Positions 1 to 64,000 of a stretch of 64,000 bases of DNA are shown here, piece by piece (position 1 is the first letter of the stretch; each line of letters begins with the position of its first letter). The notes under the pieces were generated by a model. It was given only the letters and a program-made list of their open reading frames with translations. It was not told the origin of the DNA and did no database searches. The stretch lies in the NCBI RefSeq assembly GCF_023650955.1, contig NZ_CP098039.1, positions 2,232,001 through 2,296,000 of the forward strand. Direction: 5' to 3'. The position numbers and the translations under genes were made by a program. Source of the DNA: Thermosynechococcus sp. HN-54. GTDB lineage: Bacteria; Cyanobacteriota; Cyanobacteriia; Thermosynechococcales; Thermosynechococcaceae.

Positions 1-60
1 AATGAAATGAAAGTCTGAGTGATAAGATATGGGGGATTCCATCAAGGCGCGTAAAGAGTT

Positions 61-1608
61 ATGGATTTGGTGACACTGGCCGGACAGCTCAATGCAGGCA
101 CCATTTTGCCGGAAACCATCGTGGTCGTAACGCTACTGGTCGTCCTCTTAGCAGATTTGATTCAGGGACGCCAAGCCGATCGCTGGACACCCTACTTGGC
201 GATCATTGGGTTAGGGGGGGCAATCGCCACAATGATTCCCCTGTGGACGCAGCCCGACACCGTCAGTTTCTTTGGCAGCTTTATCTCCGATCACCTCAGC
301 CTGTTTTTCCGCGGACTGATTGCCCTTTCAGCCTTGGGCACCATTCTCATGTCCATTCGCTATGTTGAGCAAACGGGCAGTTCCCTCGGCGAATTTATGA
401 CGATTCTGTTGACGGCCACGGTGGGTGGCATGTTCATTGCCGGCGCCCAAGAGCTGGTCTTTATCTTTGTGGCGCTAGAGACCCTAAGTATTGCCTCTTA
501 TCTGCTCACCGGCTACACAAAACGCGATAGCCGCTCCAACGAAGCCGCCTTGAAATATCTCCTGATTGGTGCGGCCAGTTCTGCCATTTTCCTCTATGGT
601 TCGTCACTGTTGTATGGCCTCTCTGGTGGGCACACCCAATTGCCAGAAATTGCCCAAGCCCTCTCTGCGGAATCCTTGGGTCTGGTGGTGGCCTTAGTGT
701 TTGTTATTGCCGGCATTAGTTTCAAAATCTCGGCGGTGCCCTTTCACCAATGGACACCCGATGTTTATGAGGGTGCCCCTACGCCTGTGGTTGCCTTTCT
801 CTCCGTTGGCTCCAAAGCAGCTGGGTTTGCCCTTGCCATTCGCTTTTTGACCTTGGCCTTCCCCAGTGTGACTGATCAGTGGCAACTCATCTTTACGGTG
901 CTGGCCATCCTCAGCATGATTCTCGGCAATGTGGTTGCCCTTGCCCAAACCAGCATGAAGCGGATGCTCGCCTACTCTTCCATCGGTCAGGCGGGATTTG
1001 TGATGATTGGGTTTGTTGTTGGCACGGAGGCAGGTTATGCCAGTATGCTCTTTTACCTGCTGGTGTACCTCTTCATGAACCTTGGTGCCTTTACCTGTGT
1101 CATTCTCTTCTCGCTGCGCACCGGCACCGATCAAATTAGTGAGTATGCGGGTCTCTATCAAAAAGATCCGCTGCTGACCCTAGGACTAAGCCTATGCCTG
1201 CTTTCTCTGGGAGGCATTCCCCCCTTGGCCGGCTTCTTTGGCAAAATCTACCTCTTCTGGGCAGGTTGGCAGGCGGGTGCCTATGGTCTCGTCTTGCTGG
1301 GTCTATTGACGAGTGTGATCTCGATTTACTACTACATTCGTGTCGTCAAGATGATGGTGGTCAAGGAACCCCAAGAAATGTCCCTCGCTGTGCAAAATTA
1401 TCCACAGATTTCTTGGTCAACCTTTGGCATGCGTCCTTTGCAGGTGGGTCTGGTCATGACCGTTATTGCTACCTCCTTGGCAGGAATCCTCGCCAATCCC
1501 CTCTTCAACTTGGTGAATACGGCAGTGTTGGATGTGCCCCAAGTAGCTAATCAACCAATGGCCACAGAGATTGCCTACCAAGGGATGCTACCAGCAGAAA
1601 AATCTTAA
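61..1608 (+). CDS. ndhB: NAD(P)H-quinone oxidoreductase subunit 2 (NdhB)
   Basis: This is a 515-residue, very hydrophobic protein with about 14 predicted membrane segments, the usual length for cyanobacterial NdhB. The conserved proton-antiporter block is visible near residues 225-260 ([16 protein letters not shown]), followed by a Lys in the next helix. NdhB is one of the three antiporter-like proton-pumping subunits of the thylakoid NDH-1 complex, which serves cyclic electron flow, respiration and CO2 uptake. The ATG is preceded by AAAGAG. It stands apart from the other ndh gene here (ndhO, 20 kb away), as is normal for dispersed cyanobacterial ndh genes. Confidence 0.97.
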
Positions 1609-1661
1609 GGATGATTTCACCGTGATCCCGAAGCTCTCTTCCTAGAATTTAAGGGGAAGCA

Positions 1662-3671
<2,010 letters not shown>

Positions 3672-3675
<4 letters not shown>

Positions 3676-4562
3676 ACTAGGCTCTCCAAACTAGCCATCG
3701 TTGCCACACTGGTGACGTTGATCTCTGGGGTGGTGCGTTTCACCAAACCGGCCAGTACAGTGCCAGGGCCGATTTCGAGGGCGTGGGTTACTCCCGCAGC
3801 TGCAAGGGCATGGCAAGTCTCTACCCAACGGACAGAACCCGTCATCTGCGATCGCAAGCGTGCCTTGATCACTGCTGCATCCGTTGTCGGTTCAGGTTCG
3901 ACATTGTTCAAGACGGGAAAGATCGCCTCGTGGAAGGTGCACTCCTCCAGCAGCGTGGCAAACGTGGCTGCCGCCTCTGCCATCAAGGGGGAGTGAAAGG
4001 CACCACTCACATTCAAGGGAACTGCCCGCTTCACTTTAATTTTGCCTAGTACCGCGTCCACCGCTGCCGGCAGCCCCGAAATCACCACCTGCCCCGGATG
4101 GTTATCATTGGCCAGAACCACATTGGGGGTGCTGGCGATCGCCTCTTGCAACTGCTCGCGGTCAAAGCCAATTAAGGCCACCATCTTACCGTCCCCCGCG
4201 GCATTCATCAGTTCGGCTCGCCGCTGCACTAACTTCAGTCCTGTTGTAAAGTCAAAAACCTCCGCCGCATAGAGGGCAGCATATTCGCCAAGACTATGCC
4301 CCGCGACAAAGTCCGCCTTTGCCCCCCGTTCCTTGAGGGCATCCACCAAGAGGCTCTCGACGATAAACAAACTGGGCTGGGTATAGAGCGTTTGATCTAA
4401 ATTGCCGACACGACCGGCACAGCAGTCAATCACCGACCAGCCCAAGACAGCCGCTGCCTGTTCACACCGTTCCTTGGCAGGGGGATAGGCCGTCAGCAAA
4501 TCCGCCATCATTTCTGGATGTTGCGACCCTTGGCCGGGAAATAACCATGCTGTTTTTGTCAT
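3672..4562 (-). CDS. fabD: Malonyl-CoA:ACP transacylase
   Basis: The 296-residue protein begins with the LFPGQGSQ motif and has the nucleophile elbow GHSLGEYAAL with Ser90. The catalytic His lies in GAFHSPLM near residue 205. It loads malonate from CoA onto acyl carrier protein for fatty acid elongation. Length is normal for FabD. It is the first gene of a two-gene unit with plsC on the minus strand and is divergent from rpsP across about 106 bases. Confidence 0.96.
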
Positions 4563-4592
4563 CGGCAGTGCTCAACTCAAACCGCAATCTAC

Positions 4593-4621
4593 TTTACCCG
4601 ATTTGGGATGTCCGTTATACT
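4593..4621 (+). promoter_or_regulatory. Candidate sigma-70-type promoter for rpsP
   Basis: A TTTACC (-35 like, 4593-4598) and TATACT (-10 like, 4616-4621) are separated by 17 bases, and rpsP starts 47 bases after the -10. The match to TTGACA/TATAAT is good at the -10 and fair at the -35. It lies between divergent fabD and rpsP. Confidence 0.5.
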
Positions 4622-4668
4622 AGAAAATTGTCGAGAAAAATCTGCTCCTTTTATCTCCATAGGCTGAC

Positions 4669-4920
4669 ATGATTAAACTGCGTCTCAAACGCTACGGCAA
4701 AAAACGCAACGCCACCTATCGGATTGTGGCGATGAACAATACCGATCGCCGCGATGGGCGTGCCCTTGAAGAGCTGGGCTTCTATGATCCCATCCGTGGT
4801 GAGGTGCGCCTCAAAGAAGAAGCGATCAAGCGGCGTTTGGCGCAGGGTGCACAACCCACAGACACAGTGCGGCGCCTCTTTGTCAAGGCGAATCTTCTCC
4901 CCGAAACCGCCAAAAAATAG
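4669..4920 (+). CDS. rpsP: 30S ribosomal protein S16
   Basis: The 83-residue basic protein begins [19 protein letters not shown] and contains the LGFYDP motif, both diagnostic of bS16. It binds 16S rRNA in the body of the small subunit and is needed for assembly. It is the first gene of a run with a KH protein, rpsU and phoH. Linkage of rpsP to a KH-domain gene is common in bacteria. Confidence 0.97.
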
Positions 4921-4923
4921 GCA

Positions 4924-5277
4924 ATGGCTGAATCGGCTGCCCCCAACTATGCCGCCCTCATTCGCTTCCTGCTTGAGCCGTTTATGGAGGCGCCGGAAAC
5001 GCTACGGCTGCATGCAGAATTCTCTCCTGCTACCTCTCGTATTTGGGTACGTCTGGCATTTGCGGGCGAGGATAAGGGGCGGGTCTATGGGCGAGGAGGG
5101 CGCAACCTTCAGGCTATTCGAGCCGTGTTACAAGCGGCGGCTCAAGCTGCGGGTCAGCAAGTTTACTTAGATGTCTATGACGATACCAAAAGTACGCCTA
5201 AAATAGATCACCATAGAGGCGATCGCCCACGGCGATCCCATCGTCGTTCTTATCCATCATCAAGGAGGCAAAGTTAG
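4924..5277 (+). CDS. KH-domain RNA-binding protein (KhpA/YlqC type)
   Basis: The 117-residue protein has one KH domain with the GxxG loop in VYGRGGRNLQAIR, near residues 58-70. Family members of about 80 residues bind RNA and often lie directly after rpsP, as here (3 bases apart). The last 25-30 residues form an Arg/His/Ser-rich basic tail not seen in typical KhpA, which may add nonspecific RNA contact. It is cotranscribed in all likelihood with rpsP and rpsU. Confidence 0.85.
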   Translation: MAESAAPNYAALIRFLLEPFMEAPETLRLHAEFSPATSRIWVRLAFAGEDKGRVYGRGGRNLQAIRAVLQAAAQAAGQQVYLDVYDDTKSTPKIDHHRGDRPRRSHRRSYPSSRRQS

Positions 5278-5280
5278 CGC

Positions 5281-5454
5281 GTGTCTGAAGTGCGTTTAGG
5301 TGAAAACGAATCCATTGAGTCCGCTCTACGGCGATTTAAGAAAAAAATTCAAAAGGCGGGCATTCTTTCGGAAGTCAAACGGCGTGAACGCTATGAAAAG
5401 CCCAGCCTGCGCCGCAAACGTAAACAGGAGGCTGCCCGCAAGCGCAACCGTTAA
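5281..5454 (+). CDS. rpsU: 30S ribosomal protein S21
   Basis: A 57-codon reading frame starts at GTG 5281 and ends at TAA 5452-5454. The product begins [20 protein letters not shown] and continues with the Arg/Lys-rich tail ([15 protein letters not shown]) typical of bS21. An AAGGAGG Shine-Dalgarno sequence lies at 5262-5268, inside the end of the KH gene. bS21 sits by the anti-Shine-Dalgarno end of 16S rRNA and helps initiation. It is easy to miss because it is short and uses GTG. Confidence 0.93.
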
Positions 5455-5463
5455 GCCTTGGGT

Positions 5464-6486
5464 ATGACCACGAGGGAAAGCCTCACCATTGACCTCCACA
5501 GTATTGAGAGTGCGATCGCCCTTGTCGGTGAGCAAGAAGCCAACCTGCGCATCTTTGCCGCCCAAACAGGGGCGACCCTTGTTTTAAGGGGGCGTGATCT
5601 CTGTATCACGGGAACGCCAGCCCAAATCCAACTCTGCCAACAACTGATTCAAGACCTCGGTACCCTTTGGCGCGAGGGTAAGCCTGTTTCAGGCGTGGAT
5701 ATTCTGACCGTCCGCCATGCCTACGATACGCAGCAGCGGGAAGCCCTCCAAGAACTGCAACAGGATATTCTTGCGCGCACCCGTCGCGGTGACATTATTC
5801 GCGCCAAAACCTTTCGCCAGCGCCAGTATGTCCAAGCGATTCGCAACCATACCTTAACGTTTGGCATTGGACCAGCGGGCACCGGCAAAACCTTCTTGGC
5901 CACTGTCCTAGCCGTCCAAGCGCTATTGTCAGGTACCTATGAGCGGTTGATTTTGACACGGCCTGCAGTAGAAGCGGGTGAGCGGCTCGGCTTTTTGCCG
6001 GGAGATTTACAGCAAAAAATTGATCCCTATTTGCGCCCCCTCTACGATGCCCTCTACGAGCTAGTGGAGCCGGAGAAAATTAGCAACCTAATGGAGCGGG
6101 GGGTGATTGAGGTGGCGCCCTTGGCCTATATGCGGGGTCGTACTCTGAACAATGCCTTTGTCATCCTCGATGAAGCCCAGAATACCACCCCTGCCCAAAT
6201 GAAAATGGTCTTGACCCGCATTGGTTTTAACTCCTGCTTGGTGGTGACGGGGGACTTGACCCAAACCGACTTGCCGGAGCATCAAATCTCTGGTCTTAGC
6301 GTGGCCACAAAGATTCTCAAGGATGTGGAGGGCATTGCCTTTTGCTACTTAACGAAGGGGGATGTGATTCGCCATCCTCTCGTTGAGCGCATTATTGATG
6401 CCTACGATCGCCATGAGCAAGCCTTGCTGACTAAGCCAAAAGAGCGCGCATCTGGGCGTAGCGATCGCTCAGATAAGGCCAATTAA
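5464..6486 (+). CDS. phoH: PhoH-family ATPase
   Basis: The protein has a Walker A motif GPAGTGKTFLA near residue 139 and a Walker B motif VILDEAQNTT near residue 233, the core of PhoH ATPases. An N-terminal region of about 100 residues precedes it. I chose ATG 5464 rather than TTG 5458, since both are in frame and the ATG is only 6 bases inside. PhoH proteins are linked to RNA metabolism and often lie beside ybeY or RNA-binding genes. Here the gene follows rpsP, a KH gene and rpsU. Its last 56 bases overlap the convergent sodA. The substrate is unknown. Confidence 0.92.
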   Translation: MTTRESLTIDLHSIESAIALVGEQEANLRIFAAQTGATLVLRGRDLCITGTPAQIQLCQQLIQDLGTLWREGKPVSGVDILTVRHAYDTQQREALQELQQDILARTRRGDIIRAKTFRQRQYVQAIRNHTLTFGIGPAGTGKTFLATVLAVQALLSGTYERLILTRPAVEAGERLGFLPGDLQQKIDPYLRPLYDALYELVEPEKISNLMERGVIEVAPLAYMRGRTLNNAFVILDEAQNTTPAQMKMVLTRIGFNSCLVVTGDLTQTDLPEHQISGLSVATKILKDVEGIAFCYLTKGDVIRHPLVERIIDAYDRHEQALLTKPKERASGRSDRSDKAN

Positions 6487-7153
6487 CCACTTGCCACCAC
6501 GCCTCTAGGTACTGATCGCGACGGTTGCGATAGGTCAGGTAATAGGCATGTTCCCACAGATCGTTGCCCAAGATCGGCACTTGCCCTTGCATCAGCGGAG
6601 AATCTTGGTTCAGTGTGGTGGTAATGGCCAAATTCCCTTGGGGCGTCAGCACAAGCCAGACCCAGCCACTGCCAAAGTGCTTCAGACCCGCCTGCTGAAA
6701 CTGGGCTTGAAATTCTGAGAATGAGCCAAAGGTGGCTGCAATCGCTGTGGCCAACTCACCTGTGGGTTCACCACCGCCGTCAGGACTCATGCTCTGCCAA
6801 AAGAGGGAATGGTTGGCATGGCCGCCACCATGGTTGCGCACGGTTTGTTGGATGGCGGTGGGTAGTTGGCGAATGTGGCGCAGTAGCTCTTCAATGGGAA
6901 GACCGTGCCATTGACGATAGGGTGCCAGTGCCTTGTTGAGGGTGTTGACATAGGCCGCATGGTGTTTGTCGTGGTGTAGCTGCATCGTCTCCGCATCAAT
7001 CACTGGCTCTAGGGCATCGTAGCCGTAGGGCAAAGGCGGCAGCGTATAAATTTCTAACGGCTCACCTTCAGCCACGGCTGGGCGCGATCGCAACCAGAGT
7101 GTAGCCGTACCAGCCACCAGTAGGCTGAGGGTTTGACGACGAGTTAGGCGCAT
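6431..7153 (-). CDS. sodA: Exported manganese-type superoxide dismutase
   Basis: The Fe/Mn-SOD fold is shown by LHHDKHHAAYV, GGGHANHSLFW and DLWEHAYYL, which supply the four metal ligands (His, His, Asp, His). The Gly-Gly-His-Ala-Asn-His stretch favours the Mn type. A twin-arginine signal is present: TRRQTLSLLVAG followed by a cleavage region around AVAEG, so the enzyme is probably exported by Tat in folded form. The start is placed at ATG 7153, giving 240 residues; an upstream in-frame start at 7189 would add 12 residues. It removes superoxide at the thylakoid lumen or periplasm (inferred). Its end overlaps phoH by 56 bases. Confidence 0.9.
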   Translation of the reverse strand: MRLTRRQTLSLLVAGTATLWLRSRPAVAEGEPLEIYTLPPLPYGYDALEPVIDAETMQLHHDKHHAAYVNTLNKALAPYRQWHGLPIEELLRHIRQLPTAIQQTVRNHGGGHANHSLFWQSMSPDGGGEPTGELATAIAATFGSFSEFQAQFQQAGLKHFGSGWVWLVLTPQGNLAITTTLNQDSPLMQGQVPILGNDLWEHAYYLTYRNRRDQYLEAWWQVVNWPYLSDRYAQMRALLA

Positions 7154-7196
7154 AGCGAGTACACAACATCTTCTCGCTAATCGTACCAAGGCAGGA

Positions 7197-7478
7197 TCAT
7201 TCTTGGCGCAGCAGGAGCTGTTGGGCTTGGCTGGGCGTCAGGAGCTGGCCATCCACTTCAATTTGTAGCACCTTGTTAGAGGATGGTTGCAGCGTCGTAC
7301 TGGCCTCACGGCGGTCTTTAGAACGCCACTGATTTTGCCAAAGGCGATTCATTTCTGAGGATTCAAAGCCGGTAGTTGGTGAAATCGGATTAAAGATTGG
7401 GGGTAGGGGAGTCGCCAACGTGGCCAAGGGATAACATATCCCCAGAAACACCACGCTCAGCAACAGTGGACGAGTCAT
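7197..7478 (-). CDS. Small secreted protein of unknown function, separated from its ribosome site by an IS
   Basis: The 93-residue product starts MTRPLLLSVVFLGICYPLATLA, a clear signal peptide, followed by a Pro-rich segment and a polar C-terminus ending in QQLLLRQE. I do not recognise the family. An insertion sequence begins 11 bases upstream of the ATG (position 7489), after a 7-base target duplication. The original AAGAGG ribosome site now lies at 8587-8592 beyond the IS. Without the IS, AAGAGG would sit about 10 bases from the ATG. The current upstream sequence has no clear Shine-Dalgarno. Expression now may be low or depend on IS read-through. A longer frame to 7556 exists only because it enters IS sequence. 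Confidence 0.7.
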   Translation of the reverse strand: MTRPLLLSVVFLGICYPLATLATPLPPIFNPISPTTGFESSEMNRLWQNQWRSKDRREASTTLQPSSNKVLQIEVDGQLLTPSQAQQLLLRQE

Positions 7479-7488
7479 AAGATCAATA

Positions 7489-7502
7489 CCAGAAGTGTTG
7501 AA
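7489..7502 (+). repeat. IS terminal inverted repeat, transposase 3' side
   Basis: CCAGAAGTGTTGAA, the exact reverse complement of 8566-8579. The adjacent target duplication ATCAATA occupies 7482-7488. Confidence 0.92.
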
Positions 7503-7524
7503 TTCTGCAACAAAACTTAACATC

Positions 7525-8532
7525 CTAAGTGACAAGTAGCTCTGGCTGCCAATCAAAGCTCCAATGCACTATCGAGCAGCGGCGACTCAGTTCCAGTTGC
7601 AAATATCGCAATTTGTCTAATAGCTTCCTGCCAAAGTATTCAGGTATCTCCATTAGCTCTAAAATTAAGTACCCAATCAAAACCATATAAATCTGATTTA
7701 TCACCCCATTCAAACTCTTCGTAATCAGCTTGTCTAATGATAAATGCATCTTTAGAAACTTCCATAAGTTCTCAATCCCCCACCGATGCCGATACAGCTC
7801 ACTCACTTCCTCATCACTTAGATGCATTAGATTCGTCGCAATACGAAACTCTGTTCCATGCTCATCAAAAAATTGAACCACTCGGTATCTCTCATGATTG
7901 AGCTTCATTCTCATGTTATTCTTGATACGCACAACAAATAAACACTTCCTCTCACTCAGCCGCTCTAAAAATCTCCAACTCGCAAACCCTCTATCCATGA
8001 TGGCAACGGCATTCTCAGGGATCATTTCTAAAATCTCGTCTTGAAAGCTTAGGTCATGTCTCTCCCCAAAAGAGACTACTGCCTTACCCAGGATGTTCTC
8101 TGTTAAATCAAATCCTGTAATTAACTTCACTTGATGGTATTTGTAGAACCAAAAGAGCTTACTCGTCAGGGTAATGACGGTTGAATCAATAGGAAACAGC
8201 ATCAGACTTGAACAACGATGTCTCTTGCGAGCTTGAGACATGAGATGAGTGTAAATCCTCTCAAATAAGGTGGTTGTTCGAGTTTTGTTCGCCTTGGAAA
8301 ACGTGGACATATCCACTGTAATCCCCGAATGATTCAAGCGATAAAATAAGGCTCTCATGCTGGTTAATCCTTGGTCGAGAATGTAGGTCAACCAGATTTT
8401 GAAGAACAATTGAGAGTTGAGGACGGGGTAGTCGCAAGGGCTGAGCTGCTTGAGAATAGACTTGACAAGAACTGAAAAAGATGCCATAGTAAGCTGATTA
8501 ATTTTTCTTCTTTTGAGGGAAGAATACGACAT
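7525..8532 (-). CDS. IS4-family DDE transposase
   Basis: This 335-residue protein has the DDE triad in recognisable contexts: Asp in FPIDSTVI, Asp in AIMDRGFAS, and Glu in YRHRWGIENLWKFLK. The last fits the IS4 signature Y-x2-R-x3-E-x6-K exactly. It is basic and has no internal stop, so it is probably functional. The ATG at 8532 lies 34 bases inside the right terminal repeat; a later ATG at 8487 is possible. The stop at 7525 is 22 bases from the other repeat. It cuts and pastes its own element. Confidence 0.93.
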   Translation of the reverse strand: MSYSSLKRRKINQLTMASFSVLVKSILKQLSPCDYPVLNSQLFFKIWLTYILDQGLTSMRALFYRLNHSGITVDMSTFSKANKTRTTTLFERIYTHLMSQARKRHRCSSLMLFPIDSTVITLTSKLFWFYKYHQVKLITGFDLTENILGKAVVSFGERHDLSFQDEILEMIPENAVAIMDRGFASWRFLERLSERKCLFVVRIKNNMRMKLNHERYRVVQFFDEHGTEFRIATNLMHLSDEEVSELYRHRWGIENLWKFLKMHLSLDKLITKSLNGVINQIYMVLIGYLILELMEIPEYFGRKLLDKLRYLQLELSRRCSIVHWSFDWQPELLVT

Positions 8533-8565
8533 TTCTTCCCTTTTTTCTAGCCTCTTAAACTATCT

Positions 8566-8579
8566 TTCAACACTTCTGG
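8566..8579 (-). repeat. IS terminal inverted repeat, transposase 5' side
   Basis: TTCAACACTTCTGG on the plus strand, the exact complement of 7489-7502. The second copy of the target duplication ATCAATA follows at 8580-8586. Confidence 0.92.
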
Positions 8580-8586
8580 ATCAATA

Positions 8587-8592
8587 CCTCTT
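8587..8592 (-). promoter_or_regulatory. Displaced Shine-Dalgarno sequence of the gene at 7197-7478
   Basis: On the minus strand this reads AAGAGG. If the IS and one copy of the target duplication are removed in thought, the sequence reads AAGAGG, then TATTGATCTT, then ATG, a normal 10-base spacing. It is now more than 1.1 kb from the start codon it served. Confidence 0.7.
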
Positions 8593-8683
8593 AGGAGCGA
8601 TCGCAAATAATTTTTACAGTAGTCTTCTTCTAAGTATTTGTTTTTTTCACCAAGGTTAGCCTTAATTCTTATTATATCCTCTG

Positions 8684-8732
8684 GGACTAAAGTCCTTTTT
8701 GGTTTTTTTCCCCTCGCACTGAAGCGTTGAGG
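8684..8732. repeat. Two adjacent palindromic hairpins, possible transposon remnant
   Basis: GGACT-AA-AGTCC at 8684-8695 is followed by TTTTT, a run that could also act as a weak terminator. CCTCGC-ACTGAA-GCG-TTG-AGG at 8712-8732 forms a second, bulged hairpin. Both contain an ACTRAAG core, like the end hairpins I recall around IS200/IS605-type elements in cyanobacteria. No transposase is nearby on this side, so it could be a decayed end. This is inference. Confidence 0.35.
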
Positions 8733-8810
8733 CTACCAAGCTTCTCTATTGTTTCCTAAGTCATGATGGTAGGGCGTACACACCTGTTTTTTGGCAATTA
8801 TCAATCCAGA

Positions 8811-9453
8811 ATGACACAGGCATACACCCCTGAAGATGTTTGGCGATTATTAGCAGAGCTAGTGGAGGCTCAAAAGGAAACGGATCGGCTTTTTCAAGAG
8901 ACTGAACGGCGATTTCAGCAGCTTGAACAGCGATTTCAGGAAATGGATCAACGTTTTCAAGAAACAGATCGGCGGTTCCAAGAGACTGAACGCTTATTGC
9001 GAGAAGAAGCACGGCAGCTCAACCAAACAAATTGGCAAACTGGGCAATCGCCTTGGGGAGTTTGTAGAGTGGCAAGTACGCCCAGCCGTGTTGCGCTGAT
9101 TTCAGAGTCGGGGAATTACTGTTTCTCAACTCTACAGCGATGTGATTCTTCAAGACGGCAACGAGAGTTTAGAAATTGATCTGTTGGTGGTCAATAGGGA
9201 TGAAGCCGTTCTCGTCGAAGTGAAAACAAAACTCGGCCAAGGGGATGTTGATGAACATTTAGAGCGGATCGCGAAATTTCGCCGTCTAGCTCACCAGTAT
9301 CGTGACACAAAACTCTTAGGCGCTGTGGCGGGGATGATTGTGCCGCCCGAGGTAGCTCGCTACGCTTATCGGCAAGGCTTGTTTGTATTGGCGCAGTCAG
9401 GCGATGGGGTGACAATTCTCAACGACCCGCAGTTTCAGCCCCGTGCGTGGTAG
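8811..9453 (+). pseudogene. Broken coiled-coil plus PD-(D/E)XK nuclease-like gene
   Basis: The first part (from ATG 8811, MTQAYTPEDVWRLLAEL) leads into heptad-like repeats of the form RFQETDR, encoded by degenerate 21-base repeats at about 8880-8990. The frame then shifts by one base in the A-rich run near 9024-9030. The continuation in the next frame reads QIGKLGNRLGEFVEWQVRPAVLR and meets an in-frame TGA at 9097-9099. After that the same frame continues as FQSRGITVSQLYSDVILQDG and into EIDLLVVNRDEAVLVEVKTKL, which has the D-x(n)-ExK pattern of PD-(D/E)XK nucleases. The family (DUF3782-like) is common and often multicopy in cyanobacteria. Two separate lesions make it a likely pseudogene unless sequencing errors are involved. 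Confidence 0.82.
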
Positions 9454-9677
9454 GGTTCTGAAAAATGGGCTATAAACCTAAAATGCTGTCGATGAATGAG
9501 ATTTCAAAAAACTCACAAAAAACTTAGAAAAAAGTGATGGGCGTGATTCGCCGATACAAAACTTTTTCCAGTGTGAAAACTCTTGGGCAAAAAAATTGTG
9601 GTGCAGCCCCATATCCCCTACTTGATTCGACGGAGGAAGCAAGGTGGAGAAAGAGGTCCGTCCCACACATTTGTGAC
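9454..9677. other. Gene-free stretch between broken nuclease gene and nblA
   Basis: The region is A-rich in its first half and shows no convincing gene. A short plus-strand frame of about 34 codons ending at a TAG near 9681 reads LLGKKIVVQPHIPYLIRRRK and could be the tail of a decayed gene. I cannot assign it. It may be part of the nblA downstream region. Confidence 0.4.
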
Positions 9678-9863
9678 CTAGGCAGCGCGTTTGACCAAGG
9701 AGCGAATGACGTTGTCTTTCATCATCAATAGGCGAGAGGCTTGCAACAGTAGCTCACGAGCTTCCTGAAGGCTCATGGCACTCACTTGCTCCTCCATCAC
9801 CCGCATTTGAAACTCCTGTTCAAAGCTCAGGTCAACATTCAGTTCGGGAAAGCGTTGCTCCAT
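9678..9863 (-). CDS. nblA: Phycobilisome degradation protein NblA
   Basis: The 61-residue protein matches NblA over its length: LSFEQEFQMRVMEEQV in the first helix, then SLQEARELLLQASRLLMMKDNVIRSLVK in the second. NblA is a small helical adaptor that links phycobiliproteins to the Clp protease, so that antennae are dismantled under nutrient starvation. The ATG has a strong AAGGAG site 8 bases upstream. The upstream 200 bases are AT-rich and contain GTA-N8-AAC near 9885-9898 on the minus strand, a half match to an NtcA box; this is suggestive only. Confidence 0.93.
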   Translation of the reverse strand: MEQRFPELNVDLSFEQEFQMRVMEEQVSAMSLQEARELLLQASRLLMMKDNVIRSLVKRAA

Positions 9864-10067
9864 AAAACGTACTCCTTACTCCATGTTATCGGGCATACGT
9901 GTTAAAAAATATAACAAACACATTGACAAAGTTACCACTCAATGGATATCACTCGTGCAAAGGATAAAATGTTCAGCATGAACGATTTCACTAAATTCTT
10001 GATCGGTTTCACAAACGAGACCTGATAGACTGAGCTAAAACTCAGGTTCGATGATGAGGACGGCAAG

Positions 10068-11111
10068 ATGCGGTTGGCAGACGTAGCTGAACGGTTTGGG
10101 GCAACCCTCGACTGTCCAGAGCAGGGCGATCGCCCAGTGTTGGGGGTAGCCCCCTTAGAAACAGCAACAGCCACGGATATTTCTTTTTTAGCCAATCCTA
10201 AGTACACCGCTCTATTGCGAACCACGGAAGCGGCTGCTGTGTTTGTCCGTCCCGATTTTCAAGGGGAAGCGGCCTGTCCCCTGCTGCGAGTGCCCCATCC
10301 TTACCTTGCCTTTGCCAAATGCATTGAATGGTTTTATCCCCAACCCAAACCTACGGCCAAGATTCACCCCACAGCCATTTTGGGTGCCGACGTGGTGTTG
10401 GGAGCGGATGTGACGATTGGTGCTTATACAGTGATTGGCGATCGCGTGCGCATTGGCGATCGCACAGTGATTGATAGTCATTGCACCCTCTACGACGATG
10501 TGGTGATTGGCTCAGATTGCCGTATCTACAGCCACTGTGCCCTGCGAGAGCGGGTACAATTGGGCGATCGCGTCATCTTGCAAAACAGTGTGGTTCTGGG
10601 TAGTGATGGCTTTGGCTATGTGCCTCTGCCGGATGGTCGCCACTATAAAATTCCCCAAGTGGGCACCGTGGTCATTGGCAATGATGTGGAAATCGGTGCC
10701 GGCACAACGATTGATCGCGCCACCCTTGGGGAGACCACTGTGGCGAATGGCACGAAAATTGACAACCTGACGATGGTGGCTCACAACTGCACCATTGGTG
10801 AAAATGCAATTCTCTGTGCTCAAGTCGGCTTAGCGGGTTCGACCCACATTGGTAATCATGTCGTTCTTGCGGGGCAAGTGGGGGCAGCGGGTCACTTAAC
10901 GATTGGCGATCGCACCATTGTCTCCGCCAAATCCGGCATTAGTAGCTCTGTCCCCCCAGATAGTCGCATGGGCGGGATTCCAGCAATGGATCAAACGCTT
11001 TACCTCAAGGTCTCAGCCGCAGTCAAGCAATTGCCAGATCTCCTCAAACGGGTTCGCAAATTGGAAGCCAAGGTGGCAGAAGCAGATCAACCGTCTAGTC
11101 ACCCTCTATAG
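10068..11111 (+). CDS. lpxD: UDP-3-O-acylglucosamine N-acyltransferase
   Basis: The 347-residue protein has the LpxD N-terminal domain (about 1-100) and a long left-handed beta helix of hexapeptide repeats (about 105-310). The catalytic His lies in MVAHNCTIGENA near residue 245, and the C-terminus is a short helix. It adds the second acyl chain in lipid A synthesis. Five perfect GCGATCGC (HIP1) palindromes fall inside the gene at 10126, 10438, 10456, 10564 and 10906. Four of these encode the GDR of beta-helix turns. The start follows GAGGAC with an ATG. Confidence 0.94.
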   Translation: MRLADVAERFGATLDCPEQGDRPVLGVAPLETATATDISFLANPKYTALLRTTEAAAVFVRPDFQGEAACPLLRVPHPYLAFAKCIEWFYPQPKPTAKIHPTAILGADVVLGADVTIGAYTVIGDRVRIGDRTVIDSHCTLYDDVVIGSDCRIYSHCALRERVQLGDRVILQNSVVLGSDGFGYVPLPDGRHYKIPQVGTVVIGNDVEIGAGTTIDRATLGETTVANGTKIDNLTMVAHNCTIGENAILCAQVGLAGSTHIGNHVVLAGQVGAAGHLTIGDRTIVSAKSGISSSVPPDSRMGGIPAMDQTLYLKVSAAVKQLPDLLKRVRKLEAKVAEADQPSSHPL

Positions 11112-11210
11112 TGGAACTAGGGGCTAGGATCCTAATTCCTAATCGTTCATGGTCATCATTGAGGGTGGGGGGAGGATCAATCCATCACATGAGTTTGCGA
11201 CACTCAGTTT

Positions 11211-12170
11211 ATGACTCCGCCAGCAGCTATTCGACTACTCCCCAGTGATCAAGAATTGTTCCAAGCGCTCCTTGGCTACCATGAATTGACGACCAAGGAA
11301 GAAAAACAGGCGGCCTTACTGTCCTTGCTCCAGTGCGATCGCGCCCAAGTGATTGTCAAAAGTCTTGCCGAAGCTGCCTTTCCCCAAACAGCCTTTAACT
11401 TTGCTCTCTGGATGCTCAACCATGACTTGGTGACACTGGATTGGCTCTACGACATCACCTACCGCATTTCCACCCAAGGGTGCCAAGAAACGATTGATCT
11501 GCGCTTGCTCTACAGCAGCCTCAAACACTTAAGTCCGGGGGACGCAGCTATTGTCTTGGGTCAAACCGATGCTGCCCTTAAGGCTATTCGCCTTGATGAC
11601 TTGGATTTAGCAACCTTGGTTACGACATTGGAACCGGGGGTAGCCATTAGTTTGCTCTCTTGGTTTGTTACCTTTAAGAAAATCACCACGGTGGATCTGG
11701 AATACATCAGCCAAATTGTCCAAAAGGTGAAACCCACCCCCGAACCGCCCCAAGAGACCACGGAGATTCACTCCCAGCCCCTCGTCCCCGAACCCCATAT
11801 CATTGAAGTCACCCTTGAGGACAAACTGCTGGACTTAAATTTGCAATTGGGGGGCACAGAAACAGAGATATTGCCGAAAGTTTTGGATCGCTTTTTATTT
11901 CGGCGCACCCGTGACGATAAGGTGGTCTATCGCCCAAATACGCAAGTGGTTCGCCTAGCCTGTGCTGGGGAAGAACGCCGTGACATCCCAGTGCCGGTGC
12001 GTAGTGCCAAAACATGGCCACCCGGAGTTTATGTGATTTATCGTGAGGGGGAGTCAGTGCAACTGATGCGCCTACCGGATAATGAGTTCTATGAAATTTT
12101 GCCCCTTGGGCCTGATCCCTATCTACGTGCGGAAACCATCGCCCGCATGGTCAAGCAAGGTCAGCCCTAG
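11211..12170 (+). CDS. Conserved cyanobacterial protein of unknown function
   Basis: The 319-residue soluble protein is not one I can name. The first 165 residues are mainly helical. Residues about 170-195 form a Pro/Glu-rich linker (KPTPEPPQETTE). The C-terminal 115 residues look like a compact alpha/beta domain with VVRLACAGEERRD and WPPGVYVIYREGE. Codon use matches the neighbours. The TAG stop shares CTAG with the convergent sasA stop. No transmembrane segment is evident. Confidence 0.75.
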   Translation: MTPPAAIRLLPSDQELFQALLGYHELTTKEEKQAALLSLLQCDRAQVIVKSLAEAAFPQTAFNFALWMLNHDLVTLDWLYDITYRISTQGCQETIDLRLLYSSLKHLSPGDAAIVLGQTDAALKAIRLDDLDLATLVTTLEPGVAISLLSWFVTFKKITTVDLEYISQIVQKVKPTPEPPQETTEIHSQPLVPEPHIIEVTLEDKLLDLNLQLGGTETEILPKVLDRFLFRRTRDDKVVYRPNTQVVRLACAGEERRDIPVPVRSAKTWPPGVYVIYREGESVQLMRLPDNEFYEILPLGPDPYLRAETIARMVKQGQP

Positions 12171-13309
12171 GTATAGACGGGTAGCGTGAAATGAAAGCAA
12201 CTGCCCTTACCGGGTTGAGAGTCCACCCAAATCTGGCCGTAGTGCATACGGATAATCTGGCGGCAAAGGGCAAGACCAATACCATAGCCTTCAATGGTGC
12301 GATCGCGATCAAGGCGAACCGTCTCCCCAAAAATTTTCTCCTGCTGCTCAATGGGAATCCCAGGACCGCTGTCACAGACGGTGACTTGCACCTTTTGGGT
12401 CATGCGGTGAAATGCACTCAGGTGAATCTTGCCCCCTTCGGGAGTGTATTTACAGGCATTGTCTAGCAGGTTGACGAGTACTTGACGAATGCGATCGCCA
12501 TCGCCATAGACCAAGGGTAAATCCAAGGGAATATCGGTGGTAAAGTGCTGCTTTTTACGTTCAAAATTGAGGCGCACATCCTCAACAATTTCTTGGCAGA
12601 GTTGTCGCAGATCGAGTTGCCGCGCCATAATTTGTAGTTTGTCTTGGGGCCCGCGCGCCGCTAAGAGTAAATCCGTAATCAGTTGTCCCATCATCTGGGT
12701 TTGACTGCGGGCATGGTGAAACAGGCGTTGGATGTCCTCAATATGGAGTTGCTGACTACTCTCTTCTTGAAGGTTGGCTTCTAGGGTTTCAAGGGCAATC
12801 CCAACCGCAGTGAGGGGGTTACGCAACTCATGGGCCAGCAAGCCAATAATCCGATCTTTGAATTGCAGTTGTTCCGCAAGGCGATCGCGCTCTTGACGCA
12901 GTTGGAATAGCTCATCTTTGAGGCGACCCAGTTCCATAGAACAATCCGACTGTTCCGCTGCCGACTTTTGCATATCCGCTTGGAGGCCAAGGGCAACTTC
13001 CCGCTGCCAGCGCGGCCACCAATAGTCTACCTTTTGCAGCAGCTTGCGACCGGCGAGGGTTTGACGCGGTTCAGGACGGACTTTAATCAAGGCAGGCGTG
13101 GCAACCAGCCTGTACTCCTCTAGAAGATAGGGTTGCTCACCAATGGGCACCACTTTTAATTCAAAGCTAAAGTTGGAGGGTAGTTGCTGAATGTGGGCTT
13201 GAATGGCAGCGGTTTCCTCTTCATCGCCCGGACGATTGGCAACAAACAGGAGCAAACTGAGCGGCGGTGTCGTTTCTTGGGTAGAACTGGCATCCGCAGA
13301 CGCTTTCAT
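12167..13309 (-). CDS. sasA: Circadian clock-associated histidine kinase SasA
   Basis: The N-terminal 100 residues (LSLLLFVANRPGDEEE onward) form the KaiB-like thioredoxin-fold domain that binds KaiC. A coiled-coil linker (ELFQLRQERDRLAEQLQ) follows. The kinase core has the H-box AHELRNPLTAVGIA with His near residue 160, the N-box NLLDNACKYTPEGG, and G-boxes DSGPGIP and GYGIGLAL. SasA autophosphorylates on KaiC and phosphorylates RpaA to drive circadian output. I chose ATG 13309 (380 residues) because GGTGA lies 6 bases upstream; a GTG at 13372 would add 21 residues. Confidence 0.95.
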   Translation of the reverse strand: MKASADASSTQETTPPLSLLLFVANRPGDEEETAAIQAHIQQLPSNFSFELKVVPIGEQPYLLEEYRLVATPALIKVRPEPRQTLAGRKLLQKVDYWWPRWQREVALGLQADMQKSAAEQSDCSMELGRLKDELFQLRQERDRLAEQLQFKDRIIGLLAHELRNPLTAVGIALETLEANLQEESSQQLHIEDIQRLFHHARSQTQMMGQLITDLLLAARGPQDKLQIMARQLDLRQLCQEIVEDVRLNFERKKQHFTTDIPLDLPLVYGDGDRIRQVLVNLLDNACKYTPEGGKIHLSAFHRMTQKVQVTVCDSGPGIPIEQQEKIFGETVRLDRDRTIEGYGIGLALCRQIIRMHYGQIWVDSQPGKGSCFHFTLPVYT

Positions 13310-13413
13310 TGAATCACCGGTGAGTATTCTCAAGGGCAATGAATGGCGCTTCCTCTCTGGGAAACACGACAAAGATTAACTAAATGTTAGCGGATTCTCT
13401 CCCGCAACCCAAC

Positions 13414-13740
13414 CTAGGATTGCTGGCCATCGCGGCGACCCAGTTCGTAGATCGCGCCCCCAATGGTTGCCATCAGGCCTAAGCTCAAGGCCCAACTTTG
13501 ACCCAAGCCAATGCTACAGAGAATAAAACAACCTGTCCCCACAAGAATAAAGGGAATTAGCCCCACCATCCCTGCCCAGAATTCGGCACTTTGGTTCGCT
13601 TCGCCGCCAAGCCACGTCACTAAGCGCTGCATCAAGGCCTGTCCCGTGGGATAAAACCCCCAATAGAGGGCGATCGCCCAAAGACCAGAGCCAGCAATCG
13701 CAATGGGAGAGAGAGAAACCTGCTGCAAATTCGGAATCAT
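13414..13740 (-). CDS. Small membrane protein of unknown function
   Basis: The 108-residue protein has a likely three-helix membrane arrangement (about 12-35, 55-80, 82-100) and a polar tail ending GRRDGQQS. I do not recognise the family. Its ATG overlaps the TGA of the preceding gene as ATGA, so the two are translationally coupled. Confidence 0.7.
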   Translation of the reverse strand: MIPNLQQVSLSPIAIAGSGLWAIALYWGFYPTGQALMQRLVTWLGGEANQSAEFWAGMVGLIPFILVGTGCFILCSIGLGQSWALSLGLMATIGGAIYELGRRDGQQS

Positions 13741-14714
13741 AGAACTCCTTGGAAGAGTTTGGGATCAAACATTTCCCGCAAAGATAAGTAATACGGTGTC
13801 AACACACTTGTATCATGCTCAGCGGCACGGGTTTGTATTTCCTTACCCAAAAGGTGCACCATTTGAAACACCAGCTCCCATGTTACGTTCAGGCAGGGAT
13901 AGAGCATTAGACAGAGGGGAAAAAGCTCCCGTTGCAGTGCGTCAAGACTTTGCTCCAAAAGACAGACCCAAAGGTAGATTTGGAACATCTCGACATCGCG
14001 AATGCTGGAAACACGTACACTGGCTTGGGTCAAAGAGCCACTAAAACAGCGGTGCTGGGGGTTGAGTTGGGCGACGCGGTCACAAATGGCGGTGGCGATT
14101 GCCGTGCTCTGGGGCAACAGATGACGCACTAAAGCCAATGCCGGATCATTGTAGTCGTAGTTGGCTGCTGCGTTATAGGCACGGTGCAAGGGCATGTAGA
14201 GGTGATCATCAATGACCTTGAAGAAACTGCTGAGAATAGGGCGTTGGCTGAGGGGTGCCACCTCCAGCAACAGAACCCCCGTGTGGTGAAACTGCATGCT
14301 GACAAAGCCAATCACCCGCGGATCGACGGCGGTATAGCGGCTGCGAATCTCACTAATGACACTAGCCACCTTAGCCGTCATTTGCTGCGTGCCCTTGCCC
14401 GCTGCGTAGAGCTTGAGCGTACGCTGGTAAATGTCATGAATGTCCTTGGAGATGCTCCAAGGATCGACGATTTCTGCGGGGATGCCATGGCGAATCATCT
14501 CCCCCGCCAAAAACCCTTCCGTGCGCTGCCAAGCCTTAACACTGGCATTGCGCAATTCTGCCAAGAGACGGGGGGCTACCACTGCCGGATCATCCTCAAC
14601 AAGGGCGGTGGTGGTGAGCTGGGTGATGTAGCGTTTTGCCCAAGCCTGTGCCAGACTGCTCAGGGAACCAGTATCGGGAGCGATCGCGCTCGATCCATTA
14701 GTGGCATTGAACAT
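13737..14714 (-). CDS. Conserved cyanobacterial protein of unknown function, all-helical
   Basis: The 325-residue soluble protein is helix-rich, with no motif I can name. Notable segments are WAKRYITQLTTTALVEDDPAV, WSISKDIHDIYQRTLKLYAAG and DPRVIGFVSMQFHHTG. The start is placed at ATG 14714, since GGAGG lies 5 bases before it; an ATG at 14729 is also in frame. It forms a two-gene unit with the small membrane protein that follows. The function is open. Confidence 0.75.
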   Translation of the reverse strand: MFNATNGSSAIAPDTGSLSSLAQAWAKRYITQLTTTALVEDDPAVVAPRLLAELRNASVKAWQRTEGFLAGEMIRHGIPAEIVDPWSISKDIHDIYQRTLKLYAAGKGTQQMTAKVASVISEIRSRYTAVDPRVIGFVSMQFHHTGVLLLEVAPLSQRPILSSFFKVIDDHLYMPLHRAYNAAANYDYNDPALALVRHLLPQSTAIATAICDRVAQLNPQHRCFSGSLTQASVRVSSIRDVEMFQIYLWVCLLEQSLDALQRELFPLCLMLYPCLNVTWELVFQMVHLLGKEIQTRAAEHDTSVLTPYYLSLREMFDPKLFQGVL

Positions 14715-14876
14715 GAGCACCTCCGCCATCTTGAACAGGGCTATAAGCAGAATTGATATTAAGAATTGTAACTTGTTTTAAGCTGATTCTGCCACACTGA
14801 GTCACGAACGATCGTTGACCACAACTGCCGATGCCATTAATCTGCCCTATAGCAGCAACACCTTTGGAGAAATTGG

Positions 14877-15176
14877 ATGGACTGGCAATCCTTTGCCGTG
14901 AGTTTTGCAATTGTTTTCCTCTCAGAACTGGGAGACAAGAGTCAACTCGTCGCAATTACGTTGGGGAGTAATGCCCGCTCCGCTACCGCTGTCTTTCTAG
15001 GCGTGGCTTCTGGCTTGGTGTGTACGACGTTCTTCGGTGTGCTTTTGGGCAGTGGCATTGCCACATTGGTGCCTGTAAAGGTTGTGAAGGCGATCGCTGC
15101 CATGATGTTTGCCTTTCTGGGGTTTTATTTGCTCTCTCAAACACCGGCTGACAGCCTTGACAAGGAGCAAATTTGA
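14877..15176 (+). CDS. Half-size GDT1/TMEM165 (UPF0016) family cation transporter
   Basis: The 99-residue membrane protein has three predicted helices and the family motif E-x-G-D-K-S as SELGDKS near residue 19. Full-length GDT1/Mnx proteins contain two such units and export Mn2+ (and Ca2+) from the cytosol. Single-unit forms are expected to dimerise, often with a second gene beside them. No partner gene is adjacent here. GGAGA precedes the ATG. The cation is inferred from the family. Confidence 0.85.
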   Translation: MDWQSFAVSFAIVFLSELGDKSQLVAITLGSNARSATAVFLGVASGLVCTTFFGVLLGSGIATLVPVKVVKAIAAMMFAFLGFYLLSQTPADSLDKEQI

Positions 15177-15310
15177 TTATAACCAAAGGATTGATTATCA
15201 TAGTGACTACAGGTTAGCAAATGGATAACCCTAAAACTGCGATTTAACCGCAATAGGCTACTTAGGTAAGCAAAATCTACTGTTTGAATTTTATTTTTTA
15301 GGATAACGCC

Positions 15311-15772
15311 GTGTTCACGTCTCCTGCTCCCAGTCCCCTACCCCCGATTCGTTCCCTTGAGGATGCGATCGATCGCTGTCAGCGCCTAGGATTGCGCCTC
15401 AGTCGGCAGCGGCGTGCCATTCTGGAGCTGCTCTGGGATGCCAAGGATCACCTCTCGGCGCGGCAGATTTACGATCGCCTGAATCAAGCGGGCAAAGACA
15501 TTGGCCATACCTCTGTGTACCAAAACCTCGAAGCCCTCTCTGAGCATGGCATTATTGAGTGCGTTGAACGCGCCGATGGTCGTCTCTACGGCAATATCAG
15601 CGATAGTCACAGCCATGTCAATTGTCTCGATAGCCAAAAAATTATTGACGTTCACGTCGAGCTACCCCCCTCCCTCATTGCTGAGATTGAAGCAAAAACT
15701 GGCGTGAAAATTGTTGACTATCGCATTGATTTTTACGGTTATCAAAACACTGAGCCGAGTGCCCAAGGATAG
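15311..15772 (+). CDS. Fur-family metalloregulator, PerR/FurC-like
   Basis: The 153-residue protein has a winged-helix DNA-binding domain (LRLSRQRRAILELLW, with recognition region GHTSVYQNLEALSEHGII) and a C-terminal metal domain with HSHVNCLD. It lacks the paired CxxC motifs of Zur and most Fur proteins. The SDSHSHVNCLD block resembles the cyanobacterial FurC/PerR group, which senses peroxide. It begins with GTG. In the 134-base upstream gap, TGATTATCATAG at 15192-15203 resembles half of a Fur box and could mediate self-control; this is weak evidence. The specific regulator class is a probable call only. Confidence 0.82.
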   Translation: MFTSPAPSPLPPIRSLEDAIDRCQRLGLRLSRQRRAILELLWDAKDHLSARQIYDRLNQAGKDIGHTSVYQNLEALSEHGIIECVERADGRLYGNISDSHSHVNCLDSQKIIDVHVELPPSLIAEIEAKTGVKIVDYRIDFYGYQNTEPSAQG

Positions 15773-15777
15773 CTGCC

Positions 15778-16422
15778 GTGGCCAATCCCCAACATCTTCA
15801 GCTTCTCAAGCAGGGGGTTACCGCTTGGAATCAATGGCGGGAACAAAACAGCGAGATTCGTCCTGATCTAGGGCAGGCTGATCTAACGGGCGCCAATCTC
15901 GAGCTATACAACCTCACAAATGCCAATCTCGATCAGGCCAATTTGGCAGGTGCGGATCTGCGCAATGCCTTACTCAAGGATGCCTACATGGCTGGAGCAA
16001 ACCTCTACATGAGTGACCTGATTGAGGCGGATTTGCAGGGCGCCTGTTTGCAGCGGGCTACCTTAGCGGGTGCTGATCTCTACAAGTCAAACATTGCCAT
16101 GGCCGATCTGCGCCAAGCCAACTTGGTGGGCACCCTACTGCGGCGAGTGAGCCTAGTGGAAGCGACCCTTGCCTATGCCAACCTCACCCGTGCCAATCTC
16201 TTTCAGGCCAACCTGCACTTAGCCGATCTCAAGAGCGCAATTTTGCAAGAGGCGATTCTCGAAAGTGCTAGTCTCATTGAGGCGAACTTTGAATATGCAG
16301 TTCTCATTGCGGCCAAGATGTCGAAGGCCAATGCCCGCCGTGCCAACTTTAAGGGGGCAAACCTCTACAAAGCAGAAATGGACGGCATGGATCTACGGGA
16401 TGCGATTCTCGATAAAGCTTAG
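15778..16422 (+). CDS. Pentapeptide-repeat protein
   Basis: After a short N-terminal helix, residues 35-214 are almost entirely A(D/N)LXX pentapeptide repeats, for example ADLTGANLELYNLTNANL, about 30 in number. These form a right-handed quadrilateral beta helix. No signal peptide is visible, so it is probably cytosolic. The GTG start at 15778 has AAGGA 7 bases upstream and lies 5 bases after the Fur-family gene, so the two may be cotranscribed. The biological role of these proteins in cyanobacteria is mostly unknown. Confidence 0.9.
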   Translation: MANPQHLQLLKQGVTAWNQWREQNSEIRPDLGQADLTGANLELYNLTNANLDQANLAGADLRNALLKDAYMAGANLYMSDLIEADLQGACLQRATLAGADLYKSNIAMADLRQANLVGTLLRRVSLVEATLAYANLTRANLFQANLHLADLKSAILQEAILESASLIEANFEYAVLIAAKMSKANARRANFKGANLYKAEMDGMDLRDAILDKA

Positions 16423-16505
16423 AACCAACAACTTGTGCAAAGGCAAGGTTCAGGCTACGTTAGAGGTGAATCATCCTCGCCTATTGCAACTCGAAAGGAA
16501 TGCCT

Positions 16506-16703
16506 GTGACTAAAAGCATCCGTAATACAGCACGTATGGTTCTTGGTGTGATTTTTGGGATTATTGGGCTTGTCGGCTTCATTTTACCCCTAGTGCCAGG
16601 AACGCCTTTTTTGCTGATAGCGGCAGCTTGTTTTAATTCCATGGAACCAGAGGAGACCTCTAGCGTTAGTTCCCCAAGAAATGAATCGCCCCCAGTGGCA
16701 TGA
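16506..16703 (+). CDS. Short DUF454-like membrane protein
   Basis: A hydrophobic hairpin with VLGVIFGIIGLVGFILPLVPGTPFLLIAAACF resembles the first part of DUF454 (YbaN) proteins. Those normally continue to about 120 residues, whereas this one ends after about 65 with a polar tail, so it may be shortened. AAAGGA precedes GTG 16506 by 6 bases; an ATG at 16500 is too close to that site. Its stop overlaps the next start as ATGA. Confidence 0.65.
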   Translation: MTKSIRNTARMVLGVIFGIIGLVGFILPLVPGTPFLLIAAACFNSMEPEETSSVSSPRNESPPVA

Positions 16704-17041
16704 AATACTTTTTCCTCACAGAGGGGTGGCAGATTGGCCGCGTGTGGGAACCCCAAGGCCTCTGGGATGAGCAAGCGTGGCGACGAGCGCCGGTAATCAC
16801 CCGTACCTGCCTCTACATCCTAGAGGGAGAGGAAAAGCTCTGGCTGTACCAAGTGGAGGAGAGGGTACTCATGGTGGAAGTCAAGCCGAGTCATCCTGAT
16901 CCCGCCTCGACCATTGGCCAAGTGGTACTGAAACGCCTAATGAGTGCGGAGGATGTGCTGACGTACCTGTGCACCACGCCTGCTATTTGCGAAATTCAAG
17001 TGGATAGAACCTCTGGTCCGCTGACGGGCGATCGCCCCTAG
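16700..17041 (+). CDS. Conserved protein of unknown function
   Basis: The 113-residue soluble protein starts MKYFFLTEGWQIGRVWEPQG and looks like a compact beta-rich domain. I do not recognise a characterised family. It overlaps the DUF454-like gene by ATGA, which suggests coupled translation. Nothing in the sequence shows a catalytic motif. Confidence 0.7.
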   Translation: MKYFFLTEGWQIGRVWEPQGLWDEQAWRRAPVITRTCLYILEGEEKLWLYQVEERVLMVEVKPSHPDPASTIGQVVLKRLMSAEDVLTYLCTTPAICEIQVDRTSGPLTGDRP

Positions 17042-17203
17042 CGAGTGTTAAGTCCTTGGTACAACTGGGTAAAGAACTTGATCAACGCTAGCTTCAGTGC
17101 TGCCTGTTTGGGGTAAACTAGTTCGATGTCGTTGCCAACCGATGGAAACGCAGTCGGCAACTCAACCCTAGACTTTCGTGATTGACCAATTGTAAGGTGT
17201 CCT

Positions 17204-18148
17204 TTGGTTGCAAACTCCGCTGCCTGCCTTGATGGCAAATCCTTAGCCCAGTTCATTGAACGCCAGTTGGCTGATCATGTGCGGACGTTTCAAGCCCAGT
17301 GGGGGCGATCGCCCGGGTTGGCCGTGTTGCGGGTTGGCGATGATCCCGCCAGTGCAGTGTATGTCCGTGCCAAAGAACAGGCCTGTGGCCGCGTCGGGAT
17401 TCAATCCTTTGGTGCCCATTTACCGGCCACCATTACAGAAGCGGATTTATTGGCCAGAATTACTGAGCTAAATCAGGACGAACGGGTGGATGGCATTCTG
17501 CTGCAATTGCCCCTGCCGCCCCACCTTGATCCCCGTCCCCTGCTATACGCGATTCATCCGGATAAAGACGTGGATGGCCTGCATCCCGAAAATCTGGGTC
17601 GGCTAGTGCGCGATGAACCGGGACTGCGCAGTTGTACCCCTGCTGGAGTGATGCAGCTTTTGGCCGCCTATGGCATTGATGTTGCAGGTCGCTCGGCAGT
17701 GGTCGTGGGTCGCAGTATTTTGGTTGGCAAGCCCCTCGCGCTGATGTTACTCACCGCCAATGCAACGGTGACGATCGCCCACTCGCGCACCCGTGATCTC
17801 GCCAGTGTCACCCGTAGTGCTGAGATTTTAGTCACGGCGATGGGACAGCCGCGGCGGATTACTGCCGACATGATTCGGCCGGGAGCAGTGGTCATTGATG
17901 TCGGGATTAATCGCATTCAACGCCCCGACGGTAAATCGAGTCTCTGGGGCGATGTGGACTATGAGGCTGCCTGTGCTGTGGCCAGTTATATTACCCCTGT
18001 TCCGGGGGGCGTCGGTCCGATGACCGTTGCCATGTTGTTGCACAATACTGTATGGAGCTATTGTCGCCGTCACAATTGGCACAAGCCCCTGCTCTCGTTG
18101 ACCTCTATGCCGCCTGCACGCCGAGGAGATGTTCATGATTTCCGCTGA
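17204..18148 (+). CDS. folD: Methylenetetrahydrofolate dehydrogenase / methenyl-THF cyclohydrolase
   Basis: The 314-residue bifunctional enzyme has the catalytic Y-x3-K in [22 protein letters not shown], the NADP-binding [14 protein letters not shown], and the terminal [15 protein letters not shown] signature. It interconverts 5,10-methylene- and 10-formyl-tetrahydrofolate. The C-terminus is about 25 residues longer than usual and runs into crtE. The start appears to be TTG 17204 with AAGG upstream. The preceding 162 bases hold no gene; an imperfect GTTGCC...GGCAAC hairpin lies near 17133-17163. Confidence 0.95.
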
Positions 18149-19058
18149 TCCCCCCCAAGTTCATCAAGCTGACGCGTTTGATCTCAAGGCCTATCTCAAG
18201 GAACGGCAAGCCCTTGTGGAAGCGGCACTCGAAGCCTCGATTCCGGTGGCTTACCCGGAAAAAATTTACGATGCGATGCGCTACTCACTGATGGCGGGGG
18301 GCAAGCGGCTGCGGCCAATTCTCTGTTTGGCCACCTGTGAGTTGATGGGGGGCACTGTGGAAATGGCGATGCCGACGGCCTGTGCCCTAGAGATGATCCA
18401 CACGATGTCGCTGATCCACGATGATCTGCCGGCTATGGACAATGATGACTACCGTCGCGGCAAGCCCACAAATCACAAAGTCTATGGCGAAGATATTGCC
18501 ATTCTGGCGGGGGATGGCTTACTGGCCTATGCCTTTGAATATGTGGTGGAGCAAACGAAAAACGTGCCTGCAGAATATCTGCTGAAAATTGTGGCGCGGT
18601 TGGGGCATGCGGTGGCAGCAACGGGATTAGTGGGTGGTCAAGTGGTGGACTTGGAGTGTGAAGGGCAGCCCAACATTGGTTTAGAAACGCTGCATTTTAT
18701 CCACTCCCACAAAACGGGGGCACTACTGGAGGCCGCTGTGGTTTCTGGGGCATTACTGACGGGGGCGAATGAATCTGATGTGGCCCGCCTGTCGCGCTAT
18801 GCGGCAAATATTGGCTTGGCGTTCCAGATTGTGGATGACATTTTAGACATTACTTCCACCCGCGATGTCCTCGGTAAAACCGTTGGTAAAGATGTGGCCG
18901 CCCAAAAAATGACGTACCCGCGCCTGTGGGGTCTGGAAAAATCCCGCCAAGAGGCTGAACGCTTGGTGGCAGCGGCGAAGGCAGAGTTGGCTGTATATGG
19001 GTCAGCCGCCGTTCCTTTGCAGGCGATCGCCGACTACATTACCAGCCGCAGTCATTAA
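18135..19058 (+). CDS. crtE: Geranylgeranyl diphosphate synthase
   Basis: The protein has the first aspartate-rich motif in [11 protein letters not shown] near residue 97 and the second in [12 protein letters not shown] near residue 235, plus the substrate-binding GGKRLRP. It makes GGPP from IPP and allylic diphosphates for carotenoids, the chlorophyll tail and quinones. I chose ATG 18135 because GAGGAG lies 6 bases upstream; ATG 18129 is also in frame. It overlaps the end of folD by 14 bases, so the two are coupled. Confidence 0.95.
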
Positions 19059-19109
19059 CGATCCCGAAGTGGGTTAGGATGGGCGCAGAGTTTGTCCTTG
19101 TCCGTAACC

Positions 19110-19559
19110 ATGATGGACGGTCTTCGTGAGCTACTGGCTAACCATGTCCTCTGGGTCGCCCTTGCCGCCAGCGCGATCGCCCAAATGCTCAAGTTACTGA
19201 TTGACATTGCCAAACACCGCAAGCTCAATTTCCGCGTTCTGGTGGAAACGGGGGGGATGCCCAGTTCCCATTCCGCCCTTGTTACTGCTCTGGCGACTGG
19301 GGTGGGGCTGCAGCGGGGCTGGGATAGCATTGAGTTTGCGATCGCCGTTGTCTTTGCCTGTATTGTCATGTACGATGCGGCGGGGGTTCGCCAAGCGGCT
19401 GGCAAACAAGCCCGCATTCTCAATCAAATTGTTGATGAATTTTTCCAAGAAGGGCACGAATTAGCCGAAGCGCGCCTCAAGGAGTTATTGGGGCACACCC
19501 CCATTCAAGTCATTGTTGGTTCCGCCCTTGGGGTGGCGATCGCTTGGCTAGCGCTCTAA
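19110..19559 (+). CDS. Divergent PAP2-family membrane protein (DUF212)
   Basis: About 149 residues with three to four membrane helices. The motif GGMPSSHSALVTALATGVG and later VMYDAAGVRQAAGKQA are typical of the DUF212 group, which is related to acid phosphatase/haloperoxidase proteins. The SSHS retains one PAP2-like His. The substrate is unknown; lipid phosphate is plausible. It follows crtE by about 50 bases. The start at 19110 is the first ATG. Confidence 0.85.
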   Translation: MMDGLRELLANHVLWVALAASAIAQMLKLLIDIAKHRKLNFRVLVETGGMPSSHSALVTALATGVGLQRGWDSIEFAIAVVFACIVMYDAAGVRQAAGKQARILNQIVDEFFQEGHELAEARLKELLGHTPIQVIVGSALGVAIAWLAL

Positions 19560-19574
19560 GGTTTTGCCCAGCGG

Positions 19575-21005
19575 TTATCGCCCTGTCTCGCGACCATAGC
19601 GATCCTCAAAGCGGACAATATCATCTTCGCCAAGGTAGGCTCCCGACTGTACCTCGATCATTTCAAGGGGAATTTTCCCCGGATTGGCCAAGCGGTGCAC
19701 AGCGCCCACAGGGATATAGGTGGACTCATTCTCCGTCAGCAGAAACGTCTTGCCATTGCAGGTAACCTCCGCTGTGCCACTGACGACAATCCAATGTTCC
19801 GCGCGGTGATGGTGCTGTTGCAGCGAAAGACTTGCCCCCGGCTTGACCGTAATCCGCTTCACTTGAAAGCGATGACCCGTGTCAATGGAGTCGTAGTGTC
19901 CCCAAGGGCGATAGACCACGCGATGATTGTAGGCCTCACTGCGCTTTTGGGCTTGCAGTTGCTCCACCACTTGTTTCACCTGTTGTGCCGCTTCCTGATG
20001 GGCAATGAGAACGGCATCAGCGGTTTCTACAATAATCAGGTTTTCCACCCCCAGTAGGGCAACCAAGCGGTTTTGACTATGGACAAAGCAATCTTTGCTG
20101 CCATAGGTGAGGACATCGCCACGGCAACTGTTGCCAAATTCATCCTTGGGTGTCACCTCCCAGAGACTCGACCAAGACCCCACATCACTCCATCCGCACT
20201 CTAGGGGAACTACTGCTGCTTTTTGCGTCTTTTCCATCACCCCATAGTCCACCGATAGACTGGGACACTGACTCAAGGGTGCTTTTGCCAAGCGGATAAA
20301 GTCCAAATCCTCCTGCCCCTCCCGCAGTGCCAAGCGGCAATAGTGCAAAATGTCTGGCTGCTGCTGTGCCAATTCTGCTAAGAAGCTCTGGGCGCGGAAG
20401 AGAAACATACCGCTATTCCAAAGGTAATGGCCATCCGCCAGATAGGCCTCTGCCCTTGCCAAATCGGGTTTTTCCACAAACTCTGCCACCCGATAGGTGT
20501 GGGCATCACTGAGAGCTTCCCCCCGCCGAATGTAGCCGTAGCCTGTATGGGGAGAGGTGGGCGTAATACCAAAGGTCACTAACCAGTCCTTGGCGGCGGG
20601 TGCAAGTGCCCGTTGTAGCCCCTGCTGAAAGGCGGCAACATCCTGAATCAAATGATCCGCTGGTAGCACCAAAAGAATGGCATCGGTGGCGAGGACTTCT
20701 GTGACATAGAGCGCAGCAAGGGTAATCGCAGGAGCCGTATTGCGCCCCAAGGGTTCGAGCAAAATCCGCGTTGGTGTCACCCCTAGCTCTTGAAATTGTT
20801 CTGCTACCAGGAAGCGATGGGCTTCATTGGCGACAACGACGGGGGGGTGAATTTGGGGTAAACCCTGCAAGCGTTGCCACGTTTGTTGTAGCAGACTCTG
20901 CCCTTCGGCAGTTAAGCGCATAAACTGCTTGGGATGGGCTTGGCGCGATAATGGCCAAAGGCGACTGCCGGCTCCCCCCGATAGAATCACTGGAATACAG
21001 TCCAT
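19575..21005 (-). CDS. manC: Mannose-1-phosphate guanylyltransferase / mannose-6-phosphate isomerase
   Basis: The 476-residue protein starts with the nucleotidyltransferase signature GGAGSRLWPLSR (residues 10-21) and FVEKP appears near 185. The last 120 residues form a cupin with KPGASLSLQQHHHRAEHW, the type II mannose-6-phosphate isomerase domain. Together they give GDP-mannose for exopolysaccharide, lipopolysaccharide or glycosylation. It converges with the DUF212 gene (15-base gap) and is divergent from ndhO. The 263 bases between manC and ndhO hold no gene that I can support. Confidence 0.95.
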   Translation of the reverse strand: MDCIPVILSGGAGSRLWPLSRQAHPKQFMRLTAEGQSLLQQTWQRLQGLPQIHPPVVVANEAHRFLVAEQFQELGVTPTRILLEPLGRNTAPAITLAALYVTEVLATDAILLVLPADHLIQDVAAFQQGLQRALAPAAKDWLVTFGITPTSPHTGYGYIRRGEALSDAHTYRVAEFVEKPDLARAEAYLADGHYLWNSGMFLFRAQSFLAELAQQQPDILHYCRLALREGQEDLDFIRLAKAPLSQCPSLSVDYGVMEKTQKAAVVPLECGWSDVGSWSSLWEVTPKDEFGNSCRGDVLTYGSKDCFVHSQNRLVALLGVENLIIVETADAVLIAHQEAAQQVKQVVEQLQAQKRSEAYNHRVVYRPWGHYDSIDTGHRFQVKRITVKPGASLSLQQHHHRAEHWIVVSGTAEVTCNGKTFLLTENESTYIPVGAVHRLANPGKIPLEMIEVQSGAYLGEDDIVRFEDRYGRETGR

Positions 21006-21268
21006 CCAAGGTTCCCCTCAGGTAATGCGACGCTTAAGCGTAGTGTATCGCCAAAGAACTTCGTCTTAGTTCAGACCCCTGTTCTTTCTGTTGCTTATTT
21101 TCTTGGGGCTACTGTTTTGGCTTTGGCGGTGCCCGATGAATGGCAGTGAAGGGCTGAGGTGGCGTTTCCCCTTGGTTAAGGTTTGGCAATTCGATTCATC
21201 AAGAGACTTAAAGCCCTTGCCGATTCTCCTTAGGATAGAATGTGGGCTGATCAGCGTTAGGGTTTCCT

Positions 21269-21481
21269 ATGGCAATTAAAAAGGGAGATTTGGTAAAGGT
21301 CGTTGCTGAAAAGTTGGCCAACAGTGTTGAGGCGTTGGCCAGTGATCATCGCTATCCCCCCTATCTGTTTGAGGGGCGGGGCGAGGTAGTGGAGATTCGC
21401 GGTGACTATGCGCAGATTAAATTTCCAGTGCCCACCCCTACAGTTTGGCTGCGCCTTGATCAACTGGAGGTCGCCAAATAA
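21269..21481 (+). CDS. ndhO: NAD(P)H-quinone oxidoreductase subunit O
   Basis: The 70-residue protein matches NdhO along its length, with [19 protein letters not shown] at the start and [19 protein letters not shown] in the middle. NdhO is an oxygenic-photosynthesis-specific subunit of the peripheral arm of NDH-1 and influences NDH-CO2-uptake stability. It stands alone with its own upstream region. Confidence 0.94.
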
Positions 21482-21601
21482 CCCCAATTAGTCCCAATTA
21501 GTGTCTCCTGCTAGTCTGTGAGCCAGTGAAGAGCACCAGTGTTAGCAATTTTCAGCGTGTCTGGATATGATGGAGGCAATGCTGTTGCTTAACATTTGGT
21601 A

Positions 21602-22957
21602 ATGTTAGTTCAACCTTCGCAACCTCAACGCTGGTTTCAGTGGCTCAAGGAGACGCTCCTTTTTGGGCAAGAACCCAGTGGCGAACTCTTAGCCATTTTG
21701 CTGGTGTATTTTGTCCAAGGGGTGTTGGGCTTAGCACGGCTGGCCATTAGCTTTTTCTTTAAGGATGAATTGGGTTTGTCGCCGGCGCAAGTGGCGGCAT
21801 TGATGGGTGTGGCTGCGCTGCCTTGGGTAATTAAGCCGGTGTTTGGCCTCATTTCTGATAGCCTACCGCTCTTGGGATTTCGCCGCCGCTCCTATCTCGT
21901 CCTGTCTGGGCTGCTCGGCTGTGGGGCGTGGTTGAGCTTGGGGACGTGGGTGGCTACCCCTTGGCAGGCAACGGCGGCAATTTTGGCGGCGTCGATCGCG
22001 ATCGCCCTCAGTGATGTGATTGTGGATTCACTGGTGGTGGAACGGGCACGCCAAGAATCTCCCACCGAAATGGGAACGCTGCAATCTTTGAGTTGGGCCG
22101 CCACTGCTTTGGGGGGCATCCTCACCGCCTACTTCAGTGGTCAACTGTTGCAGTGGTTTAGTCCGCGTACGGTGTTTCAAATTACGGCGGTGTTTCCGCT
22201 GCTGGTATCGGGGGTAGCGTGGGCGATCGCCGAAGCACGAGTGACGGTTCGCCCCCAACTCAGTCAAACATGGCAGCACATTAACCGCGTGCGCCAAGCC
22301 ATGATGCAAAAACGCATTTGGTTGCCCGTTGCCTTTCTCTTCCTGTGGCAAGCCACCCCTGGCTCAGAATCCGCCTTCTTTTTCTTTACAACCAATGAAC
22401 TGGGCTTTCAGGCTGAGTTTTTGGGACGGGTGCGCCTTGTCACTAGCATCGCCTCCCTCTTAGGGGTGTGGATTTTCCAGCGCTACTTGAAAACGCTGCC
22501 CATTCGTACCATTTTTTTCTGGAGTACGATTCTCTCAGCGGTTTTGGGACTCTCTAGCCTGATTTTGGTCACCCATCTGAATCGCCAATGGGGCATTAGT
22601 GACCAGTGGTTTAGCTTGGGGGATAGTTTGATTTTGGCCGTCATGGGGCAAATTGCCTTTATGCCGGTACTGGTCTTGGCAGCGCGGCTATGTCCGTCGG
22701 GAATTGAGGCCACCCTCTTTGCCCTGCTGATGTCCATTAGCAACCTTGCCAATCTGGTCTCCCATGAGTTGGGGGCACTGCTGACCCACTGGCTAGGGAT
22801 TACCGAGCATCATTTCGATCGCCTGTGGTTGCTAGTGCTCATTACCAACCTGAGTACGCTATTGCCCCTACCGCTGTTGAACTGGTTACCGCAGCAGGTG
22901 TCACCGCCCACGTCTTCATCCAATGTCAGTGTTGAATTGGAGCCAAGTGTGTCATGA
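21602..22957 (+). CDS. Folate-biopterin transporter (FBT/BT1 family)
   Basis: About 451 residues with 12 predicted helices. Family signatures include DELGLSPAQVAALMGVAALPWVIKP, ISDSLPLLGFRRRSY and DVIVDSLVVERARQE. Characterised members from Synechocystis and plants move folates across membranes. ATG 21602 is chosen over TTG 21596. The stop overlaps the next ATG as ATGA, so transcription with the carotenoid oxygenase is nearly certain. Confidence 0.9.
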   Translation: MLVQPSQPQRWFQWLKETLLFGQEPSGELLAILLVYFVQGVLGLARLAISFFFKDELGLSPAQVAALMGVAALPWVIKPVFGLISDSLPLLGFRRRSYLVLSGLLGCGAWLSLGTWVATPWQATAAILAASIAIALSDVIVDSLVVERARQESPTEMGTLQSLSWAATALGGILTAYFSGQLLQWFSPRTVFQITAVFPLLVSGVAWAIAEARVTVRPQLSQTWQHINRVRQAMMQKRIWLPVAFLFLWQATPGSESAFFFFTTNELGFQAEFLGRVRLVTSIASLLGVWIFQRYLKTLPIRTIFFWSTILSAVLGLSSLILVTHLNRQWGISDQWFSLGDSLILAVMGQIAFMPVLVLAARLCPSGIEATLFALLMSISNLANLVSHELGALLTHWLGITEHHFDRLWLLVLITNLSTLLPLPLLNWLPQQVSPPTSSSNVSVELEPSVS

Positions 22958-24417
22958 CTGGAGTCTTAGATTGCCCCTATACGATGGCGGATTGGCGGGG
23001 GGGGACGGAATCCCTCACCCAAGAGTATGACTATTGGATTGATGATGTCGAAGGCACGGTGCCAACGGATTTGGTGGGCACCCTCTACCGCAATGGCCCT
23101 GGCCTCTTGGAGCGTGGGGGTGTTCCTTTAGCCCATCCCTTTGATGGCGACGGCATGATCTGCGCTTTTCGCTTTGAGAATGGCCGGGTGCATTTTCGCA
23201 ACCGCTATGTGCGCACCGCCGGATTGTTGGAGGAAGAAAAAGCCAATCGGCTTCTCTATCGCGGTGTCTTTGGTACCCAAAAGCCGGGTGGGTGGCTGCC
23301 CAATTTCCTTGATACTCGTGTCAAAAACATTGCCAATACCCACGTGATCTATTGGGCTGGCAAATTACTGGCGCTGTGGGAAGCCAGTCTGCCCCATCGC
23401 CTCGACCCGGTGACCCTAGACACGATTGGACTGGACAATCTAGAGGGTCGGCTCAAAGATAGCGATGCCTTTGCTGCACATCCCCGCTTTGACCCGCAGA
23501 TGCAGCGGCTAGTGAACTTTGGTGTCAAGCCCGGCCTGAGCACCCGCATTACGCTCTATGAATTTGATGCCAGTGGTCAGTGTGTCTCGCAACCCGTCTT
23601 TCACATTCCAGGCTTTGCTTTTATCCATGACTTTGCCTTGACCGCCAATTACGCCATTGTTTTTCAAAATCCGGTGCAGTTTAACCCCTTGCCCTATCTA
23701 TTGGGACTGCGGGGGGCAGCGCAGTGCATTCAGTTTAATGCTCAGGAACTGACGCGGGTTTGGCTGCTGCCTCGTCGCGGTGGCACCCCTCAGATGTTGA
23801 CGATGCCCGCCTGTTTTGTCTTTCACCATGCCAATGCCTATGAAGTGGGGGATGAGATTCATCTGGAGTCCATTGCCTATAGCCACTTTCCCAATCTGGA
23901 ACCGGGCATGGATTTTCGGGAGGTGAATTTTGCCGCGCTGCCCTCAAGCCTGCTGTGGCGAATTCAATTGAACCCGAAAACCAAGGCGGTGGACTGGCAA
24001 GTGGTGAGCGATCGCCCCTGTGAATTTCCTGTGGTGCATCCTGCCAAAGTGGGACAACCCTATCGCTACATTTATCTGGCGGCCGGGCATGATCCGAAAA
24101 TCAATGCCCCTCTCCAAGCGCTATGGCGGTGCGATCGCCAGACGGGTGAGGAACAATTTTGGTCAGCAGCGCCGCGAGGATTTGTCAGCGAACCCATTTT
24201 TGTCCCCCGTGGTCTGCAAAAAGGTGACTTTCTCTGGCAAGGGGCGCAAGGGGAGGAGGAGGGCTGGCTCTTGCAGGTGGTCTATGATGCCAGTTGCCAC
24301 AAATCACAACTGCTGATCTTTGATGCGGCGGCCATTAGTGCTGGGCCTGTGGCACGGTTGCGCTTGAAACACCACATTCCCTACGGTCTTCACGGTTCAT
24401 TTACCACAGCAGTCTAG
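22954..24417 (+). CDS. Carotenoid cleavage oxygenase (RPE65/apocarotenoid oxygenase family)
   Basis: The 487-residue protein has GTLYRNGPGLLERGG and HPFDGDGMI at the start. Candidate iron-ligand His residues lie in AFAAHPRFD, FIHDFALT, CFVFHHANAYE and YGLHGSF near the end, one per blade group of the seven-bladed propeller. It would cleave (apo)carotenoids with O2, giving retinal-like products. The exact substrate cannot be read from the sequence. It is coupled to the BT1 transporter by a 4-base overlap and is followed 3 bases later by the CYTH gene. Confidence 0.92.
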   Translation: MTGVLDCPYTMADWRGGTESLTQEYDYWIDDVEGTVPTDLVGTLYRNGPGLLERGGVPLAHPFDGDGMICAFRFENGRVHFRNRYVRTAGLLEEEKANRLLYRGVFGTQKPGGWLPNFLDTRVKNIANTHVIYWAGKLLALWEASLPHRLDPVTLDTIGLDNLEGRLKDSDAFAAHPRFDPQMQRLVNFGVKPGLSTRITLYEFDASGQCVSQPVFHIPGFAFIHDFALTANYAIVFQNPVQFNPLPYLLGLRGAAQCIQFNAQELTRVWLLPRRGGTPQMLTMPACFVFHHANAYEVGDEIHLESIAYSHFPNLEPGMDFREVNFAALPSSLLWRIQLNPKTKAVDWQVVSDRPCEFPVVHPAKVGQPYRYIYLAAGHDPKINAPLQALWRCDRQTGEEQFWSAAPRGFVSEPIFVPRGLQKGDFLWQGAQGEEEGWLLQVVYDASCHKSQLLIFDAAAISAGPVARLRLKHHIPYGLHGSFTTAV

Positions 24418-24420
24418 GCA

Positions 24421-24894
24421 ATGGGTATCGAAATTGAGCGCAAGTTCCTTGTCACAAGCGAAGAATGGCGATCGCTAGCCACTAGTGTTTCCCATTTTGC
24501 CCAAGGCTACCTGTCAACGGTTCCCGAACGAACGGTACGGGTGCGTCTTGCGGGCGACGAGGCATGGCTCACGATTAAGGGCAAAGCCAGCGGTGGCCAA
24601 CGCCGCGAGTATGAGTATGCTATCCCCGTTGCTGATGCAAGGGAACTCCTTGAGGAATTGTGCCTACAACCGATCATTAAGAAAAATCGCTATCGCATCC
24701 CAGCGGGTGATCTGTGTTGGGAAGTGGATGAATTTACTGGGGCCTGTGCCGGCCTAATTTTGGCAGAAATTGAATTGCCCTCCCCCGACTATCCTCTGAC
24801 TTTACCCCCGTGGATTGGCCTTGAGGTCACCGATGACCCCCGCTATACCAATGCCTACCTAGCGGAGCACCCCTATCAGGAGTGGGCAACCTGA
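24421..24894 (+). CDS. CYTH-domain protein (triphosphate tunnel metalloenzyme)
   Basis: The 157-residue protein starts MGIEIERKFLV, the E-x-E-x-K metal/phosphate motif (Glu4, Glu6, Lys8). Further tunnel residues are seen in RVRLAGDEAWLTIKGK and ILAEIELPS. Small bacterial TTMs hydrolyse triphosphate or related substrates. It follows the carotenoid oxygenase by 3 bases, so it is probably the third gene of that unit. Confidence 0.92.
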   Translation: MGIEIERKFLVTSEEWRSLATSVSHFAQGYLSTVPERTVRVRLAGDEAWLTIKGKASGGQRREYEYAIPVADARELLEELCLQPIIKKNRYRIPAGDLCWEVDEFTGACAGLILAEIELPSPDYPLTLPPWIGLEVTDDPRYTNAYLAEHPYQEWAT

Positions 24895-24940
24895 ATTCCT
24901 GAGATTCGATAGGATACAAAAATATCGCCACGGCTTCCCT

Positions 24941-26122
24941 ATGCTTGCTCGGATTCGCCAGATTACCCAGACCCTCACCCCCCGTCTCATTGAAATTCGT
25001 CGCCATCTGCACCGCTACCCCGAATTGAGTGGCCAAGAACATCAAACCGCTGCCTATGTAGCTGGCGTGCTTTCCTCCGCAGGCTTGATGGTGAAACAGG
25101 ATGTGGGGAAGGTGGGGGTGATTGCCGAGTTGGTGGGGAATCCCAAGGCGGATCGATTACTGGCCATTCGCACCGATATGGATGCCCTGCCGATTCAAGA
25201 GCGCACGGGGCTGGAGTTTAGCTCGAAACATGTGGGGGTGATGCACGCCTGCGGTCATGATGTCCACACCACCGTTGGCCTTGGGACGGCGATGGTTCTA
25301 GCGGCCTTGAAGGAAGAGTTCCCCGGACGGGTGCGGTTTATTTTTCAGCCCGCGGAAGAAATTGCCCAAGGGGCGAGTTGGATGATTGCCGATGGCGCCA
25401 TGAAAGAGGTGAGTGCCATTTTGTCACTCCATGTTTTCCCCTCAATTCCAGCGGGAGAGGTGGCGGTACGCTATGGGGCGCTGACGGCAGCCGCCGATGA
25501 TATTGAGCTAACCATTTTGGGAGAATCAGGGCATGGTGCCCGCCCCCATGAAGCCGTGGATGCGATTTGGATTGCCGCCCAAGTGATCAGTGCTCTGCAA
25601 CAGGCCATTAGTCGTACCCAAAATCCGCTGCGGCCAGTGGTGGTTACCTTCGGCAAGATCCAAGGGGGACGAGCACCGAATGTCATTGCCGATCAGGTGA
25701 CGCTTCAGGGAACGGTGCGATCGCTCCACCCGGAAACCCGTGCTACCCTCCCTACTTGGATTGAGCAAATTGTTGCCAATGTCTGCCATGCCTATGGTGC
25801 CCGTTACAAGCTCCACTATCGGCGGGGGGTGCCAGGGGTCGAAAACACCCCCTACCTGTCGCAATTGCTAGCAGAGGCGGCGACTGATGTGGTAGGTACC
25901 CCCCATGTGCATATTTTGGCGGAGCCGTCCCTCGGCGCCGAAGATTTTGCCCTGTACCTAGAACATGCACCGGGAGCCATGTTTCGCCTTGGCGTCGGGT
26001 TTCGCGATCGCCCCAACTATCCCCTGCATCATCCGGAGTTTGATGTGGACGAACAAGCTATCCCCGTGGGCGTGATGACCCTTGCCTATGCCGCCTGCCG
26101 CTATTGGCAGATCCCTTATTAA
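24941..26122 (+). CDS. M20-family metal amidohydrolase
   Basis: The 393-residue enzyme has RTDMDALPIQE, the metal-binding MHACGHDVHTT, and IFQPAEEIAQGA. Dimerisation-domain sequence lies between about 180 and 290, and the final ligand His is near PLHHPEFDVDE. It is of the N-acyl-amino-acid / IAA-conjugate / hippurate hydrolase group and cleaves an amide to free an amino acid. The true substrate is unknown. Its TAA overlaps the convergent permease stop on TTAA. Confidence 0.92.
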   Translation: MLARIRQITQTLTPRLIEIRRHLHRYPELSGQEHQTAAYVAGVLSSAGLMVKQDVGKVGVIAELVGNPKADRLLAIRTDMDALPIQERTGLEFSSKHVGVMHACGHDVHTTVGLGTAMVLAALKEEFPGRVRFIFQPAEEIAQGASWMIADGAMKEVSAILSLHVFPSIPAGEVAVRYGALTAAADDIELTILGESGHGARPHEAVDAIWIAAQVISALQQAISRTQNPLRPVVVTFGKIQGGRAPNVIADQVTLQGTVRSLHPETRATLPTWIEQIVANVCHAYGARYKLHYRRGVPGVENTPYLSQLLAEAATDVVGTPHVHILAEPSLGAEDFALYLEHAPGAMFRLGVGFRDRPNYPLHHPEFDVDEQAIPVGVMTLAYAACRYWQIPY

Positions 26123-27261
26123 TGACGGTTGGCATGATAGAGCATACCTAGGGCGATCGCACTGACAATGACCTTGGGTAGCCAGCTGGCCACGATGGGC
26201 GACACCGCTCCCCCTTCTCCAAAGGCGGTGAACATAAAGGCGCTGACATAATAACCAAAAATAATCGCCACACTCAGGCCAAAGGCACGTCCCTGTCCTT
26301 GGCGGGGAAAACTGCTCCCCAAAACAGCGCCAACAACTGCAAAACTCAAGCACAAAAAGGGGAGGGAGAGTTTTTCCTGCAACTGCACCCGCCACTGCCG
26401 CAGGCGCTTGACATCCCCACTTTCTGCCAAAATTTGCAGGTAGCGATACATTTCACGGCTGGTCATAAACTCTGGTGCCCGTGTTTCCATGGCCAAATCA
26501 AGGGGGGTGCGAGGATAGGCAAACGTTCGCTCTGAAAATGTTTCTGCCATCTCATAGTCGCGATCGCCCTGCAGGCGATGGTAGGTTCCCTGACGGAACA
26601 GCCATGCAGAGCCTTGCCACATTGCTTCTTGAGCCGTGATAATTTCCCGCAGTTGTCCCTGCTCAAAGTTCAGTACCGTTACCCGACCCATCACCTGACC
26701 ATCAAATCCGTGGGCAAAAAAGAGTTGCTGAAGCTGTCCCTCGGCAAAACGGCGGTAGAAGATATTGCGGGTCTGAAACGGGGGTTGGGGGCGTTGAATT
26801 GCGACTTCCAAGGTCTGGATGGCACGGTAGGCCATGGGGGGAGCCACCAGTTCATTGAGGGCAAAGGTCAAGACCAAGGCACAGAACCCCGCTAAGAGCG
26901 CTGGTCGCACCAGACGCAACGGACTCACCCCACAGCTTTTGCACGCAATCAGTTCACTGCGGCGGGAGAGCTGACTATAGGCGAGGAGCGAACCAAAGAG
27001 CATCGCCATGGGAATGCCCAGCACGGCAAAGGTGGGCAAACGCAGAAAAAAGACTTGAATGGCGCTGAGAATCCCCAGATTGTGCTCCACCATGTTGCGA
27101 ATGAGGTAGAACACGGTGCCAATCACGGCAGCGATCGCCGTAAAAATGCCAAAACCAAAAACAAAAGGACGGATCATCTCCCGCAGGATATAGCGATCCA
27201 ACAGGGAGAATCGCGGCTGCCAAGACATCTGTTGCAGTGGTCGGGCGATCGCCAGCATCAT
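26119..27261 (-). CDS. LptF/LptG-family permease (YjgP/YjgQ)
   Basis: The 380-residue protein has three N-terminal and three C-terminal membrane helices with a large periplasmic beta domain between (about 130-290), as in LptF/LptG. Marks include DRYILREMIRPFVFGFGIF and the cytosolic-loop stretch RRSELIACKSCGVSPLRLVRPAL. The family carries lipopolysaccharide to the LptC/A bridge with LptB. It directly follows (no gap) the 136-residue gene and an ABC ATPase that is not of LptB type. Confidence 0.9.
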   Translation of the reverse strand: MMLAIARPLQQMSWQPRFSLLDRYILREMIRPFVFGFGIFTAIAAVIGTVFYLIRNMVEHNLGILSAIQVFFLRLPTFAVLGIPMAMLFGSLLAYSQLSRRSELIACKSCGVSPLRLVRPALLAGFCALVLTFALNELVAPPMAYRAIQTLEVAIQRPQPPFQTRNIFYRRFAEGQLQQLFFAHGFDGQVMGRVTVLNFEQGQLREIITAQEAMWQGSAWLFRQGTYHRLQGDRDYEMAETFSERTFAYPRTPLDLAMETRAPEFMTSREMYRYLQILAESGDVKRLRQWRVQLQEKLSLPFLCLSFAVVGAVLGSSFPRQGQGRAFGLSVAIIFGYYVSAFMFTAFGEGGAVSPIVASWLPKVIVSAIALGMLYHANRH

Positions 27262-27672
27262 CTATAGCCCCAAGCAGGGTTTCGCCAACTTCCAATAACG
27301 AAAGAAGCGCTTCAAATCGGCATTGGCAGGTAACGTGACGAAGGGTTCTGGCTCTAGAATCTCTAGCGGATAGGCCAACTGCTGACAAATGGTGCGAAAG
27401 CGAGGGCTAGGACTGGCCATAGTGACCACGCGATCGCCCCCGTGCACCTCAACAAAGGCATTCACCAAGGGAGCCACCTCACCACGGTACATCTGCAGCG
27501 GTAGATCAAGCAGGCACTCATAGAGAAACACCAGCCGCTTCAGGCGAATTTGCCACTCCTTGAGTAGCGCTACATCCCATACAAAAATGGCCGGCGCGTT
27601 GGGATAGCGGTCAAAGATGGGCGCCTTGGGGTCGAGGCAGTCTCCATGAACCCAAAGAATTGGCTGCCCCAT
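27262..27672 (-). CDS. Small conserved protein, weakly like the photolyase N-terminal fold
   Basis: The 136-residue soluble protein begins MGQPILWVHGDCLDPKAP and includes IFVWDVALLKEWQIRLKRLVFLYECL. This recalls the alpha/beta domain at the start of DNA photolyases (FVWD..LL..., KRLVFLYE). There is no FAD-binding domain. It sits between an ABC ATPase and an LptF/G permease; its ATG overlaps the ATPase stop and its stop abuts the permease start, so the three are one unit. The function is unknown and the fold suggestion is weak. Confidence 0.65.
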   Translation of the reverse strand: MGQPILWVHGDCLDPKAPIFDRYPNAPAIFVWDVALLKEWQIRLKRLVFLYECLLDLPLQMYRGEVAPLVNAFVEVHGGDRVVTMASPSPRFRTICQQLAYPLEILEPEPFVTLPANADLKRFFRYWKLAKPCLGL

Positions 27673-28700
27673 TAGCGTTGCATGGCCTCTTTTTTCAACT
27701 GTTTGCTATCCCGCTGCGCTGCTGCTGCCAAGTCCGCATCCAAGAGGGTCTGACCCGTGGCCGCTAAATAGACATCATCCAGACTTGGTCGCGACTGCGC
27801 CAAGCTAAAGAGGGGTAATCCCGCTTGATCCAGTGCTGTTCTAATTGCTTCAATTGCCACCGCGGCTTCAGTAACAACAAGATTGAGAGAATTGCCCTGA
27901 TTGGCATTAATGAGCACCGATTTCACACAGTCCAATTGACTGAGCAGGGCTTGAGCCATTTGTGCCTCTTGACGCGGTGTAAACTCCCGCACCCGCAACG
28001 TCACGCGATCGCCCCCAATATTGGCTTTGAGTTCTTCAGGAGCACCACTGGCAATGACGCGCCCCTTATCGAGAATTGCTAAGCGATCGCTGAGCAGATC
28101 CACTTCCTCAAGATAGTGGCTGGTCAAGATGATCGTCAGTCCCTGAGCCTTGAGATGCCGCAGCACATCCCAAATCACTTGGCGACTTTCAATGTCGAGG
28201 CCTACGGTGGGTTCATCCAAGACAAGAACTTGGGGTTGGTGCAGCAGTCCCGCCGCGAGATCAAAGCGTTTGCGAATACCACCAGAGTAGGTACCACACT
28301 GGCGATCGCGCCATGCAAGTAAATCCAACCGTGCCAGCACCGCCTCAATGCGCTCTGGAATCAGGCTACGGGGAATGTGGTACAGGGCCGCCTGCAATTC
28401 TAGAAATTCCTGGCCCGTAAGGATTTTATCCAGCGCTACCTCCTGAGCCACATAGCCCAATTTTTGGCGCACCAAATGGGGTTGGTGCAGTACCGATAGG
28501 CCACAGACTTCCAACACCCCCGCATCCGGTCGCGAGAGGGTACATAGACAGCGCAGTGTTGTCGTTTTCCCTGAGCCATTCGGCCCCAGCACCCCAAAAA
28601 TTTCCCCTTGATGGGCGCTAAAGGAGACATCGGCCACCGCTGTAATGGCACCGTAGGACTTCTTCAGATGTTCGACCTTTACCGTGGCTGTCATGGTCAT
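27672..28700 (-). CDS. ABC transporter ATP-binding protein, DrrA-like
   Basis: The 342-residue ATPase has Walker A GPNGSGKTT, signature YSGGIRKR, Walker B VLVLDEPTVGLD and the H-loop TSHYLEE. A C-terminal extension of about 100 residues ends with SLDDVYLAATGQTL, as in daunorubicin-type (ABC-2) exporters. LptB proteins are about 240 residues and lack this. No ABC-2 permease gene is adjacent. It leads the overlapping unit with the small protein and the LptF/G permease. Confidence 0.9.
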   Translation of the reverse strand: MTMTATVKVEHLKKSYGAITAVADVSFSAHQGEIFGVLGPNGSGKTTTLRCLCTLSRPDAGVLEVCGLSVLHQPHLVRQKLGYVAQEVALDKILTGQEFLELQAALYHIPRSLIPERIEAVLARLDLLAWRDRQCGTYSGGIRKRFDLAAGLLHQPQVLVLDEPTVGLDIESRQVIWDVLRHLKAQGLTIILTSHYLEEVDLLSDRLAILDKGRVIASGAPEELKANIGGDRVTLRVREFTPRQEAQMAQALLSQLDCVKSVLINANQGNSLNLVVTEAAVAIEAIRTALDQAGLPLFSLAQSRPSLDDVYLAATGQTLLDADLAAAAQRDSKQLKKEAMQR

Positions 28701-28799
28701 TCACTCTGTGTGCGATTCCCTTAACATTTTGACAGATATTTCTCCTTGCTTTGGTGCGCGTGCTACAACAGCAACTAGAGCCTATTGGGTGGGTTTCCC

Positions 28800-29762
28800 A
28801 TGGCCACTGCCGAAACTGCGCCGATTGCCGAAGTCATGCACCTGACGGGCGATCGCCTGCGACTGCGGATTCAAGAACTGAAAACGGATGCTGCCTTTCG
28901 CGATTCCCTAAGTGCTTATCTGAAAACCCTCCAAGGGATCAAGTCTGTTCACGTTAACCCCCTTGCCGCCTCAATTACCATTGAGTATCACCTCGAACAA
29001 ATCACGCCCCTACAACTGCTGGCTGCGATTCAATTTTGGGGCGAGGTCCAGATCATTGGCCAAGGCAATAAGGGCTTGCAAAACCTTACCCGCGCCTTTG
29101 ATCTCGAACCCGAAGAGGTAGGCAATAAACTCACCTCCATGGGCGGATTTCTCATGGGCGGCTACGTGGGCGATATTCTCGGTGGCATGGTGGGGGGAAC
29201 GGCGGGTGGCCTCTTTATGGGGCCTGCGGGTGCGGTCATGGGGGTGCAAGTGGGCACCTTTGTTGGCGGTGTCATCGGTGCGCGACTGGGGATGGAAGCC
29301 ACTGAGCAAATCACCCAACTGCAATTTACTGCCCTTGAGGAAACTCCGGAACGGGTCGCGAAAGCCTTGGAGATTCGCAGCGGTGACGAAATCGGGGGTA
29401 CAGCCGGTGAAATTGCTGGCGGCTTGGCGGGGCAAGTGGTTTTGGGGCCTGTGGGCGAAACCGTCGGGCGCGTAGTGGGCAATATGGTCGGTTCCCAACT
29501 GGGGGAAGATCTCGGGCGACAGTTGGCGGCGCCATCCCCTGAGGAACCTCCTCCCCCATCCCTGCATCTTTTCCTAGAGTGGTGGGTTAAAACCAGTCAA
29601 GCCTTTACTAAGGAAACGCTATTGGCGACCCTCGGTGGCATGGTGGCACGGGCAATTCTGGGGCCTCAGGCGGAAGCTGAGGGCATCCGAGCCGGTACCC
29701 GCATTAGCCGTCATCTCGATATGCAACTGTCCAACACCGCAGCAAAGGAGAAAAAAGTATAA
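28800..29762 (+). CDS. HMA-like N-terminal domain plus glycine-zipper protein
   Basis: The 320-residue protein starts with a beta-alpha-beta domain (about 10-80, GDRLRLRIQELKTD...IKSVHVNPLAASITIEY) that resembles heavy-metal-associated domains but has no CxxC. Residues about 115-165 and 195-245 are Gly-rich zippers such as GGMVGGTAGGLFMGPAGAVMG, which could insert into membranes or assemble. The two zipper blocks look like a repeat. I cannot name a function. The start at ATG 28800 has a GGGTGGG run upstream. It is divergent from the DrrA-like ATPase. Confidence 0.78.
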   Translation: MATAETAPIAEVMHLTGDRLRLRIQELKTDAAFRDSLSAYLKTLQGIKSVHVNPLAASITIEYHLEQITPLQLLAAIQFWGEVQIIGQGNKGLQNLTRAFDLEPEEVGNKLTSMGGFLMGGYVGDILGGMVGGTAGGLFMGPAGAVMGVQVGTFVGGVIGARLGMEATEQITQLQFTALEETPERVAKALEIRSGDEIGGTAGEIAGGLAGQVVLGPVGETVGRVVGNMVGSQLGEDLGRQLAAPSPEEPPPPSLHLFLEWWVKTSQAFTKETLLATLGGMVARAILGPQAEAEGIRAGTRISRHLDMQLSNTAAKEKKV

Positions 29763-29779
29763 TCCTAAGGTAATGGCCT

Positions 29780-30892
29780 ATGGATGATGTCCAGCGCGAC
29801 AGGAGCGAACTGATGCTCGATACAATTTTACTCCTCATTATCGTCGTGATGGGAATTGCCGTTGGCTTCAACAGCATTGACCTCCTCCCAGAAACGGTTC
29901 TTGCTCAAGTGGCCAATGTACGGGGATTGCAGTGGGTCATGGCTGGCTTTGGCGCCATCGTTGGCATTGCCCTTGGTTTATTGTCGCAGTCCCTTTACCA
30001 TCGTCTCGAGCGCAGCATCCGCCAATTGCCCCCAGAAACGCTCCTGTCGCGGGCTGTGGGTCTTGTGGTGGGGCTGCTCTTGGCCAACTTGATGCTGGCA
30101 CCGATTTTCCTGTTGCCCATTCCCAAAGATTTTTCGTTTGTTAAACCCCTGATTGCTGTTCTCACCAGCATTGTCTTCGCCTATTCGGGAACCACCTTGG
30201 CCGATAGCCATGGACCTGCGCTCCTGCGGTTGATTAACCCCAATGCCGTGGCAAGCACGCTCCTAGCGGAAGGGATGCTCAAACCAGCCCGTGCCAAGGT
30301 GCTGGATACCAGTTGTATTATCGATGGGCGGATTGAGGCTCTGTTGAATCTGGGGGTGCTGGAAGGGCAAATCATTGTGCCCCAGTTTGTCCTTCAAGAA
30401 TTACAACTGATTGCCGATGCAGGGAATGAGCAAAAGCGGATTCGGGGGCGGCGGGGGCTCGATGTTCTCAATCGTCTCCAAGCCAGTTTGGGCGATCGCA
30501 TTGTCATTCACTCCGCAGACTACCCAGAATTAACGACGGTGGATGCCAAGCTGGTGCGCCTGTGCCAAGAGATCAATGGCACCCTTGTCACCAATGATTT
30601 GAATCTGAACAAAGTTGCTCGCTTCCAAAAAGTGGATGTCTTTAACGTCAACGAGTTAGCTCAAGCCCTGCGCCCCATCTATCTCCCCGGCGATACGCTG
30701 GAGCTGAAAATTCTCAAGGAAGGGAAAGAACCGGCGCAAGGGGTGGGCTACCTTGAGGATGGCACGATGGTGGTTGTCGAAGAGGGCGTGGATCACATTG
30801 GCGATCAATTGTCAGTGGTTGTCACCAGTGCCCTGCAAACCTCGGCAGGACGGATGATTTTTGCCCGCCTGCAAATGCCAACGATGGCCTAA
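29780..30892 (+). CDS. PIN-TRAM membrane protein (YacL-like)
   Basis: The 370-residue protein has four N-terminal helices (about 12-145). A PIN domain follows with the acidic start VLDTSCIIDGRIEAL near 173 and TNDLNLNKVA near 272. A C-terminal TRAM domain spans about 300-365. PIN domains are Mg-dependent RNases and TRAM binds RNA, so it is a candidate membrane-anchored RNase. It lies 17 bases after the glycine-zipper gene and 28 bases before the cellulose synthase gene. An internal ATG at 29813 is an alternative start. Confidence 0.9.
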   Translation: MDDVQRDRSELMLDTILLLIIVVMGIAVGFNSIDLLPETVLAQVANVRGLQWVMAGFGAIVGIALGLLSQSLYHRLERSIRQLPPETLLSRAVGLVVGLLLANLMLAPIFLLPIPKDFSFVKPLIAVLTSIVFAYSGTTLADSHGPALLRLINPNAVASTLLAEGMLKPARAKVLDTSCIIDGRIEALLNLGVLEGQIIVPQFVLQELQLIADAGNEQKRIRGRRGLDVLNRLQASLGDRIVIHSADYPELTTVDAKLVRLCQEINGTLVTNDLNLNKVARFQKVDVFNVNELAQALRPIYLPGDTLELKILKEGKEPAQGVGYLEDGTMVVVEEGVDHIGDQLSVVVTSALQTSAGRMIFARLQMPTMA

Positions 30893-30920
30893 ATTTCCTC
30901 TTGTTCTAGGGGGTCTGCTT

Positions 30921-33131
30921 ATGGCCCATGAGCCGCCCAAGCACGTTTCACCCCCCCAACTGGTTTCACCGTGGGTCTGGGGTCTGTTTGTTTTCAGTAT
31001 CCTATTCCTCTTTGGTGTGCTGCTGGCGACGGTGTGGCGACCGACGCTCTTTCCCATTGATTTGGTCAATCCAGATCAGCTGCGGCCGCTACCCGACCTC
31101 TTGCAGATGCCCAGCGATGAGATGAGTGGGTGGTGGCCGATTGTGCTTGCGGGCATGGTGGCGATCGCCCTCAATTTTATTCCCAGCAATAACGTTAGCC
31201 GCCTGATTATTCGCTTCATTGTCATTCTCTTTGGCTGTCGCTACTTGGTGTGGCGCGGCTGGGTCACGCTCAATGATGCCCACTGGTTGAGTTTTGTCGC
31301 GAGTGTGGGGTTCTATGGCCTTGAGGTACTCTACTTTTTCACCTATCTGCTCTACTTTTATCAAACGGCTTGGCTGACGACTGCATGGCGATCGCGACAG
31401 GCAAATTACTATCAGCAGGCGGTTCTCAGTGGCGAATACTGCCCCAGTGTGGATATTTTCATTCCCACCTATAATGAGCCTCCCTATATTTTGCGGCGGA
31501 CGATTGTGGCCTGTCAGGGGATCAACTACAGGAATAAAAGTATCTATGTCCTCGACGATGGTCGGCGATCGGAAATTGCCGATCTCTGTCAGCAGCTAGG
31601 GGTCAACTACCTCACCCGCCCCACCAATGAGCACCGCAAAGCAGGCAACCTCAACCATGCCCTGAAACACACCAGCGGTGAACTGATTGCGGTTTTTGAT
31701 GCCGACTTTATTCCTTTTCAGAACTTTTTGACTCGCACGGTGGGCTTTTTCCAAGATGATCAGGTGTCTATGGTGCAAACCCCCCAGCACTTTTTTAACC
31801 CTGACTACCACTCCCAAAACCTTGGCATTGAGTTTATGATGCCCGGCGATATGGAGTATTTTTTCGGCTTTATTCAGCCGGGGCGGGACTTTGGCAACGC
31901 CATCATTTGCTGCGGTACCTCCTATGTGGTGCGGCGCCGTGACCTAGAAGCCGTAGGGGGGTATTACACCCGCTGTGTGGTTGAGGATTTCCAGACGGGG
32001 ACAAAGATGCAAATTGCTGGCTACCGCCTGATTTATCTGAACGAGATCCTCAGCATGGGGGAATCTCCCCGCAACTTTCAGGATCATTTGGAACAACGGC
32101 TGCGGTGGCTTCAGGGGAATATGCAGATCTATTTCTGTGGCGATGATCTGCCCATCTGGTCAAAGCTCTCTTGGTTTCAGCGCAGTTGTCACGTCTCGCT
32201 GCTATTGCACAACATCAATCCCTTTATCCGCACCTGCTTTCTCATTGGCCCCTTTTTGAGCCTAATGACCGGTATTTCCCTGACGGTAGCCACGTTTGGT
32301 GAGTATCTCTTCTATGCTCTGCCCTATACACTGCTGACGATCGCCACCTTTAGCTGGGCCACCGAAGGGCGCTATTTTTCCGTCTGGGGTGAGGTCTATG
32401 AAGTCACCTTTGCCTTTCCGGGAATGGTGCAACTGATTAAAATTTTCCGCAATCCCTTTGGCAAAATTGGCAGTATTGTCACCAACAAGGGTACGCTCTC
32501 CAATCGCAAACGCTTGAATTTACGCTATACATGGCCGCTGGCAGCCTTTGTAATTGCTGTGGGGGTGGGGATTTCTATCCGCTATGGGGGTTACTGGCTC
32601 CATATCTGGCCACCGATGGAGTATGAACGGGCGGGGCTAGAGGTAATGTTGGCTTGGACTATCTATAATGCCTTTACTGCCTTGATTGCGGTTTTGTCCT
32701 CTATTGATCAGCCCACCCGCCGTCAGAGCGATCGCTTTCCCGTTTGCACCGTCTGTCGTTTCCAACTGGGGGATCAAACCTACTGGGGCTATACCCGCGA
32801 TGTCTCAGAGACCGGTGCTGCCCTATTGCTGACCGCCGGGCGTTTTGTCGAGACCCAGGGAGATCCGGTAGGCACACTGACCTTTTTGGAGCAGGACTTT
32901 ACTGTGACCGCAGCAGTTGTGCGTACCCGTGCAGAAGAAGAGCGGTGCTGCATTTACCTACGATTTTTAGAGGTCAGTGATGAGGCGCAGCGGCGATTGG
33001 TGCAGTTACTCTATGGGGGTCTGACCTGGTGGCACAAACCGAAAGCGCCCCATGGCTTGGATGCCTTTTGGGCAATGTTGATTCGTTTATTTGATTTTCG
33101 ATCGCTCCTTAGCCTCTACAGCAATAACTGA
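30921..33131 (+). CDS. Cellulose synthase catalytic subunit with PilZ domain (BcsA/XcsA/Tll0007-like)
   Basis: The 736-residue membrane GT2 enzyme has YVLDDGRRSE, AVFDADFIP, VVEDFQTG and EQRLRWLQGN, which are the D, DxD, (T/V)ED and QxxRW motifs. Helices flank the catalytic domain. The C-terminal PilZ domain (about 595-690) keeps RRQSDR (RxxxR) and DVSETG (DxSxxG), so c-di-GMP binding is likely. It polymerises UDP-glucose to beta-1,4-glucan and exports it. It resembles T. vulcanus Tll0007, tied to cellulose-dependent aggregation. No bcsB, bcsC or cellulase gene is next to it. AGGGGG precedes ATG 30921. Confidence 0.92.
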   Translation: MAHEPPKHVSPPQLVSPWVWGLFVFSILFLFGVLLATVWRPTLFPIDLVNPDQLRPLPDLLQMPSDEMSGWWPIVLAGMVAIALNFIPSNNVSRLIIRFIVILFGCRYLVWRGWVTLNDAHWLSFVASVGFYGLEVLYFFTYLLYFYQTAWLTTAWRSRQANYYQQAVLSGEYCPSVDIFIPTYNEPPYILRRTIVACQGINYRNKSIYVLDDGRRSEIADLCQQLGVNYLTRPTNEHRKAGNLNHALKHTSGELIAVFDADFIPFQNFLTRTVGFFQDDQVSMVQTPQHFFNPDYHSQNLGIEFMMPGDMEYFFGFIQPGRDFGNAIICCGTSYVVRRRDLEAVGGYYTRCVVEDFQTGTKMQIAGYRLIYLNEILSMGESPRNFQDHLEQRLRWLQGNMQIYFCGDDLPIWSKLSWFQRSCHVSLLLHNINPFIRTCFLIGPFLSLMTGISLTVATFGEYLFYALPYTLLTIATFSWATEGRYFSVWGEVYEVTFAFPGMVQLIKIFRNPFGKIGSIVTNKGTLSNRKRLNLRYTWPLAAFVIAVGVGISIRYGGYWLHIWPPMEYERAGLEVMLAWTIYNAFTALIAVLSSIDQPTRRQSDRFPVCTVCRFQLGDQTYWGYTRDVSETGAALLLTAGRFVETQGDPVGTLTFLEQDFTVTAAVVRTRAEEERCCIYLRFLEVSDEAQRRLVQLLYGGLTWWHKPKAPHGLDAFWAMLIRLFDFRSLLSLYSNN

Positions 33132-33177
33132 CCGATAGGCTCACGACTCAAAAATTTGCCCTAGGGGACAGGCAATA

Positions 33178-33202
33178 GGGGAGACGTTAACGTATCCTCC
33201 CC
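33178..33202. terminator. Hairpin after the cellulose synthase gene
   Basis: GGGGAG at 33178-33183 pairs with CTCCCC at 33197-33202 across a 13-base loop that itself contains ACGTTAACGT. There is no T-run after it, so it may be a non-canonical terminator or an mRNA-stabilising structure. It lies between the cellulose synthase gene and the DUF362 gene. Confidence 0.45.
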
Positions 33203-33249
33203 AGACGTAGTCACAATATTATTCAGTCTAAATAGATCAGGAGCCTTCT

Positions 33250-34212
33250 ATGCCAAGCGTGAGTTTACTGCGGGCAACATCCTATGACCTTGACCGTCTC
33301 AGTGCGTCTCTTGAGGAACTCCTAGCCCCCTTGGGGGGAATGGCGGCGATCGTTCAACGGGGCGATCGCGTGCTGCTCAAGCCGAATTTACTCACCGGCG
33401 CACGGCCAAAACACGAATGCGTTACCCGCCCAGAGCTAGTCTATTGCGTTGCCAAAATGGTACAGGCGGCCGGCGGAAAACCCTTTTTAGGCGATAGTCC
33501 TGCCTTTGGCTCGGCATTGGGGGTCGCTCGCAACAATGGCTACTTGCCCTTTATTCAAGAATTAAACTTACCCGTCATTGAATTCCATGGCGATCGCTAC
33601 GCCACCGCCAATCCAGAATTTGCCCACCTGCGCCTGAGCAAAGAAGCCATGGCCGCCGATGTCGTCATTAACCTCCCCAAAGTTAAATCCCATGTGCAAC
33701 TCACTCTCACCCTTGGGGTCAAGAATCTCTTTGGCTGTGTTCCCGGCAAAATGAAGGCATGGTGGCATATGGAAGCGGGTAAAGATGCCGATCGCTTTGG
33801 CCGCATGCTTGTCGAAACCGCACGGGCGATCGCCCCCGACCTCACGATTGTGGATGGCATTATCGGCCATGAAGGCAACGGCCCCAGTGGGGGAACGCCG
33901 CGACCCTTGAATGTTTTGGGTGCCAGTCGTGATGTTTTTGCCCTCGATCGCGCCCTTGTGGCTATCCTGAATGTGAATCCTGAGCGCATTCCTACCCAAC
34001 GGGCCGCCACCGCCCTTGGCTACAACTATGACCTCAGTGAGATTGCGTTTCCCTTGGCACAGCCCCATGAATTGGCGATTCGCGATTGGCAACTGCCGCA
34101 GCAGATGATGCCGATTGACTTTGGCGCACCGCGCGTCCTCAAATCCACCTTCAAACATCTCTATATTCGCTGGATCAAAGAACCTCTCACTGCCTATAGC
34201 CAAAAGGCCTAA
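33250..34212 (+). CDS. DUF362-domain protein
   Basis: The 320-residue protein has the DUF362 pattern: [39 protein letters not shown], and [17 protein letters not shown]. Members often occur with ferredoxin domains, but no Cys cluster is present here. The function is not established. AGGAG lies before ATG 33250. The next gene (lpd) starts 58 bases later. Confidence 0.9.
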
Positions 34213-34270
34213 GTTCTCACGAGGAACAGCCTTTGATAAGCTAAGGAAATGCAGTTGGGGAGAACCGTCC

Positions 34271-35707
34271 TTGAGCTTTGATTACGATCTCGTCATTATC
34301 GGTGCTGGTGTGGGAGGACATGGGGCTGCCCTGCATGCCGTCAGTGTCGGTCTGAAAACGGCTATTGTCGAAGCCGCAGAAATGGGGGGCACCTGCGTCA
34401 ATCGCGGCTGTATTCCCTCAAAGGCACTCCTTGCGGCAGCCGGACGGGTACGGGAACTGCGCCAAGCCAGTCATTGGCAAGCCCTCGGGATTCAACTGGG
34501 GCAAGTGAGTGTGGATCGCGCTGGTGTTGCTGCCCATGCCACCAATCTGGTGCAAAAGATCCGCAGTGATCTCACCAACAGTCTCAAGCGTCTCGGTGTG
34601 GATACGCTCATTGGCCGAGGGAAAGTGGCGGGTTCCCAAAAAGTGAGCATCAGCACCCCCACAGGGGAAAAAATTGTTACCGCCAAGGACATTATCCTTG
34701 CCACGGGGTCAGTGCCTTGGGTGCCCCCCGGTATTGAAGTGGATGGCAAAACTGTCTATACCAGTGACGATGCCATTAAGCTGGATTGGTTGCCGCAGTG
34801 GGTGGCGATTATTGGCAGTGGCTACATTGGCCTAGAATTTGCTGATATTTACACCGCCCTTGGCAGTGAAGTAACCATGATTGAGGCTCTGGATCAACTC
34901 ATGCCCACCTTTGATCCAGATATTGCCAAACAGGCACAGCGGGTCTTGATTGCCCCTCGCGACATTGAAACCTACAGCGGTACCCTAGCCAAGCGGGTGA
35001 TTCCCGGTAGCCCAGTGGTCATTGAATTGGCGGATGCAAAAACCAAAGAAGTGGTGGATGTGCTAGAGGTGGATGCCTGTCTTGTGGCCACGGGTCGGAT
35101 TCCCGCCACCCAAGATATTGGCCTAGAGAGTGTGGGTGTCAGCACCGATAAGCGTGGCTTTATCCCCGTCAATGAGTATTTGGCGGTAACGAAAAAAGGG
35201 AAGCCCGTTCCCCACCTGTGGGCGATCGGGGATGCCACAGGGAAAATGATGCTGGCCCATGCTGCTTCGGCGCAGGGGATTGCCGTTGTTGAAACAATTG
35301 TTGGGCGGCCGCGCCAAGTGGATTATCGCAGTATTCCTGCGGCGGCCTTTACCCACCCGGAAATGAGCTTTGTCGGCTTGACCGAACCCCAAGCCCGTGA
35401 GCTAGGGGAAAAAGAAGGCTTTGAGGTGCAGGTGGCACGTACCTACTTTAAGGGCAACTCCAAGGCACTGGCGGAAACGGAAACCGATGGCCTAGCCAAG
35501 GTGATTTTCCGTGCGGATACAGGGGAGCTACTGGGGGCGCATATCTTTGGTCTCCATGCCTCGGATTTAATTCAAGAGGCCGCCAATGCCATTCGCGATC
35601 GCCAGACAGTGAGCCACTTGGCCTTTAATGTTCACACCCATCCGACCCTCTCGGAGGTGCTCGACGAAGCCTTTAAGCGTGCCCACGAGATGGTGACCCA
35701 CCGCTGA
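34271..35707 (+). CDS. lpdA: Dihydrolipoamide dehydrogenase (E3)
   Basis: The 478-residue flavoprotein starts near TTG 34271 ([20 protein letters not shown]), with GGGGAG upstream. A longer reading to 34115 overlaps DUF362 and lacks family similarity. The redox disulfide is in [16 protein letters not shown] and the NAD site is GSGYIGLE. The catalytic His-Glu pair is in [13 protein letters not shown]. It reoxidises dihydrolipoamide in pyruvate dehydrogenase and glycine cleavage systems; cyanobacteria usually have one such gene. Confidence 0.95.
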
Positions 35708-35747
35708 ACTTGCTACGATAAAGTTTGGAGTCTTTCAGGAGTGGGTG

Positions 35748-36101
35748 ATGACACAGGCCACACAGCCCGCCAAGGGAATCATGATGACCGAAGCTGCCCT
35801 CAAGCACGTGCTCGAACTCCGCGACAAGCATGGTAAGGATTTGTGTTTGCGGGTCGGCGTCAAAGGAGGTGGCTGCTCCGGGATGTCCTACACGATGGAC
35901 TTTGAAGACCCTGCCAATATCCGTCCCGATGATGAAGTCTTTGACTACGATGGCTTCAAGGTGGTCTCAGATCCCAAGAGCATGCTCTACATCTATGGCT
36001 TGGTCTTGGACTACAGTGATGCCCTCATTGGTGGTGGCTTTAAGTTCACCAATCCCAATGCCACCCAAACCTGTGGCTGTGGTACCTCATTTTCTGCCTA
36101 A
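35748..36101 (+). CDS. sufA: A-type iron-sulfur carrier (SufA/IscA)
   Basis: The 117-residue protein has the three conserved Cys as GGCSGMSY and TCGCGTSF, the A-type carrier signature. It accepts and passes Fe-S clusters. CAGGAG lies upstream, with ATG 35748 favoured over GTG 35745. It is 12 bases before the next gene. SufA versus IscA naming is by general similarity only. Confidence 0.92.
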   Translation: MTQATQPAKGIMMTEAALKHVLELRDKHGKDLCLRVGVKGGGCSGMSYTMDFEDPANIRPDDEVFDYDGFKVVSDPKSMLYIYGLVLDYSDALIGGGFKFTNPNATQTCGCGTSFSA

Positions 36102-36113
36102 GGAGTCCTGCCC

Positions 36114-36551
36114 TTGACCACATCGCAACCTGTGAGTGACGTTGAACGACAGTTTGAGGCAGCGATCGCCCGCTACAAAGAAGGGGCACCTGCCTCGGAG
36201 TTAATTCCGACTTTCAAAGACATTTGCCAGCGTGCTCAAAAAAGTAGCTCCGCTTGGACGTGCTTGGCGTGGCTCTATCTTCTCGATGACAAGCCCCAAT
36301 CGGCTCTAAAGGCAGCTCAAAAAGCGGTCAAGCTCAATCCTGAAGATCCGCAAGCGCGGATTAACCTTGCAGTGGCGATGCTGGAAACAGGGCAAAAAGG
36401 CGTTCGTCCTCACATTGAATTGGCGCAAACCGTTGTTGCCGCTGTGGCTGAGTTACGCCAAGAGGTCATTGATAACTTTGCCGACGGCCTGAAACGCAAA
36501 CCCGATTGGGAGAGCCTTGCTCGCGTCAAACAGTGGGTACTGGGGGGGTAG
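36114..36551 (+). CDS. Small TPR-like protein of unknown function
   Basis: The 145-residue protein contains at least one TPR-like pair of helices (SAWTCLAWLYLLDDKPQSAL, AAQKAVKLNPEDPQARINLAVAML). It probably begins with TTG 36114. A role in protein-protein contact is likely, with the partner unknown. It sits between the A-type Fe-S carrier and a small membrane protein, all on one strand. Confidence 0.8.
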   Translation: MTTSQPVSDVERQFEAAIARYKEGAPASELIPTFKDICQRAQKSSSAWTCLAWLYLLDDKPQSALKAAQKAVKLNPEDPQARINLAVAMLETGQKGVRPHIELAQTVVAAVAELRQEVIDNFADGLKRKPDWESLARVKQWVLGG

Positions 36552-36553
36552 TT

Positions 36554-36823
36554 ATGGCACGGCTGCGGGAAGTGATCAATTGGCTCCTCGTTGCTGATAC
36601 CTTCTTTGTCCTTGCCAGTTTTGGCTGGTTTGTGGTTGCCCTTATCGGGCGCTCTTTAGAGCTACCCCTTGGGTTTGACCTTTGGATCAGCCTCTGGGAA
36701 CCCCTCTTTATGCCAGCCATCGGCATCTTGATGGCGGCTGCACTGATCAACGGTGCCCTGAGCTATGTGCAAAACCGCTGGCTACTCCGCTCTGTGGGCA
36801 ATGACTTGCGATCGCGGGATTAG
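36554..36823 (+). CDS. Small membrane protein of unknown function
   Basis: The product from ATG 36554 (MARLREVINWLLVADTFFV) is 89 residues with two hydrophobic helices separated by a short polar loop. A polar tail ends SVGNDLRSRD. It starts 2 bases after the TPR-like gene and may be translated with it. I do not recognise the family. Confidence 0.7.
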   Translation: MARLREVINWLLVADTFFVLASFGWFVVALIGRSLELPLGFDLWISLWEPLFMPAIGILMAAALINGALSYVQNRWLLRSVGNDLRSRD

Positions 36824-36826
36824 TCT

Positions 36827-37087
36827 CTAAATGTGCTCTGCTTCTACATCTACGGTGGTGGTGATGTTGGGCGATCGCCGATGCTTAACCCAATCCACCA
36901 GCAATTGCGTTATCTCACTGGCAAGAATCACCATGACGGTGACATCGTCCAATTGACCAATGATCGGCACTAAATCGGGTGAAATGTCCAAAGGACTGAG
37001 CAAATAGATCAAGCTGGCAGCAATAATAAACCAGCGATATTTAGGATGCCGCAATATATTCCGATACCAGTTGTAGAAGCCACCCAT
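36827..37087 (-). CDS. DUF1232 (YkvA-like) small membrane protein
   Basis: The 86-residue protein has the DUF1232 core: LIYLLSPLDISPDLVPIIGQLDDVTVM. DUF1232 proteins are short, usually membrane-associated, and of unknown function. The stop is 3 bases from the convergent neighbour. Confidence 0.9.
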   Translation of the reverse strand: MGGFYNWYRNILRHPKYRWFIIAASLIYLLSPLDISPDLVPIIGQLDDVTVMVILASEITQLLVDWVKHRRSPNITTTVDVEAEHI

Positions 37088-37163
37088 GGAGTATCAACCT
37101 TGAACCCTGCTCCTATTCTGGCATAGGGATTAAACTGGCCTAGGTGGGGAAAACCGTCCCCGG

Positions 37164-37682
37164 CTAATCAAAGTAAAAGAGCGTCACCACCTTATGCTGC
37201 TCTTCCGCCAGTTGACAGGTTTGCAGCAGCGTGTGGCTATCGTGGAAAGCAAAACAAATCAGTTGCTGGCAGCGGGAAATAATTTCCTGATTACACAGAG
37301 AACTGGCTTCCGCAAGGGGGAGATGATCGTTTTCCGGCTTTTCCACCAAGTGCATCACCTTATCCAGTTGTTGGCGGGACTCGCGAGGCTGGCGCTCTAG
37401 ACTCTGAGGCAAGATCACCGTCAGCAAATTCGGGTCTGCTCGCATTGCTCCGCGAATAGCAGCCGCATTGGTTCCCACAGCACCTGAGGTCATCAAGCGG
37501 TTACCGGCCAGCACGAGGGCATAGCTCATCATTTCAATAAGGTGCTGATGGGTAATGGGAACATGACGCGAGCCAAGGAGCGCAATCCGTTTGGGGCCAG
37601 AGTCTTGGATTGTCGCTAATTCCTGCAAAAACTCATCAATTTGGGGGGAATCAATGCCCGGAAGATTAGTCGCCTGCGTCAA
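37164..37682 (-). CDS. DprA/LOG-like (SLOG superfamily) protein
   Basis: The 172-residue protein has RIALLGSRHVP near residue 32, then SGAVGTNAAAIRGAM, which resemble the nucleotide-binding Rossmann-like core of DprA/SLOG proteins. It lacks the flanking domains of full DprA. A role in nucleotide or DNA binding is possible but not shown. It ends with QHKVVTLFYFD. Confidence 0.72.
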   Translation of the reverse strand: MTQATNLPGIDSPQIDEFLQELATIQDSGPKRIALLGSRHVPITHQHLIEMMSYALVLAGNRLMTSGAVGTNAAAIRGAMRADPNLLTVILPQSLERQPRESRQQLDKVMHLVEKPENDHLPLAEASSLCNQEIISRCQQLICFAFHDSHTLLQTCQLAEEQHKVVTLFYFD

Positions 37683-37756
37683 GAGAGTGTCTCATGTGCT
37701 ACGGAACGACGCTATTTTAGCATTTTGGTCTTCAATTCTAGTAGGGGTCAATCCAG

Positions 37757-38611
37757 TTACCAACTGCCCGAAGCCCCCCCACCTGAGGAATGCCCACCCT
37801 CATCATCACTGCGGCTCGAGTAACTGTCATCATAGCTGGAGTAACTGCGGTAGCGATCGTCATCATCGTAGTAAGAGGGGCGAGAGCGATACTGAGGCTG
37901 CGGACGGTTTCCTGAAAAGAGATTGAAAATAAACTTGACGATCGCAAAAACAATGATGAAGGGAATCAAAATAATCAGGCCGACAATGATAATGACGATA
38001 AAAATCCCCGTGATAATGTTGCCAGCGGGAGTGCTCGCGTAAGTTGAAGTTGAGGGAACGGTGCTGCCAGAGGTTGTCAATTGATGCGTACCTAATTCAT
38101 TGAGCAAGGCGCGCACCCCATTCATGATCCCCTGTGCCATCTGACCCCGGCGAAAATCCGGCAGCATATAGCGATCAATGACGGTTTGCATACGCGGGTT
38201 CCAACCGCTGCCATAGGCACTGCCCAATTGAATTCGCACCTTCCGATCGCCGGGAGGAACCAACATCATCACGCCATCATTGCGCCAACGGCTACCCACA
38301 CCACGATGGTTAAATAAATCCGTGGCAAAGGCTTCAAAACTCGGGTGTTGGTTGCTGTAATCTCGATAGGAGGGAATGGTTACCAGCAGGACTTGCTGAT
38401 TGGTGCGTTGATGAAACGCCTGAAGTTCCGAACGAACCTGTTCTCGCTGGGGATAATCTAAAACCTTAGCTAAATCGTTGACGTAGGTATCGGGTAAATC
38501 AGGGAAACGCACATAGGCTTGAATAGGCGACGGCGCAAGCGTCAAAATCAAACCAGCCACCACAGAAAGGATCAGCAACAAAGGGCGGTTTCGCCAGCGC
38601 AAAGTAATCAT
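37757..38611 (-). CDS. TPM-domain membrane protein (YgcG/Psb32-like)
   Basis: The 284-residue protein has a signal peptide (LLLILSVVAGLILTLAPSPIQA). A TPM domain spans about 33-180 and includes YVNDLAKVLDY and DGVMMLVPPGDRKVRIQLG. One membrane helix lies near 205-235. The tail is rich in Asp, Ser, Tyr and Arg and ends GGASGSW. In cyanobacteria and plants this family includes Psb32/TLP18.3, tied to photosystem II repair. The Gly/Ser tail is more like YgcG. Confidence 0.85.
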   Translation of the reverse strand: MITLRWRNRPLLLILSVVAGLILTLAPSPIQAYVRFPDLPDTYVNDLAKVLDYPQREQVRSELQAFHQRTNQQVLLVTIPSYRDYSNQHPSFEAFATDLFNHRGVGSRWRNDGVMMLVPPGDRKVRIQLGSAYGSGWNPRMQTVIDRYMLPDFRRGQMAQGIMNGVRALLNELGTHQLTTSGSTVPSTSTYASTPAGNIITGIFIVIIIVGLIILIPFIIVFAIVKFIFNLFSGNRPQPQYRSRPSYYDDDDRYRSYSSYDDSYSSRSDDEGGHSSGGGASGSW

Positions 38612-38777
38612 TTTTTTGAAGAGAGTGCGTCTTGGCTCACAGTATAGCTTTTCTGCTCAAAAAAATTCACAAAATGTGTGTATTGATGACTAATTTATCA
38701 CTAAGTTTAGTTTAAGAATAGATTAATTATTTAATTATTTCTGATAGATAATTGAGGCAGGCACTTGTCTTAGAGCA

Positions 38778-39368
38778 CTAGAGAAATTGACAGGGTTGAC
38801 GAATTGCCTGTGCCAATAACTGCCGATACTCGCGATCGCTGACGATATAAGCCCCAAAGCGCTCAAGATGGGGATTTTGCAGTTGGGCATCAAACAGCAG
38901 AAAGCCGCGACGCCGCAGATGTTCCACTAGTCTCACCATCGCCACTTTTGAGCCGTCGGGGATGCGATAGAACATGGACTCACCAATAAATGCGCCGCCA
39001 ATAACAATACCGAGAATGCCCCCTGCGAGTTCATCGCCCTGCCACGTTTCAAAACTCACCGCCCAACCCGTGGCGTAAAGCAGATGGTACACCTCCTTGA
39101 GACGGGGCGTAATCCATGTACTCGGGCGATCGGCACACCCATCGACCACGGCAGCAAAGTCTCGGTTAATCGCCACTTGAAAGCGATTTTGATTGAGCAC
39201 CCGCTGCAAAGACTTCGGATAGCGAAACCGCTCATCCAAAGGAATCAGTGCCCGCTGGCGACTGGTGTACCACTCTAGGTCATTGTCCTCCCCCATCAGA
39301 AAGTAACCTTGGGCGTAGCCTCCCTCAATAATGGTTTTGCGTACCCACGCTGCCTCAGGGATATGCAT
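38778..39368 (-). CDS. aat: Leucyl/phenylalanyl-tRNA-protein transferase
   Basis: The 196-residue protein has the Aat core: [24 protein letters not shown], then [20 protein letters not shown] and GESMFYR. It adds Leu or Phe to N-terminal Arg/Lys for ClpS/ClpAP degradation by the N-end rule. The upstream 166-base gap before the TPM gene is strikingly AT-rich and holds no gene. Confidence 0.93.
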
Positions 39369-39420
39369 ACTGATACTCTGAACAATAGAAGCCTGACATT
39401 ACTTAGATGGATTTAGATGA

Positions 39421-39957
39421 ATGTTGCCTATGCTACTCCCATCTTCGGCTGTGACGACAACCATAAGCCGTTACTGGCGCTGGTGTGTGGCATTGCTACT
39501 GGCGATTTTGTGGATTCTGCTGACGCCGACGGGGGCGATCGCCGAAGATTACACCAAAGAAGCCCTGATCAACATGGATTTTTCCGGACGGGATCTGCGG
39601 GGTTCGGAATTTACAAAAGCCAACCTCTTCCACAGCAACCTCAGCCACACCAATCTTCAGGGGGTGAGCTTCTTTGGCGCCAATATGGAAACGGCTAACC
39701 TTGAAGGTGCCGATTTACGCTACGCCACGTTGGATACTGCCCGCCTCGCTAGGGCCAATCTCACCAACGCCATCCTTGAAGGCGCCTTTGCCTTTAATAC
39801 CAACTTTGACGATGCCATTATCACCGGTGCTGACTTTACCGATGTGGAACTGCGCGAAGATGCCCAGCGCAAGCTCTGTAAGGTTGCCAGTGGCACCAAT
39901 CCCGTGACGGGGCGCAAGACTTGGGAGACACTCCACTGTGAAGACTTTGCGTCTTAA
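39421..39957 (+). CDS. Lumenal/periplasmic pentapeptide-repeat protein
   Basis: The 178-residue protein has a hydrophobic export signal (about 20-45, WCVALLLAILWILLTPTGAIA). About 18 pentapeptide repeats follow (FSGRDLRGSEFTKANLFHSNL onward). A short C-terminal domain has two Cys (KLCKVASG, LHCEDFAS) that could form a disulfide. It resembles the thylakoid-lumen pentapeptide proteins of cyanobacteria and plants (TL15/TL17 group). Its role is unknown. Confidence 0.85.
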   Translation: MLPMLLPSSAVTTTISRYWRWCVALLLAILWILLTPTGAIAEDYTKEALINMDFSGRDLRGSEFTKANLFHSNLSHTNLQGVSFFGANMETANLEGADLRYATLDTARLARANLTNAILEGAFAFNTNFDDAIITGADFTDVELREDAQRKLCKVASGTNPVTGRKTWETLHCEDFAS

Positions 39958-40063
39958 TGCGTCTCCAGTTTACTCAAGGGACGATGATCCCCAAGGGCGA
40001 TCGCCCATGTCGGGAATTCTGATAAAGTATTACAAAAGTTAAGATTTATGACTAGAGTTTTTC

Positions 40064-41056
40064 ATGAACGTTTTTATTGTTGGCGGTACGGGTACCCTAG
40101 GGCGGCAAATTGTGCGCCGCGCCTTAGATGAAGGACATCACGTCTATTGTTTTGTCCGCAGTCCAGCCAAAGCCACGTTTCTGCGGGAATGGGGCGCCAC
40201 CATTCTCCAGGGAAACCTCTGTGCTGCCGACAGTATTCTTGAGGCATTGAAGTACGCCAAAGCTTCGGTGGTCATTGATGCTTCTGCCACTCGCCCCACT
40301 GATACACTGACGATTGAAGCAGTGGATTGGCAAGGCAAGGTCAACTTGATTCAGGCTGCCCAAGCGGCTGATATTCAACACTTTATCTTCTTCTCGATCA
40401 TGGGAGCGCAGGATTATCCCCATGTGCCCCTGATGCAGATCAAACACTGTACCGAAGACTTTTTGCGCGAATCGGGACTAAACTACACGATCCTGCGCCC
40501 CTGTGGCTTCTTTCAAGGTTTGATTGGCCAGTATGCAATTCCCATTTTGGAGAACCAATCAATTTGGGTTCTAGGGGAATCCACGGCCATTGCCTACATG
40601 GATACTCAGGACGTGGCCAAGTTTGCTGTGCGGGCGATTGATCGGCCAGCCACCTATGGCAAAACCTTTGATCTAGCGGGCACCCGTGCCTGGACAGCAG
40701 ATGAAATTATTAAGCTGTGTGAAAATCTCTCAGGACAGGAGGCGAAAATTACTCGCTTGCCCATTGGCGTATTGCGAGCGGCTCGCCAAGCCACCCAGTG
40801 GTTTCAGTGGACATGGAACATTAGCGATCGCCTCGCCTTTACGGAAGTGATTGCCAGTGGTCGCGTCTTTAATGCCCCAATGGCGGAGGTCTATGAGACA
40901 TTTGGCCTCGATCCCAGCGAAACCCTGACCCTTGAGGCCTATTTACAGGACTATTTCACCCGAATTCTGCGTAAACTCAAAGAATTGGATTACGAAAAAG
41001 CCAAACAGAAAAAATCTGGACGCAAAAAACGCAGTCCTTTTAAGTCCACCCCCTAG
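40064..41056 (+). CDS. ycf39: Ycf39-like atypical SDR protein
   Basis: The 330-residue protein starts with the nucleotide-binding [18 protein letters not shown] and has the NmrA-like fold. It lacks the classical SDR YxxxK. Ycf39 (HCF244 in plants) works with Hlips to insert chlorophyll into new D1 during photosystem II assembly. The Lys/Arg-rich tail ([14 protein letters not shown]) is typical. It is 8 bases before nadK. Confidence 0.93.
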
Positions 41057-41064
41057 GAGTTGCT

Positions 41065-42000
41065 GTGAAGGCGGGGATCATCTACAACGAAGGCAAACCC
41101 CTCGCGGTTGAATTGGCCACCCGTGTCCGCCAAATTTTAGAACTTGAGGGCTGGGAAGTGCACATGGCCACGGGGATTGGTGGCATTCTTGGCTATTCCC
41201 GTCCCGATAGTCCCGTCTGCCATACCCCCATTGATCAACTGGTGCCCCCCGGCTTTGATGCCTCTATGGCTTTTGCTGTCGTTCTCGGCGGCGATGGCAC
41301 GGTGCTTTCCGCCTTTCGGCAGTTGGCCCCCTGTGAGATTCCGCTGCTCACCATCAACACCGGACACTTGGGCTTTCTCACCGAGGGCTACGTCGCCGAT
41401 TTAGAACCTGCCCTTGATCAAGTGCTGCGCGGCGACTACACGATTGAAGATCGCACGATGCTCACGGTTCAAGTCCTCCGCGATCAAACTGTCATTTGGG
41501 AAGCCCTCTCCCTCAATGAAATGGTGATCCACAAGGAACCCCTCACGGGGATGTGCCACTTTGAAGTGGATGTGGGTGCCCATGCCCGTGTTGACATTGC
41601 TGCCGATGGCCTGATTCTCTCTACGCCGACGGGTTCTACGGCCTATGCCCTCTCAGCAGGGGGACCCGTGATTACCCCCAGTGTCGCTGCCCTGCAATTG
41701 GTGCCGATTTGCCCCCACTCTTTGGCGTCTCGTGCCCTTGTTTTTGCCAATAGCGAACCTGTGTGGATCTATCCTGCGAATCCCTTCAAGCATCTGATTC
41801 TTGTCGTGGATGGGAATGCAGGCTGTTACATTCAGCCAGAGGATCAAGTCTTTGTTCAATGTGCTCCCTACCGTGCTCGCTTCATTCGCTTGCGATCGCC
41901 AGAATTCTTCCATGTGCTGCGGCAAAAGCTGGGCTGGGGATTACCCCACGTCGCCAAACCGCGGCCAAAAGAGAAACCGAAGGAGAGCGACAATTCCTAG
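41065..42000 (+). CDS. nadK: NAD kinase
   Basis: The 311-residue enzyme has [24 protein letters not shown] and [16 protein letters not shown], the NADK signatures. It makes NADP from NAD and ATP. The start is GTG at 41065 with AGGAG about 5 bases upstream. Cyanobacteria often have two NADKs; the other one is not in this window. Confidence 0.94.
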
Positions 42001-42013
42001 GAACCAGAAGTGA

Positions 42014-44068
<2,055 letters not shown>

Positions 44069-44091
44069 ACAAAAAATCAGTGGGAGTACGG

Positions 44092-44133
44092 AGCCACACC
44101 CCTCAAAAATCTTTTAGCCTAAAAAGTGTGGCT
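44092..44133. repeat. Inverted repeat between ligA and the V4R gene
   Basis: AGCCACAC at 44092-44099 pairs with GTGTGGCT at 44126-44133 across a 26-base loop, which itself contains CTTTTAG and CTAAAAAG. It is 48 bases upstream of the V4R gene and may be a terminator for ligA or a regulatory structure for the next genes. Confidence 0.45.
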
Positions 44134-44180
44134 GCTCAATGTCTAGAATTCAAGCATGATAGGGGGCAATTCGCTGATCT

Positions 44181-44912
44181 ATGGTTTCTGTCACGCCGTC
44201 TCGCGCTAGTGGGGGTGCCAATGCCATGACCCCTGCCCAAGGCTACAAGCATCAGTTACACCACACCCATCCCACGCGCACCAATCATTACAGTCTCCGG
44301 GATTATCTTCAATTTGATAGCCAACGCGGGAGCATTACCGATTGGTACGATCAGCGGGTAACCCTAGTGACAGAAGATTTTGTTATTGGCTTAGTGGAAG
44401 GCCTTGAAGAGGAAGTCGGCTCCGCCTCTGCTTTGGTGATGTACAGAATTGGCGAAGAGTGGGGCAAGCGGGATGCTGTGCTCTTCAAGCAACACTTTGA
44501 GCAGGAGTATCAGCGGGAGCTGCGCAAGTCCGCCCTGACATTTATCTTGGAGGCGTGGTGGTGGCCATTTACCACTCAGGGCGGGGGTAACTGGGAAGTG
44601 GATCTCACGGAGCAAAAGAATGGTTTTATGTTCATTAATATCTTTGACTCCGTGGTGGCGCGCTCCCTTGGGGATGTGGGTAAACCCGTGTGCTACATCT
44701 ACGCGGGTCTCTTTGCCGGTTTCTTTACAGGACTCATTCAAAAGCCCCTCAGCTGTATCGAGTTGCAGTGCTATGCCATGGGGGAAACCTACTGCAAGTT
44801 TTTGGTTGGTAAGCAGGATCGCATTGATGCTGCCGCCTTCTGGCAAAACGAGGGAGCCACGGCACGGGATATTGAAAAACGTCTGCGCCAAGGGGAGCTG
44901 GTGAAACGATAA
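44181..44912 (+). CDS. V4R-domain protein, Slr0144-like
   Basis: The 243-residue protein has a helical N-terminal half with ITDWYDQRVTLVTEDFVIGLVEGLEEE. A V4R (4-vinyl reductase-like) domain follows at about 130-225, with YIYAGLFAGFFTGLI and IELQCYAMGETYCKFLVG. V4R domains are small-molecule binding modules also found in BchJ. It resembles Slr0144 of the Synechocystis slr0144-slr0152 photosystem II assembly operon as I recall it. Two phycobiliprotein-like genes follow on the same strand within 46 and 22 bases. Confidence 0.82.
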   Translation: MVSVTPSRASGGANAMTPAQGYKHQLHHTHPTRTNHYSLRDYLQFDSQRGSITDWYDQRVTLVTEDFVIGLVEGLEEEVGSASALVMYRIGEEWGKRDAVLFKQHFEQEYQRELRKSALTFILEAWWWPFTTQGGGNWEVDLTEQKNGFMFINIFDSVVARSLGDVGKPVCYIYAGLFAGFFTGLIQKPLSCIELQCYAMGETYCKFLVGKQDRIDAAAFWQNEGATARDIEKRLRQGELVKR

Positions 44913-44957
44913 GCCACAGGTGAGTGTGTTCATTTATTTTCTAGCGAGGGTTGCCCT

Positions 44958-45431
44958 ATGTTCCGTCAGTTGAATCACTTAACCGTTGTCGCCGATGGTC
45001 GCTATGCCCGGCCGGAGGAATTAAATTTTCTGCGGGAGTACTTGGCCTCGGTGGAGACTCGCATCAGTGCCTACGAAAAAATCCGCGCTGAGGCGGAAAT
45101 GATGGCGGATAAAATTCAATCCATGCAAAAGGCAGAAAATCCCCGCTGTTTTCATTTGATCAATGGCGATCGCTCAGAAATTTGCCGTCGTGACTTGGTG
45201 GATACAATTCGCCTATGTGCTTCGGCAATGCTCTTTTCCGAGTTGGATTTGCTGCGGGATAACTTCCTGCTCTGGTATCGCACCATTGTCAAATCCTTTA
45301 ACTACGAGGTGTCTTCCTCCTCCACCTATGGCAAGTACCTGCCGAACATGACGAAGCAACTGCTCACGCCCGAAGAACAACGGGTGATGCAGCCTGTCCT
45401 TGCCCTCGGCAGTTCAATTTTGTCAGAATAG
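44958..45431 (+). CDS. Phycobiliprotein-like protein with C-x-R-D motif, paralogue 1
   Basis: The 157-residue globin-like protein has a phycobilisome-type start (ARPEELNFLREYLASVETRISAYEKI) and CRRDLVDTIR. There Cys76, Arg78, Asp79 and Arg85 match the C-x-R-D-x5-R of bilin-attaching Cys84 in phycocyanin and allophycocyanin. The C-terminus (QPVLALGSSIL) also fits. It is shorter than the roughly 161-172 residues of antenna subunits. It is about half identical by eye to the next gene, so they are tandem paralogues. Whether it carries a bilin is unknown. Confidence 0.8.
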   Translation: MFRQLNHLTVVADGRYARPEELNFLREYLASVETRISAYEKIRAEAEMMADKIQSMQKAENPRCFHLINGDRSEICRRDLVDTIRLCASAMLFSELDLLRDNFLLWYRTIVKSFNYEVSSSSTYGKYLPNMTKQLLTPEEQRVMQPVLALGSSILSE

Positions 45432-45452
45432 AGTTGTTGTGGGGTAGGACTT

Positions 45453-45923
45453 ATGCTGCGTCAATTGGAAAAACTCAGCCTTGAGGCGGACGGTCGCTAT
45501 GCTAGTGCCAAGGAACTAGAATTTCTCAGAAATTATCTAGCAGCAGCGGAGCAGCGCATCAGTGCCTACGAAAAAATCCGCGATGCTGAGGAGAAAATCC
45601 TTGATCAGGTGGAGCAGCAACTGCGCGCCAAAAGTCCCCACATCTTCCGTAAGGGCAACCAAGACTATTCGGCGGTGTGTCGGCGCGATCGCAAGCATGT
45701 GCTGCGCCTAGCGGCAGCGGCCATGTTATTTGCCGATCTCGATGCCCTGCGGGATGGCTTTTTGCTGTGGTACCGCACGATTATCAAGGCCTTCAAGGAC
45801 GAGAAGGTGGCGCAAGTGACGTACCAAGTCCTGCCCCAAGCGGTCAATCAAGTGCTCTCGGGCGAGGAAACACCGTTAGTGCAGCCTGTGATGGCACTTA
45901 CCCAGTCCATCCTAGGGGAATAG
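45453..45923 (+). CDS. Phycobiliprotein-like protein with C-x-R-D motif, paralogue 2
   Basis: The 156-residue protein aligns without gaps to its upstream neighbour over the first 85 residues, including RYAS..EL.FLR.YLA and RISAYEKIR. It has CRRDRKHVLRL with the same Cys76, Arg78, Asp79 and Arg85. After that, ALRDGFLLWYRTIIKAF parallels the neighbour. It lies 21 bases downstream. Together with the V4R gene it suggests a bilin- or chlorophyll-related role, which is inference. Confidence 0.8.
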   Translation: MLRQLEKLSLEADGRYASAKELEFLRNYLAAAEQRISAYEKIRDAEEKILDQVEQQLRAKSPHIFRKGNQDYSAVCRRDRKHVLRLAAAAMLFADLDALRDGFLLWYRTIIKAFKDEKVAQVTYQVLPQAVNQVLSGEETPLVQPVMALTQSILGE

Positions 45924-46071
45924 ACTCCCCCCACTCAGCAGTGTGGCAAAAATGCGCTAGCCTAGAAGCACCGATTGCACGGGGCAATTTATCACTCCTG
46001 CGATCGCCTTTGGCGTACCATTGGTATTCGCCGCTATAGTATTACTAAGATTCATTGGGATACACAAAGGC

Positions 46072-46956
46072 ATGACCATATCGGCGCAATTGCTGCAACG
46101 GGCAGATTTGATCGGTACACAGGTAATTACCCGTGATACTGGTCGGAAGTTAGGCGTCATTAATCAAGTTTGGGTCGATATTGACCAGCGGCAAGTGGTG
46201 GCCTTGGGGGTACGCAATACCCTCTTTACAGGGGAGCAACGCTACATTCTTCTCGACAGTATTCGCCAAATTGGTGATGTCATTCTCGTTGAGCACGATG
46301 ATGATGTCACTGAGGCTCTCAATACCTACAACTACAGCACACTGATTGATAGTGAGATTGTTACTGAAACCGGCGAAGTGCTGGGTAAGGTACGGGGCTT
46401 TAAGTTTGATCCCGAAACGGGCGACATTACAGATTTGATTTTGGCTTCCATTGGCTTGCCTTGGATTCCGGCTCAACTAATTAGCACCTACGAGTTGCCC
46501 ATTGAGGAAATTGTCAGTACCGGGCCGGATCGCATTATTGTCTTTGAGGGGGCAGAAACCCGCCTACGGCAGTTGACAGTGGGTCTCTTAGAACGGGTCG
46601 GCTTGGGGGCACCCCCTTGGGAAAGCGACGAGGACGAGTACTATCAACCCGTTACGCCGAGCAGTAATCAATTGCCCTCCGGGGCGCGATCGCCCGTCTA
46701 TCCACCTCAACGCAGCCGCAATGACTATCAAGAGGACTGGGAAGCTGCCCCCCGTCGTCGCCGGCGTCAACCGGAATATGTGGACTATGAGGAGGAGGCG
46801 TATGAGTACGAGGAGCGACCTCGCCAAGTCAAGCCTCCAGCGAAGGCGATGCCCGTAGAACTGCCGGAGTCCGAACCGACTGCAGACCCGTGGGAAGAAC
46901 CACAACCCATTCGCCTCGAACAGCGGCAAAAGCAAGAGGAATACGATCACGAATAG
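46072..46956 (+). CDS. PRC-barrel domain protein
   Basis: The product from ATG 46072 (MTISAQLLQRADLIGTQVI) is about 294 residues. Two PRC-barrel units are visible, at about 12-80 (GRKLGVINQVWVDI) and 95-170 (GEVLGKVRGFKFDPETGDI). The last 120 residues are low-complexity, with clusters such as RRRRRQPEY and YEEEAYEYEE, and are probably disordered. Some PRC proteins regulate photosynthetic reaction centres; here the role is unknown. TATAGTATTACT lies about 40 bases upstream as a possible promoter. Confidence 0.82.
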   Translation: MTISAQLLQRADLIGTQVITRDTGRKLGVINQVWVDIDQRQVVALGVRNTLFTGEQRYILLDSIRQIGDVILVEHDDDVTEALNTYNYSTLIDSEIVTETGEVLGKVRGFKFDPETGDITDLILASIGLPWIPAQLISTYELPIEEIVSTGPDRIIVFEGAETRLRQLTVGLLERVGLGAPPWESDEDEYYQPVTPSSNQLPSGARSPVYPPQRSRNDYQEDWEAAPRRRRRQPEYVDYEEEAYEYEERPRQVKPPAKAMPVELPESEPTADPWEEPQPIRLEQRQKQEEYDHE

Positions 46957-46972
46957 TCGGGGATAGTCCGCA

Positions 46973-47488
46973 ATGGCCTATACCCCACTGGCCACAGTAC
47001 TTCAGCACTGGCAGCAGGCTCCTGAATGGCAGCAGCCCCAGCGGTTCTTGCGTCTCTTGGAGCAGTGGCCGCAGCTGGTGGGGTCAATTGTGGCCGAACA
47101 TGCTGTTCCTGTGGAACTCACAGGGCAAGGGGTTTTGCGTGTGGCCGTTGCCAGTAGTACATGGGCGCAGCATCTGATGTTCTCGCGATCGCGCCTCATG
47201 GCCAAAATTCAGCAGACCCTTGGCATTGCTCTCACCGATATTCGCTTTTCCAATCGCGACTGGCGCCGCCGCCCTCAGACCACAACAGAGGAGGCGTTAC
47301 CGCAGGTGGGTCAGCTTCCCAGCGTATTACCTGCAGCCACTCCCCAAGAGGCGTTTCAGCGCTGGCAAGCTCAAGTCCGCCAGCGATCACGGGACTATCC
47401 CCTCTGTCCCCGTTGTCAGTGCCCCACTCCCCTCGAAGAATTGCAGCGCTGGGGACGTTGTGGCCTGTGTTATACGCGAGCGCTCTAA
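46973..47488 (+). CDS. DUF721 (DciA-like) protein with zinc ribbon
   Basis: The 171-residue protein has an N-terminal DUF721 domain (about 10-90) with LQHW..APEW and VLRVAVASSTWAQHLMFSRSRLMAKI. DciA proteins of this family help load the replicative helicase DnaB. The last 30 residues have CPRCQCPTPLEELQRWGRCGLC, two CxxC pairs fit for a zinc ribbon, which is not general in DciA. It ends on a stop codon shared (CTAA) with the convergent cysE. Confidence 0.8.
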   Translation: MAYTPLATVLQHWQQAPEWQQPQRFLRLLEQWPQLVGSIVAEHAVPVELTGQGVLRVAVASSTWAQHLMFSRSRLMAKIQQTLGIALTDIRFSNRDWRRRPQTTTEEALPQVGQLPSVLPAATPQEAFQRWQAQVRQRSRDYPLCPRCQCPTPLEELQRWGRCGLCYTRAL

Positions 47489-48231
47489 ATACCAGCGCCG
47501 TTGAGAAACTCTTCAATGGGGCGATCGCTGAGGCGGCAGGCTTGGCCTTGGGAGGCTGGCAAATCTCCTTGAACAAGAGCAGGCACCTTTTCTTGCTCCC
47601 GCTGTTGCAGCATCTGCACCTGTTTTTCTAGCAGTTCAATGCGATCCAAGAGATAACGAATCGCCTCCGCTTCGGAGTCAGGGAGTTGGCCGTGTTCCAA
47701 GGGAGCAATTTTGGCACCTGTGCGATAGACAATTCGCCCCGGAATGCCAACGACCGTACAGTCTGAGGGGACATCCCGCAGCACCACTGACCCTGCCCCA
47801 ATGCGAACATTATCGCCAATGGTGAGGTTGCCCAAAACCTTTGCGCCAGCGCCGACAACCACGTTTTCACCAAGGGTGGGGTGCCGCTTTCCCGTTTCTT
47901 TACCCGTACCACCGAGGGTCACTCCCTGATAGATCAAGCAATAGTCACCAACAACGGCTGTTTCACCAATGACCACTCCCATGCCGTGATCAATGAAAAC
48001 GCCCTTGCCAATCGTAGCGCCGGGGTGAATTTCAATACCCGTGAGGAGGCGGGCGATGTGGGAAATGAAACGGGGGACAAAGGGAATCCCCCGCCGCCAC
48101 AGCCAGTGGCTCAAACGGTGCAGAACAATAGCCTGAAGTCCAGGATAGCAAAAGACAACCTCTAACCAATTGCGGGCAGCGGGATCCCGCTCAAAGATAA
48201 TTTGGAAATCTGCTTTGAGGGTGCTGAGCAC
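47485..48231 (-). CDS. cysE: Serine O-acetyltransferase
   Basis: The 248-residue protein has the helical N-domain, then hexapeptide repeats with IHPGATIGKGVFIDHGMGVVIGET and GVTLGGTGKETGKRHPTLG. It makes O-acetylserine for cysteine synthesis. A C-terminal coiled extension (LLDRIELLEKQVQMLQQREQE) follows. It is a short distance downstream of cimA on the same strand. Confidence 0.94.
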   Translation of the reverse strand: MLSTLKADFQIIFERDPAARNWLEVVFCYPGLQAIVLHRLSHWLWRRGIPFVPRFISHIARLLTGIEIHPGATIGKGVFIDHGMGVVIGETAVVGDYCLIYQGVTLGGTGKETGKRHPTLGENVVVGAGAKVLGNLTIGDNVRIGAGSVVLRDVPSDCTVVGIPGRIVYRTGAKIAPLEHGQLPDSEAEAIRYLLDRIELLEKQVQMLQQREQEKVPALVQGDLPASQGQACRLSDRPIEEFLNGAGI

Positions 48232-48311
48232 ACGCGGCTCCTTGGCAGTGATGCAACTTATACACCAGTTTCGATCTTAGCGGATTTTGCCGAGGTTCCA
48301 GCAAGCAGGCC

Positions 48312-49922
48312 TCAGGAGGCCACCAATGAGGAGGGTTGCGATCGGCGGCTGCGTTGCAGACCATACTCAAGGGCTTCGGCAACCGCTTGGTAGGAGGCTT
48401 CAATGATATTGGCAGAGACACCCACCGTTGCCCAGCGATCGCGCCCATTACTGGATTCTACCAGCACCCGTGTTTTGGCTGCCGTGCCAGCATGGCCATC
48501 TAAAATCCGCACCTTGTAGTCCGTCAGGTGAAACTCGGCAATCTCTGGATAGAAGGACATCAAGGCCTTGCGCAGCGCCTGATCTAATGCTGAGACAGGA
48601 CCATTGCCCTCCGCCGCTGTGAGCATCTCCTCCCCATTGACCTCAACTTTAACTGTGGCCAAGGATTGGCTGCGAATGGTTGCTTCTAAGTGGCGTGAAT
48701 CCGTGCGGCAAAAGACATCAAAGCCCTTGAGGGTAAACGGTCGCTGGCGTTGTCCGAGTGCCTCCTGAATGAGTAGTTCAAAGCTGGCCTCAGCCGCTTC
48801 AAATTGATAGCCTTCGCTTTCTAGCTGCTTGATTCGCTCCAAAATTGTCCGACTCAAGGGATTCTGGCGATCCAACTCAAAGCCCAGTTCACTGGTTTTC
48901 GCCAAGATATTGCTGATACCGGCCTGCTCAGAAATGATAATGCGCCGTTGATTGCCCACTAAATGCGGCTCAATATGTTCGTAGGTACGGGGGTTACGTT
49001 GCACAGCACTGACATGGATTCCCCCCTTGTGAGCAAAGGCCGACAGCCCCACATAGGGCGCGTGATCATCGGGGGCAAGGTTGACAATTTCACTCACATG
49101 GCGGCTAACTTCGGTTAGTGTCGCCAACTGCTCTGGGGTAACACAGTCATAGCCGAGTTTCAATTGCAGGTTGGGAATCAGCGTACACAGATTAGCATTG
49201 CCACAGCGTTCGCCATAGCCATTTATCGTTCCCTGCACCATTCGCACCCCCGCTTGAACCGCCGCAAGGGCATTGGCTACGGCTGTACCAGCATCATTGT
49301 GGGTGTGAATGCCCAAGCAATCCAGCGCACCGAAATGCTCGATTACCTCAGCCACCACCGCCCGAATTTGATGGGGCAGACAACCGCCATTTGTATCGCA
49401 GAGAACCAACCAATCGGCACCCGCCGCTAAAGCGGTTTCAAGGGTTTGCAGCGCATAGTCAGGGTTGGCGAAGTAACCATCAAACCAATGCTCAGCATCG
49501 TAGATCACCCGCCGTCCATGGGATTTCAAGAACTGAATGGAATCGGCAATCATGGCGCAGTTTTCTGCCAAGGTGGTCTTGAGACCTTCGGTGACGTGCA
49601 GATCCCAAGATTTGCCAAAAATCGTTACCCAGCGGGTACCGGCCGCTAGAATCGGCTCAAACATCGGCTCTTCTGCGGCTTTGCGTCCAGGCCGACGGGT
49701 GGCACAAAAGGCAACCACTTCTGCCTGTTGGAGGGGCATTTCCTGCAACTGCCAAAAAAACTGTACGTCCTTGGGATTGGCGCCCGGCCAACCCCCCTCA
49801 ATAAAAGGAATGCCGAGGCGATCCAGTTGACGGGCAATCCGCAGCTTATCCTCAAGGGAGAGGGAGAGGCCTTCCCGCTGGGCGCCATCACGAAGGGTGG
49901 TATCGTACAGCCAAATTTTCAC
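48312..49922 (-). CDS. cimA: Citramalate synthase
   Basis: The 536-residue protein starts with YDTTLRDGAQREGLSLSLEDK and has HTHNDAGTAVANAL (metal-binding) and GTINGYGERCGNANL. The C-terminal LeuA-like regulatory domain spans about 390-520. The length and LRDGAQREG favour CimA over 2-isopropylmalate synthase. It condenses pyruvate and acetyl-CoA for isoleucine synthesis. Its ATG overlaps the preceding TGA as ATGA. Confidence 0.9.
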   Translation of the reverse strand: MKIWLYDTTLRDGAQREGLSLSLEDKLRIARQLDRLGIPFIEGGWPGANPKDVQFFWQLQEMPLQQAEVVAFCATRRPGRKAAEEPMFEPILAAGTRWVTIFGKSWDLHVTEGLKTTLAENCAMIADSIQFLKSHGRRVIYDAEHWFDGYFANPDYALQTLETALAAGADWLVLCDTNGGCLPHQIRAVVAEVIEHFGALDCLGIHTHNDAGTAVANALAAVQAGVRMVQGTINGYGERCGNANLCTLIPNLQLKLGYDCVTPEQLATLTEVSRHVSEIVNLAPDDHAPYVGLSAFAHKGGIHVSAVQRNPRTYEHIEPHLVGNQRRIIISEQAGISNILAKTSELGFELDRQNPLSRTILERIKQLESEGYQFEAAEASFELLIQEALGQRQRPFTLKGFDVFCRTDSRHLEATIRSQSLATVKVEVNGEEMLTAAEGNGPVSALDQALRKALMSFYPEIAEFHLTDYKVRILDGHAGTAAKTRVLVESSNGRDRWATVGVSANIIEASYQAVAEALEYGLQRSRRSQPSSLVAS

Positions 49923-50473
49923 CGTGCGGACTCTCCCTTGGGACGCTCATAGTCATTGGCATAGGCTTGCAGCAAAGAACTGACTTGAGTAAAGACCTCT
50001 TTGCCGGAGGTTTTGCCAATGGCCGATCGCTCCGGATGAAATTGCGGCCGTGCCATGCTGTGGTTAATGGCCTCTTGGACTTGGGTACGAATTAAGTCCA
50101 TCAACTCTTCTTCGGCACGCTGGCGTTGATATTGTGCTCCCTCTTCAGTCGTGGCATAGAGTGGGGGCAGGCGGTTGAGGGCATAGGCGGCAATGTCCCC
50201 CAAATCCAAGGCGCAGTCTTGCTCCGCTTCAATGGCGGCAATGCGGGTAATGGCTTCTGTGAGCACCAGTTCTTCCATAACGTTGATAAACTGCTTGCGG
50301 GGAACCGCCACCACTTGACCCGTCAAGAGAGCACCCATGAGGCGATCTAAGGCCATGTAGTCTTCCACAGAAAGTTCGGTGGCTTTGTCGCAAATGCGTC
50401 CTACTTCTGCCTCTTGGGTTGGTGTCAGATAGCCATTGCGCAGTGCTTGTTCAACAATCTCTTGAATCCCCAT
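49919..50473 (-). CDS. ComFB-domain protein (possible c-di-GMP receptor)
   Basis: From ATG 50473 (MGIQEIVEQALRNGYLTPTQ) the product is 184 residues; a TTG at 50557 would add 28. The ComFB signature is in FINVMEELVLTEAITRIAA, LDLGDIAAYALNRLPPLYATTEEGAQYQ. Related cyanobacterial proteins (Synechocystis Slr1970, Anabaena CdgR) are reported to bind c-di-GMP. Its assignment as a receptor here is inference. It is coupled to cimA by ATGA overlap. Confidence 0.78.
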   Translation of the reverse strand: MGIQEIVEQALRNGYLTPTQEAEVGRICDKATELSVEDYMALDRLMGALLTGQVVAVPRKQFINVMEELVLTEAITRIAAIEAEQDCALDLGDIAAYALNRLPPLYATTEEGAQYQRQRAEEELMDLIRTQVQEAINHSMARPQFHPERSAIGKTSGKEVFTQVSSLLQAYANDYERPKGESAR

Positions 50474-50557
50474 ACGTGTTTCCGCCGTAATTGCTGTAGG
50501 GGCATTTCCCCCACTCAAATTTAGTATATGCTGAGGAACTGCCAAGGACAGGGACAA

Positions 50558-50875
50558 TTTTGCGTTTTAGGATTCAGGATAGGCATGGGCGATCGCTCGC
50601 TTTGTTCTCAGGTCTGAATCAGCAGCAGATGCCTTTTCACAAGGATCGAAGAGGCTCAAGAGAGTCAAATCTGCGGTAGCAGAAACTGTCGTCACCTTGA
50701 GATACCTCACCCATAGTGTAGAAAAGAACCGTCGGGTAACGATAAGAACTGTTGCAAACAGCCACCAACGACTGCAAAATCTTCATACTTGTATAGCCAA
50801 GTGGTAAAATTGTTATAGGAAGTAATTAATGACGAGCAGTTGCTCACGTTAGTTTAGTTTCCCCGCTGGCGGTCT
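50558..50875. other. 318-base gap without a supported gene
   Basis: Upstream region of both the ComFB gene (minus) and the small membrane gene (plus). It is moderately AT-rich toward 50800, with TTATAG near 50811 that may be a -10. A small hairpin CCGC-TG-GCGG lies at 50864-50873 just before the ATG at 50876. I see no tRNA fold or protein-coding frame. A small RNA is possible but there is no direct evidence. Confidence 0.35.
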
Positions 50876-51145
50876 ATGGTAATTTGGCTATCGTCTTTTG
50901 TACACGCGGTAGAGCCATTGCGAGTGCCGATTTGTTTTTGTGCTGCATGGTTACTAGTAGCAACTTTGGCGTGGACGATGTGGCAATTTACACAGGAGGG
51001 GCTGACGATCGCTCGCCGCTTGCATCAAATTCCCTGTGCCCGCTGTCGCTTCTTTTCAGGAGACTATCGGCTAAAGTGCTCACTGCATCCCAATTGGGCA
51101 GCTACCGAAGCCGCCATTCAATGTCCCGACTATCATTTTGAATAG
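50876..51145 (+). CDS. Small membrane protein with Cys cluster
   Basis: The 89-residue protein has one hydrophobic helix (about 15-40). It then has five Cys, including IPCARCRFFSGDYRLKCSLHP and a last one in IQCPDYHFE. The CxxC...C...C arrangement could bind metal or form disulfides. I do not recognise the family. The last codons and TAG lie in a 13-base tandem duplication. Confidence 0.7.
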   Translation: MVIWLSSFVHAVEPLRVPICFCAAWLLVATLAWTMWQFTQEGLTIARRLHQIPCARCRFFSGDYRLKCSLHPNWAATEAAIQCPDYHFE

Positions 51146-51159
51146 ACATTTTGAATAGA
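51134..51159 (+). repeat. 13-base perfect tandem duplication at a stop codon
   Basis: CATTTTGAATAGA occurs twice in a row (51134-51146 and 51147-51159). The first copy contains the TAG stop of the gene at 50876; the second copy carries the same TAG in an offset frame. It could be a replication-slippage duplication. Confidence 0.7.
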
Positions 51160-51209
51160 ACGCTGAAAGACCCAATTCATTCCTAGAGGCAGTTGGAAGA
51201 GAGATCACT

Positions 51210-52088
51210 TTGTTAACACAGTATCCACAATTGGTCATCTCAACAGAGGCCAGCACCTATATTGTCCCTCTTACCGAAGGAAATTCATGGGTGATTGGTC
51301 GAGGCAAAGACTGCACAATTGTTTTGGCGGATCGCTGGGCTTCGCGTCGCCACGCCATGATTCAGCGGCTGGATAATGATGATTATTATCTCATTGATTT
51401 GGGGAGTCGCAATGGCTGTGTGCTGAATGGTCAAATGATTCAGGTGCCAACACTCCTGAAAACGGGCGATCGCTTTGTTATTGGCAAAACAACCCTCGAA
51501 TTTCGCACCGATGAGGCGGTTTCCACCACGCCGCCGGACGCTCCTGTTGCCCTTCAGCCCACCATTCTGATTATTCAACCCCCCGGCATTCAGGGACAAA
51601 TTTGGCAAGAACTGCTGCGGAGTCAGGGTCTAGAAGTGATTGTTGAATCGGGGCAAATTAACAGTCGCCGCATTATCAGTGATTTGGTAACCCTGATGCA
51701 GCGCAACCCAGATCTCTTGCTCCTTGACTCCCAACTAGAAACACCGGATATTGGCAACCTCTTGAACTGGATCAAGGCAACCTATCCCAAGCTGCGCAGT
51801 TTCATTATTGACCGCTACGACAACCACATTTCCCCTATGCAGCGACAATGGGCAGTAGAACATGGAGCAATTGATTGGTTACCGGCTCTGCCCGATGAAA
51901 ATTTGACGATGTATGGTGCTGAAATTGCCGCTCACCTGCGCCGGATTCTCAAGGCCTTGGGGCGCAACAAACTAGAGCAAGACAAGCTCGCAGTTGCCCT
52001 TTTGAATCTGCAATTAGCGACAAATGATGATTTACCCTCCCAGTTGCTCAGTGAGTATGTGAATCGCCCGCCGTCTCCTCCGCAATAG
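51210..52088 (+). CDS. FHA-domain protein with degenerate receiver-like domain
   Basis: The 292-residue protein has an FHA domain at about 20-95 (WVIGRGKDCTIVLADRWASRRHAMI, LIDLGSRNGCVLNGQ) with the conserved GR, SRRH and NG. A receiver-like fold follows at about 115-235. It keeps an Asp in LLLLDSQLETP, but the first strand is ILIIQPPG and lacks the acidic pair. FHA domains bind phospho-Thr. It may start at TTG 51210. Its 3' end overlaps scpB by 41 bases. Confidence 0.85.
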   Translation: MLTQYPQLVISTEASTYIVPLTEGNSWVIGRGKDCTIVLADRWASRRHAMIQRLDNDDYYLIDLGSRNGCVLNGQMIQVPTLLKTGDRFVIGKTTLEFRTDEAVSTTPPDAPVALQPTILIIQPPGIQGQIWQELLRSQGLEVIVESGQINSRRIISDLVTLMQRNPDLLLLDSQLETPDIGNLLNWIKATYPKLRSFIIDRYDNHISPMQRQWAVEHGAIDWLPALPDENLTMYGAEIAAHLRRILKALGRNKLEQDKLAVALLNLQLATNDDLPSQLLSEYVNRPPSPPQ

Positions 52089-52569
52089 TTGGCAGTTGAT
52101 CCACTTGGAAATACTGGTGAAAGCGCTCAGTGACTTGGAGGATGTAGGAGCGACTTTGGCTATCCCGCCGCCGCTGAATAAAACCAAGGGTGAGGAGTTC
52201 TTGAATGTGCTGGTAGGCGCTGGAGCCACGCATCTCAATCACCTCAGTTTGCCGAATTGGCTCCCGCAAGGCAATCAGTGCTAGGGTGCGCTGTGCTGCA
52301 ACTCCCAATTCAACAGGGACAAGGGACTGAACCAGTTCTTGAAAAGCGGGCTTGAGTTGCAGGCTGTATTTATCGTCAATTTGCACAATTTCAAGGGCGG
52401 TTTGGCGATGGGCATAGTCGTTGAGTAGCTCAATCAGTGCCAGTTCAACGGCCTCAGGAGCAGTGGCGGCGAGGGTTGCTAGTTCAGCAAGGGTCAGGGG
52501 CTGCGCCTTCAGGTATAGAATGGCCTCTACCCGCATCGCTAATGTACGCAGGTCAGTGTCCCCTTGCAT
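52048..52569 (-). CDS. scpB: Segregation and condensation protein B
   Basis: The 173-residue protein shows two winged helices with EAILYLKAQPLTLAELA near the start and ALIALREPIRQTEVIEMRGSSAYQHI, as in ScpB. It forms the kleisin-binding part of the SMC complex. Convergent with the FHA gene (41-base overlap), and 3 bases after the stop of fabH on the minus strand. Confidence 0.92.
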   Translation of the reverse strand: MQGDTDLRTLAMRVEAILYLKAQPLTLAELATLAATAPEAVELALIELLNDYAHRQTALEIVQIDDKYSLQLKPAFQELVQSLVPVELGVAAQRTLALIALREPIRQTEVIEMRGSSAYQHIQELLTLGFIQRRRDSQSRSYILQVTERFHQYFQVDQLPTIAEETAGDSHTH

Positions 52570-52572
52570 AGG

Positions 52573-53562
52573 CTATTGCCAGCGGAACAGGGCAGCTCCC
52601 CAAGTCAAACCAGCACCAAAGCCAGCGGTGGCAATTAAGTCTCCGGGTTGAATATGCCCCTGTTGAATTGGAGCCGCAAGGGCAAGGGGAATCGAGGCGG
52701 CGGAGGTATTACCACACTGACCCACATTGCTAATCATTTTCTCCTGAGGGATGCCTAAACGCTCAGCCACAGCATCAAGGATGCGTTGATTTGCCTGATG
52801 CAACACCAGCCAGTCAATTTCCTCAACCGTACACCCCGCGCGGTGCAGGGCTTTCTCAATGACTTCGGGAACTTGGGTGACGGCAAAGCGATAGACTTCA
52901 CGCCCATTCATGGCAATGGGAGCAAATCCCCCTTGGGCGATCGCGAGATTATCCCCTAAGGTCTGGGGAGTACCAGCAAAGGCAAGGGTAAGGTGCTCGT
53001 TGAGGCGGCCATCACTGCGCAATTCAAAGCTGAGGAGCTGATCAGCATCGCTGGCTTGCAAGACCATCGCGCCGGCGCCATCGCCAAAGAGAATGCACGT
53101 CCGGCGATCGCCCCAATCCACCCAGCGAGAGAGAATATCCCCGCCAATGACAAGGGCACTGCGGTAGGCACCCGTGCGCAAATACTGAGACGCCGTAACC
53201 AAGGCAAAGAGAAAGCCAGAACAAGCAGCCGTTAAATCAAAGGCCACAGCATTTAGCGCCCCAATGCGAGTTTGCACCAAGCAGGCGGTGCCAAAGAGAT
53301 CATCGGGCGTAGAGGTAGCCAAGATGATCAAATCTACTGCTGTGGGTTCTAGGCCGGCCATCTGTAGGGCTGCGCCCGCCGCTTCGCTGGCCAAATCCAC
53401 AAGGCGCTGGTCAGGAGCTGCCACGTGCCGTTCTTGAATGCCCGTACGGGATTGAATCCACTCGTCAGAGGTATCCACAAGGGCACTGAGGTGGGCATTG
53501 GTCAAGCATTGACGGGGGGTTGCCGCGCCCACGCCGCTAAATTTAACGCCCTGCACAGTCAC
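52573..53562 (-). CDS. fabH: 3-oxoacyl-ACP synthase III
   Basis: The 329-residue thiolase-fold enzyme has the catalytic Cys in DLTAACSGFLFAL near residue 113. The His is in VLHQANQRILDA and the Asn in GQCGNTSAASIP. It condenses acetyl-CoA with malonyl-ACP to begin fatty acid synthesis. It shares one base with the plsX stop and forms a plsX-fabH pair as in many bacteria, with scpB next. Confidence 0.96.
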   Translation of the reverse strand: MTVQGVKFSGVGAATPRQCLTNAHLSALVDTSDEWIQSRTGIQERHVAAPDQRLVDLASEAAGAALQMAGLEPTAVDLIILATSTPDDLFGTACLVQTRIGALNAVAFDLTAACSGFLFALVTASQYLRTGAYRSALVIGGDILSRWVDWGDRRTCILFGDGAGAMVLQASDADQLLSFELRSDGRLNEHLTLAFAGTPQTLGDNLAIAQGGFAPIAMNGREVYRFAVTQVPEVIEKALHRAGCTVEEIDWLVLHQANQRILDAVAERLGIPQEKMISNVGQCGNTSAASIPLALAAPIQQGHIQPGDLIATAGFGAGLTWGAALFRWQ

Positions 53563-54587
53563 TAAGCCTGATCCTCAACGGCAACGGCATGCTGATAACA
53601 GGCCTGAATCCGCTCTGAAACACGATGATCCACTGCTTCCTTGGCTAAACGAATGGCATTAAAAATCGAGGGCGCTTGGGAACTGCCGTGGCTAATGATA
53701 CAGATGCCATCCACCCCCAACAGCAAACCACCCCCATGTTCCGCATGATCAATCCGCTGCTTAATTTTGCGGAGATTGGGACGCAGCAGTGCCGTACCCA
53801 GTTGCCCCCGCCAGCCCCGAGGTAGCTCTTCGCGGAGAATTTGGACGAGGACGCTACCCAAGGATTCAGCAAATTTAAGCAGAACGTTGCCGACAAAGCC
53901 ATCACAGACGACGACATCAAATTGTCCCGACAGGACATCGCGGCCTTCGGCATTGCCCAAAAAAGAGATTTGGCGATTTTGCCGCAGGAGTTGATGCGCC
54001 TTGAGAGCGAGATCATTGCCTTTGCAGTCCTCTTCACCAATGTTGAGCAAGCCCACCTTGGGATCTTCGACATCCAAGACGTACTGGCTGTAGATCGAAC
54101 CCATGACCGCAAATTGCTCAAGGTATTTGGGGCGGCAGTCCACATTGGCACCGACATCGAGGACAAGAACGGATTTACCGGGGATAAGGGTGGGTAAGAC
54201 TGCACCAATGGCGGGGCGATCAATGCCGGGGAGTCGGCCCAAGCGCAATAGTGCCGCAGCCATCGCTGCTCCTGAGTGACCAGCAGAAACAACCGCATCA
54301 GCCGCACCTGCTTTGACCATATCCATCGCCACGTTAATTGAGGCCTTGGGTTTCTTTTTCAGGGCGGTCAGGGGTTCTTCCCCCATTTCCACAACATCAC
54401 TCGCTTCGACAATTTGGGGCTTGGCTGTGGGGGCATGTTCATTGAGGTAGCGCTGAATGGGCACCGGATCACCCACAAGGAGAATATCGGCATCTAATTC
54501 TTCACTGGCTCTGAGGGCACCGGCAACAATCTCATCGGGAGCATAGTCACCCCCCATGGCATCCACAGCAATCCGTGCACGAGTCAT
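53562..54587 (-). CDS. plsX: Phosphate acyltransferase PlsX
   Basis: The 341-residue protein begins TRARIAVDAMGGDYAP and has SAGHSGAAMAAALL, ANVDCRPKYLEQFA and GFVGNVLLKFAES, all PlsX signatures. It makes acyl-phosphate from acyl-ACP for glycerolipid synthesis. It precedes fabH on the same strand. The gene is not adjacent to plsC here. Confidence 0.96.
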   Translation of the reverse strand: MTRARIAVDAMGGDYAPDEIVAGALRASEELDADILLVGDPVPIQRYLNEHAPTAKPQIVEASDVVEMGEEPLTALKKKPKASINVAMDMVKAGAADAVVSAGHSGAAMAAALLRLGRLPGIDRPAIGAVLPTLIPGKSVLVLDVGANVDCRPKYLEQFAVMGSIYSQYVLDVEDPKVGLLNIGEEDCKGNDLALKAHQLLRQNRQISFLGNAEGRDVLSGQFDVVVCDGFVGNVLLKFAESLGSVLVQILREELPRGWRGQLGTALLRPNLRKIKQRIDHAEHGGGLLLGVDGICIISHGSSQAPSIFNAIRLAKEAVDHRVSERIQACYQHAVAVEDQA

Positions 54588-54693
54588 TGGCTGAACTCTT
54601 ACGAGAAAATCCTTCAGAATTCTAGCAGATGACAGCGCTTTTCCTAAGAATGGCGAACACTGAACACGATGAGGGGCAGTTTAGGACAAGCTT

Positions 54694-55227
54694 CTACGGA
54701 TAGAATCCCAGATCGGTGCCTGTGCCATTGTGGACATGGGCCAGTTGTTCATACTTGCGCGCATGCTGGCGTAGATCGGCGGCTTCAGTGTCACTCACTT
54801 CTCGCACCGCTTTAGCGGGAATGCCCACAACCAAAGAGCGTGGGGGGACATCTTTGCTGACCACTGCTCCTGCACCGACAATACTGCCAGCTCCGACTCG
54901 AACGCCATTGAGAATCACGGCGCCAATGCCAATTAAGCAGCCATCTTCAACGGTTGCCCCATGAATGACCGCGCGATGCCCGACAGTCACTTCTGCACCG
55001 AGAATCGTGGGTTGTCCCGGATCGCCATGGAGGATGGCACCATCTTGAACGTTGGTGTGGGCACCAATCTCGATGTACTCCACGTCACCGCGTAACACAG
55101 CGCCATACCAAATGCTACAGCCTTCACCCAAGCGGACATCGCCAACAAGGGTGGCATTGGGGGCAATAAAGGCAACGCGATCGCGAGCAACGGGGGGCCA
55201 AAAAGCACTAGGGGCAGTGATTACCAT
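54694..55227 (-). CDS. Gamma-carbonic-anhydrase-like hexapeptide protein
   Basis: The 177-residue left-handed beta-helix protein has NVQDGAILHGDPGQP and VTVGHRAVIHGATVEDG. These give three His in the metal-binding positions of gamma-carbonic anhydrases. Related proteins include YrdA and CaiE. It lacks the RbcS-like repeats of CcmM. Activity as carbonic anhydrase is plausible but not shown. Confidence 0.87.
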   Translation of the reverse strand: MVITAPSAFWPPVARDRVAFIAPNATLVGDVRLGEGCSIWYGAVLRGDVEYIEIGAHTNVQDGAILHGDPGQPTILGAEVTVGHRAVIHGATVEDGCLIGIGAVILNGVRVGAGSIVGAGAVVSKDVPPRSLVVGIPAKAVREVSDTEAADLRQHARKYEQLAHVHNGTGTDLGFYP

Positions 55228-55275
55228 GGTTTATTCCAAGCATCAAAAAACTAAACGACAGTTTCCAAGCTCGGC

Positions 55276-55935
55276 CTAAGGATTCGGGGGTTGTGGTGTC
55301 GTGGGTGCTGGTGAGGGCGTGACGGCCTCGGGGGTGGGAGGCAGGGCTTCCTCGCGGGGGGGACGACGCTCGGGCACCGGTAGATGGAAAAAGATCGCAA
55401 CCATTACGGCTAAGCTAGCGGCGCCAATACCCAAGGGCATCAGTTGTTTGCGCAAAGGCACCGCAGGGGCGATCGCCCGCCGGGGGAGGGAATGGAATGT
55501 TGGTATCAGGGTAGGCAGTGTTTGGCTATCACTACAGAGCTGATCTAGCGCCTCTACTAAATCCGCCAGTTGCAGCCAAGTGAGCTGGACTTCTAGGGTT
55601 TCGGCGGGTGACTCTGCATTCTCTTCGGGGGACGCTTGCAGTAGCTTGCGCGGAATATGGAGGGATACTTGATTAAAGGCCTGAATCTCGACCTGAATCG
55701 GGTACTGGGGCGATCGCCGTAACTTGACACCACTCAACCACGTTTGCGCCGCTGCGGGCACACTATTGAGCAACGCCACAAGGAATTCTTTCCCGCCCTT
55801 GACCCGCTGATTCTGGCCAATAATTTCCCACTCGCAGAGGGTGACAATATCCAACTGCTCTGGGCCGGCTTGACCACTTAGCCCTTCAATTCGCAGTGTG
55901 CAATTGGGCAATGAATACTGGCGTTGCAGCAGCAT
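55276..55935 (-). CDS. DUF4335 protein
   Basis: The 219-residue protein has the DUF4335 start (LLQRQYSLPNCTLRIEGL) and GGKEFLVALLNSV. A membrane helix lies near 170-190 and the tail is Pro/Thr-rich (TPEAVTPSPAPTTPQPP). DUF4335 is confined to cyanobacteria and has no known function. It overlaps the DUF3038 gene by one base (TAATG), and these two families commonly occur as a pair. Confidence 0.88.
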   Translation of the reverse strand: MLLQRQYSLPNCTLRIEGLSGQAGPEQLDIVTLCEWEIIGQNQRVKGGKEFLVALLNSVPAAAQTWLSGVKLRRSPQYPIQVEIQAFNQVSLHIPRKLLQASPEENAESPAETLEVQLTWLQLADLVEALDQLCSDSQTLPTLIPTFHSLPRRAIAPAVPLRKQLMPLGIGAASLAVMVAIFFHLPVPERRPPREEALPPTPEAVTPSPAPTTPQPPNP

Positions 55936-56561
55936 TAACTCACTTCCCCGTCAAATAAACTAAACCAGAGGCGTTCCATGCCCTTTGTGCCTGCACAGAG
56001 CAGAAGTTGTGCCAACAGCTTTAGACCCAACTCATTGAGGGCTTGGTTATTTTTGTAGAGAAAGAGACCCGATCGCTGGAGGTTCATGCGTTTGCGAAAA
56101 TGGCGGCGAAAGCGATCTAAATACTCCGCCAAGGGGGCATAGGTTTCTGGGGGCAAATTTTGCGCCTGCAATTGATCCAACACCAAAAGTAAATGCCGCA
56201 GGATTGCCGTTTGCCGCCGCGCCACTTGCACAACGACTGCGGTGAGTGCCTTTGTTTCTGCCAAGGGCAAGGGGGTACGCTGGGTAATTTGGCGAAAGGG
56301 ATTGGTGCAGCGAATTTGCCAAAATACGACCCGATTGGGGATCATCACTTGCAGTTGCAGATCCCGCAGCACTTGCAGCATCAACTCGGAGGCATGCAAA
56401 TCAACGCACTCTAGGGCAAGCAACAATAAATCCAATTGCCAACGTGCCCGCCGAGGACACACACTCACCCCTTGGGGGTCGGGCAGTGCTGCCAACATCG
56501 GGGGTAATAGCTCAACTTCAGGGGATTCGATTGTTGCTGGCATTGAGTTTGCCGTTTCCAT
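55935..56561 (-). CDS. DUF3038 protein
   Basis: The 208-residue soluble protein has RARWQLDLLLLALECVDLHASELMLQV, which identifies DUF3038. It is helical and has no catalytic motif I can see. It is the first gene of the DUF3038-DUF4335 pair. The upstream 175 bases to the divergent gene hold no gene. Confidence 0.88.
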   Translation of the reverse strand: METANSMPATIESPEVELLPPMLAALPDPQGVSVCPRRARWQLDLLLLALECVDLHASELMLQVLRDLQLQVMIPNRVVFWQIRCTNPFRQITQRTPLPLAETKALTAVVVQVARRQTAILRHLLLVLDQLQAQNLPPETYAPLAEYLDRFRRHFRKRMNLQRSGLFLYKNNQALNELGLKLLAQLLLCAGTKGMERLWFSLFDGEVS

Positions 56562-56736
56562 AGACCCTAGAACGCTTACTATACAGCAATAGTGACAGCA
56601 GTCATGTTGAAATAGGCCTAGATGATCTTAGCCGTTTCTCCGATGACGACGGCTGCTTATCTCTATGTTGCCCACTACACTGATTTTTCGAAAAGCAGGC
56701 TAGACTTGAGGGGAGCCACATGATTGTGAGGTTGCA

Positions 56737-57174
56737 ATGAGTCAAGAGATTCCCCCCCCAGAAGCCTATGTGGTGCTTGGACTAGCTCATTGTTTTGTGC
56801 AAGTGGAGGGAAAACTCCAGCCCGTAGAGGTGATTGAGCCGATTCCCTCAGCGGCTTTGGAAGCCTTGCTCCATGGCTTGCCCACTTCCTATAGTGAAGC
56901 CCATGCCCTCACCTATGGTACTGCCCAAGACCTGCAGCAGGTGCAGCAGCAGTTTCCCCCCAGTGCCCATCTATGTGATGACTATGGCGATCGCCTAGCA
57001 GCAGCCGTACGTACCTACATTGCCCGTCCCCAAAGTACCCGCCACATTCCCCTTGGCGAAACCTATCGCAACTTTAATACCTCTACTGAACGCAAGCGGG
57101 TGCTGAACTCTGAACGCATTGTCACTGCTGCCGATAACGTCAAACAACACGCCTATACGCACCAAGTCCTCTAA
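56737..57174 (+). CDS. Conserved cyanobacterial protein of unknown function
   Basis: The 145-residue protein starts MSQEIPPPEAYVVLGLAHCFVQVEGKLQPVEVIE and ends ADNVKQHAYTHQVL. I do not recognise a characterised family. It appears soluble. Conservation of the polar C-terminus (NTSTERKRVLNSERIV) suggests a defined fold. The gene at 57212 follows on the same strand. Confidence 0.72.
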   Translation: MSQEIPPPEAYVVLGLAHCFVQVEGKLQPVEVIEPIPSAALEALLHGLPTSYSEAHALTYGTAQDLQQVQQQFPPSAHLCDDYGDRLAAAVRTYIARPQSTRHIPLGETYRNFNTSTERKRVLNSERIVTAADNVKQHAYTHQVL

Positions 57175-57211
57175 CTTAAACTCGTTGTTTTGATTCACCA
57201 AAGGAATGACT

Positions 57212-57667
57212 ATGGTCAGTGACGTACAGCCTGCTCCCTCAACCTCCTCTGAGACCTCTCCTGAAAATTGGGTTGAGATTATTGAAACTGTCATTTCTGG
57301 CCTTCACCAAGGGGAAGCCCCCCTCGTTGGCCAAACGGACAGTGGCAAGATTTGGATGTTTCGCTACGGTAGTGCTGAGGTCTTTGTGCAGTTGAGTGGC
57401 CACACGGAGGAGGACTTTCTCACGATTTGGTCACCGGTGTTGCCCCTGCCTGTAACGGATGAATTGGCACTCTATCGTAAACTGCTGACGTTGAACTGGC
57501 TCACTACCCTCGAGGCACACTTTGCCATTGCTGAGGGACAGGTTCAAGTCGTGGCTACCCGTACCCTAGGGGGCATTAGTGCGGGTGAAATTGCCCGCTT
57601 GATTACGATTGTGGCGACACTAGCGGATGATTACGATGACGCCCTCAAGGCTGAATTCAAGGGCTAA
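57212..57667 (+). CDS. YbjN-like / secretion-chaperone-fold protein
   Basis: About 151 residues. The region from [13 protein letters not shown] through [27 protein letters not shown] resembles the YbjN / class I type III chaperone fold, known from many cyanobacterial hypothetical proteins. Start 57212 has AAAGGA 7 bases upstream; 57206 is an alternative. The role is unknown. Its last 11 bases overlap pdxJ. Confidence 0.78.
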
Positions 57668-58373
57668 TGAGGGCTTTCATATCCCGTACTGCTTGCACCA
57701 TACCCACAAGAACAGCCCGGCTAATAATCGTGTGGCCAATATTGAGTTCTTCAATCCCTTCAAGGCGGGCGATCGCCCCCACATTGGTGTAGGTCAGCCC
57801 ATGACCTGCATTCACCCGCAAGCCCAATGATTTTGCCTGTTGGACACCATGAGCTAAAATTACTAATTCCTGCTGTTGCGCCGCTTCCCCCTTGGCTTCG
57901 GCATAGCGACCGGTGTGCAGTTCGATAAATTGAGCCGTGGTTTTGGCGGCGGCTTCCAGTTGGGCAGGATCCGCGTCAATGAATAAACTCACAGGAATTC
58001 CTGCTCCTTGAAGGGTTTTCACCACTTGGGTCAAGGGTTCCTGCTGACCCACCACATCTAGTCCCCCTTCGGTGGTGACTTCTTCGCGCCGCTCGGGTAC
58101 CAATGTCACGTAATCTGGGCGAACGTCAAGGGCGATCGCCACCATTTCGGAGGTGGCAGCCATCTCTAGGTTCAAATGGGTGCGTACCGTTTGTCGCAGG
58201 AGGCGCACATCCCGCTCTTGAATATGGCGACGATCTTCGCGCAGATGTACGGTAATGCCATCAGCTCCCCCCAGTTCTGCCAAAACAGCTGCGGCTACGG
58301 GATCGGGTTCAACCGTGCGCCGGGCTTGGCGAATCGTTGCCACATGATCAATGTTGACCCCTAGGGTTGCCAC
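57657..58373 (-). CDS. pdxJ: Pyridoxine 5'-phosphate synthase
   Basis: The start is placed at GTG 58373 ([18 protein letters not shown]), which gives 238 residues, the family norm; an upstream frame to 58466 adds a non-homologous lead. Signatures include [17 protein letters not shown] and [12 protein letters not shown]. It makes PNP from 3-amino-2-oxopropyl phosphate and DXP in vitamin B6 synthesis. It overlaps the YbjN-like gene by 11 bases at the 3' end. Confidence 0.95.
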
Positions 58374-58513
58374 TGCGATCGCTCCTTGTCGGAATAGAAG
58401 CTCAACCTTTCGGATAATACACCAAGGCAAGGCTTCATGTCGGTTGTCCAAGCTGTCCATTTGCAACCTTTTGGGGCAATCGATAGACTAACCCCGTAGG
58501 AGAGACAGGACAG

Positions 58514-59788
58514 TTGCCGATGACTTGGCGAGTACTCCGACGGCGGACTTTTGGCTGGTTTTATCCTTGGCGAGGCGTGGATTGGCTGCTGCTGGGGGCT
58601 GTTTGGGCAACGACTGTCATTGGGGCGGTCTTCATTCACAGTAGTCAACTGCACCTAGAGGAAAACGATAGTCTCCAGCATTTATTAGTGGGGGGGATTG
58701 GTACGATTCTTGCCCTGATCCTTGCCCGCGTCCCGGAATCGGTCTTTATGGGCAGTCATTGGGTCATCTACGGCCTTAGTTGTGCCCTGCTGCTGGCGGT
58801 TGATCTCGTGGGGGTAGAGGCCAAGGGAGCAGAGCGCTGGTTGGCGATTGGCGGCTTTAACCTGCAACCCTCGGAGTTTGCCAAAATTTCCCTCATTCTT
58901 ACCCAAGCGGCACTGTTGCACCGCATTTCAGGCCACTCCCTGAAGGGAATTCTGAGTGTGTTTGCAGCCACCGCACCCCCCTTTTTCTTGATTTTGACGC
59001 AGCCGGATTTGGGCACGTCCCTTGTTTTCATTGCCATTACATTGACGATGCTGTACTGGGCGAATACGCCCGGCAGTTGGATTGTCTTGATGCTTTCCCC
59101 TTTGGTGGCGGCGATTCTCGTTGCCCTGCCTCTGCCCTACCAACTGAATCTCCTCATCTGGTTGGTGTGGACACTAGCGATGGCAGTCGTCGCTTGGCGG
59201 AGCTTGCCCTTGGGTTGGGTCGGCGGATTGGGGGGACTGGTGCTTAATTTAGGGGGGGCTGGCTTGGGGCAACTGCTTTGGAGTGTGCTCAAGGATTATC
59301 AGAAAACCCGTATTCTCATGTTTCTTGACCCCGACAAAGATCCCCTTGGGGCTGGCTACCACTTGATTCAATCGCGGATTGCCATTGGTGCCGGTGGCCT
59401 TTGGGGGCGAGGTATTTTTCAAGGCACTCAGACCCAGTTGGGGTTTATTCCCGAACAGCATACGGACTTTATTTTTTCGGCGATCGCTGAGGAGACGGGG
59501 TTCATTGGCAGTTTAGTTCTCCTATGCCTCTTTTGGTTAATTGGTTTGCGCTTATTGCAAATTGCCAATAGTGCAGGTCATGACTTTGGCTCATTGCTGG
59601 CGATTGGTCTATTTGCCATGATCCTGTTTCAAGTGGTGGTGAATATTGGCATGACCATTGGTTTGCTCCCCGTGACAGGAATGCCGTTACCGCTGGTGAG
59701 TTATGGCCGCTCAGCCATGCTGGCGACCTATCTTGGCTTAGGTATGGTCCTCTCCGTGGCGAATCATCGCCCGCGATCGCGCTACTAA
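58514..59788 (+). CDS. rodA: SEDS glycosyltransferase RodA
   Basis: The 424-residue protein has about 10 membrane helices, with GAERWLAIGGFNLQPSEFAK, TQPDLGTSLVF and EQHTDFIFSAIAEE. It polymerises lipid II in the elongasome. The final family motif, usually SYGGSS, is PLVSYGRSAML here. Assignment to RodA over FtsW rests on length and overall match; FtsW cannot be fully excluded. It converges with the next gene with a 7-base gap. Confidence 0.9.
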   Translation: MPMTWRVLRRRTFGWFYPWRGVDWLLLGAVWATTVIGAVFIHSSQLHLEENDSLQHLLVGGIGTILALILARVPESVFMGSHWVIYGLSCALLLAVDLVGVEAKGAERWLAIGGFNLQPSEFAKISLILTQAALLHRISGHSLKGILSVFAATAPPFFLILTQPDLGTSLVFIAITLTMLYWANTPGSWIVLMLSPLVAAILVALPLPYQLNLLIWLVWTLAMAVVAWRSLPLGWVGGLGGLVLNLGGAGLGQLLWSVLKDYQKTRILMFLDPDKDPLGAGYHLIQSRIAIGAGGLWGRGIFQGTQTQLGFIPEQHTDFIFSAIAEETGFIGSLVLLCLFWLIGLRLLQIANSAGHDFGSLLAIGLFAMILFQVVVNIGMTIGLLPVTGMPLPLVSYGRSAMLATYLGLGMVLSVANHRPRSRY

Positions 59789-59795
59789 CTAGGTG

Positions 59796-60992
59796 CTAGC
59801 GTCCTAGCTTGTTAGGAATTCCCTCACAGCCACCGGGAATTGTTTCACGGGAACGGCTGCCACTCCAAGCACAGCAATAGTAGCGCTGTTCTTCAGAAAG
59901 ATTTTTCACATTTGTAAAGTTGACATCCTCAACCACCGCACCCGTCTGCGCCCCAGTGCGAAAGTTGGGGGGATTGAGGCGATCGCGGGGACTGGCCTGC
60001 TCGGCGGTGCCATAAAAGAAGCGAACACGACTGAGATCGGCATTGGTGAAATCTGCCCCTTGCAAAATCGCACCAGCCAGATTGGCTCGTGTCAAATTAC
60101 AGTTGCGAAAGAGCGTTCCTGTGAGATTGGCCTCACTCAACTCGGTCCAGCGTAAGTCGGTACCACTGAGATCAGCACCGGCTAGCATACTGCCAAGGTT
60201 AATCACGCGCACGCCATACTCAACATCTTCCTCATAGCCACCTAGCCCATCAAAAATCGCCCGTCCCAGCCGGCGATCGCGCTTTAGCGGCGATAGTAAC
60301 TTTGCTCCTGACAAAAAGCGAATGATTTTGGCCTTGCCTTCGGCATCCAGTCCCCCCAAGATGGCGGCAGTGCGTCCCTCCGCGATCGCGCGCTCCGGCG
60401 GCCAATCCTCCAATAACCCCTCATCGTCAAGGATGAGATCGGCAATCCCTTGGAAATAACTGTCAATGGTTTGCTGTTGGGTAATGCGGTTTTGTTGAGT
60501 GGTCAAGTCCCGTGAGATGACGTACTGCCGCCAAGCCACATAGGCTGCCAACAGCGCCACCAAAATTTGCCCCAAGGCACCGAAGCCCTCAGCCAGTGCC
60601 CCCACCGCATCCCAGTTCGTGCCTTGAAACCGTGACCGAATCCAGTCCATAGCCCCGGTCATGGCAATGAGCGCCACCACCGTCAAACTCAGGCCCAGTG
60701 AGGCCAAAATGAACTGCCGTTGCTGTTCCGTTAGATCTTCCGTAAACCAGTGGTAGGTCGAAGTCCAGACCAAGGGAAAACTCAGTCCCCCCAGCACTAG
60801 AGCAGCCACCACACCCACCGCATCCCAATCCAGCCCCCAAGCCACCAAGACAGTGACCATGGCGATCGGCATCAACACCGAACGTAGGGACTGCCAACCC
60901 GTGCGCCAACGATTACGAGCTGCTAACACTTTACTGAGACGCAGAGCAGCCGCCGTTTGGTTTTCACGGAGGGTCATTTTGTCTTCGCCCAT
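59796..60992 (-). CDS. Membrane protein with pentapeptide repeats
   Basis: The 398-residue protein has at least three to four membrane helices in residues 35-180, including a helix just before YVAWRQYVISRDLTTQQNRITQQQTI. A soluble region follows, then pentapeptide repeats at about 270-330 (GADLSGTDLRWTELSEANL). The C-terminus has CCAWSGSRSR. Membrane-anchored pentapeptide proteins are common in cyanobacteria but mostly uncharacterised. No partner gene is adjacent. Confidence 0.83.
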   Translation of the reverse strand: MGEDKMTLRENQTAAALRLSKVLAARNRWRTGWQSLRSVLMPIAMVTVLVAWGLDWDAVGVVAALVLGGLSFPLVWTSTYHWFTEDLTEQQRQFILASLGLSLTVVALIAMTGAMDWIRSRFQGTNWDAVGALAEGFGALGQILVALLAAYVAWRQYVISRDLTTQQNRITQQQTIDSYFQGIADLILDDEGLLEDWPPERAIAEGRTAAILGGLDAEGKAKIIRFLSGAKLLSPLKRDRRLGRAIFDGLGGYEEDVEYGVRVINLGSMLAGADLSGTDLRWTELSEANLTGTLFRNCNLTRANLAGAILQGADFTNADLSRVRFFYGTAEQASPRDRLNPPNFRTGAQTGAVVEDVNFTNVKNLSEEQRYYCCAWSGSRSRETIPGGCEGIPNKLGR

Positions 60993-61221
60993 CAGGATTT
61001 GGCCTTAAAGGAGTTAAACCAATCATACAGACCTTTTCCCAAGGGGAGAACACACTTAAAACTCTGAAAGTCAGCATTAGGGAGGGATAGCCTGTCAATG
61101 GTTTAGAAAAGGTCTGGCCTCAGAATCTTTCTTTGTTGCATCGCGTCCCCCTTTCTCTCCTTAGAGAAGCCTGTACAATAATTCATAAAGTTTTCAGAAA
61201 ACATTTTGGGAGGTTATGGGT

Positions 61222-61347
61222 ATGGATTGGCGTGTCCTGATTGTCCTGTTACCTGTCCTACTGGCTGCGGGCTGGGCAGCTCGCAATATTCTGCCCTATG
61301 CAGTGAAGCAGGTTCAAAAGCTCCTGCAAAAAGCAAAAGCAGCCTAG
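61222..61347 (+). CDS. psbY: Photosystem II protein Y
   Basis: A 41-codon frame starts at ATG 61222, with GGGAGG at 61208-61213, and stops at TAG 61345-61347. The product MDWRVLIVLLPVLLAAGWAA, then RNILPYAVKQVQKLL, is one membrane helix with a basic amphipathic tail and matches PsbY. It sits at the edge of PSII near cytochrome b559. An in-frame ATG at 61216 lies too close to the ribosome site. TACAAT at 61174-61179 is a possible -10. The 229 bases upstream, to 60993, hold no other gene. Confidence 0.93.
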   Translation: MDWRVLIVLLPVLLAAGWAARNILPYAVKQVQKLLQKAKAA

Positions 61348-61379
61348 GACTTGGATCTTAGATATTTGTTGGGCAAGTT

Positions 61380-61428
61380 CTCCCCAAGAGATCAGCAGGA
61401 GTCTTTCCACTGGTTTTACTTTGGGGAG
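61380..61428. repeat. Inverted repeat between psbY and the HEAT-repeat gene
   Basis: CTCCCCAA at 61380-61387 pairs with TTGGGGAG at 61421-61428 across 33 bases. It overlaps the -35 to -10 spacer of the next promoter and could end psbY transcription or bind a regulator. Confidence 0.45.
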
Positions 61429-61442
61429 ACTTTACTTATAAT
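61415..61442 (+). promoter_or_regulatory. Candidate promoter for the HEAT-repeat gene
   Basis: A perfect TATAAT at 61437-61442 has a weak TTTACT (-35 like) at 61415-61420, with 16 bases between. The ATG follows 47 bases after the -10. The leader between is AT-rich. Confidence 0.5.
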
Positions 61443-61489
61443 GGGGGATATATTGTTAATTTTTGTAAATTAGTTTTCAGGTTACTGCC

Positions 61490-62182
61490 ATGCCCTCCCT
61501 CGAACAGCTTGCCCATCAACTGGAAAGTCCCAATTCCCGCGATCGCCTGCTGGCGCTAGCGGCGCTACGGGATGTCCCCTCTGCGGATGCCGTACCCCTG
61601 ATTAAAAAAGTCCTTTGGGACGAAAATCTACAGATTCGCTCAATGGCTGTGTTTGCCCTTGGTGTCAAATCCACACCGGAGTGTTTTGAAATTCTGGTGC
61701 AGTTGCTTGAGAGTGAACCTGATTATGGTATTCGTGCCGATGCTGCAGGCGCCTTGGGCTATCTCGAAGATGGGCGTGCCTTTGAACCTCTGGTGCGCGC
61801 CTTTTATGAAGACACCGATTGGTTAGTGCGCTTTAGTGCGGCTGTAGCGCTGGGGAATCTCAAGGATCCCCGCGCGGTGGATGTGTTGCGATCGGCGCTG
61901 AAAAGTCAGGAAGTCGTGATGCTCCAAGGGGCGATCGCCGCTCTGGGGGAAATTGGCGATCCCAGTGTTGTCGAAGATATTTTGCCCTTTGTGACTGCAG
62001 AGGATTGGTTGGTGCGGCAACGGCTCGCTGAAGCTCTAGGCAACCTGCCTAGCCCGAAAACCCAAGCCGCTCTGGAATACCTCGCCAAAGATGAGCATCC
62101 CCATGTGGCGACGGCAGCCCAGATTTCTTTGCAACGCTTGCAAGAACGACTTTTCTCTGAAGTTCAGGGCACTGGCAATTGA
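61490..62182 (+). CDS. HEAT-repeat (PBS-lyase-like) protein
   Basis: The 230-residue protein consists of about six HEAT-like repeats of about 31 residues, with signatures such as IRSMAVFALGVK, IRADAAGALGYLEDGRA, VRFSAAVALGNLKDPRA and VRQRLAEALGNL. The family includes bilin lyase subunits CpcE/F and NblB. The sequence does not by itself show bilin lyase activity. It is preceded by a good promoter and psbY lies upstream. Confidence 0.88.
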   Translation: MPSLEQLAHQLESPNSRDRLLALAALRDVPSADAVPLIKKVLWDENLQIRSMAVFALGVKSTPECFEILVQLLESEPDYGIRADAAGALGYLEDGRAFEPLVRAFYEDTDWLVRFSAAVALGNLKDPRAVDVLRSALKSQEVVMLQGAIAALGEIGDPSVVEDILPFVTAEDWLVRQRLAEALGNLPSPKTQAALEYLAKDEHPHVATAAQISLQRLQERLFSEVQGTGN

Positions 62183-62268
62183 GATCAAACTTTTTTGCCC
62201 ACTGCGGTTTCTGCCACAACTCTCTAAACTGGAAAGAAAGGCGCGGCATCCGCAGTAACCTAATCTCT

Positions 62269-62775
62269 ATGTCTATCCGAATTAAATTTCTTCCCTACCT
62301 CGTGGCAGTGCTGATCGGGGTAATTGGTGCGATTATTCTTTCGCAACTGCACTTTACGCTCTGGTGGGAGCCAGACCTGCTGACCCAACCGCCACCCATT
62401 GTCGAAGTAGAACCAGAAACAGCTCCTGTTCAGCCGTTACCCACTCCCCAAGCGCCAGCCAACCCGCAGCCGAATGGGCTACGCATCAGTAATCAAACGG
62501 CCTTTCCAGTGCGCGTGGTGTTGCTCGCTGCCCGCGATCGCGCCCATCCTGATCAAGGCGCAGTTCACTGGGATTTTGCTCCTATGGAAGGCAATATTAA
62601 GGGATTACTATTAACGCTGCCCGAAGGTAAGCTCACCCTCCAGTCGGGGGATATTGTCTTGGCTTTTACCCTCGATGGTTCCAAACGCTATTGGGGACCC
62701 TATGTCATTGGTGAAAATAGCGAACTTCAGCGCGATCGCCAAACGCAGGAATGGCAGTTGATCCTGCGTCCCTAG
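62269..62775 (+). CDS. Membrane-anchored protein of unknown function
   Basis: From ATG 62269 (MSIRIKFLPYLVAVLIGV) the product is 168 residues. It has an N-terminal anchor helix, a Pro-rich linker (QPLPTPQAPANPQP) and a C-terminal beta-rich domain from about residue 65. I do not recognise the family. A longer frame to 62179 would add 30 residues with low-quality coding. Its stop shares CTAG with the convergent response regulator. Confidence 0.75.
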   Translation: MSIRIKFLPYLVAVLIGVIGAIILSQLHFTLWWEPDLLTQPPPIVEVEPETAPVQPLPTPQAPANPQPNGLRISNQTAFPVRVVLLAARDRAHPDQGAVHWDFAPMEGNIKGLLLTLPEGKLTLQSGDIVLAFTLDGSKRYWGPYVIGENSELQRDRQTQEWQLILRP

Positions 62776-63149
62776 GAGCCCTCTGAAGAAAGACCCGAAC
62801 GGATAGTTTCCACCAGTTCCTCGCTGTGCCAAGGCTTGTACAAACAGCGATGCAAATTGGCCGCCTCATCCGCTTGGCCAGTGAGCATGACTTTCAACCC
62901 CTTGGGAAACCGCTGATGCACTTGAACCAGAAACTCATCCCCTCGTACCCGTGGCATCAGCCAATCGGAGACAATGACGATGATTTCGGTGCTGTCCTGC
63001 TGAAATTCATCAATAATTTCTAGCGCTTCCTCGGCACTTTCTGCGGTTTCATAGAGGTAGCGATCGCCAAAAGCCGTTCGCAGCTGGGTTCGCAGGCTCT
63101 CAAGGATGACTCGTTCATCATCCACACATAAGATGACTGGCTTAGACAT
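62772..63149 (-). CDS. Response regulator, receiver domain only
   Basis: From ATG 63149 (MSKPVILCVDDERVILESL) the 125-residue protein is a lone receiver. The acid pair is in CVDDE, the phospho-acceptor Asp is in IVSDWLMPRVRGDEF near residue 54, the Thr is in VMLTGQADE and the Lys is in CLYKPWHSEEL. There is no output domain, so it acts by protein contact. It overlaps the histidine kinase by a few bases and the two form a pair. Confidence 0.93.
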   Translation of the reverse strand: MSKPVILCVDDERVILESLRTQLRTAFGDRYLYETAESAEEALEIIDEFQQDSTEIIVIVSDWLMPRVRGDEFLVQVHQRFPKGLKVMLTGQADEAANLHRCLYKPWHSEELVETIRSGLSSEGS

Positions 63150-64000
63150 GGGGGGCATCATCTATCGGTAAACCAACCCGAAACTGCGTGCAACCGGGGC
63201 GGGAGGTTACCTCGATCTTGCCTTGATGCTTGTCAATCATTTGGCGGACAATATCGAGTCCGAGACCGTTGCCTTCACCCGCAGGCTTGGTGGTAAAAAA
63301 TGGCTCAAAAATGCGGGGCAACACCGCCGCTGGAATCCCGCAGCCACTATCAATAATCTCTACCCAGAGATGAGACTGTGCTTGACGTACCACAATTTCC
63401 AAGCGCCCGCGCTCTTCCATTGCTTGCAAGGCATTGTGAATCAAAGTTTGGCCATACCTGCGTAGTTCATCGGCATAGCAAGGAATCGGCGGCACTGGCT
63501 CATAGCGTCGCACCACCTCAACCCCATGCTTGAGCTTGTTGTGATAAAGGGTCAACACTGTTTCTATCCCATTCACTACTTGGGCTGAGACCTTCTCGCT
63601 ATTTTGATTCATGCGGGCATAGGTTTTGAGGGCAAACACCACCTTGGCCGCTCGCTCAATCGCCGTCGTAATGGTGTGGGTACTGCGATCCAACAATGCC
63701 AATTGATGGGCAAGTTCGACAACCTGTTGGCCTTGGGGCGTCTGCAACAGGGTCAAGAGTTCGGGTGCAGGGCTGAGCACCCCTAGATCAATCAACGTTT
63801 CTGCCCAACCATCGGTATTGCTGATTCCTTGGGCGTCTAACTGTGCCATGATCTGGCGCTTGTACTGCCGCCGTTCCCGACTGGAGAGGGCAAGGGATTC
63901 ACTGCGACTCTGACCACACAGAGCAGCAAATTGCTCAAAGACAGGATCAGAGAGTTGGCGAACCACTGTGGGTAGGAGCGGCAGCGATCGCTCAGTGCAG
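63142..64000 (-). CDS. Sensor histidine kinase, partial (runs off the window)
   Basis: The reading frame stays open through 64000 (upstream residues include LPLLPTV before RQLSDPVF), so the true start lies beyond the window. The catalytic domain is clear: IHNALQAMEERG (N-box), IDSGCGIP (G1), FEPFFTTKPAGEGNGLGL (F/G2). An obvious H-box is not seen; a helical region with STHTITTAIERAAKVVFALKTYAR may be the dimerisation helix. It is followed by and overlaps the response regulator. The input domain is unknown. Confidence 0.87.
   Translation of the reverse strand, partial: CTERSLPLLPTVVRQLSDPVFEQFAALCGQSRSESLALSSRERRQYKRQIMAQLDAQGISNTDGWAETLIDLGVLSPAPELLTLLQTPQGQQVVELAHQLALLDRSTHTITTAIERAAKVVFALKTYARMNQNSEKVSAQVVNGIETVLTLYHNKLKHGVEVVRRYEPVPPIPCYADELRRYGQTLIHNALQAMEERGRLEIVVRQAQSHLWVEIIDSGCGIPAAVLPRIFEPFFTTKPAGEGNGLGLDIVRQMIDKHQGKIEVTSRPGCTQFRVGLPIDDAPHV

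Follow-up and report, generated by a model that had tools for sequence, protein, structure and literature searches.

We propose that three adjacent genes of Thermosynechococcus sp. HN-54 form a displaced, duplicated branch of the Pap (Slr0144-Slr0152) system, in which one V4R-domain gene is followed by two tandem globin genes whose products would carry a bilin on Cys76 and aid the assembly or repair of photosystems, with no part in light harvesting. We hold this reading as a whole with moderate confidence, and the identity of the two globins as cyanobacterial 'bilin biosynthesis-associated globins' (BBAGs, the Slr0149 family) is near certain. The three genes lie on the + strand of the window, the whole stretch of 64,000 nucleotides that was analysed. 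The V4R gene (44181..44912, with a possible alternative ATG start at 44226) encodes a clade A, Slr0144-like paralogue of 243 residues (PF02830, 1.1e-21). It is followed after 45 bp by BBAG copy 1 (44958..45431, 157 residues) and after another 21 bp by BBAG copy 2 (45453..45923, 156 residues), and the two copies are 52% identical. A preliminary description of this DNA had named a V4R gene and two tandem phycobilisome-family globins of 157 and 156 residues, and the open reading frames and Pfam matches bore this out. The C-R-R-D that it placed at residues 76-79, together with Arg85, was present in both globins, and the codons of this putative bilin attachment site are at 45183..45194 in copy 1 and at 45678..45689 in copy 2. 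No promoter-like site was found for the trio, and on the + strand every terminator-like site fell within a gene; the trio would be a compact unit that is probably co-transcribed. The three nearest named loci, with 93-96% identity to the first query sequence in the best segment, were Thermosynechococcus MAGs. One protein was also searched against viral contigs, an approach that detects close relatives only, and no viral relatives were found.

Profile searches and structural modelling, which the preliminary description had suggested as checks, placed the globins within the Phycobilisome family. The Pfam scores against PF00502 were 41.9 bits for copy 1 (1.3e-10) and 67 bits for copy 2 (2.4e-18), and since both exceed the cut-off of 22.2 bits, the assignment of the pair is well above chance. 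In a sequence search of the PDB, the best matches of copy 2 were allophycocyanin alpha chains, with CRRD aligned on CLRD. The AlphaFold2 model of copy 2 (pLDDT 87.4, pTM 0.81, the first 20 residues being weaker) had the allophycocyanin fold, matching the allophycocyanin chain 4po5_A over the whole length with a TM score of 0.84 and giving its highest Z score, 18.3, with 8ddy_A (2.4 Å over 153 residues). A long helix was predicted for residues 73-93, with Cys76 close to its N-terminal end.

Since the top Foldseek match of this model was an allophycocyanin B structure and both window globins have a Cys84-type site, the pair might be taken for a minor or specialised antenna, or for a phycobilisome-core subunit that passes energy on. 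We consider this very improbable. Neither globin came near the cut-off of any antenna equivalog model (37.5 bits at best versus 270), and the identity to the allophycocyanin subunits among the listed structure matches was only 13-26%. In a tree made by a quick method, with long branches and no bootstrap, a starred branch (99) parted the BBAG and Slr0146-like rows from the genome's six antenna-type subunits. The residue at position 106 is Trp in all 137 BBAG rows that have a residue there but Gly in 6/6 antenna-type subunits, and residue 89, which is Tyr in 6/6 antenna-type subunits, was never Tyr in 91/91 rows. The genome already encodes six antenna-type subunits, for which the names ApcA, ApcB, ApcD, ApcF, CpcA and CpcB were assigned from sequence, and an ApcE-like gene, whereas the gene context of BBAGs is V4R and Fe-S. 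The fluorescence yield reported for three characterised BBAGs, one BBAG-3 (3%) and two BBAG-2, was 3-7% (PMC10151467), and the same paper places the BBAGs close to where the light-harvesting phycobiliproteins are rooted. On the equivalog cut-offs, the tree and the gene context we reject an identity as antenna subunit, in agreement with the earlier view that these are not normal antenna subunits.

Rockwell et al. 2023 (PMC10151467) described Slr0149 as a cyanobacterial BBAG, located in the slr0144-slr0149 cluster, and the 'apcA' genes of Acaryochloris have been reassigned to slr0149 (PMC6002478). These reports and the gene order at related loci uphold the likeness to the slr0144-slr0152 region that had been noted for this window. 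The Slr numbers used here were assigned by family and gene order, and the link to Synechocystis was made by way of gene order and locus L029 of Synechocystis salina rather than PCC 6803 sequences. Among 87 fetched BBAG loci, the Fe-S gene was directly upstream of the BBAG in 61, and the full collinear order of V4R-A, Slr0146, V4R-B, Fe-S and BBAG was observed in 35, including L029 and two Acaryochloris plasmids. On these plasmids the order was V4R, Slr0146-like, V4R, 2Fe-2S and BBAG globin, and the globins were 53-54% identical to copy 2.

The main cluster of the HN-54 genome (locus L015, C1:1486-1492 kb) consists of V4R-A, Slr0145-like, Slr0146-like, V4R-B, 2Fe-2S, TPR and Ser/Thr kinase genes. 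By family and order, the genome as a whole has counterparts of V4R-A, Slr0145, Slr0146, V4R-B, 2Fe-2S, BBAG, TPR and kinase, and they are found at two loci rather than in a single contiguous operon. In the window (C1:2276-2278 kb), V4R-A is the sole adjacent cluster-type gene. Because the rest of the cluster is about 780 kb away and has no BBAG, we regard the trio as a displaced, duplicated branch: L015 is the slr0144-slr0152 cluster minus slr0149, and the window holds the missing gene doubled, plus an extra V4R-A. Compared with the Pap operon of Synechocystis, the window has the V4R-A and BBAG components and L015 has the remaining genes in corresponding order, but the set is split over two loci, with one extra copy each of V4R-A and BBAG. 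The window globins share with the cyanobacterial BBAGs of PMC10151467 the family, the CxRD site and the association with V4R-A, V4R-B and Fe-S genes, whereas they differ from them in being outside the main cluster, in tandem, and adjoined by a clade A V4R gene alone. Duplications within a cluster and of whole clusters are mentioned in that paper. The BBAG-1 and BBAG-3 of heterotrophic bacteria are also CxRD-bearing globins in V4R/Fe-S clusters (PMC10151467), but in those clusters a bilin reductase is present, mostly accompanied by a heme oxygenase, and both of these are elsewhere in the genome of the window.

Two further features of such clusters were observed. The Slr0145-like protein of the main cluster (L015:4159-4731) matched no Pfam family and by eye had about five short FFxxLNWxG-type repeats. 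Typical cyanobacterial BBAG cluster genes were also present on contigs L028 and L030, which are labelled Candidatus Gracilibacteria and Tatlockia, and this suggests that the two contigs are misbinned cyanobacterial DNA.

The V4R partner belongs to clade A, in which Cys was found at positions 171 and 197 in 80/80 of the rows scored as clade A, and Glu194 and Cys205 in 74/80 each; the window protein has all four residues. In clade B, position 194 was Gln in 60/64 rows and position 205 was Asn in 59/64. Rows shorter than 150 residues and duplicates were omitted from the V4R alignment and tree, and six of the 80 rows scored as clade A fell with clade B. Residues C171, E194, C197 and C205 of the window protein align with the Cys/Glu/Cys/Cys tetrad of MopR, which we take to be zinc-binding. 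The Foldseek matches of the window V4R model were PoxR, MopR and DmpR, with a TM score of 0.46 to PoxR, and since the model itself is of low confidence (pLDDT 65.4), it only weakly suggests a likeness to these phenol-sensor structures. In DmpR the zinc ligands are Cys151, Glu172, Cys177 and Cys185 (PMC7264223). Unlike MopR, PoxR and DmpR, the window protein had no AAA+ or DNA-binding domain in the Pfam search. V4R proteins are reported as missing from most Gloeobacterales, and their role was given there as unresolved (PMC13326532).

The tandem arrangement appears to be old. A relative at 1e-20 was found in 27 of the 29 genomes of the family, and the tandem pair in 13 of the 29, that is, all 11 of the window's genus together with G274 and G400. 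Copy 1 formed one clade (13 rows, support 99) and copy 2 another (13 rows, support 83) in a quick tree made with no bootstrap; because each copy forms a single clade, the duplication is, from the sequences, probably older than the split of the three genera. The V4R genes of the pair arrangement likewise formed one clade of 13 rows, with a support of 100. Residues D13, C76, R78, D79, R85 and W106 were kept in 13/13 of each copy across the three genera, and the copies were distinguished by 12 near-fixed differences (at least 12/13 in each copy). In family genomes that do not have the pair, residue 76 of the single-copy forms included Phe (G290, G394 and G395), Ser (G399) and Gly (G398). In G388 the BBAG frame (L182:1166-1692) was split into two overlapping frames, by either a sequencing error or a pseudogene.

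When both window globins were aligned with the six antenna-type subunits encoded in this genome, their C76, R78, D79 and R85 fell on residues common to all six. The shared columns 76, 78 and 79 agree with the match to the Cys84-type bilin site that was proposed earlier, and the alignment with the antenna-type Cys, Arg and Asp would orient Cys76 toward the pocket. The environment of the site is unlike that in antenna proteins, with Trp106 in place of Gly, and this counts against the favored reading. Arg85, which had been counted as part of the same evidence, does not belong there: it is kept in BBAGs with Trp at position 76 and in 56/56 Slr0146-like globins, none of which has CxRD, and is therefore no evidence of bilin binding.

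Bilin binding was reported for BBAG-1, BBAG-2 and BBAG-3 of other bacteria (PMC10151467). In that work, bilin uptake in E. coli was seen with one representative each of BBAG-1 and BBAG-3 and needed no lyases; the BBAG-1 was poorly chromophorylated, and the uptake of phycocyanobilin by the BBAG-3 was notably better. A CXRD motif is noted there in some cyanobacterial BBAGs, and the sections on BBAG characterisation describe no bilin test on any cyanobacterial BBAG. Because these homologues took up bilins in E. coli, it is likely by homology that the window globins also carry a covalent bilin.

Not all members of the family have the Cys. Sequences were counted as BBAGs if they scored above 80 bits against a profile of four sequences; the globins of L137 (G010) and one of G280 (L138), which scored no higher than 70-74 bits, were assigned to the Slr0146-like group and could be divergent BBAGs, and a partial match in G448 was outside the fetched set. 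In a phylum sample of 386 genomes, 54 had a BBAG, with Cys only in 32, Trp only in 17, both in 4 and Phe in 1. With the addition of the named loci and of two families that were searched in greater depth, residue 76 of the 138 distinct BBAGs was Cys in 91, Trp in 40, Phe in 3, Ser in 2 and Gly in 1, with 1 fragment, and the full CxRD was present in 69. The motif is thus not a general mark of orthologues. Its absence from orthologues, which the preliminary description had regarded as counter-evidence, was observed for a large part of the family and not in the window branch, where 13/13 of each copy retain it. The codons of Cys and Trp are one base apart. Loci L037:3036-3521, L092:3202-3726 and L144-L150 are examples of the variation among orthologues.

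Arg78 was found in 70/91 Cys rows versus 7/40 Trp rows, whereas Asp79 was found in 136/137 BBAGs, including 40/40 Trp rows. A coupling of C76 with R78 was considered and dropped, as the starred branches gave 3 independent pairs and significance was out of reach. On the best tree, for which columns 76-79 were excluded, the Cys/Trp label required 6 changes, 3 of these being forced by starred branches; the split L182 rows were omitted, and a tree made by this quick method, with no bootstrap and with long branches that meet, gives no firm direction for the changes. One genus of the Microcoleus-like family had both forms, with Cys in 17 and Trp in 11 of 28 genomes. The Trp type was found in 1/35 full collinear loci versus 26/52 loci outside this group, a count made on non-independent loci, some of them copies of a single contig. 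Four genomes had one Trp-type and one Cys-type BBAG each, namely G171 (L113/L130), G326 (L114/L131), G340 (L128/L135) and G187 (L129/L133), and their Cys-type BBAG was found in a different order, Fe-S, V4R-A, BBAG and V4R-B.

Since Cys76 is replaced by Trp in 40 of the 138 BBAGs and is another residue or missing in 7, the core function of BBAGs would not depend on a covalent bilin everywhere. In our view, the family can most likely do without covalent attachment but not without a property that requires Asp79, perhaps the binding of a non-covalent tetrapyrrole or the fold itself. The same variation could mean that these globins are purely structural scaffolds, that CxRD is an inherited remnant, and that they carry no pigment in vivo or an adventitious one. 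The replacement of Cys76 in many orthologues (by Trp, Phe, Ser or Gly), the repeated Cys/Trp changes, the two forms within one genus and the poor chromophorylation of the tested BBAG-1 are all in its favor. So are the Slr0146-like globins of the same clusters, of which 0/56 distinct sequences had CxRD (L138 has CKYD) and 45/56 had His or Asn in place of Asp79; the member in this genome is at L015:4744-5226. Against a scaffold role, however, C76, R78 and D79 have been kept in every copy of the window branch since before the three-genus split, D79 is retained by nearly all BBAGs even without the Cys, and the tested BBAG-3 took up phycocyanobilin notably better than the BBAG-1. We therefore judge the scaffold explanation unlikely, although it deserves weight, and prefer a bilin-carrying role for the window pair.

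This genome encodes two heme oxygenases and a single bilin reductase, read as pcyA, on which the supply of bilin would depend. The pcyA gene (L015:12615-13481) is 3.4 kb downstream of the kinase gene of the main cluster. It was 7-8 kb from the Slr0146-like gene in 7 of the 11 genomes of the genus (this genome and six with a similar placement), and the pre-PcyA clusters of other bacteria typically encode a heme oxygenase and a bilin reductase together with the BBAG (PMC10151467). These two observations would suit a pair that serves as a bilin store, chaperone or buffer, taking new bilin from PcyA and handing it on or detoxifying it. However, pcyA was unlinked in G406 and was found in none of the other fetched stretches, which had flanks of up to 8 kb in most cases and 1.5 kb in many; G402 had no Slr0146-like match at the cut-off, and in G405 and G407 the two genes were on different contigs. 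For these reasons the proximity was read as genus synteny, and an ancestral linkage of pcyA with the cluster was rejected. Handing a bilin on also fits poorly with covalent attachment, and we think a role in bilin storage or transfer quite improbable.

In the reading that we favor, a displaced BBAG/V4R branch of the Pap system, each BBAG would fold like an allophycocyanin subunit and have a single phycocyanobilin or other related bilin attached to Cys76. Arg78 and Asp79 would hold the bilin, and the fluorescence would be low. The BBAGs may join the V4R protein, and the Fe-S, TPR and kinase products of genes elsewhere in the genome, in a complex on the thylakoid, as suggested by analogy with Synechocystis, where Slr0144-Slr0149 were placed on the thylakoid membrane and affinity purification with Slr0149-GFP supported their interactions (PMC9880817). 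Such a complex would build or repair photosystems, the bilin being a structural or status-reporting ligand rather than an antenna pigment. This function is a guess guided by the Synechocystis work, in which the operon was tied to photosystem II function (PMC9145668, PMC4853703), an earlier link to photosystem I is cited (PMC4853703), and photosystem functions are assigned by some studies to slr0150-slr0152 (PMC10151467). The suggestion that the window globins are an assembly factor or a sensor, made in the preliminary description, is likewise something that we infer.

A more specific version can be imagined, which we offer as speculation and consider distinctly doubtful. The tandem BBAGs would make an alpha/beta-like heterodimer of antenna-independent origin with two bilins and, together with a zinc-bearing V4R protein, control photosystem assembly as a gate that responds to bilin or light status. 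This gate would have switched repeatedly between a covalent form (Cys76) and a non-covalent or pigment-free form (Trp76), with Asp79 nearly always kept.

The novelty of these findings is modest, because the core idea of non-antenna CxRD globins of the slr0144-slr0149 cluster is already in print (PMC10151467). The main text of that paper does not contain 'Trp', and the Trp form may appear in its supplement, which has a family tree with motifs. In the texts consulted, we met neither the switch between Cys and Trp nor the tandem branch displaced from its cluster. A deletion of the pair would leave the TPR and kinase genes of the main cluster intact; in Synechocystis, the counterparts of these genes complicate the reading of phenotypes. 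This thermophile, whose two copies are stable, adjacent and Cys-bearing and stand apart from the main operon, would therefore allow a clean test of whether the bilin is important, and the natural switch between Cys and Trp provides matched proteins that may show what a covalent bilin adds.
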